Positions 1 to 64,000 of a stretch of 64,000 nt of DNA are shown here, in pieces. Source of the DNA: an uncultured Clostridia bacterium (GTDB taxonomy: Bacteria > Bacillota > Clostridia > Christensenellales > Borkfalkiaceae). The notes below the pieces were generated by a model. The model ran no database searches. It saw only the letters and a program-made list of their open reading frames with translations, and had not been told where the DNA came from. Made by a program: the position numbers and the translations under genes. Each line of letters opens with the position of its first letter. Within the stretch, counting starts at the first letter, position 1. Location: the NCBI GenBank assembly GCA_944327625.1, contig CALVHL010000002.1:62001-126000 (forward strand), written 5' to 3'.

Positions 1-122
1 CGAGAATAAAGAAGCTGACAAGCGACGAGCGCGTAGACGAAATTGTGCGCCTTACGGGCAGCCAGACCTCGGAAGCGGCAATCATGCACGCCAAAGAACT
101 TCTCGCATACTTCGGAAACTGA
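1..122 (+). CDS. recN: DNA repair protein RecN, C-terminal end (partial)
   Basis: The gene enters from the left edge and stops at TGA 120-122; the reading frame begins at base 3. Only the last 39 residues are present. They include ERVDEIVRLTG and SEAAIMHAKELLAYF, the usual end of RecN, the SMC-like ATPase that works early in double-strand break repair. The recN-spoIVB order matches Bacillus and Clostridia and supports the call. The ATPase motifs lie outside the window. A terminator follows about 20 bases after the stop. Confidence 0.8.
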   Translation, partial: RIKKLTSDERVDEIVRLTGSQTSEAAIMHAKELLAYFGN

Positions 123-141
123 TAAATCAAATAAACGATAT

Positions 142-180
142 TGCGGCGACTGCAAATTGAGCGGTTGCCGCATATTTTAT
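142..180 (+). terminator. Terminator after recN
   Basis: A 9-bp stem (TGCGGCGAC at 142-150 with GTTGCCGCA at 164-172, one G-U pair) is followed by TATTTTATTT. It separates recN from spoIVB and argues against any spoIVB start upstream of it. Confidence 0.7.
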
Positions 181-203
181 TTGAAGCGGCGCACAATAGT
201 TGT

Positions 204-1223
204 ATGCTCCGCATCAAAAAGTATTTAAAGTGTATTTCCGCGGCGTTATTCGTTGCCGCTTTCTGCCTCATACTGACTTCGTCGACGGCATTCGCCGCGA
301 CTTCGCACGAACTCTACCTCGGCGGCTTTCCCGCAGGTTTCATTCTCGAAACGCAATCGGTAGAGGTGGTGGGCATATCTGAGGTTATGTCCGACGAGGG
401 CGCGCGCTGTCCCGCAAGGGAATACGGCATTGCGGCAGGCGACGTCATCGAGAAGGTAAACGGAATTGAGGTTACCTCCGCAGAACAGCTCAACAACTTA
501 ATTAACGAAGATTTCAAGAGCTTTGAACTGACGGTTTTAAGACAGGGACAGAGCAGAAACATAACCGTAAATCCCGTAAGGGAGAGCGCGACGGGCAAAA
601 ATAAGCTCGGGCTTCTCGTTCGCGACAGTCTGAACGGCATAGGAACAGTGACTTATATCGACAGAACGCAGGGCAAATACGGCTCGCTCGGTCACCCCGT
701 CGCAGACCAGACGGGCGCGCTTACGAAAATACGCGGCGGAAGATTATTCGGCTGTTCTATATACAACGTAAAAAAGGGGCAGAGGGGCAACCCGGGCGAA
801 CTTAAAGGCATATTCAGCAACGCGCAGAACATAGGCACTGTCTGCCTCAACGCAACTTCGGGCATTTACGGCGAAGTCAATGACGAGATAGATTATTCGA
901 CGCTCACAAAGATTAAAGCGGGCAGCGTAAGTCAGGCAAAAATAGGCAAGGCGAGCATATTCACGACGATCGACGGAAATTCGCCCGAGGAATACGATAT
1001 AAGCATAATAAAGGTAGACGCTGCGAACAAGGATAACAGAAATTTCGTCATAAGAATTGACGACGGCGAGCTTCTCGAAAAGACGGGCGGCATAGTTCAG
1101 GGAATGAGCGGCAGCCCCATTGTGCAGGACGGCAAACTCATCGGTGCGGTGACGCACGTCTTCATAAACGATCCGACGAGGGGGTACGGCATAGCGATTG
1201 AAAACATGCTCGAAGCATTTTAA
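204..1223 (+). CDS. spoIVB: SpoIVB peptidase (S55), sigma-K checkpoint protease
   Basis: SpoIVB is a secreted serine peptidase of the forespore that signals across the intermembrane space to trigger pro-sigma-K processing. This protein has 339 residues, somewhat shorter than the 426 of B. subtilis. It has an N-terminal signal or anchor segment rich in A, V, F and L, then a PDZ domain (GIAAGDVIEKVNGIEV, about residues 70-130), then the S55 peptidase domain. The catalytic histidine region reads GSLGHPVAD and the serine region GMSGSPIVQDGK, followed by VTHVFINDPTRGYGI, all very close to the family. ATG 204 is chosen because it gives the signal peptide directly and because the earlier in-frame ATG (141) lies in the recN terminator. 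No strong Shine-Dalgarno is seen. In B. subtilis spo0A follows; here a membrane protein and a carboxypeptidase follow instead. Confidence 0.92.
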   Translation: MLRIKKYLKCISAALFVAAFCLILTSSTAFAATSHELYLGGFPAGFILETQSVEVVGISEVMSDEGARCPAREYGIAAGDVIEKVNGIEVTSAEQLNNLINEDFKSFELTVLRQGQSRNITVNPVRESATGKNKLGLLVRDSLNGIGTVTYIDRTQGKYGSLGHPVADQTGALTKIRGGRLFGCSIYNVKKGQRGNPGELKGIFSNAQNIGTVCLNATSGIYGEVNDEIDYSTLTKIKAGSVSQAKIGKASIFTTIDGNSPEEYDISIIKVDAANKDNRNFVIRIDDGELLEKTGGIVQGMSGSPIVQDGKLIGAVTHVFINDPTRGYGIAIENMLEAF

Positions 1224-1230
1224 ATTTATG

Positions 1231-1254
1231 TCCTCATATAATTATATATGAGGA
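1231..1254 (+). terminator. Perfect hairpin between spoIVB and the next gene
   Basis: TCCTCATATA (1231-1240) and TATATGAGGA (1245-1254) are exact inverted repeats around an ATTA loop, 7 bases after the spoIVB stop. The following bases are TTTATCATTTT, so it could be a weak terminator. The proposed start codon of the next gene (1248) lies inside the right arm, so the hairpin might instead control translation of that gene. Confidence 0.45.
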
Positions 1255-1790
1255 TTTATCATTTTAAGGGCAAAGATATAGAAAGTACGTTCATTTTTGC
1301 GGCGATTTGTGTCGCAATAGCGGCAATTATATCTGGCATAGTACTATTTATAACTGTCGGTATAAATGATTACTTCTATAATTTTGCCGATATTTACATA
1401 TTTTATGCCTTTAATTTTAAAAACGGCAGTATTTTCATTTCGCGCTTTTTCAGCGAAGCCGTATATCTTTATGCGGTATTTTTCATCGTCAGGGCAACGC
1501 GAACGCGCTATGCCGTTCTGCCGTTCATTGCGATAAGGCTGTTCATTGCGGCGTTTTACGGCGCGGTGCTGTTCGGCGTATTTTTTACGGAGGGGGCGAT
1601 TGTCGCGCTTTTCGTATTCTTGCCGTCCTGCGCCGTTTCGCTCGCGCTCATTCTCATTTCGGCATTTATCTGCGACGGAAAACTGAGGGGTTGTGCATAC
1701 GCTCTGCCGCTTATCTTTGCGCTGATAAGCGCGCTTGCGTCGCTCGTTCTCCTGAACGTCGTATTCCGAACGGTCATAATTATTGTATAA
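1248..1790 (+). CDS. Five-helix membrane protein, possibly SpoIIM-like
   Basis: This is a 180-residue, very hydrophobic protein with about five transmembrane segments (near residues 15-38, 63-82, 88-110, 112-140 and 148-178). I do not recognise a diagnostic motif. Its size, topology and the FVFLPS segment in the fourth helix recall SpoIIM, which anchors the DMP engulfment machinery with SpoIID and SpoIIP. Its place between spoIVB and a sporulation-type carboxypeptidase fits that. This is inference, not a family match. The start is uncertain: ATG 1248 lies within a hairpin and has no ribosome-binding site. A profile comparison with SpoIIM would decide. Confidence 0.45.
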   Translation: MRIYHFKGKDIESTFIFAAICVAIAAIISGIVLFITVGINDYFYNFADIYIFYAFNFKNGSIFISRFFSEAVYLYAVFFIVRATRTRYAVLPFIAIRLFIAAFYGAVLFGVFFTEGAIVALFVFLPSCAVSLALILISAFICDGKLRGCAYALPLIFALISALASLVLLNVVFRTVIIIV

Positions 1791-1818
1791 TAATCGGTTG
1801 TTGCGGCAAACTATTTGC

Positions 1819-2988
1819 ATGAAAAGGTTAATTTCACGCATTGCGGCGGCCGTCTCCGCCTGCATACTTTTGATTTCGGGCGCTCTTTCTGTCGGCGGCG
1901 CACTCTGCGCCGAACAGAGACAACTCGTCACGGGCTGCAAGAGCGCATATCTCTGCGACTATAATTCGGGTGAGTGCGTCTATAAATACAACGAAAAGGC
2001 GAGGCTGCCCATTGCGAGCGTCTGCAAGGTAATGACGCTTACGCTCTGCCTCGACGCAGTAAATGACGGCAGGCTCTCGACCGATGACACCGTCACCGTC
2101 AGCGAACGCGCGGCGGGAATGGGCGGCTCTCAGGTGTTCCTGCAAAGCGGTCTGACCTATTCGGTCGACCAGCTCTTAAAGAGCATAGTCGTCTGTTCGG
2201 CAAACGACAGCTGCGTCGCCATGGCAGAAAAGCTGTGCGGAAGCGAAGAAATTTTTGTCTCGCGCATGAACGAGAAGGCGAGGGAGCTGGGCTGCGGCAA
2301 TACTCTGTTTGCCAACTGTACGGGGCTTCCCAAAGAGACGCAGTATTCCTGCGCGGAGGACGTGGCGCTGATGTTCCGCAACCTCATTCGCCACGACGAA
2401 TATTTCAGATACAGCAAGATCTGGCTTGAAGACTTCAATCATCCCGACGATCGGGTGACTTCCATGACCAACACGAATAAACTGTTGAGGCGTTATTCCG
2501 CCTGCGACGGCGGCAAGACGGGTTACACGGGCGAAGCGGGGTTCTGCCTTGCCTCGACCGCAACGAGGAATAATCTGCGACTAATTTCGGTAGTTCTCGG
2601 CGCGGACACCTCGGATAACCGCTTCGACGGCGCGGTAAATCTGTTCGATTACGGCTTTGCCAACTATTCCAACAAGCTCATTCTCGACGAGAGCGTCAAC
2701 CTCAGAGAGCGGGCGGCGGTGGACTGCGGCAAAAGGGAAAGTCTTACCGTCCGACCTTCGAGAAACGCCTACGTCTTTTCAAAGAACGACCTGACGCCCG
2801 AAGTTACGAGCAACGTCGTCCTCGAAAAGCTCTCCGCGCCGATTGCCGAGGGCGACAGGGTTGGCTATGCGGAAATCTATAAGGACGGTATAATCTGCGA
2901 CACCGTCGAACTCGTCGCCGCCGAAAGCATTGAGAGGGCGGGCTATGGCGACAATTTCAGAAAGCTTTCCGAAAATTGGGCTTTTTAA
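1819..2988 (+). CDS. D-alanyl-D-alanine carboxypeptidase (S11, DacF/DacB type)
   Basis: Family enzymes trim the terminal D-Ala from peptidoglycan stem peptides outside the membrane; several act on the spore cortex. The 389-residue protein has a signal peptide (about residues 1-31), then the penicillin-binding motifs in order: S67-V-C-K70 (SxxK), SAND (SxN) and GGKTGYTGEAG (KTG). A C-terminal beta-rich domain of the PBP5_C kind covers about residues 275-380. ATG 1819 is chosen because it begins the signal peptide; an in-frame ATG 12 codons earlier gives an unlikely extension. It is the first of two S11 enzymes within 7 kb; the other is at 7634-8641. The cortex role is inferred from the sporulation neighbours. 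Confidence 0.88.
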   Translation: MKRLISRIAAAVSACILLISGALSVGGALCAEQRQLVTGCKSAYLCDYNSGECVYKYNEKARLPIASVCKVMTLTLCLDAVNDGRLSTDDTVTVSERAAGMGGSQVFLQSGLTYSVDQLLKSIVVCSANDSCVAMAEKLCGSEEIFVSRMNEKARELGCGNTLFANCTGLPKETQYSCAEDVALMFRNLIRHDEYFRYSKIWLEDFNHPDDRVTSMTNTNKLLRRYSACDGGKTGYTGEAGFCLASTATRNNLRLISVVLGADTSDNRFDGAVNLFDYGFANYSNKLILDESVNLRERAAVDCGKRESLTVRPSRNAYVFSKNDLTPEVTSNVVLEKLSAPIAEGDRVGYAEIYKDGIICDTVELVAAESIERAGYGDNFRKLSENWAF

Positions 2989-3092
2989 CTGTATATTGTA
3001 TTAGAGCCCGACTTAAACGCCAAAATATTTGACTAATTGAATGACCTTTGATAAAATATATAGGAGATATTTTATCCGAGGTCATTTATTTT

Positions 3093-4418
3093 ATGAACGA
3101 AAGAAAGACGCTTAAAGCCGACGAAAACGGCAGGCTTATGATAGGCGGAGCTTACGCCTCCGACCTTGCGGCAGAGTTCGGTACGCCGCTCTATGTTTTT
3201 GACGAAGATTACATCCGCTTGATGATGCGCGTTTACAAGAATACCATCGACACACTTTACGGCGGGAACGGCAACGTGCTCTATGCTTCCAAGGCATTTT
3301 CCTGCGAGGCGGTCTACCGCATTGCCGAACAGGAGGGCATCGGTTGCGACGCTGTTTCGGGCGGCGAACTCTATACCGCGCTCAAAGCGGGCTTCAATGC
3401 AAAGAATATCTATGTGCACGGCAACAATAAGCTCGGCTATGAGCTCGAAGAAGCCGTCGCGGCAGGGGTGGGCGGCATAGTTGTCGACTCGATAACCGAA
3501 GCTGAAGAACTCGACGGAATATGCGCGGCGGCGGGCAAGGTTCAGGACGTACTCATAAGAATTAACCCCGGCGTCGAGGCGCACACCCACGCATTCGTGC
3601 AGACGGCGAGGACAGATTCTAAATTCGGCTTTTCAATATCTGACGGAAGCGCGCTTAAAATGATTAAGAGCGTGCTCGGCTTCAAAAATATCGCGCTCCG
3701 CGGCTTCCATTGCCATATCGGTTCGCAGATCTTTGAAAAGCAGTCGTTCGTGCTCGCGGCGGAGAAGATGATGAACTTTATAGACGACGTCAGAAAGGCG
3801 ACGGGCTTTACGGCAAGCGTGCTCAATATGGGCGGCGGGTTCGGAATTTACTATACCGACGAAGATCCCAAGCACAGCGAAGCAGATTATGCGGGCTATC
3901 TGAAAGCGCTCATCGACGCGATCAAGGCAAAGGCAAAGGAGCTTTCGCTTGCCGAGCCCTATCTCCTGATCGAGCCCGGGCGTTCGATAGTCGGCGAAAG
4001 CGGCATTACGCTCTACACCGTCGGAACTATCAAGGACATTCCCGGAATTAAGAAATACGTAGCCGTCGACGGCGGTATGTTTGAAGCGCCCAGATACGCG
4101 CTCTACCAGTCGAAATACTGCGCCGCCAAGGTCGACGACGTCAACGCGCCCGCAACGCAGGTTGTCAGCATTGCGGGAAAGTGCTGCGAGAGCGGCGACC
4201 TCGTCGCGGCGGACGTCAAACTGCCAGAAGTTAAAAAGGGAGACGTAATTGCCGTATTCTCGACGGGCGCATACCATTATTCCATGGCGAGCAACTATAA
4301 CCGCAACTTCGTTCCCGCAGCCGTGCTCGTAAAGGACGGCAAAGCGGATATAATCGTAAAGAGACAGAACTATGAGGACATCGTCCGCAACGACGTTATC
4401 CCCGAGAGACTTAAATAA
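3093..4418 (+). CDS. lysA: Diaminopimelate decarboxylase
   Basis: LysA removes CO2 from meso-diaminopimelate to give lysine, using PLP. The 441-residue protein is a normal fold III decarboxylase. The PLP lysine lies in LYASKAFSC, the substrate region reads HCHIGSQI, and the phosphate-binding region reads EPGRSIV. The C-terminal KCCESGD and GAYHYSM segments match the family. ATG 3093 is preferred over ATG 3048 because it follows CCGAGG at a workable distance and gives the usual N-terminus. The stop overlaps the next start (TAATG), so lysA, the protease, scpA and scpB look like one operon. Confidence 0.95.
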   Translation: MNERKTLKADENGRLMIGGAYASDLAAEFGTPLYVFDEDYIRLMMRVYKNTIDTLYGGNGNVLYASKAFSCEAVYRIAEQEGIGCDAVSGGELYTALKAGFNAKNIYVHGNNKLGYELEEAVAAGVGGIVVDSITEAEELDGICAAAGKVQDVLIRINPGVEAHTHAFVQTARTDSKFGFSISDGSALKMIKSVLGFKNIALRGFHCHIGSQIFEKQSFVLAAEKMMNFIDDVRKATGFTASVLNMGGGFGIYYTDEDPKHSEADYAGYLKALIDAIKAKAKELSLAEPYLLIEPGRSIVGESGITLYTVGTIKDIPGIKKYVAVDGGMFEAPRYALYQSKYCAAKVDDVNAPATQVVSIAGKCCESGDLVAADVKLPEVKKGDVIAVFSTGAYHYSMASNYNRNFVPAAVLVKDGKADIIVKRQNYEDIVRNDVIPERLK

Positions 4419-5122
4419 TGGAAATACTCATCTACTATCTGGTGCGGATAATTGCCGTAATACTCGTATTTGCTCCGCACGAATTCGCACACGCCTACGT
4501 GGCCTATAAAAACGGCGACGGCACAGCCAAAATGTACGGCAGAATGTCGCTCAACCCGCTCAGGCATATCGATCCCTCAGGATTTATTCTCTGCGCGCTT
4601 GCGGGCTTCGGCTGGGCCAAGCCCGTGCCCATCAACCCGTCGAACTTCCGCAACTATAAGAAGGGAATGTTTCTGACGGCGATAGCGGGCGTAGTAACCA
4701 ACTATATCATAGCGTTTTTTGCCTATGCGCTGTACACGCTCTGTTATTTCCTTTTCTCGAAAGTAACCTACATTACGACGGGTTTACTGTATTTTGAATA
4801 CTTTGTAACGACGCTGTTTGAAGTAACTTTCAGTTTCAGCCTGTATTCCGTCGTGTTCAATCTTCTGCCGCTCAATCCGCTTGACGGGTTCAGGGTGGTC
4901 GAGGCGTTCACGCGCGAAGTTAATCCCGTACACAGATTTTTGAAGCAGTACGGGCAGATGATACTTATAATACTGATAGTTGAAAGCTTTGCCTGCAACA
5001 TCGTCGCCAACTATTACGCGCCCGCGCAGTATTTCAACCTGCTCGGCTATGTCGGATATTTTGCAACTGAAATCATAGGCTTCCCCATAAAGGCGGCCTG
5101 GGGCTGGTTATTGAAATTATGA
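4418..5122 (+). CDS. Site-2 protease family (M50) membrane metallopeptidase
   Basis: This is a 234-residue integral membrane protein with several hydrophobic segments. The zinc motif H21-E-F-A-H25 lies at the end of the first helix, and the second metal-ligand motif NLLPLNPLDG lies near residues 147-156. This short form, without a PDZ domain, is commonly found beside lysA and scpA in Clostridia (YwhC-like). S2P enzymes cut within membrane helices; no substrate can be read from this sequence. It overlaps lysA by one base and scpA by four bases (ATGA), so it is translationally coupled to both. Confidence 0.9.
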   Translation: MEILIYYLVRIIAVILVFAPHEFAHAYVAYKNGDGTAKMYGRMSLNPLRHIDPSGFILCALAGFGWAKPVPINPSNFRNYKKGMFLTAIAGVVTNYIIAFFAYALYTLCYFLFSKVTYITTGLLYFEYFVTTLFEVTFSFSLYSVVFNLLPLNPLDGFRVVEAFTREVNPVHRFLKQYGQMILIILIVESFACNIVANYYAPAQYFNLLGYVGYFATEIIGFPIKAAWGWLLKL

Positions 5123-5934
5123 TTGACGAAAAGTATGACGATTTTGAATCTATCGTAGACTATAATACGGTCCTCGACGATTTCGAGGGGCCGCTCGACC
5201 TGCTGTTGCACCTCATAAATATCTCCAAGATCAGGATTGAAGACGTATTCGTCTCCAAAGTCACCGAGCAGTTTCTCGACTATATCGAGTTCATGAAAAC
5301 CCAGCCGAGCAGAGACGTAGACAAGGAGAGCGAATATCTCGCCATGGCGGCGCAGATAATCTATATCAAGTCCAAGGCGATGGTGCCCGTCGTCGAGATA
5401 GACGGAGAGGAGATAGGCGGGGCCGAGGAGGAACAGCAGGAGTTTATCGCCCAGCTCAAAGAGAGGGAATTCGAGCTCATAAGAGAGCAGACGCCCAAGC
5501 TCAAAGATCTTGAAACTATCGGCTATTACTTCAAGGAGCCCGACAAAGAGATAAGCAAGGTCAAAGTTGTCTATAAAGATTTTACGGTCGACGGACTGCT
5601 GCACGCGTTTGCAAACCTTCTGCTCCGCAACGAGAGCCTGCAACGCGGGAAAAACAACATAAAGGAAATTCCCAAAGACGAGTACACCGTTCAGGACAGG
5701 GTGACTTACATAAAGGAAAAACTGAAAACCCGCACGGAATTCGACTTTGAGGAGCTGTTTACAAGCTTTTCGCGCAATGAGGTCATAACGACCTTTCAGG
5801 CGCTCCTCGAAATGCTGAAATTTCAGTACGTCATGGTCGAACAGACGGACGCATTCGGAAATATAAGAATTAAACTTAACCCCGAAACCGATTTGGAGAG
5901 GCTGTCAGATGAACAATTTGATGAATATAATTGA
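5119..5934 (+). CDS. scpA: Segregation and condensation protein A
   Basis: ScpA is the kleisin that bridges the SMC ATPase heads and, with ScpB, forms the condensin that resolves and compacts sister chromosomes near the origin. The 271-residue length is typical. The N-terminal SMC-contact region reads DDFEGPLDLLLHLINISKIRIEDV, and the winged-helix C-terminus (about residues 200-271) is present. The acidic first 15 residues are a little longer than usual. It overlaps the protease gene by four bases and scpB by 26 bases. Confidence 0.95.
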   Translation: MIDEKYDDFESIVDYNTVLDDFEGPLDLLLHLINISKIRIEDVFVSKVTEQFLDYIEFMKTQPSRDVDKESEYLAMAAQIIYIKSKAMVPVVEIDGEEIGGAEEEQQEFIAQLKEREFELIREQTPKLKDLETIGYYFKEPDKEISKVKVVYKDFTVDGLLHAFANLLLRNESLQRGKNNIKEIPKDEYTVQDRVTYIKEKLKTRTEFDFEELFTSFSRNEVITTFQALLEMLKFQYVMVEQTDAFGNIRIKLNPETDLERLSDEQFDEYN

Positions 5935-6631
5935 GGGTATTGTCTTTGCCTCGGGCGACGCCGTACCCGTCAAATACATAGTCGAAAAACTCGGCTGCAC
6001 GATAAAAGAGGTAAATGCCTGCATAGACAAGCTCAAAGAGAAGTACGACGAGGAGAGCGGAATTCAGCTTCTTACCTTCAACGGCAAGGCGCAGTTCGCC
6101 TCCAACCCCAAGTACAGGCAGGAGATTTCGGACGTGCTCACGCCCATCAAGGAAAAGGAGTTTACCAAGACCATTCTGGAATGTGCCGCGCTTATAGCCT
6201 ACAAACAGCCCGTCACCAAGGGCGAGTTGGAGGACATAAGAAAAGTAAGCTGCGACTATGCGATACATACGCTTTTAGAGCTCGGAATGATAGAGCCCTG
6301 CGGCAGAAAGGACGCCGTCGGCAAGCCCATTTTATATGTGACGACCGACAATTTCCTCAAACGCTTCCGCCTCAATTCGATAGACGAACTTCCCGACTAT
6401 GACGAGCTGATGGAACAGATCGCACAGCTCAACGACACAATTCTGCGCGAGGAAGAAGATTCGGCTTATCTCTACAAGAAGGACGAATACGTCGCCGAGG
6501 ACGAGGAAGAAGCTCCGCCCGCCCCCGAAAATACCCAAAAGAGCGAGAAAAATGCGCCTTCCGTCACCGAGGACGGCTTTGAAGTACCCGAATTTCTCGA
6601 CGGCGCGGAGGACGTCATCAAAATCAAATAA
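5909..6631 (+). CDS. scpB: Segregation and condensation protein B
   Basis: ScpB dimers bind the ScpA linker and regulate SMC head engagement. Two winged-helix domains cover about residues 1-165; IIEGIVFASGDAVPV and ALIAYKQPVTKGELEDIR match the family. After residue about 180 there is an acidic, alanine- and proline-rich tail (EDEEEAPPAPEN) of about 60 residues, which is common but variable in ScpB. ATG 5909 is chosen because GGAGAGG sits seven bases before it, inside the end of scpA. A strong terminator follows. Confidence 0.95.
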   Translation: MNNLMNIIEGIVFASGDAVPVKYIVEKLGCTIKEVNACIDKLKEKYDEESGIQLLTFNGKAQFASNPKYRQEISDVLTPIKEKEFTKTILECAALIAYKQPVTKGELEDIRKVSCDYAIHTLLELGMIEPCGRKDAVGKPILYVTTDNFLKRFRLNSIDELPDYDELMEQIAQLNDTILREEEDSAYLYKKDEYVAEDEEEAPPAPENTQKSEKNAPSVTEDGFEVPEFLDGAEDVIKIK

Positions 6632-6647
6632 TAAAAATATAAGATAC

Positions 6648-6682
6648 GAGGTCATCGCAAACGCGCGGCGACCTCTTTTTTT
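6648..6682 (+). terminator. Terminator of the lysA-scpB operon
   Basis: GAGGTC (6648-6653) pairs with GACCTC (6670-6675), with further GC-rich pairing inside the loop. A run of seven T follows. Confidence 0.85.
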
Positions 6683-6751
6683 ATTGCAAAATTTTCCGCA
6701 CAGAGAAGTAAAAACCGCATAAAAGCGGAGGCAATAAAGAATAATAATGAT

Positions 6752-7267
6752 GTGGAAAACGCATTCGTGTGGTCGGCGGCGACGGTCTTCACCGTCCTTA
6801 TATTTCCGCTCCATATATTTAACTATATCCATATTTCGACCGACGTAAAGTATTTCGGATACACAATGTCGCTCTATAAATTCATGCACGTCCTGAATGT
6901 AAATACACAGGAGGGACAGCCGATGAAAATGATGATAAACGGCAAAGAGAGCGGGCTGGACCTAAGAAAACTGTCCACAAACTATCTAAAACTTGTCAAA
7001 AAGCTGAGTTTCATCAAGATTATTCAACTTAGCGAGTTTGGAGCAGACAGCGCCTTGACCTGCACTGCGGCGGTAATGCAGCACACGGCGACGGAATGGC
7101 TTTACACGCTCATTAACTACGCCGATCAGGGCGTAAAGCTAAGAAATTATACGATAATCAATCAGGACGGAAAACATATAAATTACTTTATCAAGATAGT
7201 CAACGCGATAAACATTCTGTCGCTAGCATCTGCTATATTTATCATATTGAGAGGTAAGAAAAAGTGA
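6752..7267 (+). CDS. YtfI-like (DUF2953-type) protein
   Basis: The 171-residue protein has an N-terminal membrane segment (about 5-24) and a hydrophobic C-terminus ending in basic residues. The middle contains EFGADSALTCTAAVM, which resembles the conserved glycine-rich segment of DUF2953 (YtfI). The call depends mostly on context: in Clostridia ytfI directly precedes ytfJ, and the next gene here is a clear ytfJ relative. In B. subtilis YtfI is sporulation-associated. The start is GTG 6752; the nearest Shine-Dalgarno (GGAGG, 6727-6731) is about 20 bases away, so the true start could differ. It overlaps the next gene by four bases. Confidence 0.55.
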   Translation: MENAFVWSAATVFTVLIFPLHIFNYIHISTDVKYFGYTMSLYKFMHVLNVNTQEGQPMKMMINGKESGLDLRKLSTNYLKLVKKLSFIKIIQLSEFGADSALTCTAAVMQHTATEWLYTLINYADQGVKLRNYTIINQDGKHINYFIKIVNAINILSLASAIFIILRGKKK

Positions 7268-7641
7268 ATGTAAAAATAAAGAAGGGAACAAAGGACAACC
7301 AATTTGAAAAGCCCAACTTACAGCTTGAAAAGATAGCCGACGCGAATACCGTCGTCGGAACGTCTATCGTCACCGTGAGCGGGGCGCAGGTAATACCGCT
7401 TTCGTCCGTCACGGTCGTAAACCTCGGCGGCGGAGGAGAATACGGCGATATAAAGACTTTTAGAGAAGCCGACGGCTTCAAGCTTGCGGGAGGCAACGGC
7501 ACAGTCGTAACGGTAAAGCCTGCGGGTTTTCTCGTCGACGACGGCAAGGGCTGTCGTCTGTTAAAGATGGTTGACGGCCCGATAGACGCCCTGATGAATA
7601 AGACGGGGGAATTGGTTTCAAAATTGACGGACGATGATTAA
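7264..7641 (+). CDS. GerW/YtfJ family sporulation protein
   Basis: This is a 125-residue soluble protein with the YtfJ pattern: VVGTSIVTVSGAQVIPLSS (from about residue 31), a glycine cluster GGGGEYGD, then GGNGTVVTVKPAGFLV. In B. subtilis YtfJ/GerW is a spore protein linked to germination; the biochemical role is unknown. It starts four bases inside the previous gene and overlaps the following carboxypeptidase by eight bases. That tight packing supports shared expression during sporulation. Confidence 0.8.
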   Translation: MNVKIKKGTKDNQFEKPNLQLEKIADANTVVGTSIVTVSGAQVIPLSSVTVVNLGGGGEYGDIKTFREADGFKLAGGNGTVVTVKPAGFLVDDGKGCRLLKMVDGPIDALMNKTGELVSKLTDDD

Positions 7642-8641
7642 AAAGACGATTAAGGCATCATTTTTACTTGCTTTTGTGCTCATATTTGCAATTTTGCATA
7701 TTACTATGTCAGACATAATAACTGCAAAAGCCGACGGAGTTGCCGAAATAACTATGGAGCTTTCAACGGGCAGGATTCTGAGCGCAAAAAATGAACGAAT
7801 TAAACTGCCCATGGCAAGCACTACTAAGATAATGACGGCGCTCATCGTTGCAGAGGACTGCAATCTTGACGAGGTCGTGGCCGTGCCCGACGAAGCGGTA
7901 GGCACGGAAGGTTCGAGCATTTACCTCAAAAATGATGAAAAACTGACGATAAGGGATCTTCTGTACGGGCTTATGTTGCGCTCCGGCAACGACGCCGCCG
8001 TCGCTCTCGCCATAATTCACAGCGGCTCAACCGAAAGTTTCGTCGAAAAAATGAACGAGAAGGCGAGAGCTATAGGCGCTAACGATACGCATTTCTGTAA
8101 CCCCAACGGACTGCCCGCCGAAGGGCATTATACCACGGCTTACGATCTCTGCCTTATCGCGCGCTACGCAATGAATAATCAGATTTTCAAAGAGGTAGTT
8201 TCGACGACCAATTATACGGGCGATTTCCGAAGTTTTACCAATAAGAATAAACTTTTATACTCTTTCAGCGGCGCAAACGGCATTAAGACGGGCTATACCG
8301 ACAGGGCGGGCAGATGTCTTGTTTCGTCCGCCGTGCGCGATAATATGGACGTTATTTGCGTGGTGCTCAACTGCTACGATATGTACGAGAGGAGCGCAAA
8401 GCTCCTGACCGACGCATTTGAGAGTTTCAGCCTTGAAAGCATTTCGACCGATAAAATTTTCAGTTTCAACGGTACGCCCTGCATACTTTCCGAAGTTGCG
8501 ACGGTCTGCGTAAGAAGCGGCGAACAGCTCGATTACAAAATCTTGCCAGCAGAGCCGAACGATGAGGGAATTGTAGCAAAATTGCAAATTTTAGACGCAA
8601 ATGACTTGATTTTCACCGCAAATTTGTATAGTATTAAGTAA
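7634..8641 (+). CDS. dacF: D-alanyl-D-alanine carboxypeptidase (DacF-like, S11)
   Basis: This is the second S11 enzyme, 335 residues. The signal peptide ends near residue 33. The active-site motifs are S62-T-T-K65, SGND and IKTGYTDRAG. After about residue 270 only a short domain remains, shorter than the PBP5_C domain of the paralogue at 1819-2988. The order scpA-scpB...ytfI-ytfJ-dac-rluB corresponds to the B. subtilis scpA-scpB-ypuI-dacB-spmAB-rluB region, so a role in spore cortex modification is likely. ATG 7634 overlaps ytfJ by eight bases. The symbol dacF is a best guess between dacB and dacF. Confidence 0.85.
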   Translation: MIKKTIKASFLLAFVLIFAILHITMSDIITAKADGVAEITMELSTGRILSAKNERIKLPMASTTKIMTALIVAEDCNLDEVVAVPDEAVGTEGSSIYLKNDEKLTIRDLLYGLMLRSGNDAAVALAIIHSGSTESFVEKMNEKARAIGANDTHFCNPNGLPAEGHYTTAYDLCLIARYAMNNQIFKEVVSTTNYTGDFRSFTNKNKLLYSFSGANGIKTGYTDRAGRCLVSSAVRDNMDVICVVLNCYDMYERSAKLLTDAFESFSLESISTDKIFSFNGTPCILSEVATVCVRSGEQLDYKILPAEPNDEGIVAKLQILDANDLIFTANLYSIK

Positions 8642-8662
8642 ATACATTTTTTGCGGTAGAAT

Positions 8663-9361
8663 ATGAGAATAAACAAATATCTTGCACTTTGCGGAGTGGC
8701 TTCGCGAAGGGAATGCGATAAACTGATTGCCGAAGGGCGCGTTACGATCAACGGAAAAGTTGCCGAACTCGGCAGCGAGGTGGGCGGAGACGACGTCGTC
8801 TTATACGACGGACGCGAAGTCAAGGCGCGCAAGCACGAATATTATATCCTCAATAAGCCAAAGGGATATATCTGTTCGGTGAGAGACGACAAGGGCAGAA
8901 AGACCGTGCTCGACCTCATGCCGGAGAACGTCGGCAGAATTTATCCCGTCGGCAGGCTTGACTATGACAGCGAGGGGCTGCTCATTCTCACGACCGACGG
9001 CGAGCTCGCGCAGCACCTCACGCATCCTTCCAACCAGGTTCCCAAGACCTATCTCGTCAGGATTGAGGGGACGATTACCGAGGCGGGGCTCAACCCCATA
9101 AGGAGCGGCATAGATATTGGCGGCTACGTCACCAAAAAGTGCAAGGCGCACATCGTCGAGACCAATAAGGAATACACCAAAATTCACGTCACGATAACCG
9201 AGGGCAAGAACAGGGAAGTGCGCAGAATGTTCGAGGCGATCGGCAAGAACGTCACGCTCTTAAAGCGCATTAAGATAGGCGAACTGACGCTCCGCGGGCT
9301 CGACCGCGGCAGTTACAGAAAACTTACGCAGCAGGAAATAGCATATCTGATGACGCTCTGA
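8663..9361 (+). CDS. rluB: 23S rRNA pseudouridine synthase, RluB/RsuA family
   Basis: The 232-residue protein has an N-terminal S4 RNA-binding domain (MRINKYLALCGVASRRECDKL) and a pseudouridine synthase domain whose motif GRLDYDSEGLLILT carries the catalytic Asp (about D100). The C-terminal GKNREVRRMFEAIG is the other family signature. The likely substrate is helix 89 to 93 of 23S rRNA (B. subtilis RluB), though RsuA-family members are hard to separate by eye. It is the last rightward gene before transcription direction reverses. Confidence 0.9.
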   Translation: MRINKYLALCGVASRRECDKLIAEGRVTINGKVAELGSEVGGDDVVLYDGREVKARKHEYYILNKPKGYICSVRDDKGRKTVLDLMPENVGRIYPVGRLDYDSEGLLILTTDGELAQHLTHPSNQVPKTYLVRIEGTITEAGLNPIRSGIDIGGYVTKKCKAHIVETNKEYTKIHVTITEGKNREVRRMFEAIGKNVTLLKRIKIGELTLRGLDRGSYRKLTQQEIAYLMTL

Positions 9362-9365
9362 CGCG

Positions 9366-9396
9366 AAAAAACCTCCCGAAAACGGGAGGTTTTGTG
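9366..9396. terminator. Bidirectional terminator, rluB / lexA
   Basis: CCTCCCG (9372-9378), AAAA loop, CGGGAGG (9383-9389), flanked by A-tract and T-tract on the two sides, serves the convergent rluB and lexA transcripts. Confidence 0.9.
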
Positions 9397-9412
9397 TTTA
9401 TTTGAGATTAAT

Positions 9413-10006
9413 TCAGATATTTCTGATGAGCCCGACCACTTTTCCGAGAATGATGACGTCGTCGAACACGAAGTCCTCCATGTCGTCGTTTTCGGGGTGG
9501 AGGATGATCTTACCGTCGCGCTTGAAGAAGCGCTTTACGGTTGCGCTGTCGTCGACGAGTGCGACGACTATTTCGCCGTTGTCTGCGGACGACTGCTTTC
9601 TGACGACGATCTTATCGCCGTTGAACATTCCGATTTTAATCATGGAATCACCCTTTACATTGAGCATAAAGAGGTCTTCGCTGCCGAACATATTTGTGGG
9701 CACGGAATAGAAATCTTCATAATTTTCCTGCGCAAAAATGGGCTGACCTGCGGCAACCGTACCGATAAGGGGAATCTTTACCGAATTCTGCTTGATTGAA
9801 ATAGCCCTGCGCTTATTTTCGCCGACCTTATTCTTGACGATAAAGCCCTTATCCGCAAGGCGGTTGACAATGACGAACGCCGTGGCGGTCGAAGCTATGT
9901 TGCAAGCGTCGCAAATCTCCCTGACTGTCGGCGAATAACCGTTATCGGTTATGTATTTTTCGATAAATTCGAGTACCTGCTGGTCACGTTCGGCTAAATT
10001 TTTCAT
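9413..10006 (-). CDS. lexA: LexA repressor
   Basis: LexA represses SOS genes and cleaves itself when RecA filaments form. The 197-residue protein has a winged-helix DNA-binding domain (about 1-70), the self-cleavage pair A86-G87 in GTVAAGQP, and the S24 dyad S121 (KGDSM) and K158 (ATVKRF). The ribosome-binding site AAGGAG precedes ATG 10006. Its promoter contains a near-consensus Firmicutes SOS box, indicating autoregulation. recA is also in the window but has no such box close to it. Confidence 0.97.
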   Translation of the reverse strand: MKNLAERDQQVLEFIEKYITDNGYSPTVREICDACNIASTATAFVIVNRLADKGFIVKNKVGENKRRAISIKQNSVKIPLIGTVAAGQPIFAQENYEDFYSVPTNMFGSEDLFMLNVKGDSMIKIGMFNGDKIVVRKQSSADNGEIVVALVDDSATVKRFFKRDGKIILHPENDDMEDFVFDDVIILGKVVGLIRNI

Positions 10007-10027
10007 GGTGTAAATCTCCTTAACGGT

Positions 10028-10066
10028 ATTATAACATAGTCAGATATAAAAATCAAACGAATGTTC
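10028..10066 (-). promoter_or_regulatory. lexA promoter with LexA (SOS) box
   Basis: On the minus strand TTGATT (10051-10056) and TATAAT (10028-10033) are 17 bases apart. GAACATTCGTTT (10055-10066) matches GAAC-N4-GTTC except for the last base and overlaps the -35, where LexA binding would block polymerase. The box also sits near the divergent gene at 10129. Confidence 0.85.
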
Positions 10067-10078
10067 CAAATTTTTCAC

Positions 10079-10107
10079 TTGTTTTTTTAATTTTTTTTAA
10101 ATATAAT
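10079..10107 (+). promoter_or_regulatory. Possible promoter of the small cysteine-rich gene
   Basis: TTGTTT (10079-10084), 17-base spacer, TATAAT (10102-10107), followed by CAGGAGAAA as ribosome-binding site. The -35 is weak. The lexA SOS box lies only 13 bases upstream, so LexA could affect this gene too. Confidence 0.55.
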
Positions 10108-10128
10108 ATTCATCAGGAGAAAACCGCT

Positions 10129-10317
10129 ATGAGTATCGGAAAAGAATGTGTACTCTATGACAGACAATGTATAGGTTGCGGCGAATGTGACCGCTGCGAC
10201 CTCGATCCAGACAAAATCTGCGACAACTGCGGCAAGTGCCTCGACATACGCGACGATGCGGTAATCAAAATCGACGGCATCATCATGGACGAGGAGGAAG
10301 CTCGTCGCAAGCAGTGA
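10129..10317 (+). CDS. Small eight-cysteine protein, probably metal binding
   Basis: The 62-residue protein has eight cysteines at 7, 14, 17, 20, 23, 31, 34 and 37, arranged as CxxCxxCxxC followed by CxxCxxC. It resembles small conserved clostridial proteins of unknown function and could hold Fe-S clusters or zinc. The arrangement differs from a plain 2[4Fe-4S] ferredoxin because the CxxxCP motifs are missing. A good ribosome-binding site (CAGGAG) precedes ATG 10129. Its last 35 bases overlap the convergent hflX end. It lies divergent from lexA, within reach of the SOS box. Confidence 0.7.
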   Translation: MSIGKECVLYDRQCIGCGECDRCDLDPDKICDNCGKCLDIRDDAVIKIDGIIMDEEEARRKQ

Positions 10318-11527
10318 GAAATCTGCTCAATTTATCCGCATAGATCTTTTCGACCTTGACGCGACAGACGAGCCCGCTTTCGGTATACGAGGAGGAGAGC
10401 ACGCTGACGTTCTGCTTTATCGCCTCGAACTCGCCGAGGGAGGAAAAGGGCACGGACAGATCGAGCGTTAAATACCTATCGGCAAAGGCAGCTTTTATCT
10501 GCTCTTTAAGCGCGGCAATGCCCTGACCGCTCTTTGCGGAGATGAGCACGCAGTCCGAGGGGAGCGACGAAGCTTCCTCGACGAGGTCGCATTTATTGAG
10601 CACTTTTAGAACTTTTTTGTCGAAGCCGAGTTCGTCCAGCGTTTTGGAAGTCGTCTCAAATTGAAGTTCGTAATCGGCGGAAGCGTCCGCCACAAACAGC
10701 GCGAGATCGCAGGAGAGGGCGACTTCGAGCGTCGATTTGAACGCCTCGACTATGTCGTGCGGAAGTTCCTGGATAAAACCGACGGTATCGATGAGGAGAT
10801 ATTCTTCGTCGTCGATGACGAGTTTGCGGGCGGTGGGATCGAGCGTGACGAACAGCGCGTTGCGCGACACTACGTCCGCGCCCGTCAGAAGATTTAAAAG
10901 CGTCGATTTGCCCGTATTGGTGTACCCGACGAGCGCTAAGGTCTTTACGTTTGACTTTGCGCGCCTGTCGGTCTGCAAGACACGACGGCTCTTGGTCTCA
11001 TCAAGCCGTTTTTCAAGATATTTAAGCCTGTAAGCAATATGCCGCCTGTCGGTTTCGAGCTGGGTTTCACCCGGGCCGCGCGAACCGATGCCGCCGCCGA
11101 GCCGCGAAAGCGCCGCTCCTTTGCCCTTTAATCTCGGATAAATATATTTGAGCTGGGCGATTTCGACCTGTATTTTACCCTCGCTCGTGACGGCGTTTCT
11201 TGCAAAAATATCGAGAATGAGCGTCGTTCTGTCGATTACCTTTCTGTCGCCGAGCGCGGCGGAAATATTGAGCGTCTGGGAGGGGGAGAGTTCGCCGTTG
11301 AAAAGCACGGTGACATCCTCGATCCCGTCGAGCGTTGCGGCAATTTCGGCGAGCTTTCCGCTGCCGATATACGTCGCGGCATTGACTTCGCGCACGTTCT
11401 GATACGCCGAACCGATATAGACCGCGCCCGCGCTCTCGATAAGCGCGACGGCTTCGGAGTGAACAACCCTGTAATTATCGCTTAAAACGGGCTGAATTAC
11501 AAATACTTTTTCTACTTTTTCAATCAT
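10283..11527 (-). CDS. hflX: GTPase HflX
   Basis: HflX is a ribosome-associated GTPase that splits stalled or hibernating ribosomes. The protein has 414 residues: an N-terminal HflX domain with the glycine-rich GGGIGSRGPGETQLE segment, a coiled helical pair (about 160-195), and the G domain with GYTNTGKS (about 201-208), DTVGFI and NKCD motifs. ATG 11527 is preferred over GTG 11533 because GAGG lies six bases before it. It overlaps the recombinase gene upstream by eight bases, so the two are probably co-transcribed. The 3' end overlaps the convergent small gene by 35 bases. Confidence 0.93.
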   Translation of the reverse strand: MIEKVEKVFVIQPVLSDNYRVVHSEAVALIESAGAVYIGSAYQNVREVNAATYIGSGKLAEIAATLDGIEDVTVLFNGELSPSQTLNISAALGDRKVIDRTTLILDIFARNAVTSEGKIQVEIAQLKYIYPRLKGKGAALSRLGGGIGSRGPGETQLETDRRHIAYRLKYLEKRLDETKSRRVLQTDRRAKSNVKTLALVGYTNTGKSTLLNLLTGADVVSRNALFVTLDPTARKLVIDDEEYLLIDTVGFIQELPHDIVEAFKSTLEVALSCDLALFVADASADYELQFETTSKTLDELGFDKKVLKVLNKCDLVEEASSLPSDCVLISAKSGQGIAALKEQIKAAFADRYLTLDLSVPFSSLGEFEAIKQNVSVLSSSYTESGLVCRVKVEKIYADKLSRFLTACDELPPRP

Positions 11528-12587
11528 CGTCACCCTCGTCGTTCCGCCGAAGTCTGACCTTGTCGGCGACCGCCCTGCGATTATCTTCGCTTATTGCCGC
11601 ATAGTGCTTTCTGGTCGTATTTATGTCCTTATGCCCGAGCACGTCGGCGACAATATATATGTCGCCCGTAGCCCTGTACAGCTGCGTACCGTAAGTACTG
11701 CGCAGTTTGTGCGGGGATATTTTTTTGAGCGGAGAGACTACGCGGGCATATTTTTCCACGAGATTTTCGACCGCCCTGACGGTTATTCGCTTCTTCTGAG
11801 AGGAGAGGAACAGCGCGCCGCCGTCTGCCATAATGAGATCGGTCTGCTTTTTGTATTCGATATAGCGGGAGAGCGCCTCGGCGACGTCTTCGCCGAAATA
11901 AAGTATAGATTTGCCGCCGCCCTTGCGCGTGACGATAAAGGAATTATCCTTGAAGTTTATATCGTCGTTGTTCAGCCCGACAAGCTCGCTTATACGTATT
12001 CCCGTACCCAGAAACAGTATTAAAATGGCGCTGTCGCGCACTTTATTGCGTTCGTGAAAGCTTTTTTGGCGAGGCGAAAGTCCGACGCCGCTTTCCGCAG
12101 TGTCAATAATATTGACTACTTCATTGCCGTCAAGCCTGATTATGGGGCGCTCGTGTAGCTTAGGAGTGGCTACTTTTGCCGAATTATTGACGGAAATCAG
12201 CCCTTTATTGAAGAAATACTTGAACATCGCCCTGACCGACGAGAGTTTTCTCGCCTTGGCGCGCTCGTTGCAGTTATGTTGTTTGCCGCCATAAGTGTAA
12301 TTTGACAGAAAAACGAGGAAATACTCTATATCGCTGTTGGTCACGGCTTCGATATCGAGCAAAGTCAGCTCCTTGACGTCCTTATTTTTGAGCTTTTTAG
12401 TGCACAGATAATAGAAAAATATTTTGAGGTCGTGCGCGTAATTGAGGCGGGTGAGAGGGGACGTCTGCGAGTCGATTGCCATAAAATAGTCGAGGCAGAA
12501 AGGGGGCAGTTCTTCGTCCAAAAGCCGCTCGATAGTCTTTAAATTATCGTTATTTCGCTGGGTGTAATAATCTGAATTTTCCTTCAT
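11520..12587 (-). CDS. Tyrosine recombinase, XerS-like
   Basis: The 355-residue enzyme carries all six active-site residues of the family: R198 (GTGIRIS), K222 (TRKGGGK), H293 and R296 (SPHKLRSTYG), H319 (LGHK) and Y329 (TRKHYA). XerC and XerD are usually about 300 residues; this length and the insertion before the catalytic domain (about residues 140-185, with FHERNKVRDSAI) fit XerS, the single recombinase that acts alone at difSL in streptococci. That assignment is inference from length and remembered XerS features. Xer proteins resolve chromosome dimers at dif with FtsK. Its location beside a dif-like site and a skew switch agrees. A consensus promoter ends about seven bases before ATG, so the mRNA may be nearly leaderless. 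It overlaps hflX by eight bases. Confidence 0.8.
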   Translation of the reverse strand: MKENSDYYTQRNNDNLKTIERLLDEELPPFCLDYFMAIDSQTSPLTRLNYAHDLKIFFYYLCTKKLKNKDVKELTLLDIEAVTNSDIEYFLVFLSNYTYGGKQHNCNERAKARKLSSVRAMFKYFFNKGLISVNNSAKVATPKLHERPIIRLDGNEVVNIIDTAESGVGLSPRQKSFHERNKVRDSAILILFLGTGIRISELVGLNNDDINFKDNSFIVTRKGGGKSILYFGEDVAEALSRYIEYKKQTDLIMADGGALFLSSQKKRITVRAVENLVEKYARVVSPLKKISPHKLRSTYGTQLYRATGDIYIVADVLGHKDINTTRKHYAAISEDNRRAVADKVRLRRNDEGDDD

Positions 12588-12593
12588 AAGATG

Positions 12594-12622
12594 ATTTTAC
12601 AGCAAAAAAAAGATAATGTCAA
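12594..12622 (-). promoter_or_regulatory. Promoter of the Xer recombinase gene
   Basis: On the minus strand TTGACA (12617-12622) and TAAAAT (12594-12599) are separated by 17 bases. The -10 ends six bases before ATG 12587. A copy of the dif-like arm sits seven bases upstream of the -35. Confidence 0.8.
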
Positions 12623-12629
12623 TTGTCTG

Positions 12630-12642
12630 TTTTACGAATAAA
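12630..12642. promoter_or_regulatory. Exact copy of one dif-like arm in the xer promoter
   Basis: TTTTACGAATAAA here is identical, over 13 bases, to the right arm of the dif-like site at 13177-13189. The matching left arm is absent. It lies just upstream of the recombinase promoter, so the recombinase may bind here and control its own gene. Confidence 0.6.
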
Positions 12643-13157
12643 TTAAGTTGATGAAATTTTTTAATTTCTGACCTTTTCGGATGGGGTAGAATACAGTAAA
12701 CTATCAAAAATGTTTCACGATAAACTATCAGAAATTGTCGAAAATGAGGTATAAAAATAAGGGGCGCAGACAAAATTTAAGTAAGCAGAGCCGTGAAACT
12801 GCGCGAAAAATGTAAATGAGCAAATGGGAAATATTGGAAATAAATATTGAATGGGAGCAATTTAAAGTAAAATTTTTTGAGACGATTAAGCGGGATAAAT
12901 AAACGGCAAAACAAATAATCACAGTAAAATTTTAAGAAAGGTATAAAAGGAATATAGAGAAGACTTAAAACACCGCTTAATAAATGACAGAAGAATTAGA
13001 ATAATATAATAAGTATGAAGCTTGATTAAACGGAATACGATAAGAGAGAAGCTGCGAAAAAGCGAAATTTCAGGTTTTAATAGGGTGAGATTTTTTATTA
13101 AGCTGACGAGATTTAAGGATTTCTGAGAGCGATTTTGGCAAAACGGGAGTATATGTA

Positions 13158-13189
13158 TTTATTCGTAAAACACAGCTTTTACGAATAAA
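13158..13189. other. Candidate dif site (Xer recombination target)
   Basis: Two perfect 13-base arms, TTTATTCGTAAAA (13158-13170) and TTTTACGAATAAA (13177-13189), flank a six-base centre CACAGC. The spacing equals that of Xer sites (arms of 11 or more bases around about six). The inner AAAA and TTTT ends recall difSL. It lies about 570 bases from the recombinase gene and about 150 bases from the skew switch. Confidence 0.7.
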
Positions 13190-13844
13190 GAGGGCATAAT
13201 ATAGTGCAGGAGAGGGCTTGCGGCTACAAAATATTGAAAAAACGCAAATAAACGATCTGTAATTAAGATTAAATTTGAGTTTAATTAATCTGTAAGATAA
13301 TTTTATTTTAAAATTAAATTGCAGTACAACGCATTAAAATTGTCGGCTTAAATTCTATAACAATCTACAAGTGCGTTATGAGGCAACTATTCTGAATTAT
13401 GCGATAATTTATTTCAACTTTAATTTACAATCGTCCGTAGCGTAGCGCTACAACCGCGTCACGCTACAACTAGCGATAAACGCGCCTTAATTTATGCTCT
13501 GGCAACCCGACCAACCACTCACACAGCGCACTTTATAAGCCACAATCCGCGGAATTTAATAAAAATATCGCTAAAATCGCGGTAAATTGCGTAAAAATCG
13601 TCCTGTACGGCGCGAAATTTATCTGCAATGCGTCACACGACGAATTAAAATCTCATAACTTTAAAATGTTTCGGAACGAATTTACTTTATAAAATCGGCG
13701 CAAAACCAAAAATATAAATTACCGCCATTTCAAATAGCAATTTATTTGCAAGTAAATCATCAGCTTATTCTTGCCTCAACATTTTTCGGAAAAAAAGGCA
13801 CAAAAGCGCTTGAAATTTGCCTAAAAATACATAATATTCGCTAT

Positions 13845-13862
13845 TATGTCTGACATAGTACT
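13845..13862 (+). repeat. Copy of dispersed motif TATGTSTGACATAGTACT
   Basis: TATGTCTGACATAGTACT abuts the glgP terminator. Near-identical copies occur at 49910-49927, 27963-27980, 46321-46333, 1332-1345 and, on the other strand, 7702-7720. TATGTC and GACATA form an inverted repeat around one base. Confidence 0.6.
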
Positions 13863-13901
13863 AAAAATAGCAGGTAAAAATTGAAATTACCTGCTATTTT
13901 T
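13863..13901 (-). terminator. Terminator of the glycogen operon
   Basis: AAAAATAGCAGGTAA (13863-13877) and TTACCTGCTATTTTT (13887-13901) form a perfect 15-bp stem with a nine-base loop, 28 bases after the glgP stop. Confidence 0.92.
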
Positions 13902-13928
13902 ATACTTAATCAATGGATCTGAGATACA

Positions 13929-16361
13929 TTACTTGGTAATCTGTTTGAGGTTCCAGATTTTTTCAGCGTATTCCTTTATGCTGCGGTCAGCCGAGAAATA
14001 TCCCGAAGCGGCAATGTTGCGAAGCGACATCTGGTTCCACTTGAACTTATCCTTGACATAGAGTTCGGAAATCTGACGCTGCGTTCTGCTGTACGACACG
14101 AAATCTGCCATACACATATAGGGATCGGCTATGGGCGAGCCCGTAAGCAGATAATTTGCCATATCGGCAAAAGATTCGCCGTTGAAGCCGATTATGAGAG
14201 CTTCTATTATACGCCTTAACTTGGGGGAATCGTTGTAATACTTGCTCGAACTGTAACCAGAACGCCATATATCGTCAACTTCGTTAGATTTAAGACCGAA
14301 GATGAAGATATTTTCGTTTCCTACTGCCTCTGCCATCTCGACGTTTGCGCCGTCAAGCGTTCCTATCGTCAGCGCGCCGTTGATCATGAACTTCATGTTG
14401 CCCGTGCCGCTCGCTTCCTTGCCGGCAAGCGAAATCTGTTCGGAAACTTCCGAAGCGGGCATGAGCTTTTCGGACATCGTCACGTTATAGTCTTCCATGT
14501 AGACTACGTTGAGCTTTTCGTTTATCTTGGGGTGCTTTTTGATGTCTGCGGCAAGATAATTGATGAGCTTGATGATCTGTTTTGCCATCGAATATCCGGG
14601 GGCAGCTTTCGCACCGAAGATATACGTCTTGGGCTGAATGTCGAGATCGGGGTTTTCCTGCAAGTCGAGATAGGTATCAATGATGTTGAGCGTATTGAGA
14701 AGCTGGCGCTTATACTCGTGAAGTCTCTTTGCCTGGGTGTCGAACAGAGATTCGGGATTTATTACGAAGCCCTGCTTCTTGTGAGCGTACTCGGCAAACT
14801 GTCTCTTTTTAATTGCCTTGATTTCTTCGAGGCGCTTCAATACGGTCTTATCGTTGTCGAACTTCTTGAACTCGGCAAGCTGTGCGCTATCGTGCACGAA
14901 ACCGTCGCCAATGCAGTCGGTGATGAGCGCGGTAAGTTCGGGGTTAGCCTGACAGAGCCATCTTCTGTACGCTATGCCGTTGGTGACGTTGCCGAACTTA
15001 TCGGGCGTAAATTCATAGAAATCCTTGAAAATCGACTTCTTGATTATGTCGCTGTGCAGAGCCGCAACGCCGTTGACGCTGTGGCTGCCGTAAACCGACA
15101 GATTTGCCATCTTTACGCGGTTGTGCTCGATTATGGACATACGCGCGATCTTGTTCCACTCGCCGGGATATGCGTTCCACAATTCCTCGCACATTCTTCT
15201 GTTAATCTCCTGGATAATCGAGTGAATTCTGGGAACGGTGCGCTGAACGAGGTCTTCAGACCAGGTTTCAAGCGCTTCGGCAAGCACGGTATGGTTGGTG
15301 TACGCGCAGGTTGCGGTCGTAATCGCCCACGCTTCTTCCCACTTGAAATAATACTCGTCAATGAGTATTCTCATGAGTTCGGGAATTGCCATTGCGGGGT
15401 GCGTATCGTTGAGGTGAATTGCCGCAAGTTTGGGAAGATCCTTGAGATCTCCGTATCTGCGCCTGTGGTCGCTTACGATATTCTGTATGGAAGCCGAGCA
15501 CAGGAAATACTGCTGTTTAAGTCTTAAAGACTTGCCGTTGAGATGGTTATCCGCGGGATAGAGCACCTTGGTGAGCACGTCTGCGTCGTTGTCGTCCGTC
15601 ATCGCCTGATAATAGTCGCCCTGCGAAAAGAGCTTCATGTTGAAGTCCTGCACGGGCTTAGCCTTCCAGAGACGGAGCACGGAAACAGCCTCGCTGTCTT
15701 TTCCCGAAATCATCATGTCGTAAGCAACCGCTTCGATATCCTTGGAATCGACGTAGTTAATCTGCATTCCGTTATCCGTCCAGACTTCTTCAACCCTGCC
15801 GTTGAAGCGGACGATAAAAGACTTGTCGGTACGCTGAGTCAGCCAAACCTCACCGCCGGGAAGCCATACATCGGGCAATTCGGTCTGCCAGCCGTCGACG
15901 ATCTTCTGCTTGAAAAGACCGTATTCATAGCGCAGCGAATATCCCATTGCGGGATAGTTGCCCGATGCAAGCGCATCCATAAAGCAAGCGGCGAGTCTGC
16001 CCAAACCGCCATTACCCAGACCAGCGTCGGGTTCTAATTCGTACAGATCTTCAAGCGATACGCCGTAAGACGAAATCGCCTTTTCAAACACTTCGGTCGC
16101 GCTGAGATTGAATAAACTGTTCTTCAAAGAGCGTCCGAGTAAGAATTCCATACATAAATAATAGACCCTTTTTGCTCTTTTTTGTTTACACTTTTTATAG
16201 AACTGCTGTCTTTTCTGCAATAAGATGTCCCTTACGCTCATGACAACAGCCCTGTAAAGCTGATCTTTAGAAGCCTCGGCAGGGCTTACACCGTAATATC
16301 TCGCCAATTTGCCGTTGACGAGCTCCTTGACTTCCTTTTCGGTAATAGCCGTATTGCTCAT
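13929..16361 (-). CDS. glgP: Glycogen phosphorylase
   Basis: GlgP releases glucose 1-phosphate from alpha-1,4-glucan ends using PLP as the acid-base group. At 810 residues it is full length for the GT35 family. YLCMEFLLGRSLKNSL, DAGLGNGGLGRLAACF and the PLP-lysine segment EASGTGNMKFMINGAL are all intact. It is the last gene of glgC-glgD-glgA-glgP, 27 bases after glgA, with AGGAGAG before the start and a strong terminator after the stop. Synthesis and breakdown of storage glucan are thus encoded together; no branching enzyme is in this operon. Confidence 0.97.
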   Translation of the reverse strand: MSNTAITEKEVKELVNGKLARYYGVSPAEASKDQLYRAVVMSVRDILLQKRQQFYKKCKQKRAKRVYYLCMEFLLGRSLKNSLFNLSATEVFEKAISSYGVSLEDLYELEPDAGLGNGGLGRLAACFMDALASGNYPAMGYSLRYEYGLFKQKIVDGWQTELPDVWLPGGEVWLTQRTDKSFIVRFNGRVEEVWTDNGMQINYVDSKDIEAVAYDMMISGKDSEAVSVLRLWKAKPVQDFNMKLFSQGDYYQAMTDDNDADVLTKVLYPADNHLNGKSLRLKQQYFLCSASIQNIVSDHRRRYGDLKDLPKLAAIHLNDTHPAMAIPELMRILIDEYYFKWEEAWAITTATCAYTNHTVLAEALETWSEDLVQRTVPRIHSIIQEINRRMCEELWNAYPGEWNKIARMSIIEHNRVKMANLSVYGSHSVNGVAALHSDIIKKSIFKDFYEFTPDKFGNVTNGIAYRRWLCQANPELTALITDCIGDGFVHDSAQLAEFKKFDNDKTVLKRLEEIKAIKKRQFAEYAHKKQGFVINPESLFDTQAKRLHEYKRQLLNTLNIIDTYLDLQENPDLDIQPKTYIFGAKAAPGYSMAKQIIKLINYLAADIKKHPKINEKLNVVYMEDYNVTMSEKLMPASEVSEQISLAGKEASGTGNMKFMINGALTIGTLDGANVEMAEAVGNENIFIFGLKSNEVDDIWRSGYSSSKYYNDSPKLRRIIEALIIGFNGESFADMANYLLTGSPIADPYMCMADFVSYSRTQRQISELYVKDKFKWNQMSLRNIAASGYFSADRSIKEYAEKIWNLKQITK

Positions 16362-16388
16362 TATACTCTCCTATATTTATATGTAAAA

Positions 16389-17984
16389 TTATTTAAGCAT
16401 TTCAAGGTACAGCGCTTCATATTCTGCCGCCGACTTCTTCCAGCTGAAATCGGACGTAGCCGCGTTGTACATAAGTTTTGACCATACTTCCTTATTTCTG
16501 TAATCCCTTATAGCCTCGCGGATGACGTACATCATGTCGTGAGCGTTATAGTTGGTGAAAGTATAGCCATTATAGAGAGGCTTTATGCTGTCGTAAAGAC
16601 CGCCCGTCTCTCTTACTACGGGAATAGTCGCATACCTGCACGCGATCATCTGCGAAAGACCGCAGGGCTCTGACTTGGAAGGCATGAGGAATATATCAGA
16701 ACCGGAATAGATCTTGCGCGAAAGGTCGCCGTTGAATACGATATTTGCGCTGACCTTGTCGGGATACCTTCTTGCGAGATCCCTGAAATAGGTCTCGTAC
16801 TGATAGTCGCCCGTACCGAGAATGACGAGCTGAACGTCGTCCTGCAAAATCTCCTCGATGACGTTGGTGACGAGGTCAAGTCCCTTGTGCGAAACGAGAC
16901 GCGAAATCATTGAAATGATAGGCGTATCGGGCTTTTCGGGGAGATTGAGCATCTTCTGCAACTCCCTCTTGCAGATCGCCTTGCCAGACAGATCGTCTAT
17001 GCTGTAATTTGCGAACAGGTGCGTGTCGAGTTCGGAATTATAGCTCTTGTCGTCTATGCCGTTGAGAATACCCCTGAGCTTGAATGCGTTGTTTCTTACG
17101 ATGGGATCGAGCCCGTGCGCGAAATAAGCTTCCTTGATCTCGTCGGCGTATCTGGGGCTGACGGTCGAGAACCTCTCCGAAACCTCTATTGCGCCCTTCA
17201 TGAGATTTATGCAGTTATTGTACTCTACGAGGTACTGATATCTGCCATAAATGTCGAAAAGCGTCGAGAGAATGTCGAGGGAATACTGTCCCTGATATTC
17301 TATGTTGTGTATGGTAAAGAGCGACCTTATGAACTGATACTCAGGTCTGAAACAGTAGTTGGTTTTGAGATAAATAGCCGCAAGAGCCGCCTGCCAGTCG
17401 TGGCAATGCATAACTTCGGGATAGAAGTTGAGGAAAGGCATTATTTCAAGCACAGCCCTCGAGAAGAATGCAAATCTCTCGCCGTCGTCGAAATAGCCGT
17501 AGCAGCCGGGACGCTTGAAATAGAATTCGTTATCGAGGAAATAATAGATAACGCCGTCCTTCTCGTAGGAGAAGATGCCGCAATACTGGTTACGCCATGC
17601 AAGATGAACGTAGAGATTGCCGAGATAGGTGAACTTGTCGCAATATTCCTTCTTTATGTCGGAATAGAGAGGAATTACCACCCTCACGTCGAATTTTCCG
17701 CTTGCCGCAACCGCCGTAGAGAGCGAACCGATTACTTCGGCAAGGCCGCCCGTCTGAATGAAGGGCGTTGCCTCGGAAGCGACGAACAAAATCTTCTTCT
17801 TTTCGGTGAATACTTCCGCAGCGGCAGCTGCTTCTTCCACCTTCGCAACCTCCTCTTTTACCGTCTCGGCTACGCTCTTTTTTGTCGCAGTCTTTCTGGT
17901 AGTCGTCTTCTTTGCAGCAACGGGCTTATCCGTCGCAGTCTTGGTCTTTCTGGTGGTCGTCTTTTTCGTTTCGGTATCAGCCAT
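16389..17984 (-). CDS. glgA: Glycogen synthase with lysine/threonine-rich N-terminal tail
   Basis: GlgA adds glucose from ADP-glucose to growing glucan (GT5). The 531-residue protein has an unusual first 62 residues: repeats such as KKTTTRKT and ATDKPVAAKK, then an acidic and alanine-rich stretch. The catalytic domain starts at about KKILFVASEATPF (63). The ADP-glucose loop reads I-Q77-T-G-G-L, with Gln where the K-x-G-G-L lysine usually is; some Firmicutes GlgA also vary here. The C-terminal SEPCGLSQMIACRYATIPVVRETGGL segment is intact. Without the tail, the length (about 470) is normal. Start ATG 17984 follows AAGGGGTAA, so the tail appears to be translated. Confidence 0.93.
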   Translation of the reverse strand: MADTETKKTTTRKTKTATDKPVAAKKTTTRKTATKKSVAETVKEEVAKVEEAAAAAEVFTEKKKILFVASEATPFIQTGGLAEVIGSLSTAVAASGKFDVRVVIPLYSDIKKEYCDKFTYLGNLYVHLAWRNQYCGIFSYEKDGVIYYFLDNEFYFKRPGCYGYFDDGERFAFFSRAVLEIMPFLNFYPEVMHCHDWQAALAAIYLKTNYCFRPEYQFIRSLFTIHNIEYQGQYSLDILSTLFDIYGRYQYLVEYNNCINLMKGAIEVSERFSTVSPRYADEIKEAYFAHGLDPIVRNNAFKLRGILNGIDDKSYNSELDTHLFANYSIDDLSGKAICKRELQKMLNLPEKPDTPIISMISRLVSHKGLDLVTNVIEEILQDDVQLVILGTGDYQYETYFRDLARRYPDKVSANIVFNGDLSRKIYSGSDIFLMPSKSEPCGLSQMIACRYATIPVVRETGGLYDSIKPLYNGYTFTNYNAHDMMYVIREAIRDYRNKEVWSKLMYNAATSDFSWKKSAAEYEALYLEMLK

Positions 17985-18011
17985 TTAAAATTACCCCTTA
18001 ATTCTATATTA

Positions 18012-19115
18012 TCAGATGCGCGTGCCCTTGTTGATGAAATAGGGCTTCTTTTCGTAGCCTGCAAGCAGCCTGCCGTTGCCGATTATGCAATCCTTATCGC
18101 TGACGACATAGGAGAGCTTGCAGTCCTCGCCGATGAGATTTTCGCTCATTATTATGCAGTTTTTAAGCACTGCGCCCTTGCTTACCTTTACGTTGCGGAA
18201 AAGTATGCAGTTCTCGACCGTGCCCTCGATGAGGCAGCCGTCGTGAATGAGCGAATTGGTGACCTTCGCGGTCTCCGTAAACTTGGCGGGAGGAGCATCG
18301 TTTATCTTGGTGTATATGTCTCTGTCGCCGAATATTTCCTTTCTGACAGTCTTGTCGAGAAGATCCATATTGGACTTGAAATAGCTTTCGAGCGAGCTTA
18401 CGCTGCTGTAATAGCCGTCGAATTTGTAGCCGTAGATCTTATAGGTGGAAAGACCTGCGAGCAGTATATCCTTGGAGAAGCTGGTATAACCCCTCGAAAT
18501 AGCCGTCTGAATGACGTTGAGAAGGAACGAAGTGCGCGCAACGAAGGCGTTGATATAGTGCTTCTTGACGCCCTTTGCGTGGGTATTGATCTCGATAGAC
18601 TTAACCTTTTCATCCTTGCCCGTATCGAGAATTATGTAGGAGCTGTTCTCGCTCTCGTGCTCGTGATAGATGAGCGTAATGTCTGCATTGGTGGCGATAT
18701 GCTGTTCGATGACCTTGCTGTAATCGAGCTTGTAGACCGCATCGCTGTCAGCTATGACGACGAAGTCTTCCTTGCACTTCTTGAGGAACGCGGAAGAACC
18801 TTTGAGCGCTTCGAGCCTGTTCTTATAGAGCATTTCGCTCTCGTCGCTGTAAGGAGGAAGCAGAATGAGGCCGCCCTCCTTTCTCGCCAGATCCCACTCC
18901 TTGCCGGAGCCGAGGTGATCCATCAGCGACTGATAGTTGTTTTTGGTTATTATGCCGACGGTGGTTATGCCGGAATTGACCATGTTGGAAAGGGTAAAGT
19001 CAACCAGACGGTATCTGCCGCCGTAGGGAATGGAGCCCTTGGACCTTACTTTGGTTAATTCGGGAACCTGCTCGTCATTGATGCTTGAAAAAATTACGCC
19101 GACCGTAGTGTTCAT
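18012..19115 (-). CDS. glgD: Glucose-1-phosphate adenylyltransferase subunit GlgD
   Basis: GlgD is the GlgC paralogue that joins GlgC in the ADP-glucose pyrophosphorylase of Firmicutes and modulates it. The 367-residue protein has the nucleotidyltransferase fold (GSIPYGGRYRLVDFTLSNMVNSG) and a left-handed beta-helix C-terminus with hexapeptide repeats (about 270-350). Instead of the GlgC motif GGQGSRL it begins VGVIFSSINDE, so the nucleotide-binding glycines are lost, as expected for GlgD. A good ribosome-binding site precedes ATG 19115. It starts 15 bases after glgC. Confidence 0.95.
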   Translation of the reverse strand: MNTTVGVIFSSINDEQVPELTKVRSKGSIPYGGRYRLVDFTLSNMVNSGITTVGIITKNNYQSLMDHLGSGKEWDLARKEGGLILLPPYSDESEMLYKNRLEALKGSSAFLKKCKEDFVVIADSDAVYKLDYSKVIEQHIATNADITLIYHEHESENSSYIILDTGKDEKVKSIEINTHAKGVKKHYINAFVARTSFLLNVIQTAISRGYTSFSKDILLAGLSTYKIYGYKFDGYYSSVSSLESYFKSNMDLLDKTVRKEIFGDRDIYTKINDAPPAKFTETAKVTNSLIHDGCLIEGTVENCILFRNVKVSKGAVLKNCIIMSENLIGEDCKLSYVVSDKDCIIGNGRLLAGYEKKPYFINKGTRI

Positions 19116-19130
19116 TATTCTATTCCCCCC

Positions 19131-20333
19131 TTAAACGCTTTTATCGACTATTTCGCCTGCGGCAACCTTAGCGCCGTCGCTAACTTCGACGCCCCTGCCG
19201 AGAACGGTTATGCCGCTCGTCTTGCCTTCGACCTTGCATGCAACGCTCTTTTCGTCGCCTACGACCGAGCCTACGCCGACGGTCACTTCTTCGTCGATTA
19301 TCGAATAGTTGACCTTAGCGCCCGACTTGACGACGATATTGCCCATGAGCACGCTGTCGACGACTTCCGCGCCTTCTTCGATTATGCAGTTGGTGCCGAT
19401 GACGGAGTTGATTACCTTGCCCTCGACTTCGCAGCCGTTGGCGATAAGCGAATTAACTACTTCGCCTGCAACGTAAGCGGGAGGCGCGAGCGGGCTTCTC
19501 GAATGAATAACGTTGTCGCTGTCGCGCAGTTCAAAGTTGGGAACGGTGCCGAGAAGGTCCATGTTGGCTTCGAGCAGCGAGGTTATCGTGCCGACGTCCT
19601 TCCAATAACCTTCAAAGCGATAGGAATACATCTTTTCGCCCGCGTTGAGCATTGCGGGAAGAATGTTCTTGCCGAAGTCCTTTTCCGACTTGGGATCCTG
19701 CTCGTCAAGTTCAAGATACTTGAACAACTTGGAAGCCGTGAAAATGTAAATACCCATCGAAGCGAGGTTGCTCTTGGGCTGCTTGGGCTTCTCCTCGAAC
19801 TCATAGATGGTGCCGTCGGGGTTGGTGTTGAGAATACCGAACCTCGAAGCCTCTTTGAGGGGAACTTCCATGCAGGCTATCGTACAGTCTGCCCCTGCCT
19901 CTTTGTGCGCGGTGAGCATCTTGTCATAGTCCATCTTGTAGATGTGGTCGCCCGAAAGAATGAGAACGTACTCGGGATCGTACATCTTCATGAAGCGGAT
20001 ATTCTGATAGATTGCGTTTGCAGTGCCCTTATACCACGACGTATCTTTCTTTGCCTCGTAGGGCGAAAGGATATGCACGCCGCCGAAGGTTCTGTCAAGG
20101 TCCCAGGGCTGGCCGTTACCGACATATTCGTTGAGCACCAGTGGCTGGTACTGCGTGAGTACGCCGACGGTATCGATACCGGAGTTTATACAGTTCGACA
20201 GAGGAAAGTCGATTATCCTGTACTTCGCGCCGAACGATACGGCAGGTTTTGCTATGTTGCTGGTCAGCGCATAAAGTCTGCTACCCTGACCGCCGGCAAG
20301 CAACATTGCAACACATTCTTTTTTTCTTAGCAT
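19131..20333 (-). CDS. glgC: Glucose-1-phosphate adenylyltransferase (ADP-glucose pyrophosphorylase)
   Basis: GlgC makes ADP-glucose from ATP and glucose 1-phosphate, the committed step of glycogen synthesis. The 400-residue protein has [38 protein letters not shown], the catalytic [11 protein letters not shown] and FEEKP, plus the C-terminal beta-helix. It is the first gene of the operon, with GGGGGAT as ribosome-binding site and a possible promoter about 25-50 bases upstream. It pairs with the glgD product. Confidence 0.97.
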
Positions 20334-20356
20334 TGCTGAAATCCCCCAATAAATTA

Positions 20357-20385
20357 TTTTTATTTATTTTATATAAACAAGTCAA
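20357..20385 (-). promoter_or_regulatory. Possible glgC promoter
   Basis: On the minus strand TTGACT (20380-20385), 17-base spacer, TAAAAA (20357-20362). The -35 is good and the -10 weak. Confidence 0.45.
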
Positions 20386-20655
20386 TCCAAAAAAGCGGTT
20401 CATGCCGCAACTTTTTACGTTGACTGATTTGTTTTCATGTCGGATAATGTCTGACCGGTCCCGTCCGACGCCTGCGGCAATACAGTCGCCGCGCCGCCCG
20501 AACGCCTATTTTTACAGAAAAAAGGCTGCCGTGCATACTGCCTTACAATACATTATTTATTTTAGCATATAGCTAAAAATTTTTCAAGACGGAAAGGCGA
20601 AAAAATACAAAAAAATTGCGTATTTTTCTGAGGTTTTTCAAATATAAAATAAAAC
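20386..20655. other. Gene-free region upstream of glgC
   Basis: Part of a 371-base gap between glgC and the phosphotransferase gene. No gene is convincing. On + there is a promoter-like pair TTGACT (20420-20425), 17 bases, GATAAT (20443-20448) that would read into a GC-richer patch (about 20455-20520) without an open frame. TTTTAGC and GCTAAAA (20561-20579) are an exact inverted repeat. I cannot say whether it holds a leader structure or a small RNA. Confidence 0.4.
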
Positions 20656-20687
20656 AAAAAGCCGCGGAAAGGTTTTCCGCAGCTTTT
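20656..20687 (-). terminator. Terminator of adhE-phosphotransferase unit
   Basis: GCGGAAA and TTTCCGC, extended across one mismatch by AAAGC and GCTTT, form the stem. On the minus strand it ends in a T-run. It lies about 18 bases after the phosphotransferase stop. Confidence 0.8.
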
Positions 20688-20704
20688 CGGGTTAGTTTTG
20701 TCAA

Positions 20705-21454
20705 TTACTGATAATCTACGACGTCAATCCACCTGCGGAGGAAATTCTCCTCCTCCTTCTTAGCCTTGGTAAGGCGCGAAGCGGCGACGATGGGTATCCA
20801 CTTCTGCACGTACTGCTTGGCGGTGTCGGTTTTGAGGCAATAGAGATTGAGGTACTTCTCTGCAAGCTCGTCCTTGCCTTCGAGGTAGAATTCGAGATAC
20901 GTCCTCGCAACGTCCGCCGAGGAGTTGCCCTGGGTTGCGTGCGACCAGTCGATTATGTAGGGCGTACCGTCTGCCGTGATGATTATGTTGCTGGGGTGGA
21001 AGTCGCCGTGGCACAGACGAAGGTGCTTGGGCAGCGAGTCGAGGCGCATGTGCAGGTCGTACCTCGTCGTGGCGTTGAGGTCTGCCGCGCTAATTCTCGC
21101 GTTCATCTTGTCTTTGAGCTTGTTGAGCATGGGAACTTTCTTGGAAAGCACGGTGATCTGGAGGTCTACGAAGAATTCGAGATACTCGTCGAGCTTGTCG
21201 GGGTTTTCCTTCATGAGCGTGCTCAGCGTCTTACCCTCGATATAGTCCATGACCATCGCCCACTTGCCGTTTACGACTTCGATTGCCTTGATCTTGGGAA
21301 TGTTGAGGTCGGTCTCCTCAACCCTTGCCTGGTTGAGAGCTTCGTTCAGAATGTCAGCCTTGGAATAGTCCGCATTGAATACCTTTACGAAACCTTCTTC
21401 GGTTCTGTACATTTCCTTATCGGGACGGGAAGTAACTAAATTATCCAATTTCAT
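20705..21454 (-). CDS. Aminoglycoside phosphotransferase-like kinase
   Basis: The 249-residue protein has the APH/choline-kinase-like fold. The catalytic loop reads LCHGDFHPSNIII (about residues 147-159) and the metal-binding segment YIIDWSHAT (about 165-173). An N-terminal lobe with GFVKVFNADYSKADILNEAL supplies the ATP site. Such proteins phosphorylate small molecules; the substrate is unknown and resistance is not implied. AGGAGGAAATC precedes the start. It begins 22 bases after adhE, so the two are likely co-transcribed, possibly linking it to fermentation or metabolite repair. That link is conjecture. Confidence 0.8.
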   Translation of the reverse strand: MKLDNLVTSRPDKEMYRTEEGFVKVFNADYSKADILNEALNQARVEETDLNIPKIKAIEVVNGKWAMVMDYIEGKTLSTLMKENPDKLDEYLEFFVDLQITVLSKKVPMLNKLKDKMNARISAADLNATTRYDLHMRLDSLPKHLRLCHGDFHPSNIIITADGTPYIIDWSHATQGNSSADVARTYLEFYLEGKDELAEKYLNLYCLKTDTAKQYVQKWIPIVAASRLTKAKKEEENFLRRWIDVVDYQ

Positions 21455-21476
21455 GATCGATTTCCTCCTGTATCAT

Positions 21477-24089
21477 TCAGTTTTTGCCGTAGTAAGCGTT
21501 GAGGTACATTTCCTTTATCTCGCTCATGAGCGGATAGCGGGGATTTGCGCCCGTGCACTGGTCGTCGAATGCCTGCTCTACCATGTCGTCGAGACGCGCA
21601 AGGAAGTCGGCTTCGTCGATATTGTATTCCTTGATGGTCTTCTTGATGCCGACCTTTGCTTTGAGCTTGTCGATCGCCTCGATGAGGTTTTCAAGCTTTT
21701 CGTTGTCGTTTTTGCCGCCAATTCCGAGGCTTTCGGCAACTTCCGCATAGCGGCGGAGCGTCTTGGGATGATCGTACTGGCTGAACGTGCCCATCTTTGC
21801 GGGAGCTTCGGCAGCATTGAAGCGCAGCACTTCGTCAATCATGAGCGCGTTTGCAACGCCGTGAGGCAGGTGATGGAACGCGCCGAGCTTGTGCGCCATG
21901 GAGTGGCATACGCCGAGGAAGGCATTTGCGAACGCCATGCCCGCCATGGTTGCGGCATTAGCCATCTTCTCCCTCGCTTCATAGTCGGTCTGACCGTTGT
22001 CGTAAGCCCTGGGAAGATACTCGAATATAACTTTGAGCGCCTGCTTTGCAAGTCCGTCGGTGTAGTCGGTTGCCATCACGGAAGCGATAGCTTCGAGCGC
22101 GTGGGTAACGGCGTCTATACCCGATGCCGCAGTAAGTCCCTTGGGCGCGGACATGTGCAGGTCGGTGTCTATGATTGCCATGTTGGGCATGAGTTCATAG
22201 TCGGCAAGAGGATACTTGATGCCCGTCTTTTCGTCGGTAATGACGGCGAAAGGCGTAACTTCGGAACCCGTGCCCGCCGAGGTGGGAATTGCTATGAAAT
22301 ATGCCTTTTCTCCCATCTTGGGGAAGGTGTAAATACGCTTTCTGATGTCGACGAAGCGCATTGCCATGTCGAGGAAATCTGCTTCGGGATGCTCGTAGAG
22401 TACCCACATGATCTTGGCTGCGTCCATTGCAGAGCCGCCGCCGAGCGCGATTATCGTATCGGGCTGGAATGCTCTCATCTGCTCTACGCCTTCGAGAGCG
22501 CAGGCAAGCGTGGGATCGGGAGCGACGTTGAAGAACGTCGAATGTTTGATGCCCATTTCATCGAGCTTGTCGGTTATGCAGGTAGTAAATCCGCTCTTGT
22601 AGAGGAACGTATCGGTGACGATGAACGCCCTCTTTTTGCCCATGACCGTTTTGAGCTCGTCGAGCGCGACGGGCAGGCAGCCTCTCTTTAAGTAAACTTT
22701 CTGGGGTGCTCTGAACCACAACATATTCTCTCTCCTTTCAGCGACAGTCTTGATATTTAAGAGGTGCTTTACGCCGACGTTTTCGGAGACGGAGTTGCCG
22801 CCCCACGAACCGCAGCCGAGCGTGAGCGAAGGATTGAGTTTGAAGTTGTAAAGATCGCCGATGCCGCCGTGCGACGAGGGCGTGTTTACGAGAATACGGC
22901 AGGTCTTCATGGCTTCGCGGAAGACTTCGAGCTTCTTCTCCCCGTTTGCCACGTTGAGATAGATCGACGAAGTGTGACCGTAGCCGCCGTCCGCAACCAG
23001 CCTTTCAGCCTTTGCGACGGCATCTTCAAAGCTTGCCGCCCTGTACATTGCAAGCACGGGAGAAAGCTTTTCGTGAGCGAATTCTTCGGAGAGGTCGACC
23101 GATTCGACTTCGCCGATAAGTATTTTTGCCGTTTCGGGCACTTTTACGCCTGCGAGAGAGGCGATTTTATATGCGCTCTGTCCGACAATTTTTGCATTGA
23201 GCGCACCATTGATTATAATCGTCTTTCTGACTTTGTCAAGTTCCTCGCCTTTGAGGAAATAGCAGCCTCTGTACGCAAACTCCTTCTTGACCTTGTCATA
23301 GATCTTGTCTGCGACGATTACCGACTGTTCGGAAGCGCAGATCATACCGTTATCGAAAGTCTTGCTGTGAATAATGGAGCTTACGGCAAGCAGAATGTCG
23401 GCGCTCTCGTCGATGATTGCGGGGGTATTGCCCGCACCGACGCCGAGGGCGGGTTTGCCGCTCGAATAAGCCGCCTTAACCATTCCGGGGCCGCCGGTTG
23501 CGAGTATGGTGTCTACGCTCGCCATGAGCATATTGGTCATTTCGAGCGAGGGAATGTCTATCCAGCTGATTATGCCTTCGGGAGCGCCCGCCTCAACCGC
23601 CGCTTCGTAGACGACCTTTGCCGCCGCGATGGTTGCGCCCTTTGCTCTGGGGTGAGGGCTTATGATACAGCCGTTTCTGGTCTTTAAACAGAGCAAGGTC
23701 TTGAAAATTGCCGTGGACGTGGGGTTAGTCGTGGGAATGACCGCGCCGATTACGCCGATAGGTTCTGCAATCTTGGTGATGCCGTAGGACTTGTCTTCTT
23801 CGATTACGCCGCAAGTTTTGGTAAACTTATATTTGTTGTAGATGTACTCGGCGGCGTAGTGATTTTTGATGACTTTGTCTTCAACCACACCCATTCCGGT
23901 TTCCTCTACCGCAAGCTTGGCGAGGGGAATACGCATTTTGTTTGCCGCTGTCGCGCAGGCAAGGAAAATCTTGTCGACCTGTTCCTGGGTGTAGGTCGCG
24001 TAGATCTTCTGCGCTTCTCTTACTCTTTTCAGTTCTGCTTCAAGCTTTTCTACGCTGTCGCAAATGCCGTAATCAAGTTTAAAAACCAT
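21477..24089 (-). CDS. adhE: Bifunctional aldehyde/alcohol dehydrogenase AdhE
   Basis: AdhE converts acetyl-CoA to acetaldehyde and then ethanol with NADH, regenerating NAD+ in fermentation. At 870 residues it is full length. The N-terminal acylating aldehyde dehydrogenase half has the nucleophile in GMICASEQSV. The C-terminal iron alcohol dehydrogenase half has GGGSAMDAAK and the metal-ligand region GVCHSMAHKLGAFHHLPHG. Family members assemble into spirosomes. The gene has its own leader, with TATAAT on the minus strand at 24147-24152 and a perfect palindrome between it and the ribosome-binding site. I looked for a Rex operator but found no well-spaced site. Confidence 0.97.
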   Translation of the reverse strand: MVFKLDYGICDSVEKLEAELKRVREAQKIYATYTQEQVDKIFLACATAANKMRIPLAKLAVEETGMGVVEDKVIKNHYAAEYIYNKYKFTKTCGVIEEDKSYGITKIAEPIGVIGAVIPTTNPTSTAIFKTLLCLKTRNGCIISPHPRAKGATIAAAKVVYEAAVEAGAPEGIISWIDIPSLEMTNMLMASVDTILATGGPGMVKAAYSSGKPALGVGAGNTPAIIDESADILLAVSSIIHSKTFDNGMICASEQSVIVADKIYDKVKKEFAYRGCYFLKGEELDKVRKTIIINGALNAKIVGQSAYKIASLAGVKVPETAKILIGEVESVDLSEEFAHEKLSPVLAMYRAASFEDAVAKAERLVADGGYGHTSSIYLNVANGEKKLEVFREAMKTCRILVNTPSSHGGIGDLYNFKLNPSLTLGCGSWGGNSVSENVGVKHLLNIKTVAERRENMLWFRAPQKVYLKRGCLPVALDELKTVMGKKRAFIVTDTFLYKSGFTTCITDKLDEMGIKHSTFFNVAPDPTLACALEGVEQMRAFQPDTIIALGGGSAMDAAKIMWVLYEHPEADFLDMAMRFVDIRKRIYTFPKMGEKAYFIAIPTSAGTGSEVTPFAVITDEKTGIKYPLADYELMPNMAIIDTDLHMSAPKGLTAASGIDAVTHALEAIASVMATDYTDGLAKQALKVIFEYLPRAYDNGQTDYEAREKMANAATMAGMAFANAFLGVCHSMAHKLGAFHHLPHGVANALMIDEVLRFNAAEAPAKMGTFSQYDHPKTLRRYAEVAESLGIGGKNDNEKLENLIEAIDKLKAKVGIKKTIKEYNIDEADFLARLDDMVEQAFDDQCTGANPRYPLMSEIKEMYLNAYYGKN

Positions 24090-24114
24090 AAAATATCTCC
24101 TGTTATTTTTTTGC

Positions 24115-24134
24115 CATAATTTTGTAAAATTATG
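24115..24134. promoter_or_regulatory. Palindrome in the adhE leader
   Basis: CATAATTTT and AAAATTATG are perfect nine-base arms separated by GT. The site lies between the TATAAT of the adhE promoter (24147-24152) and the ribosome-binding site, a position suited to an operator or a leader hairpin. Confidence 0.5.
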
Positions 24135-24293
24135 TCCTTCAAGATGATTATACCAAAAACGGGCGCATTATTTTAAATTTAAACCTAAATTTATTTTTTG
24201 TTAGAAATTTGTGAGCAAAAAAAATACTTTGAAAAATTCAAACACGACATTTTTACAATTTTCGTCACGACAAAATTATTTGTTCGATTTTGC

Positions 24294-24322
24294 TTGACAC
24301 GCGACACAAATTACTATATAAT
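24294..24322 (+). promoter_or_regulatory. Promoter of tRNA-Leu
   Basis: Consensus TTGACA (24294-24299), 17-base spacer and TATAAT (24317-24322), ending 13 bases before the tRNA. Confidence 0.92.
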
Positions 24323-24335
24323 TTTTATGTTTTTC

Positions 24336-24418
24336 GCGGATATGGCGGAATTGGCAGACGCGCTGGTTTCAGGTTCCAGTGGGCGACCATGCAGGTTCAA
24401 CTCCTGTTATCCGCACCA
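24336..24418 (+). tRNA. tRNA-Leu (CAG)
   Basis: The 83-base gene folds as a class II tRNA. The acceptor arms are GCGGATA and TATCCGC, with encoded ACCA at 24415-24418. The D arm includes GGCGGAATTGGCAGACGC. The anticodon loop TTCAGGT gives CAG, read as leucine. The anticodon stem has one U-U pair next to the loop. A short variable arm and a T arm with GGTTCAACTCC follow. It has a consensus promoter and its own terminator. Confidence 0.93.
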
Positions 24419-24423
24419 AAAAG

Positions 24424-24460
24424 CAACCCTTTTCGACACTTCGGAGAGGGTTGTTTTTTT
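24424..24460 (+). terminator. Terminator of tRNA-Leu
   Basis: CAACCCT (24424-24430) pairs with AGGGTTG (24447-24453), followed by seven T. Confidence 0.9.
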
Positions 24461-24581
24461 CTTGTCTGCACAGAGTTTGCGGATTAAATAATAATTCTCC
24501 ACCTTTTCTGTGAAATTCTACGCTTCGTGGGTGTACTTTGCCGCGCGACCGAGGTAAAATAATATTGCAAAGGAGGCAAAA

Positions 24582-25190
24582 ATGGACCAGATAAAGACAG
24601 GAAAATTCATTCAGGAGATGCGAAAGGCACAGGGGCTGACGCAGAGACAGCTTGCAGAAAAGCTGTCAATCTCAGACAAAACGGTTTCCAAATGGGAAAC
24701 GGGTTGCGGACTTCCCGAAGTTTCAATAATGCCGGAGCTATGCAATCTGCTCGGCATATCGGTAAACGAACTGCTTGCGGGGCAGAAACTCGACGACGGA
24801 CAATATTATAAAAAGGCAGAAGAAAATATACTCGCCCTTATAAGAGAAAAAGCCGAGGCAAAAAAGAAACTCATTCTCTCGATAATCGTCGAAACCATGA
24901 CGGTTATTTCGGGCACTACCCTGCTTCTCCTTGCGGGACTGCTTGAAATGCCGATATGGCTCAGAATAGTGCTTATCGCCCTCGCCGTAATCGTCTATTC
25001 GCTCGGCATCGGCGTTGCCTGTGTGCTCGACAAAGACGCGGGCGTCTACGAATGTCCCGCCTGCGGTCAGCGCTTCGTGCCCACGATGAAGGAATACGTC
25101 GCAGGCGCGCACACGATTTTGAGGAGAAAGCTCCGCTGTCCCAACTGCGGCAAAAAGAGCTATTGCAGAAAGCGCCTGACGCGCTCGTAA
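24582..25190 (+). CDS. XRE-family regulator with two membrane helices and a zinc ribbon
   Basis: The 202-residue protein has an N-terminal helix-turn-helix (about residues 8-62; LTQRQLAEKLSISDKTVSKWETG), a basic linker, two hydrophobic helices (about 96-118 and 124-145), and a C-terminal ribbon with CPAC and CPNC pairs (about 159-195) suited to zinc. It is probably a membrane-tethered DNA-binding protein. Targets are not evident; it stands alone between tRNA-Leu and the choloylglycine hydrolase gene. AAAGGAGGC before ATG is a strong ribosome-binding site. It is one of three + strand protein genes right of 9.4 kb. Confidence 0.8.
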   Translation: MDQIKTGKFIQEMRKAQGLTQRQLAEKLSISDKTVSKWETGCGLPEVSIMPELCNLLGISVNELLAGQKLDDGQYYKKAEENILALIREKAEAKKKLILSIIVETMTVISGTTLLLLAGLLEMPIWLRIVLIALAVIVYSLGIGVACVLDKDAGVYECPACGQRFVPTMKEYVAGAHTILRRKLRCPNCGKKSYCRKRLTRS

Positions 25191-25200
25191 TAATGAAGAA

Positions 25201-25244
25201 GATTTGACGGCGTCGCTTATCGAAGCGACGCCGTCAAATCTTTT
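25201..25244. terminator. Bidirectional terminator with 18-bp stem
   Basis: GATTTGACGGCGTCGCTT (25201-25218) and its exact complement (25223-25240) surround ATCG, followed by TTTT. It serves the XRE gene and the convergent hydrolase gene. Confidence 0.9.
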
Positions 25245-25259
25245 AAATCAGCAAAAAAA

Positions 25260-26237
25260 TCAGCTGTTTTGCATTAAAATATCCTCTATTTTGTGCATAT
25301 CGTAACATTTGAGTTCTGCCGCCTCGAGGTTGCAAAGCTGCATATCCACCGCGCTCAGCCTGTGGTTTTCGTAGGTCGAATAATAATAAATTCCGTCGTC
25401 GGCGTCCATGCAGCAGGTGTATCTCGTAATCTCCCACCTGCCGTCCGCGGTATGACAACAGCCGCGCTGGTTGTCGACGCTCCCAAGGATATGGAAGAAC
25501 TGATTGACGCAGGCGATCTGATCTCTGTCGCAGACGCTGTTGAGTTTGACGAACGCCGCCCTGACGAATCTCGACGCGGGCGAAAGGTCGCCGGGAAGCC
25601 CCATTGCGCCCATTCCCCTGCCGTATTCGTAAAGCTTCAACCCCTTCGCAAAGCTATTCTTCGCGCTGTCCGTCGAGAGCGACATATAATTATTGAGGTT
25701 AAAAAGCTGCATATCGAAGGGCGGATTATTCGTAAGAACGCCTATCGGGTTGTCGTACACCTTTACTCCGCTCTCGACAAATTCGACGGTTATGCAGTCC
25801 TTCGCGTCGGCAATCAGCCAATGCAGTTCGGCAGGCGGCATTTGCGCGCTGAACGCCTCGGAGACGAGCGTCATCTCCCTAATGTGCCGCCTTACCTCGT
25901 CGACGCTCGAAAAGAGCCCTAAAATCCAGGGAATAAACTCGAACTGGGCGATATTGAACCTGCCGCGCGGAACGTCGGAATATACGGCGTTGCCGACAAA
26001 ATTAAGCCCCGCGACGCACAGCCCTTTCTCGTTCATGCCGTCAAAAAAGAGCGGAAAACCCTCCTCGACTATCGCCGTGCCGATTATGGCATAATGGCTT
26101 GAAATTCTGCCCTCGTGCCTGAAATCGAAGATAAAATTGCGCGGCGCGACGACGACTTTTTCGTCAAACGCCAAGTCATAGTCGAGAGTGCGGCCGAAAT
26201 ATAGGTGATTTTTTTTAAAAGTAATAGCAGTACACAT
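25260..26237 (-). CDS. Choloylglycine hydrolase family, likely bile salt hydrolase
   Basis: This Ntn-hydrolase family splits amides such as conjugated bile salts or penicillin V. The 325-residue protein starts MCT, so Cys2 becomes the nucleophile after loss of Met. Residues equivalent to those of the Clostridium perfringens enzyme are all present: C2, R16, D19, N79 (AGLNF), N170 (VLTNNP) and R223 (PASRF). MNEKGLCVAGLNF and GIYYYSTYEN are also very close. No signal peptide is seen, so it is cytoplasmic. A bile salt substrate is the best reading and implies a gut habitat, but penicillin V acylases and acyl-homoserine lactone acylases share the fold. It follows hisIE by 31 bases. Confidence 0.88.
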   Translation of the reverse strand: MCTAITFKKNHLYFGRTLDYDLAFDEKVVVAPRNFIFDFRHEGRISSHYAIIGTAIVEEGFPLFFDGMNEKGLCVAGLNFVGNAVYSDVPRGRFNIAQFEFIPWILGLFSSVDEVRRHIREMTLVSEAFSAQMPPAELHWLIADAKDCITVEFVESGVKVYDNPIGVLTNNPPFDMQLFNLNNYMSLSTDSAKNSFAKGLKLYEYGRGMGAMGLPGDLSPASRFVRAAFVKLNSVCDRDQIACVNQFFHILGSVDNQRGCCHTADGRWEITRYTCCMDADDGIYYYSTYENHRLSAVDMQLCNLEAAELKCYDMHKIEDILMQNS

Positions 26238-26268
26238 TATGTAAAAATACGGCGGAATTTTGCCAAAA

Positions 26269-26916
26269 TTATTGCATCTTTTGCTGTTTTACCTTGTGAT
26301 CGATTATGTGCCTCGACGCGAGTTCGGAAACGAGCCGCTCTAACGGAATACCCATGTAGACCATGAGAACGAGCACGTGATAGGCGAGATCGGCAATTTC
26401 AAATACCGTCTCCTCCTTATCACCGCCCTTGCCTGCAACGACTACTTCGGTGCACTCCTCGCCGACCTTTTTAAGTATTTTATCGATGCCCTGCTCAAAG
26501 AGATATGTCGTGTATGAACTCTGCGGCTTTTCGGCAAGGCGCTGACATAAGAGTTCGTAGAGCCCGTCAAGCGAAAATTCGGTAAGTTTATCGCTCTTAA
26601 AGACGTAATCGTTGAAACAGCTGTCAGTTCCGAGATGACAGGCGGGGCCGTCCTTTACGACCTCCACGCAGAGCGCATCCCTGTCACAGTCTGCCTTTAT
26701 TGACACTATATGCTGAAAATTGCCGCTCGTTTCACCCTTGCGCCAGAGACACTTGCGGCTTCTCGAATAGAAGCAGGTCTTGCCCTCGGCAATGCTTATT
26801 TCAAGGCTTTCCCTGTTCATATAGGCAACCGTAAGCACTTTTTTGGTAAAAAAGTCGGTTACTATGGCGGGAATTAACCCCTTTTCGTCAAATTTTAATG
26901 TATCAAGATCTATCAT
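26269..26916 (-). CDS. hisIE: Bifunctional phosphoribosyl-AMP cyclohydrolase / phosphoribosyl-ATP pyrophosphatase
   Basis: HisIE carries out the second and third steps of histidine synthesis. The 215-residue protein has the HisI domain first (about 1-105; YSRSRKCLWRKGETSGNFQHI and the zinc/magnesium region DCDRDALCVEV...CHLGTDSCF) and the HisE domain second (about 115-205; KKVGEECTEVVVAGKGGDKEETVFEIADLAYH). It is the last his gene and overlaps hisF by four bases. Confidence 0.95.
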   Translation of the reverse strand: MIDLDTLKFDEKGLIPAIVTDFFTKKVLTVAYMNRESLEISIAEGKTCFYSRSRKCLWRKGETSGNFQHIVSIKADCDRDALCVEVVKDGPACHLGTDSCFNDYVFKSDKLTEFSLDGLYELLCQRLAEKPQSSYTTYLFEQGIDKILKKVGEECTEVVVAGKGGDKEETVFEIADLAYHVLVLMVYMGIPLERLVSELASRHIIDHKVKQQKMQ

Positions 26917-27668
26917 ATTCTGACCTCCACGCCGCTTGATTTCAATTCCCGCTTCAACTGACCTATCGTAAAATCTTTATAATGAAAGACCGAAGCGCCC
27001 AGCCCCGCGTCGACGTTTACCCGTTTGAAAAGCTCCTTGAAATGCTCGACAGAGCCCGCGCCGCCGCTTGCAATGACGGGAATATTTACGGCGTTTACAA
27101 TCTTTTCGAGAAGCGGCAGATCAAACCCGTTTTTAACACCGTCGGTATCTATGCTGTTTATTACGAGCTCGCCCGCACCACTCTCCTCGCCGAATTTAGC
27201 CCATTCGATTGCGTCGATGTCAGTTTTAACCCGACCGCCGAGCGAATAAACGCGGTAGCCCTCGTCGCACAGCTTCACGTCCATGGAGAGCACAACGCAC
27301 TGATTGCCGTAGCGCTTGGCGGCATTACCGATGAGGTCGGGATTTTTTATTGCGCCGCTGTTGACGCTTACCTTATCCGCGCCGCATTTTAGTACGGTAT
27401 CGAAGTCGTCGAGGGTATTTATCCCTCCGCCGACCGTCAGCGGAATGAATACGTTTCGCGCAACTTCGCGGAGGACGTCGCAAAAGAGCGACCTGTTTTC
27501 CGCACTTGCGACTATATCGTAGAACACGAGCTCGTCTGCGCCGCTGTCAGAATAAAAAGCCGCAAGCTCAACGGGATCGCTTACGTCTTTCAAAGACGAA
27601 AAGTTAGTTCCCTTGACAACCCTGCCGTGCTTTACGTCCAGACAAGGTATAATTCTCTTTGCCAACAT
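26913..27668 (-). CDS. hisF: Imidazole glycerol phosphate synthase subunit HisF
   Basis: HisF is the cyclase half that uses ammonia from HisH to close the imidazole ring, giving IGP and AICAR. The 251-residue beta/alpha barrel begins AKRIIPCLDVKHGRVVKGTNF with the catalytic Asp, and has SMDVKL at the second catalytic position and two phosphate-binding loops. It is separated from hisA by 143 AT-rich bases, the only sizeable gap inside the his cluster. Confidence 0.96.
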   Translation of the reverse strand: MLAKRIIPCLDVKHGRVVKGTNFSSLKDVSDPVELAAFYSDSGADELVFYDIVASAENRSLFCDVLREVARNVFIPLTVGGGINTLDDFDTVLKCGADKVSVNSGAIKNPDLIGNAAKRYGNQCVVLSMDVKLCDEGYRVYSLGGRVKTDIDAIEWAKFGEESGAGELVINSIDTDGVKNGFDLPLLEKIVNAVNIPVIASGGAGSVEHFKELFKRVNVDAGLGASVFHYKDFTIGQLKRELKSSGVEVRI

Positions 27669-27731
27669 AAATTTTTACCCTTTAAAGCAATTTTAAAACA
27701 ATAAGCGAAAAATCAAAGTTCAATTTATAAA

Positions 27732-27773
27732 TTAAGAATTCTTAAACCAAAGAAAATATTCAATAGGTTTAAG
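27732..27773. other. Inverted repeats in the hisA-hisF gap
   Basis: TTAAGAATTCTTAA (27732-27745) is a perfect palindrome, and CTTAAACC (27741-27748) pairs with GGTTTAAG (27766-27773) across 17 bases. There is no clear T-run. These could be an operator, a processing hairpin or chance in AT-rich DNA. Confidence 0.4.
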
Positions 27774-27811
27774 CAAAAAAATAATAAATTTGTTGAAATA
27801 ATTGCAAAATT

Positions 27812-28528
27812 TCAATCTTTTGCGACCTGTACGGCCTCTGCGAGGGGTATTTTACCCTCATACAGCGCCTTGCCCAAAATAGCGCCGTAAACGCCCATTT
27901 CTTTAAGTTTTTTAACCTCATCGACGAAAGTAATGCCGCCGGAAGCCGTTATTTTGGGGTATTCTGTCTGACATAGTACTCTGTAAACTTCTAAATTTGT
28001 GCCTTTCATCATGCCGTCTTTGGAAATATCCGTATAAATAACGTGCTGTACGCCGATTTCTTTAAGCCTTTTGCAGAATTCGAGCGAGTTTATGTCCGTA
28101 ACTTCCTTCCAGCCGCTTATAGCAACCTTGCCGTCTTTCGCGTCTACGCCGACTGATATTGCACTTCCGAATTTCTGCACTGCTCTTTCCACGAAGGAAA
28201 AATCTCTTACGGCGACCGTACCTAAAATAACTCTCCTTACGCCGCAGTCGAGATATCGCTCTATCTGGTCGAAAGTTCTTATGCCTCCGCCGACCTCGAC
28301 GAACATATCGCGCGATTTTACGATGCTTTCAATCGTCTCGGCGTTCTCCGCTCTGCCGCTCTTTGCGCCGTCGAGGTCGACGACGTGCAGACAGCGCGCT
28401 CCCGCCTCAAAGAAGCTCTGCGCCGCCTGCAATGCGGATACCGCATATTTCTTTTCTCTCGAATAGTCGCCCTCGCTCAGGCGCACGACTTTGCCGCCGA
28501 TCAGGTCTATTGCGGGAAATATCTCCAT
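27812..28528 (-). CDS. hisA: ProFAR isomerase HisA
   Basis: HisA opens the ribose of ProFAR to give PRFAR, the fourth step. The 238-residue beta/alpha barrel starts MEIFPAIDLIGGKVVRL with the catalytic Asp, and has HVVDLDGAKSG, VEVGGGIRT and TDISKDGMMKG. A copy of the dispersed motif TCTGACATAGTACT lies in the coding region (27963-27980). It starts one base after the hisH stop. Confidence 0.95.
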   Translation of the reverse strand: MEIFPAIDLIGGKVVRLSEGDYSREKKYAVSALQAAQSFFEAGARCLHVVDLDGAKSGRAENAETIESIVKSRDMFVEVGGGIRTFDQIERYLDCGVRRVILGTVAVRDFSFVERAVQKFGSAISVGVDAKDGKVAISGWKEVTDINSLEFCKRLKEIGVQHVIYTDISKDGMMKGTNLEVYRVLCQTEYPKITASGGITFVDEVKKLKEMGVYGAILGKALYEGKIPLAEAVQVAKD

Positions 28529-28529
28529 G

Positions 28530-29141
28530 TCAAACCCTCATACTTGCAAAATTTTTGAGTATTTTCAGCCCCGTATCGCCGCTCTTTTCGGGGTGGAACT
28601 GAACGCCGCAGACATTTTTATTCTGCACCGCAGCAGTTACGTCAAAGCCGTAATCGGTCGTCGCGACGAGGTTTTCGCCGCCGCACTCTGCGTAATACGA
28701 ATGGACGAAATAGACATAGTCACCGTCCTTCAATCCCTCGAAAAGTGCGCTTTTTTGCGTAAATTTAAGCGTATTCCACCCAATATGCGGTATCTTTAAG
28801 CCGTCAATGCGCTCGGCAAGCGGTCTTACCTGCCCCGCAATCAGCCCCAGCCCGCCGTGTTCGCCGTATTCATAGCTCTTGTCGAACAGAAGCTGCATGC
28901 CGAGGCAAATTCCGAGAAGCGGCTTGCCCTGCGCCGCGAGTTTTACTATCGTCTCGTCCAGCCCCTTTTCCCTTAGCTTTTTCGCCGCGTCACCGAACGC
29001 ACCTACGCCAGGAAGAATTATTCTGTCAGCTTCGGAAATGACTTTCGGATCGCCGCTGACAATACTTTTTTCGCCGATTTTGGCAAAGGAACTTTCAAGA
29101 GAGAACAAGTTGCCCACACCGTAGTCTACAATGGCTATCAT
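28530..29141 (-). CDS. hisH: Imidazole glycerol phosphate synthase subunit HisH
   Basis: HisH is the class I glutaminase half that feeds ammonia to HisF. The 203-residue protein has the nucleophile in LLGICLGMQLLF and the His-Glu pair in GVQFHPEKSG. It begins at the hisB stop with a one-base overlap. Confidence 0.96.
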   Translation of the reverse strand: MIAIVDYGVGNLFSLESSFAKIGEKSIVSGDPKVISEADRIILPGVGAFGDAAKKLREKGLDETIVKLAAQGKPLLGICLGMQLLFDKSYEYGEHGGLGLIAGQVRPLAERIDGLKIPHIGWNTLKFTQKSALFEGLKDGDYVYFVHSYYAECGGENLVATTDYGFDVTAAVQNKNVCGVQFHPEKSGDTGLKILKNFASMRV

Positions 29142-29752
29142 CAGAGCACTCCCTTACTTGACGGCAGAGCGTCGCCGTTTACTTCTACCGCCTTTCTCAT
29201 CGCGCGGGCAAACGCCTTGAATGCGCACTCGATAATGTGGTGAGTATTCCTGCCGAAAAGCTGTACGAGGTGAAGCGTTACGCGAGCTTCGCGGGTGAAC
29301 GCAATGAAAAATTCCTCTATAAGCTCGGTATCGAACAGCCCGACCGCCTTTGCCCTGACTTCGTCGCTTTCGTCGCTGACTTTCGCCGTCTCGATTTTAA
29401 GCGCGTAGTTGAGCGTTCCCCTGCCGCTTATATCTGCTGCGCAGAGCACGAGCGCCTCGTCCATGGGAATGGTCACGTCGGCATAGCGGGCAATTCCTCG
29501 CTTGTCGCCGATTGCAGAAAGAAAAGCCTGGCCTAAAACTATGCCCACGTCCTCGACGGTGTGGTGAAAATCTACGTTGGTATCGCCGCGGCACTCGATA
29601 TTCAGCCCGAAACCGCTGTGCACGGCAAAGAGCTCCATCATGTGGTCGAGAAAACCGCACTCCGTGTCTATCTTATAATCGCCGCCGTCGAGGCAAAGCC
29701 GCAATTTTATGCGCGTTTCGCGCGTGTTCCTCTCAATTTCAGCACTTCTCAT
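29141..29752 (-). CDS. hisB: Imidazoleglycerol-phosphate dehydratase
   Basis: HisB removes water from IGP to give imidazole acetol phosphate. The 203-residue monofunctional enzyme has the metal-binding repeats GFLDHMMELFAVHSGF, DFHHTVEDVGIVLGQA and THHIIECAFKAFARA. ATG 29752 is preferred to TTG 29758 two codons earlier. It overlaps the end of hisC by 14 bases. Confidence 0.96.
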   Translation of the reverse strand: MRSAEIERNTRETRIKLRLCLDGGDYKIDTECGFLDHMMELFAVHSGFGLNIECRGDTNVDFHHTVEDVGIVLGQAFLSAIGDKRGIARYADVTIPMDEALVLCAADISGRGTLNYALKIETAKVSDESDEVRAKAVGLFDTELIEEFFIAFTREARVTLHLVQLFGRNTHHIIECAFKAFARAMRKAVEVNGDALPSSKGVL

Positions 29753-30800
29753 CGTCAAGTATTTCCTTTATAACATTCAGAAGTTTGCCCGTCTCGCTAT
29801 CCGTTCCGACGGTGATCCTAATATAGTCCTTTATACGCTCGTCGCCGAAATGTCTGACGAGTATTCCCCTGTCCTTCAATAGTTTATACAGTCTCTCGCC
29901 GCCCATCGCGCACTTTGCAAGTACGAAATTTGCCGACGACGGCAGCACTTCAAAGCCGTATTCTTTGAGCCCGTCAACGAGGAAGCCCCTCGTCTTTACT
30001 ATCTTTTCGACGGTACTTTTAAAATATTCCTCGTCCTCGATTGCGTTTTTTGCCAATACAGACGAAACAGCATTGACGTTATAGGGGTGGAACGAATCTT
30101 TTACCTTCTTTATGTCCTCGATGAGCTGAGGCGGGGCTATTATATAGCCCACCCTCGCACCCGCGAGCGAGCGCGACTTTGAAAAGGTGTTGACCGTGAC
30201 GAGATTGTCATATTTCTTTATGAGCGGCACGGCGTTCCAATCGCTGAAATCGGCGTAGGCCTGATCGACTATGACTATATTTTCGCGGTTATTTGCAATT
30301 ATGCTCTCAATGTCGCCGCCGTCTGCCGCAATGCCAGTCTGTGCGTTGGGGTTGGCAATAACTATGCTCTTGCCCTTGCCGAAATAGTCGGACGGACGAA
30401 GCGTGAAGTCTTCAAGGAGCGATATTTTCTCGCACGGACAGCCAAATAATTTGGCTATGACCTCATAAAAGCCGTAGGTCACGTCGGGGAAGCACACGCC
30501 CTGCCTGCAATACGCATAGAACGCAAACGCTAGCGCCTCGTCAGAGCCGTTGGTGACGAGCACTTCCGCGCAGTCCACGCCGTAACGGGCGGCGATTGCC
30601 GCCGTCAGCTCCCGACTTTCGGGATCGGAATAGCGTTTGAGATTGAGAAGCGTCTCGCCGTCGACCGCCGCCACCGCGCGCGCCGAGGTGTAATACGGGT
30701 TCTCGTTGGTATTAAGTTTTATATATTTCCTGTCCCGCGGCTGTTCGCCGGGAACGTAAGGACTTATGGCATTTATCCGACTGTCGGCAAATCTGCTCAT
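29739..30800 (-). CDS. hisC: Histidinol-phosphate aminotransferase
   Basis: HisC transfers the amino group from glutamate to imidazole acetol phosphate. The 353-residue protein is a fold I PLP enzyme; the PLP lysine is in NTFSKSRSLAGARVGYII, preceded by VDQAYADFS. It is a little short at the N-terminus but complete. It overlaps hisD by four bases. Confidence 0.93.
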   Translation of the reverse strand: MSRFADSRINAISPYVPGEQPRDRKYIKLNTNENPYYTSARAVAAVDGETLLNLKRYSDPESRELTAAIAARYGVDCAEVLVTNGSDEALAFAFYAYCRQGVCFPDVTYGFYEVIAKLFGCPCEKISLLEDFTLRPSDYFGKGKSIVIANPNAQTGIAADGGDIESIIANNRENIVIVDQAYADFSDWNAVPLIKKYDNLVTVNTFSKSRSLAGARVGYIIAPPQLIEDIKKVKDSFHPYNVNAVSSVLAKNAIEDEEYFKSTVEKIVKTRGFLVDGLKEYGFEVLPSSANFVLAKCAMGGERLYKLLKDRGILVRHFGDERIKDYIRITVGTDSETGKLLNVIKEILDDEKC

Positions 30801-32068
30801 TTAAATCTAACTGCGACACTTTGGGCGTGTGCCGTCAATCCCTCCGATTTTGCAAAAGTTATAATGTCGTCTGCGACATTTTCAAGTTTTTTGCGGGTAT
30901 ATTTTACGTATTGCGTCGTCTTGATGAAGTCCTCTACGCCGAGCGGCGAGGAAAACCTTGCCGTGCCGCTTGTCGGCAACGTGTGGTTTGCGCCCGCGTA
31001 ATAGTCGCCGACCGCTTCGGGGGTGCTGTACCCGAGGAATACAGAACCCGCATTGTGCACGAGAGCGAGCAATTTTTCAGGCTCTCTGACGCTCAGTTCG
31101 AGATGTTCGGGCGCGAGCTTATCCGACAGCCTGACGGCTTCTTCAAGGTCGTCCGCAATGATGATTTTACAGTTATTTTCAAGCGATTTTCTCGCTATTT
31201 CCGCCCTTTCGAGCGCGGCGCACTGTCTGTCGAGTTCAACCGAAACCTCGTCGGCAAGCTTTGCGCTGTCGGTAATGAGTACCGCCGTCGCCCTTACATC
31301 GTGTTCTGCCTGAGACAGAAGGTCGGCGGCTACGTCGCGCGCCCTCGCCCCGTCGTCGGCAATGACGAGAATTTCGCTCGGCCCTGCCACCATATCAATG
31401 CCGCAGATGCCGAATACCATCTTCTTAGCCGTCGCAACATAGATATTGCCGGGGCCGGTAATCTTGTCTACCTTGGGTATGCTTTTGGTGCCGTAGGCAA
31501 GCGCCGCGACTGCCTGCGCCCCCCCCGTCTTATACACTTCGTCTACGCCCGCAATTCTGGCGGCGACGAGCACTTCTGCCTTGACTTTGCCGTTCTTCAA
31601 GGGCGGCGTGACCATAACTATGCGGCTTACGCCCGCTATTTTGGCAGGAACGGCGTTCATGAGCACCGTCGAAGGATATGCCGCCGTGCCGCCAGGCACA
31701 TACAGCCCCGCGCTTTCGAGAGGTATTACCTTCTGCCCGATTATGCAGCCGTCCTGCTCGATCTCAAACCCTTCCCTCAGCTGTTTTTTATGAAATTCAG
31801 CGATATTAGCCGCAGATCTTTGCAAAATTTGAGTATATTCCCTGCCGACGAGCGCTTCCGCCTCGGCAAATTCCTGCTCGCTGACTCTGAAATTGTCTAT
31901 CTCTACCTTGTCGAAAGCCAGGCTGTATTTTCTTAGAGCGCTATCGCCGTTCGCGCGGACGTCGTCGATAATCGCCCTCACCGTGCCGTCGACGTCGCAG
32001 GCCTGTTCGGCCGTGCGGCAGAGCATATTTTCGATAAGTTGCGGGGTAAATTTAATCGGCTTTATCAT
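30797..32068 (-). CDS. hisD: Histidinol dehydrogenase
   Basis: HisD oxidises histidinol to histidine in two NAD-linked steps at a zinc site. The 423-residue protein has YVPGGTAAYPSTVLMNAVPA, VDKITGPGNIYVATAKK, PSEILVIADD, LLSQAEHD and LAPEHLEL. It overlaps hisG by four bases and hisC by four bases. Confidence 0.96.
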   Translation of the reverse strand: MIKPIKFTPQLIENMLCRTAEQACDVDGTVRAIIDDVRANGDSALRKYSLAFDKVEIDNFRVSEQEFAEAEALVGREYTQILQRSAANIAEFHKKQLREGFEIEQDGCIIGQKVIPLESAGLYVPGGTAAYPSTVLMNAVPAKIAGVSRIVMVTPPLKNGKVKAEVLVAARIAGVDEVYKTGGAQAVAALAYGTKSIPKVDKITGPGNIYVATAKKMVFGICGIDMVAGPSEILVIADDGARARDVAADLLSQAEHDVRATAVLITDSAKLADEVSVELDRQCAALERAEIARKSLENNCKIIIADDLEEAVRLSDKLAPEHLELSVREPEKLLALVHNAGSVFLGYSTPEAVGDYYAGANHTLPTSGTARFSSPLGVEDFIKTTQYVKYTRKKLENVADDIITFAKSEGLTAHAQSVAVRFK

Positions 32069-32688
32069 CTTTTGGTCACCTCCGAAAGCTTTTCAACGAC
32101 TTTCTTTATCTCGGCATTGCGGAATTTATACGCGCTCTTGTTGGCAATCAGCCTTGCGCTTATCTCCGAAATGCACTCGAACACCCTTAAATTATTTTCC
32201 TTTAAAGTCGAGCCCGTCTCAACGATGTCGACTATTACGTCGGAAATGCCGAGCACGGGACCGAGCTCTATCGAGCCGTTGAGTTTTATCGTCTCGATTT
32301 CCCTGCCCTTTTGAGCAAAATATTTTTCGGCGGTATGCGTGAATTTGGTTGCCACCCGAAGCGGCACGGACATATCGTCCTGCCAATCGTCCTTAGCGGC
32401 AACGCACATTTTGCATTTGCCGAGCCCGAGGTCGAGAAGCTCGTACACGTCGGGATCGTATTCGTTGAGAATATCCTTGCCGACAACGCCGATATCGGCG
32501 GCGCCGAGCTCTACATACACGCTTACGTCGGCGGGTTTTACCCAGAAATAACTCACTTCGCCCTTGCTGTCCTTAAATACGAGTTTGCGGCTGTCCTCCG
32601 AATATTCGTCACAGCCATAGCCGACCGAGGCGAGCATTTTATACACCTTTTCGCCCAGCCTGCCCTTAGGGAGCGCAATGTTTATCAT
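32065..32688 (-). CDS. hisG: ATP phosphoribosyltransferase, short form
   Basis: HisG joins ATP and PRPP in the first, feedback-controlled step. The 207-residue length is the short (HisG_S) form, which lacks the C-terminal regulatory domain and needs HisZ; hisZ is directly upstream. MINIALPKGRLGEKVY and DIVETGSTLKENNL are typical. The gap to hisZ is two bases. Confidence 0.96.
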   Translation of the reverse strand: MINIALPKGRLGEKVYKMLASVGYGCDEYSEDSRKLVFKDSKGEVSYFWVKPADVSVYVELGAADIGVVGKDILNEYDPDVYELLDLGLGKCKMCVAAKDDWQDDMSVPLRVATKFTHTAEKYFAQKGREIETIKLNGSIELGPVLGISDVIVDIVETGSTLKENNLRVFECISEISARLIANKSAYKFRNAEIKKVVEKLSEVTKR

Positions 32689-32690
32689 CT

Positions 32691-33770
32691 TTAACCTCCC
32701 GAACTCAGATCGGTAATTTCAACCGCGCGGAGCGCACTCTGCTGACCGCTGCGGCAGAGCCTCACGCTCTTTCCGCCTCTCTGGGCGATTTCGGCGCATT
32801 TCAGCGCCTCGTCCTCGCTGCCGTCGTCGTAGATAATCAGCCTGTCGACTATGCAGTCGGACGCGGCGAAGTACCGCTCTAATTCCCCGAGATAGACAGC
32901 AAAACCTATCGCGCCGCCCTCTTTGCCGAATTTATGTAGCAGATTGTCATACCTGCCGCCGCTTAGAACGCACTGCGGAACGCCGTCTATATAACCGCCG
33001 AACACCAGCCCGCTGTAATAGTCCGCGTCATTCGCCATAGAGAAATTTATGCTTATCTTATCGCCGAAACCCGCGCAGGTCAGCCGCCTGACAAGTTTTT
33101 CAAGCTCGTCAACGGCATTTTCCATAGATTTGTTGAGGATATTGCGCCTTGCGAGCTCGAGCGTCTTTTCTGCGTCGCCGTCCGAATTGACCGCCGCGAT
33201 AAACGCATCGATCGCCTCTATTTTAAATTTCTTATTTTCGGCAAGCTTTAAAAAGTCGTGCACGTCCTTGCGGCGAAGATAGTTCTTGACTTCCTCCCCG
33301 TCGCTCCCGAATTCGCTAAGCAAGCCCTCGGTGAAGCCGACGTGGGATATGTCGACAGCGTAACTCGGGCTGATTATCTGCAAGCTCTTACAGATGAGCT
33401 CGGCGAGTTCCGCCTCGCAGAGACTGTCGATGACGCCGACCACCTCGGCGCCAGTCTGCAAAATCTCCCTGAAATCTCTGCCGCCCGCCGCTCTGCGGTA
33501 AACCCGCTCGTTATAAAAATATTTTTCGGTTGCGCCGACGGCAATGTCGGTACGCCTTATGAGTGACAGCGTGACGTCGGGGCGGATAGCCATAAGCCTG
33601 CCCGTCAGATCGGTAAAGGTAATTACATTCTTGCCGACGAGGAATTTTTCGTTCTCCCTGTACAGCGAATATTCCTCGAAACAGCCCGATTTGAAATTCT
33701 TATAGCCGTAGCTTTCAAACAGCGCGGTTATGCCCGCGACAGCCTGTTCTTCCCTTATTCTGAACTTCAT
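32691..33770 (-). CDS. hisZ: ATP phosphoribosyltransferase regulatory subunit
   Basis: HisZ is a histidyl-tRNA synthetase-like protein that has no tRNA charging role and forms the active, histidine-sensitive complex with short HisG. The 359-residue protein keeps the class II synthetase core (motif 2-like FYNERVYRRAAGGRDFREILQTGAEVVG; a glycine-rich LSGGRYDNLLHKFG), but lacks the long anticodon-binding domain of HisS. Its ATG follows the yerC stop directly. Confidence 0.92.
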   Translation of the reverse strand: MKFRIREEQAVAGITALFESYGYKNFKSGCFEEYSLYRENEKFLVGKNVITFTDLTGRLMAIRPDVTLSLIRRTDIAVGATEKYFYNERVYRRAAGGRDFREILQTGAEVVGVIDSLCEAELAELICKSLQIISPSYAVDISHVGFTEGLLSEFGSDGEEVKNYLRRKDVHDFLKLAENKKFKIEAIDAFIAAVNSDGDAEKTLELARRNILNKSMENAVDELEKLVRRLTCAGFGDKISINFSMANDADYYSGLVFGGYIDGVPQCVLSGGRYDNLLHKFGKEGGAIGFAVYLGELERYFAASDCIVDRLIIYDDGSEDEALKCAEIAQRGGKSVRLCRSGQQSALRAVEITDLSSGG

Positions 33771-34058
33771 TTATTTTCCCTTTTTATCATAGTCGATAAA
33801 TTTTCTGTAACCGCCGCTGCCGTAGCTTATAGAACGGGAAATTCTCGAAAGCGTAGTGCTCGAAATATCCGTCTCGGCGATTATTTCGCCGTAGGTCTTG
33901 CCCTCCAAAAGCAGCTTGGCGGCATAGGCACGCTGTGCCATCTGCTCTACTTCCTTATAGGTGCAGAGATCCTCCAAAAGCGCTTTGCAGTCGTCTTCGG
34001 TCTTTAATTTTCTCAGCGCAGAATATAAGACGTGCGCATATTCGTTATAATCTTTCAT
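33771..34058 (-). CDS. yerC: TrpR-family regulator, YerC type
   Basis: The 95-residue all-helical protein matches the TrpR/YerC group: YSALRKLKTEDDCKALLEDLCTYKEVEQMAQR then the helix-turn-helix GKTYGEIIAETDISSTTLSRISRSI. It is the first gene of the his operon and abuts hisZ. YerC-type proteins have been proposed as histidine repressors (HisR) in Firmicutes. A palindrome overlapping its own promoter is a likely operator. Regulation of this operon by it is therefore inference, but well placed. Confidence 0.88.
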   Translation of the reverse strand: MKDYNEYAHVLYSALRKLKTEDDCKALLEDLCTYKEVEQMAQRAYAAKLLLEGKTYGEIIAETDISSTTLSRISRSISYGSGGYRKFIDYDKKGK

Positions 34059-34080
34059 TCTTCACCTGCAACTTTTCTAC

Positions 34081-34109
34081 ATTATACTTTATTACAGTAA
34101 AGAAGTAAA
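34081..34109 (-). promoter_or_regulatory. his operon promoter with palindromic operator
   Basis: On the minus strand TTTACT (34104-34109), 17 bases, TATAAT (34081-34086). The spacer holds CTTTATTACAGTAAAG (34087-34102), an inverted repeat with arms CTTTA and TAAAG; a second pair, ACTTTA and TAAAGT (34086-34111), is nested around it. A repressor bound here would block polymerase. Confidence 0.7.
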
Positions 34110-34125
34110 GTGTTTTGAGCAAAAA

Positions 34126-34161
34126 ATATAAGAAAAAGTCGGAGAATTTTTCCTCCGACTT
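34126..34161 (-). terminator. Terminator of the arginine-thiI transcript
   Basis: AAGTCGGAG (34136-34144) and CTCCGACTT (34153-34161) form a nine-base stem, followed on the minus strand by a T-run. Confidence 0.88.
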
Positions 34162-34210
34162 ATGTATGGGCAATTTCTGCCCTAATAATATTAAAGTTTT
34201 ACTGTTTCGA

Positions 34211-35365
34211 TTAAAGTTTAACTGTTTCGGTCGATGCAAGCGCCTCGTCAATGAGCGCCTCGACGTCGAGCTTGGCTTCTTCGGCGAGAATATCCTCCAT
34301 CTTCGGGCGTATTACAGGGTGTCTCGGCAGGAATACAGTACAGCAGTCCTCGTAGGGGCGAATGGAAATCTCATAAGCGCCCATAGCCCTGCTCCGCTCG
34401 ATTATCTCGTTCTTGTCGAAGCCGCAGAGCGGTCTGAGAATGGGCAATTTTTCGACTACGCTGCCCGACGAGGTCATTCCCTCTATCGTCTGGCTCGCCA
34501 CCTGACCGAGACTCTCGCCCGTAATCAGACACTGGCATCCGTGACGCAGCGCGAGGCGTTCGGCAATGCGCATCATGAAGCGCCTTAAAAGCGTGACCAT
34601 ATATTCGCCGTTGCACTTCTTGTGTATTTCCTCCTGAATGTGCGTTACCTTGACTATATGGAGGTTTGTGCCGCAGGTATAGCCGGCGAGCACTGAGGCA
34701 AGCTCCTCGACCTTTTCGCGCGCCTGCATATTAGTATAGGGATAGCTGTGGAAGTGAACACACTCTATCTTCATGCCGCGCTTGGCGATCATCTGCCCTG
34801 CAACGGGGCTGTCAATGCCGCCCGATATGAGCAGCATTCCCTTGCCCGCAGTGCCGACGGGCATGCCGCCCGCGCCCCTGATCATTCCGTTGAATACGAG
34901 CGTCGTGCCGTTCTCCCTGAGATCTAGACCTATTACCGTCTGCGGGTTATGAATGTCGACTTTGAGTTCGGGCTTATAGTCGAGCAGTCTGCCGCCGATA
35001 GCCGCGCTTATCTCCATGGAATTCATGGGGAATTTCTTGTCCGCCCTGTGCGTTTCGACCTTGAAAGTGCCGTAATCGGGGCCAATCTTGCAAGCCGCGC
35101 GGAATATCTCGTCGAGATCGCTCTTTACCGAGATTGCCACGCTCATCGTGTGTATGCCGAACACTTTTGAGAGCCTCGCGACTATTTCATCGGTCAGTTC
35201 GTCGTCGAAGCCCTCGATGAGGTATCTGCCGCTGTGCTTGCGTATTTCGTGCTTTATGCCGCGCAGAGCCTTCTCCATATTTTCGGCAAAACTTCGCTCA
35301 AAATAGCCCCTGTTGTTGCCTTTAAGGTGTATTTCGCTGTAACGAACGATTATAACTTTTTCCAT
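34211..35365 (-). CDS. thiI: tRNA 4-thiouridine synthetase ThiI
   Basis: ThiI adenylates U8 of tRNA and transfers sulfur to make 4-thiouridine; it can also supply sulfur for thiamine. The protein (about 384 residues) has an N-terminal ferredoxin-like and THUMP region (about 1-165) and an ATP-pyrophosphatase domain with the PP-loop LLISGGIDSPVAGQM. It lacks the rhodanese domain of E. coli ThiI, as in most Firmicutes, where a dedicated NifS-like desulfurase serves it. That desulfurase is the gene just upstream. ATG 35365 is chosen over TTG 35371. Confidence 0.94.
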   Translation of the reverse strand: MEKVIIVRYSEIHLKGNNRGYFERSFAENMEKALRGIKHEIRKHSGRYLIEGFDDELTDEIVARLSKVFGIHTMSVAISVKSDLDEIFRAACKIGPDYGTFKVETHRADKKFPMNSMEISAAIGGRLLDYKPELKVDIHNPQTVIGLDLRENGTTLVFNGMIRGAGGMPVGTAGKGMLLISGGIDSPVAGQMIAKRGMKIECVHFHSYPYTNMQAREKVEELASVLAGYTCGTNLHIVKVTHIQEEIHKKCNGEYMVTLLRRFMMRIAERLALRHGCQCLITGESLGQVASQTIEGMTSSGSVVEKLPILRPLCGFDKNEIIERSRAMGAYEISIRPYEDCCTVFLPRHPVIRPKMEDILAEEAKLDVEALIDEALASTETVKL

Positions 35366-35367
35366 AA

Positions 35368-36495
35368 TCAAGCCATTTTATCCCTTCTGTTTTTTACGGT
35401 GGAATTGAGAATTTGCGCCGCTTCAAGTATTTCCTGCTCGGTATTTTCGGGGCAGAAACTGAGACGGAGTATGCCGTCAATAAGCTCGCCGCCCACGCCA
35501 CAGGCCTGCATCACGCGGGAGTGACGGAGCTTGGAGTTGGACGAACACGCCGAACCCGTGCCGATTATAAGCCCTTTATCGTTGACTTCGTGAAGTATAG
35601 TCTCCCCCCTCACGCCGTAAGCGCCGACCGTCAGAATATAGGGCGAGCCGTTCTCGGGCGAAAGTATCTTAAAGAGCCCATTATCGAGCGCACTGCGAAG
35701 CAGTGAATTGAGCGCTCTCACCTTTTCAAAGTTGTCTTTGAGGTTTTCGTATTTCTTTACGGCCGCATACTCGAACATCTTTATGCCGAACACGTTTTCC
35801 GTTCCGCTCCTCAGCCCTTCTTCCTGCCCGCCGCCGTAGATGTACGGCGCAAGCACGAGGCTTTTACGCTTTATGAGCGCACCCGTGCCTTTGAGCGCCC
35901 CGATCTTGTGCGCCGACACGGAATACATATCTATTGCAGGCGACAGCCTGAACGGAATTTTGCCGAACGCCTGAACGCCGTCCGAATGAAAGAGTGCGCG
36001 GCTGTTTTTGGCCTTTACCGTCTTTGCGAGCGCGTTTACGTCGTTAATCGCGCCCGTTTCGTTGTTTACGTGAATGACCGAGACGAGCGAAGTCTTGTCG
36101 TCGACCAGGCTGAGAAGGCTGTCGGCGTTGACGCTTCCGTCGGGGTTGAGCGCCGCAAAGCGCACCTCTACGCCGAGTTCTTTAAGCCTTGCCGCGCAGG
36201 AATAGACGGCGGAATGTTCGCCCGAGGTGGTCACCACGTTGCCGCGCCGACCGCCGCAGAACAGCGCTTGATTGTCTGCCTCCGTTCCGCAGGAAGTGAA
36301 AATTACCGAATAATCTTGATTATTGCCTATCAACGCCGCCATTTTTCTGTGCGTTTCAGCCAATTCCCTGTGCAAATTATAACCTTCCGCATAGAGTGCG
36401 GAAGGGTTATAATACTTTTCTATTAAATATTGACCTGCCCTTTCGAGGCAGTCGGCATACGGTTTAGTCGTAGCCGCGTTGTCAAGATAGATCAT
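35368..36495 (-). CDS. Cysteine desulfurase (NifS/IscS family), probable ThiI partner
   Basis: The enzyme takes sulfur from cysteine and carries it as a persulfide. The 375-residue fold I PLP protein has MIYLDNAATTKPY, the PLP-lysine region SVSAHKIGALKGTGALI and the persulfide cysteine loop GTGSACSSNSKLRHSRVM. Pairing with thiI corresponds to the NifZ-ThiI arrangement of B. subtilis. It begins at the last base of carB and ends two bases before thiI, so it is read with the arginine genes. Confidence 0.92.
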   Translation of the reverse strand: MIYLDNAATTKPYADCLERAGQYLIEKYYNPSALYAEGYNLHRELAETHRKMAALIGNNQDYSVIFTSCGTEADNQALFCGGRRGNVVTTSGEHSAVYSCAARLKELGVEVRFAALNPDGSVNADSLLSLVDDKTSLVSVIHVNNETGAINDVNALAKTVKAKNSRALFHSDGVQAFGKIPFRLSPAIDMYSVSAHKIGALKGTGALIKRKSLVLAPYIYGGGQEEGLRSGTENVFGIKMFEYAAVKKYENLKDNFEKVRALNSLLRSALDNGLFKILSPENGSPYILTVGAYGVRGETILHEVNDKGLIIGTGSACSSNSKLRHSRVMQACGVGGELIDGILRLSFCPENTEQEILEAAQILNSTVKNRRDKMA

Positions 36496-39400
36496 TATAT
36501 TTCGATTATTCCTCTGAACGATTCCTTTACCGAGCCGTCAAGTTCGACGTCGCCGTCATCGTTGAGCTTTACGAACAGGTCGCCGCCCTTGAGCTTGACG
36601 GTTATAATCTCGCCCTTGGAGCATCTACCGAGCGCGATTGCCGCAAGCGCACTTGCCGCCGCAGCCGTGCCGCACGACCAGGTTTCGCCGTTGATCTTCT
36701 CCCATACGCGCGCCTTGACGGTGATATTGTTGACAATTCTCACACACTCGACGAATACGCCTTCGGGGAACAGACCGGAATAGACGATCGACTGACCGAG
36801 CGCTTCGAGGTCGACGTCATCGACCTTATCGACGAAGATCACGCAATGGGGAATACCGATATTGACGCAGGTAACTTTGAGCTTGTTGCCGTCTATCTCA
36901 ATTTCTCTGTCGATTATTTCGCCGTCGAGCTTGCAGGGAATGTCCGCACCGTTGAAAGTCGGCTTGCCGAGATTTACGGAAACCGAAGTTGCCACGCCGT
37001 TAAAGATATTCATCGAAAGCTTCTTGACCTGACCGCAGCTCTCGACGGTGATATTCTCGGAAGTCGTGAACTTGTTGTCGTAGAGATACTTGGCAACGCA
37101 CCTCAGCGGGTTAGCCGCAATGCCGCCGTTGCTGCCGTCGCGGTTGAATACGCACATCTTGGCGTCGGCAATTTCAGACTTCTCAATCATGACTATGCCG
37201 TCAGAACCTATCGCGTAGTGCCTGTCGGAGACGTTTATGGCAAGCGATTCGGGGCAGGTTATGCTGCCGTCCATATTGTTAAAGAAGATATAGTCGTTGC
37301 CGCAGCTGTGCATCTTGCAGAAGGAAAGCTTCATCTTTTCCTTTCTGAGGCGGTTGATGTCGACAAGTTCGGTGTTGAACTGGTTATACCTGCCCGCAAT
37401 GACGTCCGCAAGAGCGTTTGCCGTGTCGAGCGAGGTCAGAACGGTTATGCCGAGCAGAATTGCGTGGTGATGCAACGACATATAGTTGGTTATCGACTCT
37501 ATATCCGTCTTGCCCGTATATACGATATAGTCGATCTTGCCCTCGTCCATGAGGTTGACTATCTCGTCGTTGGTCGAAAGCCTTGCAACCTCCGTACATT
37601 CGAGCCCTAAGCTCCTTATTACGTTGGCAGTGCCCTTGGTGGCGTACAGCGTCAGCCCGAGGTCGGCGAACTTCTTGACGATATTGACTATTTCGTACTT
37701 GTCCTGATCGTTAATCGTGAAGTAGATGCCCGAAGGGTTCTGCTTGGTCGGGTGCTTCATGTTGAAACCTGCCGAGACAAGTCCCTTGAACAGCGCCTCC
37801 TCCATGGTCTTGCCTATGCCGAGCACTTCGCCCGTCGACTTCATCTCGGGACCGAGCTGAGAGTTGACGTCGTTGAGCTTTTCAAACGAGAATACGGGAA
37901 CTTTGACGGCGACGTAAGGCGAATTCTTGTAGAGCCCCGTGCCGTAGCCGAGTTTTTTGAGCTTTGCGCCCACCATTATTCTCGTCGCGAGATCTACCAT
38001 CGGAACGCCCGTAACCTTGGAAATATAGGGAACGGTACGCGACGCTCTCGGGTTGACCTCGATGACGTACAGTTCGTTGTGGTAGATGAGGTACTGAATA
38101 TTTATAAGTCCCTTGGTTTTGAGCGAGATTGCAAGATTGGTCGAGATTTCGACTATCTTTTTGAGCATTGCGTCGCTGAGATTATAAGGGGGATAAACCG
38201 CGATAGAGTCGCCGCTGTGAACGCCCGCCCTCTCGATATGCTGCATTATGCCGGGAATGAGCACATCCACGCCGTCGGAAATGGCGTCGACTTCGAGCTC
38301 CGAACCCATGAGGTATTTGTCGCAGAGCACGGGGTTTTCTATCTTCTGCGCCAGAATGACGTCCATATACCTTTCAATGTCGTTCTGCGTGAAGGCAATG
38401 GTCATATTCTGACCGCCAATTACGTATGAGGGACGAAGCAGCACGGGATAGCCGAGGGTTTCAGCCGCCTGAACGGCCTCCTCTTTGGTCATTACGGTAA
38501 GTCCCTTAGGTCTTGCTATGTGGAACTGTTCAAGCAGTTCGTCGAAACGCTCTCTGTCCTCGGCGAGGTCGACGCTGTCCGCGGGCGTACCGAGTATTCT
38601 GATGCCCTTCTTGTCGAGATAGCCGCAGAGCTTGATTGCCGTCTGACCGCCGAAGGTGATGACTACGCCGTAGGGCTTTTCGACGTCTATGACACTCTGC
38701 ACGTCTTCGGGGGTAAGGCTCTCGAAATACAGTCTGTCGGCGGTATCGAAGTCGGTCGAAACCGTCTCGGGGTTGTTGTTTATGATTATAACTTCATAGC
38801 CCAGCCGTTTGAGCGCCCACACGCAGTGAACGGACGAATAGTCGAACTCTATGCCCTGACCTATTCTTATAGGGCCTGAACCTATGACTATTATTCTCTT
38901 TTTCTTGTTCTTTCTGCTCTCCTGAACGTAAGGCACGGCTTCGTCGTGAGCCTTGTCGTCGTAGGTCGAGTAGAAATAGGGCGTCTGTGCGGAGAACTCC
39001 GCGCCGCAGGTGTCGACCATCTTGAAAGTTGCATCGACGTGGCAGGGCAGCTTGTTGCCCGAAAGCTTTTCAAGCTCCTTGTCGGGATAGCCGTAGCGCT
39101 TGCCCTTCATATATTCCGCCCTGGTCATCTTCTTGCCGGCTATTTCTGTTTCATAGTCGACGAGATTTTTGAGCTTGTTCAAGAACCACTCGTCAATTTT
39201 GGTTATCGAGTAGATTTCGTCGACGGAAATGCCGCGCTTCAACGCCTGGAATACGACGAACAGTCTTTCGTCCGTGACGTCGGAAAGTTTTGCGTGTATT
39301 TCCTCGTCGGAAAGTTCGGCAAGTTTGGGCATATTGAGCGTGCCGAGCGAGATTTCTGCGCCCCTTACCGCCTTCATTATAGCCATTTCAAAGCCCGTGC

Positions 39401-40556
39401 CGATTGCCATGACCTCGCCCGTCGCCTTCATTCTCGTGCCGAGATTTCTCTTGGCGTACAGGAATTTATCGAAAGGCCACTTGGGAAGCTTGACGACGAC
39501 ATAGTCGAGCGTCGGCTCGAAACAGGCAAAGGTCTTGCCCGTGACGTCGTTTCTTATCTCGTCGAGCGTATAGCCGAGCGCGATCTTGGTAGCAACCTTG
39601 GCAATGGGATAACCCGTCGCCTTGGACGCGAGCGCGGACGAACGCGAAACACGGGGATTGACCTCGATGACCGAATACTCGAAGCTGTCAGGGTGAAGCG
39701 CGAACTGACAGTTGCAGCCGCCCTCTATGCCGAGTTCGGTGATTATGTCGAGCGATGCCGTTCTGAGCATCTGATATTCCTTATCCGAAAGCGTCACGGC
39801 GGGCGCAATGACTATCGAATCGCCCGTATGTACGCCGACGGGATCGAAGTTTTCCATCGAGCAGACGGTGAGCACGTTGCCCGCGCTGTCTCTCAGCACT
39901 TCAAATTCTATTTCCTTCCATCCGCCGATGTACTTTTCGATGAGTACCTGCGTGATGGGCGAAAGCATAAGTCCGTTATGGGAGATGAGTTTAAGCTCCT
40001 CCTCGTCCTTGGCAACGCCGCCGCCCGCGCCGCCAAGCGTGTACGCGGGACGGACTATTACGGGATAGCCTATCTTTTCGGCGATTGCAAGACATTCCTC
40101 CACGGTGTAGGCGATATCCGAGGGAACGACGGGCTGATTTATCTTCTTCATCGTCTCCTTGAACAGCTCTCTGTCCTCGGCGCGGTCAATAGAGTCGAGA
40201 TTTACGCCGATGAGCTTTACGCCGTACTTATCGAGGAAGCCCTCTTTGGCGAGCTGACAGCCGAGCGTAAGTCCCGTCTGTCCGCCGAGCGAGGCGAGCA
40301 GGCTGTCGGGGCGTTCCTTGACGATTATTCTCTTGAGGGTTTCGGTGGTCAGCGGTTCGAGATAGATTTCGTCTGCGAGCGCGCTGTCCGTCATTATCGT
40401 CGCGGGGTTAGAGTTGCAGAGCACTACGTTGATGCCCGCGTCTTTGAGCACGCGGCAAGCCTGTGCGCCTGCATAGTCAAACTCTGCCGCCTGACCGATA
40501 ACTATGGGGCCCGAGCCTATAACAAGTACCTTTTTTATGTCCTCTCTCTTAGGCAT
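36495..40556 (-). CDS. carB: Carbamoyl-phosphate synthase large subunit fused to a DapF-like domain
   Basis: Residues 1 to about 1070 are a complete CarB: two synthetase halves (IGSGPIVIGQAAEFDYAG near the start, IGSGPIRIGQGIEFDYSS in the second half) and the MGS-like regulatory domain (LYATKGTANVIRSLG). CarB uses ammonia channelled from CarA to make carbamoyl phosphate for arginine and pyrimidines. Residues 1075-1353 continue in frame as a diaminopimelate-epimerase-like domain starting MKLSFCKMHSCGNDYIFF. Its first catalytic cysteine position is A1147 (IAANPLRC for the usual MCGNGxRC), the ERGxGET arginine is K1287, but the second cysteine C1295 (WSCGT) remains. It is unlikely to epimerise. 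The bases before codon 1075 read AAAGGAAAAG, so internal initiation could also yield the domain alone. Confidence 0.93.
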   Translation of the reverse strand: MPKREDIKKVLVIGSGPIVIGQAAEFDYAGAQACRVLKDAGINVVLCNSNPATIMTDSALADEIYLEPLTTETLKRIIVKERPDSLLASLGGQTGLTLGCQLAKEGFLDKYGVKLIGVNLDSIDRAEDRELFKETMKKINQPVVPSDIAYTVEECLAIAEKIGYPVIVRPAYTLGGAGGGVAKDEEELKLISHNGLMLSPITQVLIEKYIGGWKEIEFEVLRDSAGNVLTVCSMENFDPVGVHTGDSIVIAPAVTLSDKEYQMLRTASLDIITELGIEGGCNCQFALHPDSFEYSVIEVNPRVSRSSALASKATGYPIAKVATKIALGYTLDEIRNDVTGKTFACFEPTLDYVVVKLPKWPFDKFLYAKRNLGTRMKATGEVMAIGTGFEMAIMKAVRGAEISLGTLNMPKLAELSDEEIHAKLSDVTDERLFVVFQALKRGISVDEIYSITKIDEWFLNKLKNLVDYETEIAGKKMTRAEYMKGKRYGYPDKELEKLSGNKLPCHVDATFKMVDTCGAEFSAQTPYFYSTYDDKAHDEAVPYVQESRKNKKKRIIVIGSGPIRIGQGIEFDYSSVHCVWALKRLGYEVIIINNNPETVSTDFDTADRLYFESLTPEDVQSVIDVEKPYGVVITFGGQTAIKLCGYLDKKGIRILGTPADSVDLAEDRERFDELLEQFHIARPKGLTVMTKEEAVQAAETLGYPVLLRPSYVIGGQNMTIAFTQNDIERYMDVILAQKIENPVLCDKYLMGSELEVDAISDGVDVLIPGIMQHIERAGVHSGDSIAVYPPYNLSDAMLKKIVEISTNLAISLKTKGLINIQYLIYHNELYVIEVNPRASRTVPYISKVTGVPMVDLATRIMVGAKLKKLGYGTGLYKNSPYVAVKVPVFSFEKLNDVNSQLGPEMKSTGEVLGIGKTMEEALFKGLVSAGFNMKHPTKQNPSGIYFTINDQDKYEIVNIVKKFADLGLTLYATKGTANVIRSLGLECTEVARLSTNDEIVNLMDEGKIDYIVYTGKTDIESITNYMSLHHHAILLGITVLTSLDTANALADVIAGRYNQFNTELVDINRLRKEKMKLSFCKMHSCGNDYIFFNNMDGSITCPESLAINVSDRHYAIGSDGIVMIEKSEIADAKMCVFNRDGSNGGIAANPLRCVAKYLYDNKFTTSENITVESCGQVKKLSMNIFNGVATSVSVNLGKPTFNGADIPCKLDGEIIDREIEIDGNKLKVTCVNIGIPHCVIFVDKVDDVDLEALGQSIVYSGLFPEGVFVECVRIVNNITVKARVWEKINGETWSCGTAAAASALAAIALGRCSKGEIITVKLKGGDLFVKLNDDGDVELDGSVKESFRGIIEI

Positions 40557-41622
40557 TATATTTACCCTCCGTCATGTTCTTAATGAATTTATCGAAAAGG
40601 AAAGAAGCGTCTCTCGGTCCGCCGCAGGCTTCGGGGTGGAACTGAACGGTGTACGCGTTGAGTTCGGGATATTCAAACCCCTCGCAGGTGCCGTCGTTGG
40701 CGTTGATGTATGTGAGATTTCCCACGCCTTGCAGGGTGGACGAAATCACCTCGTAGCCGTGGTTCTGGCTGGAAATATAAACCCTGCCTGTATCCAACCG
40801 CTTGACGGGCTGGTTTGCGCCTCTGTGACCGTACTTCATCTTCTTGGTCTTGCCGCCCATTGCGAGCGCAAAGAGCTGGTGACCGAGGCAGATGCCGAAT
40901 ATGGGCAGTTTGCCCGCGAGCTTTCTGATATTTTCGATAATGCCGACGTTTTCGGCGGGATCGCCGGGGCCGTTGCACAGCATCAGCCCGCGCGGATTGA
41001 GCGCGAGTATCTGTTCGGCGGTGTAATCTGCGGGTACTTTAACGCAGTAACAGCCGCGCTTTACGAGCTCCCTCGTGATATTGTCCTTTGCGCCGAAATC
41101 CCATACGGCGACCTTTATTCCGTCGGGGTTGCCGTAATATTCGGGCTCTGCGCAGGTGACGGCGTTGACCGCGCCGACAATGCGGTAATTCTCTATTTCC
41201 GTCATGTCCTTGACGGGCTTGGAGGAGATTGCGGCGTTCATTACGCCCGTCTCCCTGACTATCTCGGTGAGTTCGCGGGTGTCAAGGCCGTATATGCCGA
41301 CAATGCCGTTCTCTTTGAGGTATTCGTCGAGCGTCTTTTCGCACCTGAAATTGGATGGCGCGTCGCACTTTTCCCTGACGATATACGCAGAAACCCAGGG
41401 CTTCTTGCTCTCCATGTCGGGCGTTACGCCGTAGTTACCGATGAGCGGGAAAGTCTGGATGACTATCTGTCCGTAATAGCTGGGATCGGTGAGCGTCTCT
41501 ATATAACCCGTCATGCCTGTCGTGAACACGAGTTCGCCGACGACCTCTCCGTCAGCGCCGAACCTGTGACCGACGAACTGTCTGCCGTTTTGCAGAGTTA
41601 AATATACCTTATCGTTTTTCAT
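40549..41622 (-). CDS. carA: Carbamoyl-phosphate synthase small subunit (glutaminase)
   Basis: CarA hydrolyses glutamine and passes ammonia to CarB. The 357-residue protein has the CarA N-terminal domain (LTLQNGRQFVGHRFGADGEVVGELVFTTGMTGY) and the class I glutaminase with IFGICLGHQLFALAMGG and QFHPEACGGPRD. ATG 41622 is chosen because it gives the family start; the open frame extends upstream into the argF end. It overlaps carB by eight bases. Confidence 0.96.
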   Translation of the reverse strand: MKNDKVYLTLQNGRQFVGHRFGADGEVVGELVFTTGMTGYIETLTDPSYYGQIVIQTFPLIGNYGVTPDMESKKPWVSAYIVREKCDAPSNFRCEKTLDEYLKENGIVGIYGLDTRELTEIVRETGVMNAAISSKPVKDMTEIENYRIVGAVNAVTCAEPEYYGNPDGIKVAVWDFGAKDNITRELVKRGCYCVKVPADYTAEQILALNPRGLMLCNGPGDPAENVGIIENIRKLAGKLPIFGICLGHQLFALAMGGKTKKMKYGHRGANQPVKRLDTGRVYISSQNHGYEVISSTLQGVGNLTYINANDGTCEGFEYPELNAYTVQFHPEACGGPRDASFLFDKFIKNMTEGKYNA

Positions 41623-41657
41623 ATACAGTTTATCCCTATTTTTTCGCGTGATTATAC

Positions 41658-42560
41658 TTATTTGAGAAGCTTGACCATTACGGCTTTCTGCGCGTGCAGT
41701 CTGTTCTCTGCCTCGTCGAAAATCTCCTTGGCGTGCTCCTCGAACACTTCCTCGGTGATCTCCTCGCCCCTGTGGGCGGGCAGACAGTGCAGGCACATTA
41801 CGTCAGATTTGGCAACAGAAAGATTTTCCTTGTTGACCTGATAGGACTTGAACGCTTCTGCCCTCTTTTTCCTCTCGCCTTCCTGTCCCATGGACGCCCA
41901 GACGTCGGTATATACGACGTCGGCATCTTTGACCGCCTCTTTGACGTCGGTGGTTATGGTGAAGTCGCCGTTTTCCTTAGCCCATTTCATGAGCTCGGCG
42001 TCGGGTTCGTATCCCTTAGGGCAGGCAATGGCAAACGACATACCCGTCTTGATAGCGCCGACCATCAGGCTGTTGGCCATATTGTTGCCGTCGCCGACGA
42101 ACGCCATTTTAAGCCCCTTGAAGCTGCCCTTGTATTCCCTTATGGTCATGAGGTCGGCAAGTACCTGGCAGGGATGCGCATAGTCTGTCAGACCGTTGAT
42201 TACGGGGATAGAGCCGTACTTTGCGAGATCCTCGACTTCCTGCTGCGCGAAAGTCCTTATCATTATGCCGTCGAGATAACGGGAAAGCACCCTTGCGGTA
42301 TCCTGAACGGGCTCGCCCCTGCCTATCTGCAAATCGTTGCTCGAAAGGAAAAGTCCGTAGCCGCCGAGCTCGTAAATGCCGACCTCGAAGGAAACTCTCG
42401 TCCTCGTGGAAGCTTTCTGGAAGATAAGCCCGAGCTTCTTGCCCTTGAGATAGTCCTTCTGTATGCCGTTGTTCCTCTCGAATTTGAGCTGATCGGCAAG
42501 GTTGAGTATGGATAAGATGTCTTCTCTCGTTAAATCCTGTAATTTAAGTAAATGCCTCAT
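41658..42560 (-). CDS. argF: Ornithine carbamoyltransferase
   Basis: ArgF joins carbamoyl phosphate and ornithine to give citrulline. The 300-residue protein has the carbamoyl-phosphate loop STRTRVSFE, the central ALTDYAHPCQVLADLMT-type segment (NGLTDYAHPCQVLAD) and the ornithine loop MCLHCLPAHRGEEIT. It overlaps argD by four bases, and carA follows after 35 bases, so the enzymes making and using carbamoyl phosphate are encoded side by side. Confidence 0.96.
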   Translation of the reverse strand: MRHLLKLQDLTREDILSILNLADQLKFERNNGIQKDYLKGKKLGLIFQKASTRTRVSFEVGIYELGGYGLFLSSNDLQIGRGEPVQDTARVLSRYLDGIMIRTFAQQEVEDLAKYGSIPVINGLTDYAHPCQVLADLMTIREYKGSFKGLKMAFVGDGNNMANSLMVGAIKTGMSFAIACPKGYEPDAELMKWAKENGDFTITTDVKEAVKDADVVYTDVWASMGQEGERKKRAEAFKSYQVNKENLSVAKSDVMCLHCLPAHRGEEITEEVFEEHAKEIFDEAENRLHAQKAVMVKLLK

Positions 42561-43717
42561 TGCGAAATTACCTCATTTAATATTTTCAATGCAAAATTTA
42601 TTTCTTCTTTATTTATTATGAGCGGCGGCAACAGCCTCACTCTGTCGTGCGCGGTAAGCACGATCAGTCCCTTTTCAAGGCACTTTGCGGCGACTTCCCT
42701 CGCGGGTTTGGTCGTCTGAATACCTATCATCAGCCCCATTCCGCTGACCGAAACGACGTTTTTGATGCGTTCGAGATTGGCTTTAAGGTATGCGCCCTTG
42801 CCCTGAACTTCGAGGAGCAGTTTATCGGTTATTCTGTTGACTATCGAGAGCGCGCCCGCGCATGCAACGGGGTTGCCGCCGAAGGTCGAACCGTGGTCGC
42901 CGTAAGTAAATACGTCCTTGCACCTGTCGAACAGCAGGCACGCGCCTATCGGAAGTCCGCCGCCCAGCCCCTTAGCCGTCGTGACTATATCGGGCGAAAT
43001 GCCCGCCGCCTCGTAGGCGTACATATAACCCGTCCTGCCGTTGCCCGTCTGAACTTCGTCGCAGATGAGCAGAATGTCTCTCTCGCGGCAGAACTTTTCA
43101 AGCTCTCTCAAAAAGCCGAAATCGAGACAGTGAACGCCGCTCTCGCCCTGAATGACCTCGACCATTACGGCGCAGGTCTTGTCGGTATAGGCGCTCCAAA
43201 TTCCGTCCATGTTCGGCTCGGCATATTTAAAGCCCTGTAAGAACGGATCGAAATACTTGTGAAATCCGTCCTGACCGGTTGCTGAAAGCGTGGCTATCGT
43301 CCTGCCGTGGAAGGAATTTTTGAGCGTTATTATCTCATTCCTGCCGTAGCGCGTATTGCCGTATTTTCTTGCGACTTTAATCGCGCACTCGTTGGCTTCC
43401 GCGCCGCTGTTCCCGAAGAATACGCGCTTCGCGCCCGTCTTTTGGCAGAGCGCCTTAGCGAGCTCGGCCTGGGGCAGCGAATAATAGAGGTTGCAGACGT
43501 GCTGAATGTCGTCGAGCTGCGCCTTTACGGCGTTCTTCCATTCTTCGTCGTTTATGCCGAAGATATTAACGCCTATACCGCTCGCGCAATCGACGTATTC
43601 CTTGCCGTCAAAGTCGTAGAGCTTTGCGCCCTTGCCGCACTTAAATGCCACGTTGAAGCGGGCATAAGTACCCGCAATATAATCTTTATCATCCGAAAAA
43701 ACCGTTTCGGCGTCCAT
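42557..43717 (-). CDS. argD: Acetylornithine aminotransferase
   Basis: ArgD converts N-acetylglutamate semialdehyde to N-acetylornithine with glutamate as donor. The 386-residue PLP enzyme has FGNSGAEANECAIKVARKYG, SFHGRTIATLSATGQ, LICDEVQTGNGRTG and the PLP lysine in TTAKGLGGGLPIGACL. GGAGGAATTG precedes the start. It overlaps argF by four bases. A perfect 20-base palindrome lies in the gap to argB. Confidence 0.95.
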   Translation of the reverse strand: MDAETVFSDDKDYIAGTYARFNVAFKCGKGAKLYDFDGKEYVDCASGIGVNIFGINDEEWKNAVKAQLDDIQHVCNLYYSLPQAELAKALCQKTGAKRVFFGNSGAEANECAIKVARKYGNTRYGRNEIITLKNSFHGRTIATLSATGQDGFHKYFDPFLQGFKYAEPNMDGIWSAYTDKTCAVMVEVIQGESGVHCLDFGFLRELEKFCRERDILLICDEVQTGNGRTGYMYAYEAAGISPDIVTTAKGLGGGLPIGACLLFDRCKDVFTYGDHGSTFGGNPVACAGALSIVNRITDKLLLEVQGKGAYLKANLERIKNVVSVSGMGLMIGIQTTKPAREVAAKCLEKGLIVLTAHDRVRLLPPLIINKEEINFALKILNEVISQ

Positions 43718-43748
43718 TTTTTGTCAATTCCTCCGACTAAAATAAAGA

Positions 43749-43768
43749 CTGATTTAAAAATAAATCAG
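43749..43768. repeat. 20-base palindrome after argB (copy 1)
   Basis: CTGATTTAAAAATAAATCAG, arms CTGATTTA and TAAATCAG around AAAA, begins three bases after the argB stop. An identical 20-mer lies at 45999-46018 in the argJ-argC gap. It could be an arginine-regulator operator or a mid-operon mRNA hairpin. Confidence 0.65.
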
Positions 43769-43771
43769 CCG

Positions 43772-44617
43772 TTACACAAACATAGTGCCACTGCCCTCGT
43801 CAGACAATAACTCTATCAAAATTGAATGGTAAACCCTTCCGTCGGTAATAAAGACCTTTTTTACTCCGCGACGGATTGCATCTTTGCAGCACTCTATTTT
43901 GGGTATCATACCACCTGAAATTATGCCCTGCTTGACAAGCGCGGGAATATCCGAGACAAAAACTTTTTTAATCAGACTATCGGGGTCGTCCTTGTTTTCA
44001 AGAAGCCCCCTGATGTCTGTCATTAGTATTAAACTCTCCGCGCTGAGCGCGCCTGCGATAGCCGCCGCGGCGGTATCGGCATTTATATTGTAAATATGCC
44101 CCTCGTCGTCGAAACCGACCGTCGAGATGACGGGCACGTAGCCGAGATTGCAGAGATCGGAGATTATATCCGTCTTTACTTCGGTAATTTTGCCTACATA
44201 ACCGAGCTTTTCGTCCGCGGGAACGCATTTGAGCATGTGTCCGTCCTGACCGCAGATGCCGATAGCCTTGCCGCCGTTTCTCTCGATGAGGTCTGCAAGC
44301 GACTTGTTTACCTTGCCGGCAAGCACCATCCTTACTATTTCGGCAGTCTCCTCGTCGGTGTAGCGCAGACCGTTGACGAACTTGCTCTCCTTGCCGAACT
44401 TCTTCATGGCTTCGGAGATTTCTGGCCCGCCGCCGTGTACGAGGACGACCTTTATGCCGAGCATATTGAGAACAACCAAATCGCGCATAACCGACGATTT
44501 GATCTTGTCGTCGGTCATGGCATTGCCGCCGTATTTGACGACAAGAATTTTATTAAAATACTTTTTAATATAGGGCATTGCCTCTATTAAAAATTCGGCT
44601 TGTTCCTGTTTATCCAT
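43772..44617 (-). CDS. argB: Acetylglutamate kinase
   Basis: ArgB phosphorylates N-acetylglutamate, often the arginine-inhibited step in organisms that recycle acetyl groups with ArgJ, as here. The 281-residue amino acid kinase has KYGGNAMTD, VLVHGGGPEIS and a C-terminal MIPKIECCKDAIRRGVKKVFI. It starts 24 bases after argJ. Confidence 0.95.
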   Translation of the reverse strand: MDKQEQAEFLIEAMPYIKKYFNKILVVKYGGNAMTDDKIKSSVMRDLVVLNMLGIKVVLVHGGGPEISEAMKKFGKESKFVNGLRYTDEETAEIVRMVLAGKVNKSLADLIERNGGKAIGICGQDGHMLKCVPADEKLGYVGKITEVKTDIISDLCNLGYVPVISTVGFDDEGHIYNINADTAAAAIAGALSAESLILMTDIRGLLENKDDPDSLIKKVFVSDIPALVKQGIISGGMIPKIECCKDAIRRGVKKVFITDGRVYHSILIELLSDEGSGTMFV

Positions 44618-44641
44618 TATCTCTACCGCGTTAATTTATTA

Positions 44642-45859
44642 TCAGGTTCTGTAATCGCCATTTATCTTGACGTAGTCATAAGTAAGGTCGCAACCCCAGG
44701 CGGTTGCCTTATACGCGCCGTCATTGAGGTTGACTAAAATGGTTATTTCGTCCTCCAAGAGCAGCTCTTTTGCCTTTTCTTCGCTAAAATCTACTCCGTA
44801 TCCGCCGCGACAGACGGGAAGAACACCCTTAACCGAACGGAAATCGACGTCTACTTTTAAAATATCCACGTCCACGCCCGAATAGCCTATCGCGCACAGC
44901 ACCCTGCCCCAATTGGCGTCAGCGCCGAACATCGCTGCCTTGACGAGCGAAGATTTAATTACCGTCTTCGCAACCGTCCTTGCTATTTTCAGGCTCTTTG
45001 CGCCCTCGACCGAACATTCGATAAGCTTTGTCGCACCCTCACCGTCCTTGGCAATCTTCTTTGAAAGAATGACCGTGCAATAGTTGAGCGCCTTGCAGAA
45101 CGCATTGTAATGCGCACTGCGGGCAGTTATTCTCTCATTTCCCGCAAGTCCGTTGGCGAGAATACAACAGGTGTCGTTGGTCGACTGGTCGCCGTCGACG
45201 CTAATCATGTTGAAAGAGCTCTTGACGTCGTTGCTGAGCGCAAGCTGAAGCATCTCGGGCGAAATATTGACGTCGGTCGTAAGGAAAATGAGGTTAGTTG
45301 CCATATTGGGGCAAACCATGCCCACGCCCTTGGCAATCGCGCCCATTCTGCACACCTTGCCGCCCAACTTAAACTCTATCGAGACGGTCTTTATGACCGT
45401 ATCGGTGGTCATTATTGCCTGAGCCGCGTATTCGCTGTGATTGCCGAGGCCGTTCCAGAGCTCGCCTATTCCGTCAACCATAGGCTGAATATTGAGCTTC
45501 TGTCCAATTACGCCCGTCGACGCGACGATGACGTCCTTTGCGGAGATGTCGCCGCAACCGCTGACGAGCGAACACATCTTTTCGGCTATCTCGATGCCGT
45601 CGGAATTGCAGGTATTCGCATTTCCGCTGTTGCAGATTATCGCCTGCGCATAGCCGTCGGAAAGGTTATTCTTAGTGACTATGACGGGCGCACCCTTTAC
45701 GAGATTGCTGGTGTAAACGCCTGCCGCAGACGCGCGTACGTCGCTGACTATGAGCGCAAAATCGCGCTTGCTCTTGTTTTTCCTTATTCCGCAGTGTATG
45801 CCGTTGGCCTTGAAACCAAGCGGGGCGCATACGCCGCCCGAAATATTTTTAATTACCAT
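44642..45859 (-). CDS. argJ: Glutamate N-acetyltransferase / amino-acid acetyltransferase
   Basis: ArgJ moves the acetyl group from N-acetylornithine to glutamate and, when bifunctional, can also make N-acetylglutamate from acetyl-CoA. The 405-residue Ntn-type protein cleaves itself before the nucleophilic threonine in KGVGMVCPNMATNL. ARTVAKTVIKSSLVKAAMFGADANWGR is also typical. It has its own consensus promoter and is the first gene of the argJ-argB-argD-argF-carA-carB transcript. Whether it is mono- or bifunctional cannot be told from sequence here. Confidence 0.94.
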   Translation of the reverse strand: MVIKNISGGVCAPLGFKANGIHCGIRKNKSKRDFALIVSDVRASAAGVYTSNLVKGAPVIVTKNNLSDGYAQAIICNSGNANTCNSDGIEIAEKMCSLVSGCGDISAKDVIVASTGVIGQKLNIQPMVDGIGELWNGLGNHSEYAAQAIMTTDTVIKTVSIEFKLGGKVCRMGAIAKGVGMVCPNMATNLIFLTTDVNISPEMLQLALSNDVKSSFNMISVDGDQSTNDTCCILANGLAGNERITARSAHYNAFCKALNYCTVILSKKIAKDGEGATKLIECSVEGAKSLKIARTVAKTVIKSSLVKAAMFGADANWGRVLCAIGYSGVDVDILKVDVDFRSVKGVLPVCRGGYGVDFSEEKAKELLLEDEITILVNLNDGAYKATAWGCDLTYDYVKINGDYRT

Positions 45860-45882
45860 AGCTCTAAATTCGTATTTTATAT

Positions 45883-45911
45883 ATTATATAACTTTAACGA
45901 CGATATGTCAA
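45883..45911 (-). promoter_or_regulatory. argJ promoter
   Basis: On the minus strand a perfect TTGACA (45906-45911), 17-base spacer and TATAAT (45883-45888), about 24 bases before the argJ start. Confidence 0.9.
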
Positions 45912-45998
45912 TTGCGATACCGATAAAAAATCGGCCGCAGACGCACAAAAATATATCTAATGCCCGAAAAAATAAGCGCAAAGCACATATTTTACTGG

Positions 45999-46018
45999 CT
46001 GATTTAAAAATAAATCAG
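45999..46018. repeat. 20-base palindrome upstream of argJ promoter (copy 2)
   Basis: Identical to the site at 43749-43768. It lies 82 bases after the argC stop and about 88 bases upstream of the argJ -35. Confidence 0.65.
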
Positions 46019-46100
46019 GCTTAAACCGATGACGGAGCAAAATTTATGTCACCGATCGATTAAACAGAAAATATCGCCAGAATATATCGGCAATGACAGA

Positions 46101-47033
46101 TTAGATAAGCGAAGTCCTCTCGTCCAGCCCGAACATTATGTTCATATTCTGCACGGCGGCGCCCGACGCACCCTTTCCGAGGTTGTCAAATACGCTCGCT
46201 ATGAAAATTCTGTCGTCGTTTCCGCCAACGTAGATTTCAAGGTTGTTCGTTCCGTTGAGATGATTGCAGGGAATATACCCGCCTGCCGCTTCTTCCGACA
46301 TTACTTTAATGAAGTTCTGCGACACATAGTACTCTGTAAAATACTTTCTAATGTCGTTTACGGTGTACTTTTTTGTCATTAAACGCGAATATACGGGTAC
46401 AGTCACGCACATTCCGCTGTAAATGTCGCAGATTATGGGGTTGAATATCGGTTCATATTTCAACCCGCACTCCCTGACCATTTCGGGAAGATGCTTGTGC
46501 TTCTGCGCCGTAGCGTACTGTCTGGGTGAAGCGAGCGTAAAATCTCGCGACGCGTCCTCGTACTGCGCTATCGTCTTTTTGCCGCCGCCCGAATAGCCCG
46601 TCACGGAATTTGCGACGAACGGATAGTCGGGGGGAAGTATCCCTCCGCTTACGAGCGGAGCGACGAGCGTTATGAACCCCGTCGCGTGGCAGCCGGGGTT
46701 GGCAACGCGCTTAGCCTCGGCAATGCTCGCCCTGCGTTCGGAAGACAGCTCCGGAAGGCCGTAAACCCAGCCTTCCTTCGTCCTGTGCGCCGTCGACGCA
46801 TCGATTATCCTCGCCTTGTCGCTTTCGACAAGCGACGCTGCTTCGATGGCAGCAGCGTCGGGCAGACAGAGAAAGCTTACGTCTGCGCTGTTGAGACATT
46901 CCTTTCTCGCATTTATATCCTTTCTCTTGTCCTCGGGCAGAGCGATTATCCTGACATCGTCGCGCTTTTCGAGGCGTTCATATATCTGAAGCCCCGTCGT
47001 GCCCTCTTTTCCGTCGATAAAAACTTCAATCAT
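46101..47033 (-). CDS. argC: N-acetyl-gamma-glutamyl-phosphate reductase, type 2
   Basis: ArgC reduces N-acetylglutamyl phosphate with NADPH. The 310-residue protein begins [21 protein letters not shown], characteristic of the shorter type 2 ArgC, and carries the active-site cysteine in VANPGCHATGF. ATG 47033 shares one base with the argG stop (TAATG). A long upstream open frame exists but runs through argG. A copy of the dispersed motif (ACATAGTACT) lies in it at 46321-46333. Confidence 0.93.
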   Translation of the reverse strand: MIEVFIDGKEGTTGLQIYERLEKRDDVRIIALPEDKRKDINARKECLNSADVSFLCLPDAAAIEAASLVESDKARIIDASTAHRTKEGWVYGLPELSSERRASIAEAKRVANPGCHATGFITLVAPLVSGGILPPDYPFVANSVTGYSGGGKKTIAQYEDASRDFTLASPRQYATAQKHKHLPEMVRECGLKYEPIFNPIICDIYSGMCVTVPVYSRLMTKKYTVNDIRKYFTEYYVSQNFIKVMSEEAAGGYIPCNHLNGTNNLEIYVGGNDDRIFIASVFDNLGKGASGAAVQNMNIMFGLDERTSLI

Positions 47034-48253
47034 TACTTTAACTTCTTGCTGTCGAGAAGCGCCTTGACCTTGATGGGAAGTCCGAACAGGTTGATGAAGC
47101 CCTGCGAATCCATCTGGTTGTAGCAATCGTCCTCGCCGAAGGTTGCGATGTCCTCGCTGTAAAGCGAATAGGGCGAAGTGATGCCCGCGTTGAGCACGTT
47201 GCCCTTGTATATTTTAAGCTTGACATCGCCCGTTACGGTCTCCTGCGTCTTGTCGACGAATGCGTCGAGCGCCTCTCTCAAAGGCGTGAACCACTGTCCG
47301 TCGTAGACCATTTCGCCGTACTTTATAGCAATGAGCTGCTTATAGTGCTGGGTTGCCTTGTCGAGGCAGATAGATTCAAGCAGTTCGTGAGCTGTATAGA
47401 GAATCGTGCCGCCGGGGGTTTCGTATACGCCCCTCGACTTCATGCCGACAAGCCTGTTTTCGACCATATCGACAAGACCTACGCCGTTTTCGCCGCCGAT
47501 TTTGTTGAGCTTTTCGATGAGCTCTACCGCGCCGAGCTTTTCGCCGTCAATTGCGGTGGGAATACCCTTTTCAAAGTGAATGGTAACATAAGTTGCCTTA
47601 TCGGGCGCCTTCCAGGGCGAAACGCCGAGTTCGAGTATCTTGTCGTAATCGGGCTCGTTTGCGGGCGATTCGAGGTCGAGACCTTCGTGCGAAAGGTGCC
47701 AGAGGTTCTTATCCTTGGAATAGTTGGTCTCCCTGTTTATTTTGAGGGGAATGTTGTGAGCTTCGGCATAGTCGATCTCCTCGTCCCTGCTCTTTATGTT
47801 CCATATACGCCAGGGGGCGATTATCTTCATTTCGGGGGCGAACGCCTTTATGGTGAGTTCAAAACGAACCTGATCGTTGCCCTTGCCCGTACAGCCGTGG
47901 CAGATTGCATCTGCGCCCTCTTTCTTGGCAATCTCTACAATTCTCTTTGCAATTATAGGTCTTGCAAAAGAAGTGCCGAGCAAGTATTTATTCTCATAGA
48001 CTGCACCTGCCTTCATCGTGGGATAGATGTAATCTTCGATAAATTCCTTTTTGAGGTCCTCGATATAGAGCTTGGAAGCGCCCGTCTTCAACGCCTTTTC
48101 TTCAAGGCCTTCGAGCTCCGTGCTCTGTCCGACGTCACCGGAAACGGCGATAACTTCGCAGTTATCGTAGTTTTCTTTAAGCCAGGGGATTATGATAGAA
48201 GTATCAAGTCCGCCGGAATACGCAAGTACTACCTTTTTAATCTTGTCTGCCAT
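47033..48253 (-). CDS. argG: Argininosuccinate synthase
   Basis: ArgG couples citrulline and aspartate using ATP. The 406-residue protein has [39 protein letters not shown]-type segment ([15 protein letters not shown]) and [14 protein letters not shown]. It starts the argG-argC unit, with its own promoter, a leader hairpin and upstream ARG-box-like sequences. argH is not in the window. Confidence 0.96.
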
Positions 48254-48278
48254 AATTAAAACTCTCTGATATAAAATT

Positions 48279-48302
48279 TCAGGTCGCCTTTCAGCAACCT
48301 GA
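48279..48302 (-). promoter_or_regulatory. Hairpin in the argG leader
   Basis: On the minus strand TCAGGTTGC and GCGACCTGA pair (one G-U) around a TGAAAG loop, starting four bases after the -10. No T-run follows, so it is not a terminator; a role in mRNA stability or control is possible. Confidence 0.55.
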
Positions 48303-48305
48303 TGT

Positions 48306-48335
48306 ATTATACAATATATAATATATATAAGTCAA
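48306..48335 (-). promoter_or_regulatory. argG promoter
   Basis: On the minus strand TTGACT (48330-48335), 18-base AT-rich spacer and TATAAT (48306-48311). Confidence 0.85.
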
Positions 48336-48375
48336 GCGAATTAACCTTCAATTTAAAAAATATGAGCGGTTAAAA

Positions 48376-48420
48376 TGAATAAATTTACAGTATAAATGTG
48401 AATATATTTATAAATATTCA
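48376..48420. promoter_or_regulatory. ARG-box-like sequences upstream of argG
   Basis: TGAATAAATTTACA (48376-48389) and the inverted repeat with arms TGAATAT and ATATTCA (48399-48420) resemble ArgR/AhrC boxes (TGAAT, AT-rich core, ATTCA). They lie 40-85 bases upstream of the -35. No argR gene is in the window. Confidence 0.45.
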
Positions 48421-48460
48421 TTTTTGAGCGTTTTGATAAATATTTATAAACCGAACGCGC

Positions 48461-49105
48461 TCACAGCGGCAACGCCGCGACGAAGGTGAATTTTTTGAGC
48501 TCCTTTCTCACTTCTTTATAGCGCGGCATAAACTTTTCCATGAGTGCGTAAAAGGCGGTCGAATGGTTCATGTAAACGGTGTGACAGAGCTCGTGCAGAA
48601 TGACGTACCGCCAGAATTTCTCGTCGAGCATAAGAAGTTTGAAGTTGAAAACTATGCGCGAACGACTGTCGCAACAACCCCACCTCGCCTTGTACGAGCG
48701 GAACGATATACTGCGGGCGCGCAAGCCCGTTGCGGCGCAGACCTGCTCATAAATCTGAAAAAATTTCGGCGAGCAATGGTCAACAAGTGTCTTTTTTACC
48801 GCGCTTTTAGAGGAAAAAGAGGCAATTTCGTCATCAATAAAGTTCCTGCCGCCCCAGCTTACGGGCAATAATCTGCCCGCGACGAGCATTTTTTCAAGCT
48901 CCCTCACGCCGCCAAAACCGCTCTCTGCGGCTGCGTTTTTGGCAAGAGCCCGCAAAATCCACGCCCTTTTGGACGCAATAAACGCGCCGACCTGTGCTTC
49001 GGTGGCGCGCAACGGACAGCGGACGACTATCTGATTGTCCGACCTGACGGTGACGGAATACGACCGTCTGTCGCTCCTTATCGTCCTGTACTCAAAATCA
49101 GTCAT
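48461..49105 (-). CDS. M48-like metallopeptidase, DUF45/YgjP family
   Basis: The 214-residue protein has the DUF45 signature: SYKARWGCCDSRSRIVFNFKLLML followed by the zinc motif in VILHELCHTVYMNHSTAFYALMEKFMP. The N-terminal part (RSDRRSYSVTVRSDNQIVVRCPL) is the usual beta-strand region. The family resembles SprT-like zinc peptidases; no substrate is known. ATG 49105 overlaps the thioesterase end by eight bases, so the two are read together. Confidence 0.88.
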   Translation of the reverse strand: MTDFEYRTIRSDRRSYSVTVRSDNQIVVRCPLRATEAQVGAFIASKRAWILRALAKNAAAESGFGGVRELEKMLVAGRLLPVSWGGRNFIDDEIASFSSKSAVKKTLVDHCSPKFFQIYEQVCAATGLRARSISFRSYKARWGCCDSRSRIVFNFKLLMLDEKFWRYVILHELCHTVYMNHSTAFYALMEKFMPRYKEVRKELKKFTFVAALPL

Positions 49106-49865
49106 CGAAAGACAGCCTCATCTGAATTCTCAGTTCGCCGTCAACCCTGCCCTCGACTAACCAGAACCCCTCCTCGTCGCGCCGCTTGACGACATCGAGC
49201 ACTTCGCCGTATTTGCACTGTTTGACGTACTTTATCTGCACGGCGCGGAAATAGCGGCCTGCGAGCTCGTCGACCGAAAATGCGTCGAGCAGAATGTCGC
49301 CGTATTTTGTATTGTTGACGTGGTTATAGTGGTCATAGTCCGAATAGCTGACCGTCTTGGAATAGTCGGGCGAAATGCCGCCGCCTATTTCGTCAATTTT
49401 CCACGAGTTGAACTCGACCGAGCGGAAATCGTTATAAGTTCTATCCGTACCGAAAACCGCGTCGGAAGTTACAAGCGAAAAATCATCGAGATCGACGAGA
49501 CACCACCTAGAGGTGGCGACGCCCACCTTTACGCCGTCGACGTAAAATTCAAAATCTCTGAAAACCGCCAGTCTTTTGGGCTTTATGGGCCAGGTATGAA
49601 TGGTGAGATTTTCACCGAATTTAATCGTTCTGTCGAGAGAAATATACCAATTTACGAGAATGAAGCCGTAATTTTTAGGTTTGAGCACGTTATAGCCGAA
49701 GCCGAGCTCGTCTGCAGACAGACAAGCCGACTCCTCCATGAGCGAAAGAAGCGAAGAAAGTTTGAGCCTGTCGTTGAAATCGACGTCGGTATATCTCAGC
49801 TGATATGTCTTTTCGTGTCTGTACAACTTGTCACCTTCAAAGCGTATTTTAATAAATTTTAGCAT
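49098..49865 (-). CDS. Acyl-ACP thioesterase (FatA family)
   Basis: The enzyme releases fatty acids from acyl carrier protein. The protein (255 residues from ATG 49865) shows two hot-dog halves: YQLRYTDVDFNDRLKLSSLLSLMEESA at the start and the second half with the catalytic segment YDHYNHVNNTKYGDILLDAF. ATG 49865 has no ribosome-binding site. TTG 49826, preceded by GAAGGTGACAAG, would give the usual MYRHEKTYQLRYTD start and may be the true one. In this setting it may supply free fatty acids for lipid turnover; that is inference. Confidence 0.88.
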   Translation of the reverse strand: MLKFIKIRFEGDKLYRHEKTYQLRYTDVDFNDRLKLSSLLSLMEESACLSADELGFGYNVLKPKNYGFILVNWYISLDRTIKFGENLTIHTWPIKPKRLAVFRDFEFYVDGVKVGVATSRWCLVDLDDFSLVTSDAVFGTDRTYNDFRSVEFNSWKIDEIGGGISPDYSKTVSYSDYDHYNHVNNTKYGDILLDAFSVDELAGRYFRAVQIKYVKQCKYGEVLDVVKRRDEEGFWLVEGRVDGELRIQMRLSFDD

Positions 49866-49909
49866 TATTATCGATCAAAGTCTATCAAATAGGGCAAAAA
49901 TGTTTAGTT

Positions 49910-49927
49910 TATGTGTGACATAGTACT
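49910..49927 (+). repeat. Copy of dispersed motif TATGTSTGACATAGTACT
   Basis: TATGTGTGACATAGTACT lies in the divergent gap between the thioesterase and PadR-type genes, ending 17 bases before the PadR-gene -35. It differs from the copy at 13845-13862 by one base. Confidence 0.6.
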
Positions 49928-49944
49928 TTTTATTTTTTAAAATA

Positions 49945-49974
49945 TTGACATTTACACCCATTATATGCTAAAAT
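49945..49974 (+). promoter_or_regulatory. Promoter of the PadR-type gene
   Basis: TTGACA (49945-49950), 18-base spacer, TAAAAT (49969-49974); ribosome-binding site CGGAG follows before ATG 50002. Confidence 0.8.
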
Positions 49975-50001
49975 AAGTATACTAATCGGAGTGTAAATAC
50001 A

Positions 50002-51894
50002 ATGAACGAAGATAACTTTAACGACGACGAATTTATCGGCGGAAACCCCGAGGACAATCTTCCCGAAAACGGCGAAAATATCGACGAACCCTACGAGGGC
50101 GACGACGATGTCGAGGCGGCAAAGCCTGAAAGCGACAAGGAACCTTCCTCCGAGGAAGCCCATTCCGCCATCAGCGCCGACCTCATAAGAGGGCATATAA
50201 ACACCATCATTCTGCGCGCGCTTTACGAGCGCGACAAGTACGGCTATGAGATAATGAACGACATCGAGGCAAAGAGCCACGGTCAGTATACGCTCAAACA
50301 GCCGACGCTTTACAGCGCTTTAAAGAGGCTGGAAACGCAGGGTTACATAAAGGCGTACTGGAAGAAGGACGACGTCACTTCGGGCGGCAGACGCAAATAT
50401 TTCACGCTTACCGAAATAGGCAAGGAAATGACCGAAAAAAACCTTGCCGAATGGGAATATTCGAGGACGATAATCGACAGCCTTATCTCTGACAGGGCGT
50501 TCGACTTTTCCCGTCCCGCCCCCACCCCCGTCGACTTTACCATTTTGCGCGATTCGGTGTCGAGAGTTCCTCACCTCAACAAGGACGAGAACGAAGATAA
50601 AGAGCCCAAGGAACAAAGCGACAATATACCGACTATTCCCGCCGACTCCTACACGACGTACAACATTCAGTACGCACAGCCGCAGGTCCGCGAAGCGACT
50701 GAAAGCGCAGAAAGCAGGAATTTGCCCGCCGAAAGCGCAGAAAAAGCTGGCGAAGGCAACAGAATAGGCTTTGCCGACTATCCCCGCATTGCGGCGGAAG
50801 ACATACCCGAACCGGGTACGCCCGTCATAATCGCCCCTCCCGACGAGCAGGCGGCGAGCATAAGGCAGGCGCCCGCAAAGACCGAAGAACCCGCGCAGAG
50901 CGCGGTTTACGCCGAGCCGGTGCGGAAGACCGAACCCGAAGAACCACCCGCTCCTGCCGCTTACAGCCAGCCAGCACAGCCTCAGCAGCCGACCGCCGAG
51001 CAGATAAGCGTACTGAACGCCGAGCAGGCTTACCGCCAGCAGACGTCAGAATACACGCGCTATAAGGAGCAGGCCCAGGCAGAGCCAGCATTTGAAAATA
51101 CGCAGCTTTCCGCCGCGGCGGAGAAGGCAAGGCTTGCCGCCGAGGAAGAAGCCAAACGGCGCGCTCACGAGAATTATCTCAAACTCATATCCGAACCCGT
51201 CAGGACGAACGACGACAGGGAAAAGCGCGAAAGACAGCAGCAGGAAGGCGGAATTTACACCAACCGCCCTGCGCCCGAGCGCGACTATAAGAACCTAATC
51301 GACGGAATATTCGTCAAGGCGCTCGCTAACGGCAGCGTACAGACGAATTTTGCGGCTGAACAGCCCGCGGAGACGCCTCCGCCCCAGCAACAGCGCGGCT
51401 ATTCCTCCCCCATCATGGACAGGGCAAATTCCGACGGAATAAGGGTTATGCCCTCTACGGAATATCACGGCAACGCGCAGTCGGCGGCGACCACGGTCTA
51501 CAATAAGGGCAAGACGCTCCTCAAATGTTCGCTCATAGTATTTCTCATAACGCTCATTGAATTTGCCGTCTGCCTCATCTTCGGCAAGACGCTCGGCACC
51601 GATTGGCTGTATGCCAGCGTAATACTCGCAATCGGGCTCGTGCAGCTTGCGGTGTTCCTCATACTCGACCTCAAGGGCTACGGCGGACACTGCGCCAAGC
51701 CCACCTCGGCAAGTTACCTCAGTAAGTGCATAATAATTACGATAATCGCCATACTCATCATCTGCGTATTCGCATTCCTCATGAACATCAACTTCACGGT
51801 TGTAGGCGAAATAGTCAGATATATGGTGATGCCGTCGGTAACGGCGCTCAATATTACGGTATTTGCCGTGGCGTTCTACTTCTTCGTAAGATAA
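50002..51894 (+). CDS. Membrane-anchored PadR-family regulator with long disordered linker
   Basis: The 630-residue protein has four parts. Residues 1-57 are acidic. Residues about 58-150 are a PadR winged helix (LIRGHINTIILRALYERDKYGYEIMNDIE...QPTLYSALKRLETQGYIKAYW...GGRRKYFTLTEIGKE). Residues about 170-495 are rich in E, P, A and Q and look disordered. Residues about 500-630 contain four hydrophobic helices. PadR proteins normally have 100-180 residues and are soluble, so this one is probably tethered to the membrane. Its ligand and targets are unknown. It is divergent from the thioesterase gene and may control it or itself. Codon usage looks like that of its neighbours. Confidence 0.85.
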   Translation: MNEDNFNDDEFIGGNPEDNLPENGENIDEPYEGDDDVEAAKPESDKEPSSEEAHSAISADLIRGHINTIILRALYERDKYGYEIMNDIEAKSHGQYTLKQPTLYSALKRLETQGYIKAYWKKDDVTSGGRRKYFTLTEIGKEMTEKNLAEWEYSRTIIDSLISDRAFDFSRPAPTPVDFTILRDSVSRVPHLNKDENEDKEPKEQSDNIPTIPADSYTTYNIQYAQPQVREATESAESRNLPAESAEKAGEGNRIGFADYPRIAAEDIPEPGTPVIIAPPDEQAASIRQAPAKTEEPAQSAVYAEPVRKTEPEEPPAPAAYSQPAQPQQPTAEQISVLNAEQAYRQQTSEYTRYKEQAQAEPAFENTQLSAAAEKARLAAEEEAKRRAHENYLKLISEPVRTNDDREKRERQQQEGGIYTNRPAPERDYKNLIDGIFVKALANGSVQTNFAAEQPAETPPPQQQRGYSSPIMDRANSDGIRVMPSTEYHGNAQSAATTVYNKGKTLLKCSLIVFLITLIEFAVCLIFGKTLGTDWLYASVILAIGLVQLAVFLILDLKGYGGHCAKPTSASYLSKCIIITIIAILIICVFAFLMNINFTVVGEIVRYMVMPSVTALNITVFAVAFYFFVR

Positions 51895-51900
51895 AAACAG

Positions 51901-51930
51901 CCGCTCCCTCATAAAAAGGGAGCGGTTTTA
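51901..51930 (+). terminator. Terminator of the PadR-type gene
   Basis: CCGCTCCCT (51901-51909) pairs with AGGGAGCGG (51917-51925), followed by TTTTAT. Confidence 0.88.
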
Positions 51931-51948
51931 TCGTAAGTAAATTATAAT

Positions 51949-51970
51949 GCGGAGGCAGTTCTGCCCCCGC
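51949..51970 (-). terminator. Hairpin after rny
   Basis: GCGGAGGCA and TGCCCCCGC form a nine-base stem with one wobble and a four-base loop, 12 bases after the rny stop. The T-tract is weak. Confidence 0.6.
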
Positions 51971-51981
51971 AATCGTCTAAT

Positions 51982-53601
51982 TTATTTAGCGTATTCGACA
52001 CAGCGGGATTCCCTTATGACATTGACCTTGATCTGTCCGGGATATTCAAGTTCCGCCTCTATCTTCTTGGCTATATCCTTGGCGAGGAACATTGCCTGGG
52101 CATCGTCAATCTGTTCGGGCTTGACCATAACCCTGACCTCTCTGCCAGCCTGAATGGCATAGGTCTTGTCTACGCCGCTGAAGCTGCCCGCAATCTCCTC
52201 GAGCTTTTCGAGACGTTTGACATAGTTCGTACCCGTCTCGCGCCTTGCGCCGGGACGCGCGCCCGATATTGCGTCGGCAGCGGCGACAAGCACAGCCTCG
52301 ATGGTCTTGGGTTCACAGTCGCCGTGGTGCGCCGCAATGGCGTTTACGACGTTGGGCTTTTCGTTGTACTTCTTGGCGAGGTCTGCGCCGAGCTGCACGT
52401 GAGTGCCCTCCTGCTCCTTATCCACCGCCTTGCCTATATCGTGGAGAAGCCCCGCGCGCTTTGCAAGCACGGGATCGAGCCCGAGCTCGGAAGCCATGAG
52501 CCCTGCGAGCGTTGCAACCTCTATCGAATGTTTATAGACGTTCTGTCCGTAGCTCGTCCTGTATTTGAGACGGCCGATATACTTGATGAGTTCGGGGTGA
52601 AGCCCGTAAATGCCGACCTCGAACATAGCGCTTTCGCCTGCCGCCTTGATCTCCTGGTCGAGTTCCTTCTTGACCTTTGCGACGGTCTCCTCTATCCTTG
52701 CGGGGTGAATTCTGCCGTCGGAGATGAGCTTTTCGAGCGTCAGCCTTGCGACTTCCCTTCTGACGGGATCGAAGCCCGACAGAATGACTACTTCGGGAGT
52801 ATCGTCGACGATGAGTTCGATGCCCGTCGCGTTTTCGAGCGCACGGATATTTCTGCCCTCTCTGCCGATTATTCTCGCCTTCATGTCGTCGCTGGGAAGG
52901 GGAACGACCGAAACGGTTATTTCGGACGCGTGGTCGGACGCACAGCGCTGTACGGCGAGCGAGATTATCTTTTTCGCCTCGTTATTCGCCTCGTCCTTGG
53001 CGGTCTGCTCTATGTTCCTTACCTGAATTGCGACGTCGTGCCTCGTTTCTTCGAGTATTTCGTCGGTAAGGAGCTTCTTCGCCTCCTCCTTGGTGAGCTG
53101 GGATACCTTTTCAAGTTCCTCTATCATCAGTTCGTGCTGGTGATTGATCTTATCCTGAGTTTTCTTGATCTCCTGCTCCTTTGCGGCGAGGTCTTTTTTC
53201 TGCTTTTCAATTTCTTCGCTCTTTTTCAGAAGCGAGTCTTCCTTCTTATCGAGGATGTCCTCTTTCTGAACAAGGCGCTGTTCCTGTTTGTTGAGTTCGG
53301 CTTTCTTCTCTCTCGTTTCTCTCTCGAACTCATTTCTCAATTTAAGTTCCTGTTCCTTAGCTTCTAAAATTGCTTCCTTTTTGAGTGCCTTACATTCTGC
53401 ATTAGCCTCATCAAGCATTTTATCGGTTTCGCTTTTAAAATCGCGAAGCTGCAGGGCGAGCTTTTTCTGATAACTTCTGGGATACATTACCCCGAAGATA
53501 ATCGCGCCTGCAATCGCAAGTACAGCAACGATAACGCCGACGACTATTCCTATCGTGCCGTCGACCGCAAGAAACAGGGAGCTTAAAATCTGATTAGACA
53601 T
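51982..53601 (-). CDS. rny: Ribonuclease Y
   Basis: RNase Y is the membrane-bound endonuclease that starts much mRNA decay in Firmicutes. The 539-residue protein has one N-terminal transmembrane helix (about 14-40), a long coiled coil (about 45-220), a KH domain ([27 protein letters not shown]) and an HD domain ([25 protein letters not shown]). AAGGAGG lies before ATG. It stands about 220 bases from nadE, in the place it has in Firmicutes near recA. Confidence 0.97.
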
Positions 53602-53782
53602 AAGTTAAGCCTCCTTCCTGATTAAATTATTTGAAATATATACGAAAACCTTATGATAAAGGCAAGTCTATATCCTAAGATTTATTTTACAACAATGTAA
53701 CATAAATGTCAATTTATTTGCCGAAATACCTGCCGTTATTATCAAAAAATATGACAGTTTAAAACAAAATATTGTAATCTGC

Positions 53783-53812
53783 AAAAATAACCGCACAATA
53801 TCGTGCGGTTAT
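53783..53812 (-). terminator. Terminator of the ftsK-nadE operon
   Basis: ATAACCGCAC (53787-53796) and GTGCGGTTAT (53803-53812) form a ten-base stem; on the minus strand TTTTTG follows. Confidence 0.88.
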
Positions 53813-53821
53813 CGTCAAAAA

Positions 53822-55732
53822 TTATTCAAGTCCGTCAAGCCATATAGCCGCCGACGCATCGGAGGGCATGCGCCAGTCGCCCCTCGGCGACAGCGTGACA
53901 GAGCCGACCTTGACTCCGTCGGGTATGCACGAGCGCTTGAACTGCTGCGCAAAAAATCTGCGATAGAAATTTTTGAGCCACTTTAAAATGGTCTGTTCGT
54001 CAAACTCGCCCGCAAAGGCGTGCTTTGCGAGGAAGAATATCTTTTCGGGGGTAAATCCCCAACGGATGGCATAATACAGGAAGAAGTCGTGCAGAATGTA
54101 AGGACCGACGAGGTCTTCGGTCTTCTGCGCAATCTTTCCCTCCGCGTCGGGCGGCAGAAGTTCGGGGCTTATCTCGGTGTCGAGAATGTCGGAAAGCACC
54201 GCGCCGCACTCGCCTCCGACCGACTGCGCCTCTGCCCGAACGAGATGTTTTACGAGAGTCTTTGGAACTGAGGCGTTGACGCCGTACATGGAAATATGGT
54301 CGCCGTTATAGGTAGCCCAGCCGAGCGCGAGCTCGCTCAAATCGCCCGTGCCGATTACCATGCCGCCCGTCTCGTTGGCAATGTCCATGAGAATGAGCGT
54401 CCTCATCCTCGCCTGCGCGTTTTCGTAGGTTACGTCGAGCTTTGCGGGATCGTGACCTATGTCTTTGAAGTGCTGATTTACGCTGTCGGCAATGGATATT
54501 TCCCTGAACGTCGCGCCGACCGACTTTATGAGCCTTACAGAATTTTCGTAAGTTCGGGAAGTCGTGCCGAAGCCAGGCATAGTCACGGCGATTATGTCGC
54601 TGAAAGGCTTACCAAGCAGCGCGAACGCGCGCCTTATGACGAGCAGGGCGAGCGCACTGTCAAGCCCGCCCGAAATGCCGACGACTGCCGTCTTTGATTT
54701 AGTGTGTTCGAGCCGTTTTTGCAGCCCCTTTGCCTGCATGGTGAGAATGAGCTCCGCCCTCTCGGCGAGCTTATCGCCGTCTGCGGGCACGAACGGCTGC
54801 GTGGGAATGTGGCGCGTCAGCCTGCACTCGTCCTCCGAAGTCGTGAAATCGACGAAGATATAGCCGTTTCCGTCGCCCGAGGAATAGTAAGTATTTGCAA
54901 TTCTCTGGCGCTCTGCGGCGAGCTTTGCAACGTCTATTTCGCCATAAACGAGCGCATTTTCAAACAGCTTGCTCTCGCTGAGCACGCTGCCGTTTTCGCA
55001 GACGAGGTTATGCCCCGCAAATACCATATCCGTCGTGCTCTCGCCGTCGCCCGCGTCGCAATAAACATAGCCGCTTACAAGCCTTGCGGACTGCATCCTG
55101 ACGAGGTCGCGCCTGTACTCTGCCTTGCATACTACTTCGTCGCTGCACGAGGGATTGACGATTATCGTCGCGCCTGCCGCGGCGTGAGCCGACGACGGGG
55201 GCGCGGGCACCCAGAGGTCTTCGCAGATCTCGCAGGCGACGACGAAATCTCTCTCATTTTTCGCCCTGAACAGTATTTTCGTGCCGAAAGGCACGTCCCT
55301 TCCGCCTATCCTGACAAAACCGAGCTGAGCCTCGGCGGGCGCAAAATGGCGGCGTTCGTAGAATTCGCCATAAGAGGGCAGAAAAGTTTTGGGGACTACG
55401 CCGAGCACGACGCCGTCATGAATGACGACGGCGCAGTTATACAGCCTGCCGCCTTTGAGAACGGGCGCGCCGACTACGACAAGCGACGATATTCCCCTGC
55501 TTGCCTCGGCAATATCGCACACAGCGCCAAGCGCGGCATCGATGAGGGTGCGCTGGTTAAAGAGGTCGCCGCAGGTATATCCCGTCACAGAAAGTTCGGG
55601 AAAAACCGTCAGCTGAGAGCCCTCCGCACTCGCCTCCCGCATGGCGGAAATTATGCGTTCGGTATTGAATTTTACGTCGGCAACGCGAATTTTTACGGTC
55701 GCCGCGCATACTTTAATGAAACCGTACTTCAT
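53822..55732 (-). CDS. nadE: Glutamine-dependent NAD+ synthetase
   Basis: NadE amidates nicotinic acid adenine dinucleotide to NAD+. The 636-residue form joins an N-terminal nitrilase-type glutaminase (FPELSVTGYTCGDL with the catalytic Glu; VACEICEDLWVP with the catalytic Cys) to a C-terminal synthetase with the PP-loop VVGISGGLDSALALL. Ammonia is channelled between them. It starts one base into the recA stop (TGATG), so it is the last gene of the ftsK-rimO-pgsA-cinA-recA-nadE operon. In B. subtilis nadE is not next to recA. Confidence 0.95.
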   Translation of the reverse strand: MKYGFIKVCAATVKIRVADVKFNTERIISAMREASAEGSQLTVFPELSVTGYTCGDLFNQRTLIDAALGAVCDIAEASRGISSLVVVGAPVLKGGRLYNCAVVIHDGVVLGVVPKTFLPSYGEFYERRHFAPAEAQLGFVRIGGRDVPFGTKILFRAKNERDFVVACEICEDLWVPAPPSSAHAAAGATIIVNPSCSDEVVCKAEYRRDLVRMQSARLVSGYVYCDAGDGESTTDMVFAGHNLVCENGSVLSESKLFENALVYGEIDVAKLAAERQRIANTYYSSGDGNGYIFVDFTTSEDECRLTRHIPTQPFVPADGDKLAERAELILTMQAKGLQKRLEHTKSKTAVVGISGGLDSALALLVIRRAFALLGKPFSDIIAVTMPGFGTTSRTYENSVRLIKSVGATFREISIADSVNQHFKDIGHDPAKLDVTYENAQARMRTLILMDIANETGGMVIGTGDLSELALGWATYNGDHISMYGVNASVPKTLVKHLVRAEAQSVGGECGAVLSDILDTEISPELLPPDAEGKIAQKTEDLVGPYILHDFFLYYAIRWGFTPEKIFFLAKHAFAGEFDEQTILKWLKNFYRRFFAQQFKRSCIPDGVKVGSVTLSPRGDWRMPSDASAAIWLDGLE

Positions 55733-56745
55733 CAGTCATCCTGCGTCTTTTTGAGCGACGCCTTGTGAGCCTCTCTTATTTTCTGTTCTATCTCTGCCGC
55801 AAACGCGGGGTTGGCTTTGAGGTATTCCCTCATCTTCTCCCTGCCGTTTGCGATCTTTTCGTCGTTATAGCTGAACCACGCGCCACTCTTTGTCAGCACG
55901 TTATAGTCCACGCCGAGGTCGATAAGACAGCCCTCCTGCGATATGCCCTCGCCGTAAATAATGTCAAATTCGGCAACCTTGAAGGGAGGCGCAACCTTAT
56001 TCTTGACGACTTTCGCCTTTGCGCGGTTGCCGACTATCTCGCCGTCGGCTTTGAGCGCGTCTGCCTTTCTTATGTCGAGACGGACGGAAGCGAAGTATTT
56101 GAGCGCCTTGCCGCCGGGCGTCGTCTCGGGGTTGCCGAACATTACGCCCACCTTCTCCCTCAGCTGGTTGATGAAGATGACGCAGGTCTTGGAGCGATTA
56201 GTTATGGCGGTCAGCTTTCTGAGCGCCTGCGACATCAGCCTTGCGAGCAGGCCGACGTGGGAATCGCCCATATCGCCCTCTATCTCCGCCTTAGGCGTGA
56301 GAGCCGCAACCGAGTCGACGACGATGACGTCTACCGCACTCGAACGGACGAGCGATTCGCAGATGTCGAGCGCCTGTTCGCCCGTGTCGGGTTGGGAGAT
56401 GTAGAGCTCGTCAATCTTTACGCCGAGCGCCTTGGCATAGACCGCGTCGAGCGCGTGCTCGGCATCGATAAACGCCGCAACGCCGCCCATCTTCTGCGTC
56501 TCCGCAATGATATGCAGGGCGACGGTCGTCTTGCCCGAAGATTCGGGACCGTATATTTCGAGAATTCTGCCTCTGGGAACGCCGCCTACGCCGAGGGCGA
56601 GGTCAAGCGATATGCAACCCGTGGGGATTACTTCAAGTTCGGTATTGACGTTGTCGTCGCCGAGCTTCATAATCGCACCCTTGCCGTACTGCTTTTCTAT
56701 CATTGCTATGGTAGAGTTCAGCGCTTTGAGTTTTTCTTCGTTCAT
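55732..56745 (-). CDS. recA: Recombinase RecA
   Basis: RecA forms filaments on single-stranded DNA for strand exchange and for LexA cleavage. The 337-residue protein has GPESSGKTT (Walker A), [10 protein letters not shown] (Walker B), loop L1/L2 regions and the typical [27 protein letters not shown] is the ribosome-binding site. Only 15 bases separate it from cinA, so it is read from an upstream promoter. I see no GAAC-N4-GTTC box in that gap or by the ftsK promoter, so direct LexA control is not evident here. Confidence 0.98.
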
Positions 56746-56760
56746 ATATCTATCTCCTAA

Positions 56761-57849
56761 TTATTTTAACCGTTTGTATGCAAGGAAAAGCGCCTGGTTG
56801 ATCGCCGTTTCCGTAATTTTATTTCTGTCGCCGACAAAATTGAATTTATATACGGCGACGTCCTCGCCGACGGCAACGCCGATATAGGCGAGCCCGACGG
56901 GTTTTGCCGTATTGTCGGACGCAGGTCCGGCAATGCCCGTTGTCGAAATGCCTACGTCGCAGTTGCCCGTTGAAATAAGCCCCGTCGCCATCTGCGAAGC
57001 CGTCTCGGCAGAGACCGCGCCACACTGTTTGAGCGTCAGTTCCTTGACGCCGAGCCGCTGCATTTTCGCCTCGTTGGAATAGGTGTTGAGCCCCTCGAAA
57101 TAGACCTCGGAAGCGCCCGCCACGTCTACTATGCGCTTGCCTACTCCTCCGCCCGTGAACGATTCGGCAATGCCGAGCTTCATTCTGCGGAGCTTCAAAA
57201 GCCTAACGAGCTGCCGCGCGAGCGTGATGTCTTCAAGCGCGTAGACGTAATCGCCGAGCGCCGCGACGAGCATTGAGATTGCCTTATCGAGAAGCATTTT
57301 GGGCGTAACGTCCGAATAGACTATTTCCATGCGGAAATCGCCGTAATTTTCTTCGAGATTGAACAGCACCTCGGGGGCGTTATTCTCCCTGCAGAGCGCC
57401 TTGACCTCCCCCACCGCGTCATTTATGACCGAATAGGGCGCACCGACGAAGCGGATGAACGTGCGGGCGTATTTTACCGAATATCGGGCATTGAGGACGT
57501 CGATGATGTCCTTTGCCGTCAGCCTGTTGGCGACGTCGGAAAATACCATAAACACGTTTACTTCGCAGCGCAGTATGCCGACGGAGTCGAACTGAGCCGC
57601 GCACACGCCCGAAATGAACTTCTTTAAGGTCTGTTCCATGCGCGACGGACAGACGACGAGGAGATTGGCATAATTCTCCCGCCCGTCGTTGATCGCCCCG
57701 ACTATGCCGTCAGAGTCGTCGAATGCAATTCTCGATACCTTGTCGAAATAAAAGCCGCCGCCCGCAAGACTTTTAAGCCATTCTTCGGCAACGCCGAAGT
57801 CGAGGGATCGGCGTGTATCGAAGACGAGCATTGCAAGTTTGCCGCGCAT
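56761..57849 (-). CDS. cinA: CinA-like protein with intact PncC domain and divergent N-terminus
   Basis: The C-terminal half (about residues 200-362) is a clear CinA_C/PncC domain, which deamidates NMN: LGIAESFTGGGVGKRIVDVAGASEVYFEGLNTYSNEAKMQRLGV and STTGIAGPASDNTAKPVGLAYIG. The N-terminal half, normally a MoCF/COG1058 pyrophosphatase domain with GDELLxGxxxNTN, lacks that motif and is about 40 residues shorter than expected. It is therefore degenerate or replaced. The cinA-recA order is the Firmicutes one. ATG 57849 follows GAAGGAG at nine bases; ATG 57870 is the alternative, overlapping the pgsA stop. Confidence 0.85.
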   Translation of the reverse strand: MRGKLAMLVFDTRRSLDFGVAEEWLKSLAGGGFYFDKVSRIAFDDSDGIVGAINDGRENYANLLVVCPSRMEQTLKKFISGVCAAQFDSVGILRCEVNVFMVFSDVANRLTAKDIIDVLNARYSVKYARTFIRFVGAPYSVINDAVGEVKALCRENNAPEVLFNLEENYGDFRMEIVYSDVTPKMLLDKAISMLVAALGDYVYALEDITLARQLVRLLKLRRMKLGIAESFTGGGVGKRIVDVAGASEVYFEGLNTYSNEAKMQRLGVKELTLKQCGAVSAETASQMATGLISTGNCDVGISTTGIAGPASDNTAKPVGLAYIGVAVGEDVAVYKFNFVGDRNKITETAINQALFLAYKRLK

Positions 57850-57866
57850 GACACTTTCTCCTTCAT

Positions 57867-58523
57867 TCATCTTTTAAGTACTTCGATATTTTTAACTATA
57901 TAGTTTATTCCCGAAATGACGGTCAGCACCGCCGCGAGCGCAAACACCGCAAGCCCCGCGCAGTTGAGAGCGAGCATTGCCGTTCCGTCGAAAAATTCGG
58001 CAAATCCGCCGTATATGAGCAGCAAAACTATGCTGACGTCCTGACATACGGTCTTTACCTTGCCGACCTTATCCGCCGCGATTACTATGCCTGCGTCCGC
58101 CGCAACCATCCTGAACCCGCTTATTATCATCTCCCTTGCAAGAATGAGCGCGACGCAGCAGCCCGCAGCGATTATCGCCCACTCCCCGAGATAGAGGGTA
58201 AAGAATTCGGGAACGGTCAGAAGAATGACCGTCGCCGCCGAGACGAGCACCTTGTCGGCAATGGGATCGAGAAATTTGCCGAGATTGGTGACGAGCGAAT
58301 ACTTACGCGCGAGGTAGCCGTCGAGGAAGTCGGTAAAACTTGCCAGCGCGAATACGCCCAGCGCAACGAAATAGTGACCTGCAAATTGCAAGTAGAAAAA
58401 GAGCACAAAGAGCGGTATCATGACCATTCGCATGATAGTCAGCTTGTTGGGCAGGTTCATTACCCCCTTGCCCGCGACAAACTTATATACGCCGCTCTCC
58501 TTATCTATTTGTTCATCATTCAT
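57867..58523 (-). CDS. pgsA: CDP-diacylglycerol-glycerol-3-phosphate 3-phosphatidyltransferase
   Basis: PgsA makes phosphatidylglycerol phosphate in the membrane. The protein has the CDP-alcohol phosphotransferase motif DGxxAR...G...D...D within SFTDFLDGYLARKYSLVTNLGKFLDPIADKV, and about five membrane helices. ATG 58523, preceded by GGGAG, gives 218 residues with about 21 extra polar residues before the family start MNLPNKLTIMR. That inner ATG (58460), preceded by AAGGGGG, is an alternative. It overlaps rimO by eight bases. Confidence 0.93.
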   Translation of the reverse strand: MNDEQIDKESGVYKFVAGKGVMNLPNKLTIMRMVMIPLFVLFFYLQFAGHYFVALGVFALASFTDFLDGYLARKYSLVTNLGKFLDPIADKVLVSAATVILLTVPEFFTLYLGEWAIIAAGCCVALILAREMIISGFRMVAADAGIVIAADKVGKVKTVCQDVSIVLLLIYGGFAEFFDGTAMLALNCAGLAVFALAAVLTVISGINYIVKNIEVLKR

Positions 58524-59853
58524 CTTCAAAATCTCCCGTGGCGCCGAACATATCGTATCCGTCGTCAGAAGTAATAATTACGTCGTACCATTCGCCCTGA
58601 ACGGCTTCGTTTGCGTTGAAATAGACCTTGCCGTCAATGTCGGGCGCGGAAAAATATGCTCTGCCGACAAAACAGTTGCGCTCATAGTCGATGCCGTCGC
58701 AGAGCACGCGCACGCTCCTGCCGATAAAGCCGTCGAGAAATTGCTTGCTTATCTGACGCTGTACGGCGTACAGCTTTCTGACGCGCCTACGCTTTACGCC
58801 GTAAGGCACCTGCCCTGCAAGCTTATACGCGGGCGTGTCGGGCTCTCTCGAATAGGCAAAGAACCCGCAGTTTGTAAGCCTTGCCTCTCTGAGGAAGTCG
58901 CACATTGCGTCGCACTCCTCCTCCGTCTCGGTCGGAAAACCTGTTATAAAGGTCGACCTGACGGCAATTTCGGGGACGGCCTCGCGCAGCTTTTTCAGAA
59001 GGTCGAGATAGCTTTGGCGGCTGCCTCGCCTGTTCATGAGTTTTAGCACCCTGTCCTCGCTGTGCTGGAGCGGTATATCGATATATTTGACTATCTTGGG
59101 GTTATCCCTTATCTCGGCGATGAGCTCGTCGTCTATCATATCGGGATAACAGTACAATAATCTTACACTACTAATGTTGACAAGCGTTGTCAGGTTTTTT
59201 AAAAAAGTTACAAGAAATTTTTTGCCGTACAGGTCGGTGCCGTAGCGCGAGACGTCCTGCGCGACAAGGATAAGCTCGCTTACCTCGCCGAGGTTTTCAG
59301 CCTCTTTCAAAAGCTTTTCCATCTCATAACTTCTGTACCGCCCGCGTATTTTGGGAATGAGGCAGTACGTACAGAAATTATTGCAGCCGTCGGCAATTTT
59401 AAGATAGGCATAATGACAGGGGGTAGTGAGCACCCGTCTGTCGGTTATAAGTTCTTCGCCCTTTCCGACTAAGTTTACCCTGTCCCCCCTATAAGATTTT
59501 TCAAGCGCGTCGAACAGCGAGGCATAGTCGTCTATGCCTAAGAACACGTCGACTTCGGGCAGTCCGTCGAATATTTCGCCTATATATTTCTGCGGCAGAC
59601 AGCCCGTCACGACTATCTTTTCGAGATTTTCGCTGCGCTCGGCGGCACAGCCGACTATCGTCTCGATAGCCTCTTTCCTCGCCTCGTTTAAAAACGCGCA
59701 GGTGTTGATGATGAGAATATTTGCCAGACTTTCGTCGTCGGTAATCTCGCAGCCCCTATCCCTGACGAGCTGTAACAATTTCTCGCTGTCTACGCGGTTC
59801 TTGTCGCAGCCGAGGGATATGAGCCCGAATTTCTTTGAAGTAAAATCAATCAT
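58516..59853 (-). CDS. rimO: Ribosomal protein uS12 methylthiotransferase RimO
   Basis: RimO is a radical SAM enzyme that methylthiolates an aspartate of ribosomal protein S12. The 445-residue protein has the N-terminal cluster-binding domain (SLGCDKNRVDSEKLL, INTCAFLNEARKEAI), the radical SAM motif CNNFCTYC, and a C-terminal TRAM domain (from about residue 370). The S12-specific choice over MiaB rests on GCDKNRVDSE and the length. It overlaps ftsK and pgsA by eight bases each. Confidence 0.95.
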   Translation of the reverse strand: MIDFTSKKFGLISLGCDKNRVDSEKLLQLVRDRGCEITDDESLANILIINTCAFLNEARKEAIETIVGCAAERSENLEKIVVTGCLPQKYIGEIFDGLPEVDVFLGIDDYASLFDALEKSYRGDRVNLVGKGEELITDRRVLTTPCHYAYLKIADGCNNFCTYCLIPKIRGRYRSYEMEKLLKEAENLGEVSELILVAQDVSRYGTDLYGKKFLVTFLKNLTTLVNISSVRLLYCYPDMIDDELIAEIRDNPKIVKYIDIPLQHSEDRVLKLMNRRGSRQSYLDLLKKLREAVPEIAVRSTFITGFPTETEEECDAMCDFLREARLTNCGFFAYSREPDTPAYKLAGQVPYGVKRRRVRKLYAVQRQISKQFLDGFIGRSVRVLCDGIDYERNCFVGRAYFSAPDIDGKVYFNANEAVQGEWYDVIITSDDGYDMFGATGDFEDE

Positions 59854-62800
59854 CGATGTCTCCGTAAGTTCTTACGAATTCCTCCTTGGAAAGCAGCACC
59901 TTTCTCGGCTTAGAGCCCTCCGACTGGGTGACATAGTTCATATTCTCCATCCAGTCGATTATCTTACAGGCCTTCATATAGCCGATGGGGAAGCGGCGCT
60001 GAATCATCGAAACCGAGGCCTGATTGTTGGTTACGCAGAATTTGAGCGCCTTGATGAAGGTGTCGTCTATCTTGGTCTCGACGTTGCCGCTCGGTTCGTC
60101 GGATGCAGTATCCTGGGGTTCTTCGACGGTATTTATAAAGTCGGAAACGCTCTGGTCGAAGTAACATTCGTTATTCTGCTTGACGAAGTCGGTGACGCGC
60201 TGAACTTCGGGCGTGTCGATGAAACAGCCCTGTATTCTGGCGAGTTCGGGGTTCTCGGCAGAACGGAAATAGCAGTCGCCCTTGCCGAGCAGCTTTTCCG
60301 CGCCGCCGATATCGAATATACATCTCGAATCGTCGAAGGAGTTGACCTTAAAGCCTATTCGCGTAGGCAGGTTGGACTTGATAAGTCCCGTAATGCAGTC
60401 GACGGACGGTCTCTGGGTTGCAAGAATGAGGTGTATGCCGCAGGCCCTCGCCTTCTGCACGAGCCTTATTATTCTGCCCTCTATGTCCTTCTTTGCCTGC
60501 AACATGAGGTCGCCGAACTCGTCGAGAATGATGACTATCTTGGGGAGCTTCTCCTCTCCCTCCGTAAGGTGAGCGTTGTATTCGCTGAGGTTCTTCGTGG
60601 CGACGCCCTTTTCGGTCATCTCCTTAAAGAGCTGATAGCGCCTCTCCATTTCCTTTATTGCCCAGTTGAGCGCCTTTATTGCCTTATCGACGTCGTAAAT
60701 TATCTCGTTGATCATCAGATGAGGCAATTTGTCGTAGGAAATGAACTCTACCTGTTTGGGATCGACGAGAATAAATCTCAGATCTTCGGGGCCGTACTTG
60801 TAGAGCAGGCTGATGATGAGCGCGCTGAGGCAGATACTCTTACCGCTGCCCGTAGTACCTGCGACCAGAAGATGAGGCATCTTGGTTATGTCGGGGCAGA
60901 CCACCTTACCGTCGACGTCCTTGCCGAATGCAAAGCAGAGCGAATTGGGCTTGCTGTTTATAAACTGACTGCTCGACAGTATGGTTTTAAGCCCGACGAT
61001 CGAACGCGAGGAATTGGGAACCTCGACGGAGATTGCGCCTTTTGAATAGTTGAGGTAGGCGTTTACGTTCTCCTTCATGAGCGCCATTGCTATCGATTCC
61101 CTGTATTTGAGGGCGTTCTTTATGTTGGTCTTATCCTTGATTATCACGTCGTAGCGGGTAATCGCAGGGCCGACGACGACGTTGGCAACTTCGCTGGCAA
61201 TGCGGAAATTTTCAAGCGTTTCGCAGATTATCTGCTTGCTTTCCTCAATTTCCGCCGTATTGACGTTGGTATTTTCGGGATAGTCGTCCAGAAGGTCAAG
61301 CTTCGGGCGGACATACTTCTTCCATACGTGGCGCGGCTTTTCTTCTGCCTTGGGCGCCTCCTCGGCGGGCTTTGGACTGTCGGCGACGTTGCGGACGTCA
61401 GGCTGAACAGCCTGAACGGGCTGGACGGGCTGAACGGGCTGCCTTGCCGGATTATCGGCAGTCGGCGCAACGCCCGTGCGGGCATTATCCCCCATCGTCT
61501 CTCTCCTCGGCACGTCGACAAGCCCGTCTACGGGGCCGAGAATATCGTCGTCGGCGTAGAGGTCGTCGGACTTCTCGCTGTCATCGTAGATATTTTCTAT
61601 ATTCCTTTCGCTTCTGTCGGCGCTTCTGTCGCGGTTGGAGAGCGCGGAAACGTCGGGCTCTATCCTGTCGTTTTTGAGACGGGGATTAGAGCTGCTGAAC
61701 AGATTGAAAAGGCTGTTCCTCTCCCCGCGCGAAGCCGTCGAGGGCTGTTCCGCGCTCTGCGAACGGCTATCGTCGGCAGGCAGTTGCGAAGACATATCGC
61801 GGGATTGCGAAGGTATCTCCCTGCCCTGCGCGAAACTGTCGCGGGGCTGCGAGGGCATTTCCCTGCTCTGCGCGAAACTGTCGCGAGATTGCGAAGGTAT
61901 TTCCCTGCTCTGCGCGAAACTGTCGCGAGATTGCGAAGGTATTTCCCTGCCCTGCGTAAAGCTGTCGCGAGATTGCGAAGGAATGTTGTAAATTCCGCCG
62001 TCGTCGGGAATTGCGGGGTTAATCTGTTCGCGAGAAGTAAATCTGTCGGTGAAAAGCGCCGAAGAACGCTCGCGCGAGCCGAAATCGGGGGTTGCAGCGG
62101 GCGCGGACTGAACTATATTATCGTCATGCTCGACAGAAACTCCGTCGTCCGCCGCATCAGTCAGATCGTCGGGCTCGTCGGATATAAAGGAGTTATCCTC
62201 CTCCGTCCTGCCGACGGAATAACTGTTGTACATTGCGTCGCCCGACGGCAGGTCGAGGTTGTCGACGGGGGTATCGCCGTAGATATACGAGGGCGCATTT
62301 TCTGCGGGCGAAGCGCTTTCCGCCTTTGCGGCATAGCTCTGGGTATATGTGCCGCCCTGCTCCGCACTTGCGGGCGAAGCCGCGTCGTTATTCTGCGCGG
62401 GGCGGTTGCCGCTTGAAAAACTGCGCCAATAGTCGTCGTTATTGCGGACGGGGTGATTGAAATAAGAGCTCTCATTGTAGATCATATTGCGGCGATAGCT
62501 CTCGGCGGCGAACTCTCCCGGCTCGAAAAGTATCTTCCTGCCGAGCTTCTCGCGGGAGAACTTGTCCTCGTCGATGTCGCGCTGTTCGCTCGTCCTGCCA
62601 GCGTTGCCGTAGACGGGCGCACCGCTTGCGGGCTGAGTATAGCTCTGCGCGGGTGCGGCATACGCCGCGTTCTGCGGCTGAGCCGTCCGCGCGTATCCCG
62701 CCGACTTGGGGTTGGTGACTATTTCAAGGTTTTCGTTTACCGAATAGAGGTTATCGGCGGGCTGCTCCTCCGCAGGCGCCTCTGCCTTGGGGGCTGCCTC

Positions 62801-63379
62801 GGCAATCGGCTGTTCCTTTGCGGAAGAACGCACGATATTGCCGAGCACTACGTTGCGGAGCGAAAGGGAAGCAATATAGCCCGAAAGCAGCGTTAGAAGC
62901 GAAAAGATGACGTAAGCGGCGATAAAGGTCATGACCTTAGCGACGGGATAGACGATAAGTCCGCTTATTACCCCGCCGAAAGTATAGCCCGAAAAGCCTG
63001 CCGAAGCGTTGTTATAGCATGCCGAAAGATATGCACCGTAGCTGTCGAGCGCATAGTCGCGGGTGCTGACCGAATGAAACAGCAGGAAAAGACAGGTAAC
63101 GCAGAGCGCGATATACACTATGACGCGCATTTTGAGCTTTATCTTCTTGTCGAACGCAAGGCGGACGCCGCCGTAAACGCAGAGCGCGACGACGAGAAAC
63201 GACGCATAGCCGAAAGTTCCGTACATAAAAGTACAGATGCCCGAACCGATTATTCCGAATACGAGTTTATTTGTCAGAAGTATTACGGTGACTATTCCGC
63301 TGAACAGCAGCAGCGTCACCCCCAGCGTCTCTTTGGTAAGTATGTATGATTGTTTGTCGTTGAAATGTTTTTTGCCCAC
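59846..63379 (-). CDS. ftsK: DNA translocase FtsK/SpoIIIE with extended repeat-bearing linker
   Basis: The 1177-residue protein has four N-terminal membrane helices (about 1-190), a very long linker (about 190-690), then the RecA-type motor with Walker A AGTTGSGKS (about 840-848), Walker B VIILDEFGDLM, and a winged-helix gamma domain at the end (FCVTNNQASVSMIQRRFPIGYMKACKIIDWME). Such proteins pump DNA through the septum; SpoIIIE does so into the forespore. FtsK also activates Xer recombination at dif in some bacteria. B. subtilis SpoIIIE has 787 residues, so the linker is about 400 longer. It is rich in S, Q, R, P and D and has a tandem repeat. The start is GTG 63379 after CGGGAG. Confidence 0.95.
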   Translation of the reverse strand: MGKKHFNDKQSYILTKETLGVTLLLFSGIVTVILLTNKLVFGIIGSGICTFMYGTFGYASFLVVALCVYGGVRLAFDKKIKLKMRVIVYIALCVTCLFLLFHSVSTRDYALDSYGAYLSACYNNASAGFSGYTFGGVISGLIVYPVAKVMTFIAAYVIFSLLTLLSGYIASLSLRNVVLGNIVRSSAKEQPIAEAAPKAEAPAEEQPADNLYSVNENLEIVTNPKSAGYARTAQPQNAAYAAPAQSYTQPASGAPVYGNAGRTSEQRDIDEDKFSREKLGRKILFEPGEFAAESYRRNMIYNESSYFNHPVRNNDDYWRSFSSGNRPAQNNDAASPASAEQGGTYTQSYAAKAESASPAENAPSYIYGDTPVDNLDLPSGDAMYNSYSVGRTEEDNSFISDEPDDLTDAADDGVSVEHDDNIVQSAPAATPDFGSRERSSALFTDRFTSREQINPAIPDDGGIYNIPSQSRDSFTQGREIPSQSRDSFAQSREIPSQSRDSFAQSREMPSQPRDSFAQGREIPSQSRDMSSQLPADDSRSQSAEQPSTASRGERNSLFNLFSSSNPRLKNDRIEPDVSALSNRDRSADRSERNIENIYDDSEKSDDLYADDDILGPVDGLVDVPRRETMGDNARTGVAPTADNPARQPVQPVQPVQAVQPDVRNVADSPKPAEEAPKAEEKPRHVWKKYVRPKLDLLDDYPENTNVNTAEIEESKQIICETLENFRIASEVANVVVGPAITRYDVIIKDKTNIKNALKYRESIAMALMKENVNAYLNYSKGAISVEVPNSSRSIVGLKTILSSSQFINSKPNSLCFAFGKDVDGKVVCPDITKMPHLLVAGTTGSGKSICLSALIISLLYKYGPEDLRFILVDPKQVEFISYDKLPHLMINEIIYDVDKAIKALNWAIKEMERRYQLFKEMTEKGVATKNLSEYNAHLTEGEEKLPKIVIILDEFGDLMLQAKKDIEGRIIRLVQKARACGIHLILATQRPSVDCITGLIKSNLPTRIGFKVNSFDDSRCIFDIGGAEKLLGKGDCYFRSAENPELARIQGCFIDTPEVQRVTDFVKQNNECYFDQSVSDFINTVEEPQDTASDEPSGNVETKIDDTFIKALKFCVTNNQASVSMIQRRFPIGYMKACKIIDWMENMNYVTQSEGSKPRKVLLSKEEFVRTYGDIDD
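61797..61985 (-). repeat. 42-base tandem repeat in the ftsK linker
   Basis: About four and a half copies of a 42-base unit encode a 14-residue repeat, IPSQSRDSFAQSRE with small changes (Thr for Ala, Gly for Ser, one Met for Ile). It covers about residues 465-527. The in-frame unit could change copy number by slippage without breaking the protein. Confidence 0.85.
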
Positions 63380-63414
63380 GGCAACTTTCTCCCGATAACA
63401 TTTTGCTACTCTAT

Positions 63415-63443
63415 ATTATACCATTGCGGGCGCAAAAAAACAA
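63415..63443 (-). promoter_or_regulatory. Promoter of the ftsK operon
   Basis: On the minus strand TTGTTT (63438-63443), 17 bases, TATAAT (63415-63420). CGGGAGAAAG follows as ribosome-binding site before GTG 63379. Confidence 0.7.
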
Positions 63444-63464
63444 CAAAATGACTATCAAAAATAT

Positions 63465-63496
63465 AAAAAAAGCGCACCCTTTCAGAGAGTGCGCCT
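63465..63496 (-). terminator. Terminator after ilvC
   Basis: GCGCAC (63472-63477) and GTGCGC (63489-63494) form the stem, and on the minus strand a run of seven T follows. Confidence 0.88.
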
Positions 63497-63516
63497 CTTT
63501 TCACAATTATAATGAA

Positions 63517-64000
<484 letters not shown>

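Follow-up and report, generated by a model that had tools for sequence, protein, structure and literature searches.

A perfect inverted repeat lying upstream of a tyrosine recombinase gene is, with high probability, the dif site of the clostridial chromosome that carries it, and the product of that gene, the only Xer found here, would be the recombinase that resolves the chromosome at this site. Both are located in the window, the whole stretch of 64,000 nucleotides that was analysed, which forms part of contig 2 of a draft genome that totals 1.83 Mb in 29 contigs and is 96.9% complete. The dif reading is supported because four properties of the site have been shown: its position, its conservation, its single copy and its co-occurrence with the recombinase. 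As the original prediction had proposed, this clostridial lineage is thus supported as having a one-enzyme dif system composed of an XerS-like protein and its own dif. Table 1 presents the features of the system.

Table 1. Coordinates of the putative one-enzyme dif system within the window
Feature	Position	Strand	Basis or proposed role
Dif-like recombination site	arms 13158-13170 and 13177-13189, spacer 13171-13176	.	perfect 13-6-13 repeat
Single Xer-type tyrosine recombinase, 355 aa	11520..12587	-	profile matches, tree, catalytic-residue alignment
Lone half-site identical to dif arm, 7 bp upstream of -35 box	12630..12642	-	proposed autoregulatory site
Predicted xer promoter: -35 TTGACA 12622-12617, 17-bp spacer, -10 TAAAAT 12599-12594	12594..12622	-	by eye
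FtsK/SpoIIIE DNA translocase, alpha, motor and gamma domains, 1177 aa	59846..63379	-	presumed activator

The site reads TTTATTCGTAAAA-CACAGC-TTTTACGAATAAA, and its arms are perfect, as originally described; when the gene-free stretch 12588-13928 was shuffled 300 times, no perfect 13-6-13 repeat appeared. The spacer is asymmetric, being CACAGC on the forward strand and GCTGTG on the strand of xer. Since the window holds a second perfect 13-6-13 repeat at 25205-25236 that resembles a terminator, and probably is a terminator hairpin, palindromic shape alone proves little. When searched at up to 3 mismatches, the draft genome contains a single copy of the site, in keeping with one copy per chromosome.

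The recombinase matches the tyrosine recombinase family of Pfam (PF00589) at 107.3 bits, and its six catalytic residues (R198, K222, H293, R296, H319 and Y329) are kept in all 102 of the aligned proteins from the family and its close relatives in the class. The site lies upstream of the gene at a measured distance of 570 bp from the start codon, so that the length, catalytic residues and spacing given in the original prediction all held. The same is true of its single-recombinase claim: a search of the draft genome found one Xer-like gene and no xerC/xerD pair, and the three other tyrosine recombinases are integrases with SAM_3 N-termini of the phage or ICE type. This negative result for XerC/XerD applies to the window's own genome; further Xer-like proteins are present in Tyzzerella An114 and Bacillus ISL-34.

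Comparison with relatives at the same spot shows the repeat to be conserved beside xer. Within the family, 156 of 201 genomes carry an xer ortholog, as do 121 of the 131 good ones, and nearly always there is one per genome; at E<=1e-20 no xer was found in 45 of the 201, ten of them good genomes and one of these, G006, of 98% completeness. Seventy of the 156 loci were read, comprising the window, 29 top-scoring loci and 40 hand-picked over other genera. All but one of these 70, L100, show a site upstream of xer that keeps at least 15 of the 18 core letters; three of the 69 (L035, L043 and L127) are weak by eye. For L035, an alternative site with a 9-bp spacer may be possible. Across the class, the same threshold is reached upstream of xer in 18 of 26 loci, and in seven of the eight misses an exact site lies elsewhere in the genome. 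This count retains L276, which has the site, and excludes six loci: L314 (which shares its genome with L195), L080 (from Tyzzerella, where site and gene are on different contigs), and L277, L278, L281 and L317, which showed no such site; adding back the five other than L314 gives 18/31. At a threshold of 16 of 18 core letters, 85 of 96 loci have the site upstream of xer as compared to 0/96 for a reversed control. A site beside the recombinase gene is a trait of XerS/difSL; it is found here as well, but is not universal outside the family.

The core of the site is T(T/G)CG(T/C)AAAA-N6 plus its mirror. The outer arm bases vary by species, with the two arms of a site tending to agree (TTTA/TAAA, ACTA/TAGT, ACAC/GTGT, ACGC/GCGT). 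For 44 distinct family sites, arm symmetry is 11.02 of 13 against a mean of 9.82 and a maximum of 10.34 in 2000 shuffles, and for 59 family and class sites it is 10.92 against a shuffle maximum of 10.42, both being statistics on related rather than independent sequences. Asymmetric spacers recur among the 69 family sites, with GCTGTG in 20 and GCTGCA in seven. Because the outer four arm bases vary, the strict pattern TTTATTCGTAAAA-N6-TTTTACGAATAAA at 3 mismatches missed most family genomes, with matches in only 14/201, and its place was taken by a reading of the regions upstream of xer and by exact searches with a degenerate pattern, MTKCGYAAAAN6TTTTRCGMAK, with the reversed pattern as control.

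The degenerate pattern was searched in 391 Clostridia genomes, of which 63 have an xer ortholog at E <=1e-79 and 43 have a more distant homolog. Exact sites occur in 31 genomes, one copy each, compared to 0/391 for the reversed pattern. They are present in 28 of the 63 close-ortholog genomes, absent from the remaining 35, and present in 3 of the 328 others (Fisher p 4.5e-22, uncorrected for phylogeny), an association that is partly built in because sites of close-ortholog genomes were used to derive the pattern. The three others are G371, with a distant homolog, and G418 and G431, without a homolog at E<=1e-35. Since a genome-wide search at 2 mismatches was near background, with 68 matches against 58 for the reversed control (59 genomes, hand-summed), the analysis was limited to linked or exact sites. 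Around the distant homologs, 19 loci were scanned; most have no clear common site, a similar one being present in L313 and a different one in L299/L315. From sequence comparison, the same site-recombinase pairing appears to exist in many other Clostridia, beyond the groups with described one-enzyme systems.

In the 28 close-ortholog genomes with an exact site, site and xer are less than 2 kb apart in 16, 2.5-13 kb apart in six and on separate contigs in six. In Tyzzerella sp. An114, the ortholog is 47% identical and a perfect-arm site is on a different contig. These distances bear on a reading that makes the repeat a regulatory element of the xer leader, an RNA hairpin or operator, which controls the gene with no recombination. 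Such a role would fit a repeat that precedes xer in most loci read and whose two arms tend to change together. It is made highly improbable by the 12 of 28 genomes in which the site is on another contig or kilobases away, by the fact that a distant site can still mark a strand switch, by related spacers that are opposite in direction to xer across the class (and, within the family, CACAGC in one genome, L118), and by the lack of any Rfam family over threshold at 13158-13189. On these grounds the RNA-hairpin reading was rejected.

The position of the site points to the replication terminus. An exact recount returned the original G:C figures on the forward strand, 135:65 for 12661-13320 and 80:117 for 13321-13860. 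The noted change in coding strand near 9.4 kb was also borne out; over contig bases 22001-126000 the ORFs number 38+/10- to the left of the site and 4+/31- to the right, and the best strand switch in the contig is at 9.4 kb. A skew extremum near 13 kb is seen in part: A-T skew in this contig peaks at 13,886, 0.7 kb from the site, but cumulative GC skew peaks at 24,822, an offset of 11.6 kb that speaks against the dif reading. In four relatives, the GC-skew maximum falls at -153 (G116), -315 (G064), -1311 (G274) and +1338 bp (G350) relative to the site, and the A-T skew maximum 204 to 3494 bp from it, as determined from joined 60-kb stretches. A broader scan by 20-kb samples has both GC skew and coding strand flip within or at the edge of the site-bearing stretch in two large contigs and two single-contig genomes. 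In the single-contig genome G274, the other skew switch is about half a genome from the site. The far side of G350 is irregular in the skew and strand samples. The claim that dif sits at the skew switch therefore stands for four relatives, two of them single-contig genomes, and for the contig of the window itself it stands on A-T skew and coding strands only.

The strand switch can also be followed at sites unlinked to xer, where it is marked in 4 of 8 cases. On either side of the site the ORFs number 12+/0- and 0+/16- in G485 (xer 13 kb away), 14+/0- and 3+/9- in G502, 13+/0- and 5+/6- in G461, and 2+/0- and 0+/12- in Tyzzerella An114, which has two ORFs only on the left. G210 is mixed on one side (5+/6- and 0+/12-), G304 has no significant strand switch, and the sites of G362 and G221, counted within the eight, are at contig ends. 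Since unlinked sites occur at a strand switch, the gene need not be nearby for the site to mark the terminus.

Another explanation would regard the gene as the integrase of a mobile element and the repeat as its attachment site. Tyrosine recombinases often adjoin their own attachment sites, the site is present in some phages, and Bacillus ISL-34 has two such sites near an XerS-like gene with other ORFs between them. A mobile element is nevertheless most improbable in view of the one ortholog in nearly each of the 156 ortholog-bearing family genomes (of 201), the single exact site per genome and its terminus position. Neighbours at the site recur as well: in six uncultured-Clostridia loci, some of them partial, they include what we take to be glgP (6/6), hflX (3/6) and lexA (3/6). 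PMC4876114 describes an element of Bacillus cereus that combines a difSL-like site with an XerS-like integrase.

With the dif reading preferred, the next question is how the system relates to known Xer proteins. The best NCBIfam model for the recombinase is XerS (NF003462), at 186.9 bits; the curated cut-off of this model is 267 bits, a score exceeded by matches in 8 of 398 genomes of the phylum. Sequence comparison with the PDB gives XerD (1a0p, E 4.1e-21) and, weakly, XerH (5jjv, E 2.4e-6). In a quick tree of 80 proteins, with several long branches flagged, the recombinase belongs to a clade (SH-aLRT 96) whose 39 members come from across the class. Eight XerS references and a Bacillus XerS-like protein group at 99 and share with the window clade a branch of 93. 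The window clade is apart from most XerC/XerD-type rows; one row of this type, L283, is among the distant homologs. As a positive control for layout, the top-scoring XerS reference (L268) has both difSL arms 50-80 bp upstream of the gene. If protein and site were a genuine XerS and difSL pair, with no difference from streptococci, the best model, the equal size class and a gene beside its site, a layout also recovered in L268, would all be expected. This is unlikely given the score below the cut-off, the branch apart from the eight references in the quick tree, and perfect 13-6-13 arms unlike TTTCCGAAAA/TTTTCTTGAAA. Since the cut-off is missed and the clade looks separate in the quick tree, XerS-like is retained as a working name rather than as membership in XerS. 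The original label survives with respect to best model and similar size, but not with respect to cut-off or site, nor probably to clade. Judged by sequence, the system of the window is a new XerS-like variant.

Three known systems offer comparison. XerS/difSL of Streptococcus and Lactococcus resembles the present system in its single recombinase of about 356 aa, a site beside the gene and the involvement of FtsK; difSL, however, has 31 bp with imperfect, unequal arms, whereas here the 13-bp arms are perfect and the spacer is 6 bp (PMC5357621). XerH/difH of Helicobacter and Campylobacter also has one recombinase and a site that is often gene-linked and near the skew peak (PMC2731167), but it belongs to another phylum and is matched only weakly by sequence. 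XerCD/dif, found in most bacteria, shares the tyrosine recombinase, the short site near the GC-skew switch and FtsK, and differs by its two enzymes and two unlike arms, where one Xer and symmetric arms were found here (PMC3025954). Single-recombinase dif systems are described for Streptococcus/Lactococcus, epsilon-proteobacteria and archaea (PMC5357621; see also PMC2731167 and PMC8138268), and xerS is noted in Lactobacillus helveticus (PMC3025954). Titles and abstract openings of the literature searched, which is mostly without subscription papers, mention no clostridial single-Xer site, and six motif strings of the site returned one paper only, on a yeast marker. The present system would thus be another lineage, spread over many Clostridia families and paired with a concrete site sequence. 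The site gives terminus positions in unfinished genomes, and the symmetric one-enzyme system may serve as a model for direction and FtsK control without two unlike enzymes.

As for mechanism, the perfect arms, which co-vary in relatives, suggest that identical recombinase monomers would occupy both 13-bp arms. Two sites would synapse, and strands would be cut and exchanged across the 6-bp spacer. By analogy with tyrosine recombinase biology, the asymmetric spacer would set the direction of the site such that a chromosome dimer is resolved and not inverted. FtsK may bring both sites together at the septum and turn the reaction on; the FtsK in the window is the only one found in this genome, and its gamma domain scores 72.8 bits against a cut-off of 30.6. 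Cre/loxP of phage P1 likewise pairs one tyrosine recombinase with two mirrored 13-bp arms, although the loxP spacer is 8 bp instead of 6.

The enzyme probably also controls its own gene by means of the lone arm at the xer promoter. In 32 of 70 family loci a lone half-core, whichever way round, is found no more than 250 bp from xer, versus 10 of 70 for the reversed core. An arm followed by 0-10 bases and TTGAC, a combination picked after inspection of the sequences of the loci, occurs in 16 of 70 loci, compared with 0 of 140 in control regions and 1 of 1400 in shuffles; when gaps of up to 22 bases are allowed, the counts are 21/70, 0/140 and 0/1400. Because the half-site adjoins the -35 box, this arrangement suggests that the recombinase controls its own promoter.

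Outside of chromosomes, the degenerate site with ACT-type outer arms was found in 19 viral contigs. It lies between or beside terminase genes in 12 of them, the terminase being recognized by HMM matches in six (L070, L071, L321, L322, L324, L329) and by similar ORFs in six (L062, L072, L073, L074, L320, L326). At least two dissimilar types of large terminase are represented near phage sites, Terminase_3-like and phrog_38. Cre/lox circularises or monomerises the P1 genome, and lox is near the packaging start, a placement that resembles the phage sites seen here with no homology claimed. The site may be a handle used by phages. A broader scenario, tentative and on the doubtful side, would make the lone Xer a class-wide resolvase as well as its own regulator, with the half-site sensing free enzyme; diverse phages would repeatedly have captured the host site by their terminase genes, at the packaging start, which would let the host enzyme circularise or monomerise their genomes. 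None of eight phage-collection loci has the site; seven are around terminase relatives (two with <400 bases before the gene), and one is the dUTPase region of Enterocloster phage PMBT24. An earlier viral scan with the symmetric core gave 22 contigs, seven of them shared with the 19, and chance matches are likely among the other 15 because the outer bases are unmirrored in many. Two of the 19 contigs, L328 and L323, fit neither the terminase nor the dUTPase group. The latter consists of five AT-rich viral contigs with the site near a dUTPase-like ORF (L064, L318, L319, L325, L327), confirmed by HMM for L319 only; four of the five, three being near-copies, have the spacer CTATCC in common with the chromosomal site of G461.

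Phages that carry, at their terminase genes, a dif-like site of the type found on these bacterial chromosomes are diverse. In viral contigs L062, L070-L074, L320-L322, L324, L326 and L329, terminase genes flank or adjoin such a site, which may play a role in circularisation, dimer resolution or integration by way of the host recombinase. A recombinase ORF of a further viral contig, L058, has a site with a symmetric core immediately upstream.

On the chromosome itself, the dif-like site of the window is enclosed by an AT-rich, gene-free stretch of 1.3 kb with a sharp local G/C asymmetry, the sign of which changes near the site. A more distant Clostridia homolog, L299, has an upstream 13-6-13-like site, ACTATTCTTAAAA-TGTATA-TTTAGGGAATAGT, that is unlike the window type, and the upstream site of another, L315, is nearly the same; together they suggest a sister system having arms of its own. 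The Borkfalkiaceae locus L035 appears to combine perfect arms with a 9-bp spacer (GTTACTGTG) directly at the xer promoter. The lone dif arm, or half-site, appears variable in its position relative to the xer promoter, judging from L041 and L028, where by eye it falls within or just past the promoter elements and not ahead of the -35 box.

In Bacillus sp. ISL-34, one dif-like site lies ~50 bp upstream of the XerS-like gene and a second, perfect one ~1.1 kb upstream. The ORFs between them resemble a HEPN/MNT toxin-antitoxin pair, and the two-site stretch could be a small site-flanked cassette.

Coordinates of the loci compared
Feature	Location	Identity
XerS-like gene region, Bacillus sp. ISL-34	L005 3866-6197, and L081	XerS-like gene 27% identical
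Recombinase ORF, 349 aa, and its upstream site, viral contig	L058 410-1499	ORF 30% identical to window Xer
Gene-free stretch enclosing the dif-like site	window 12588-13928
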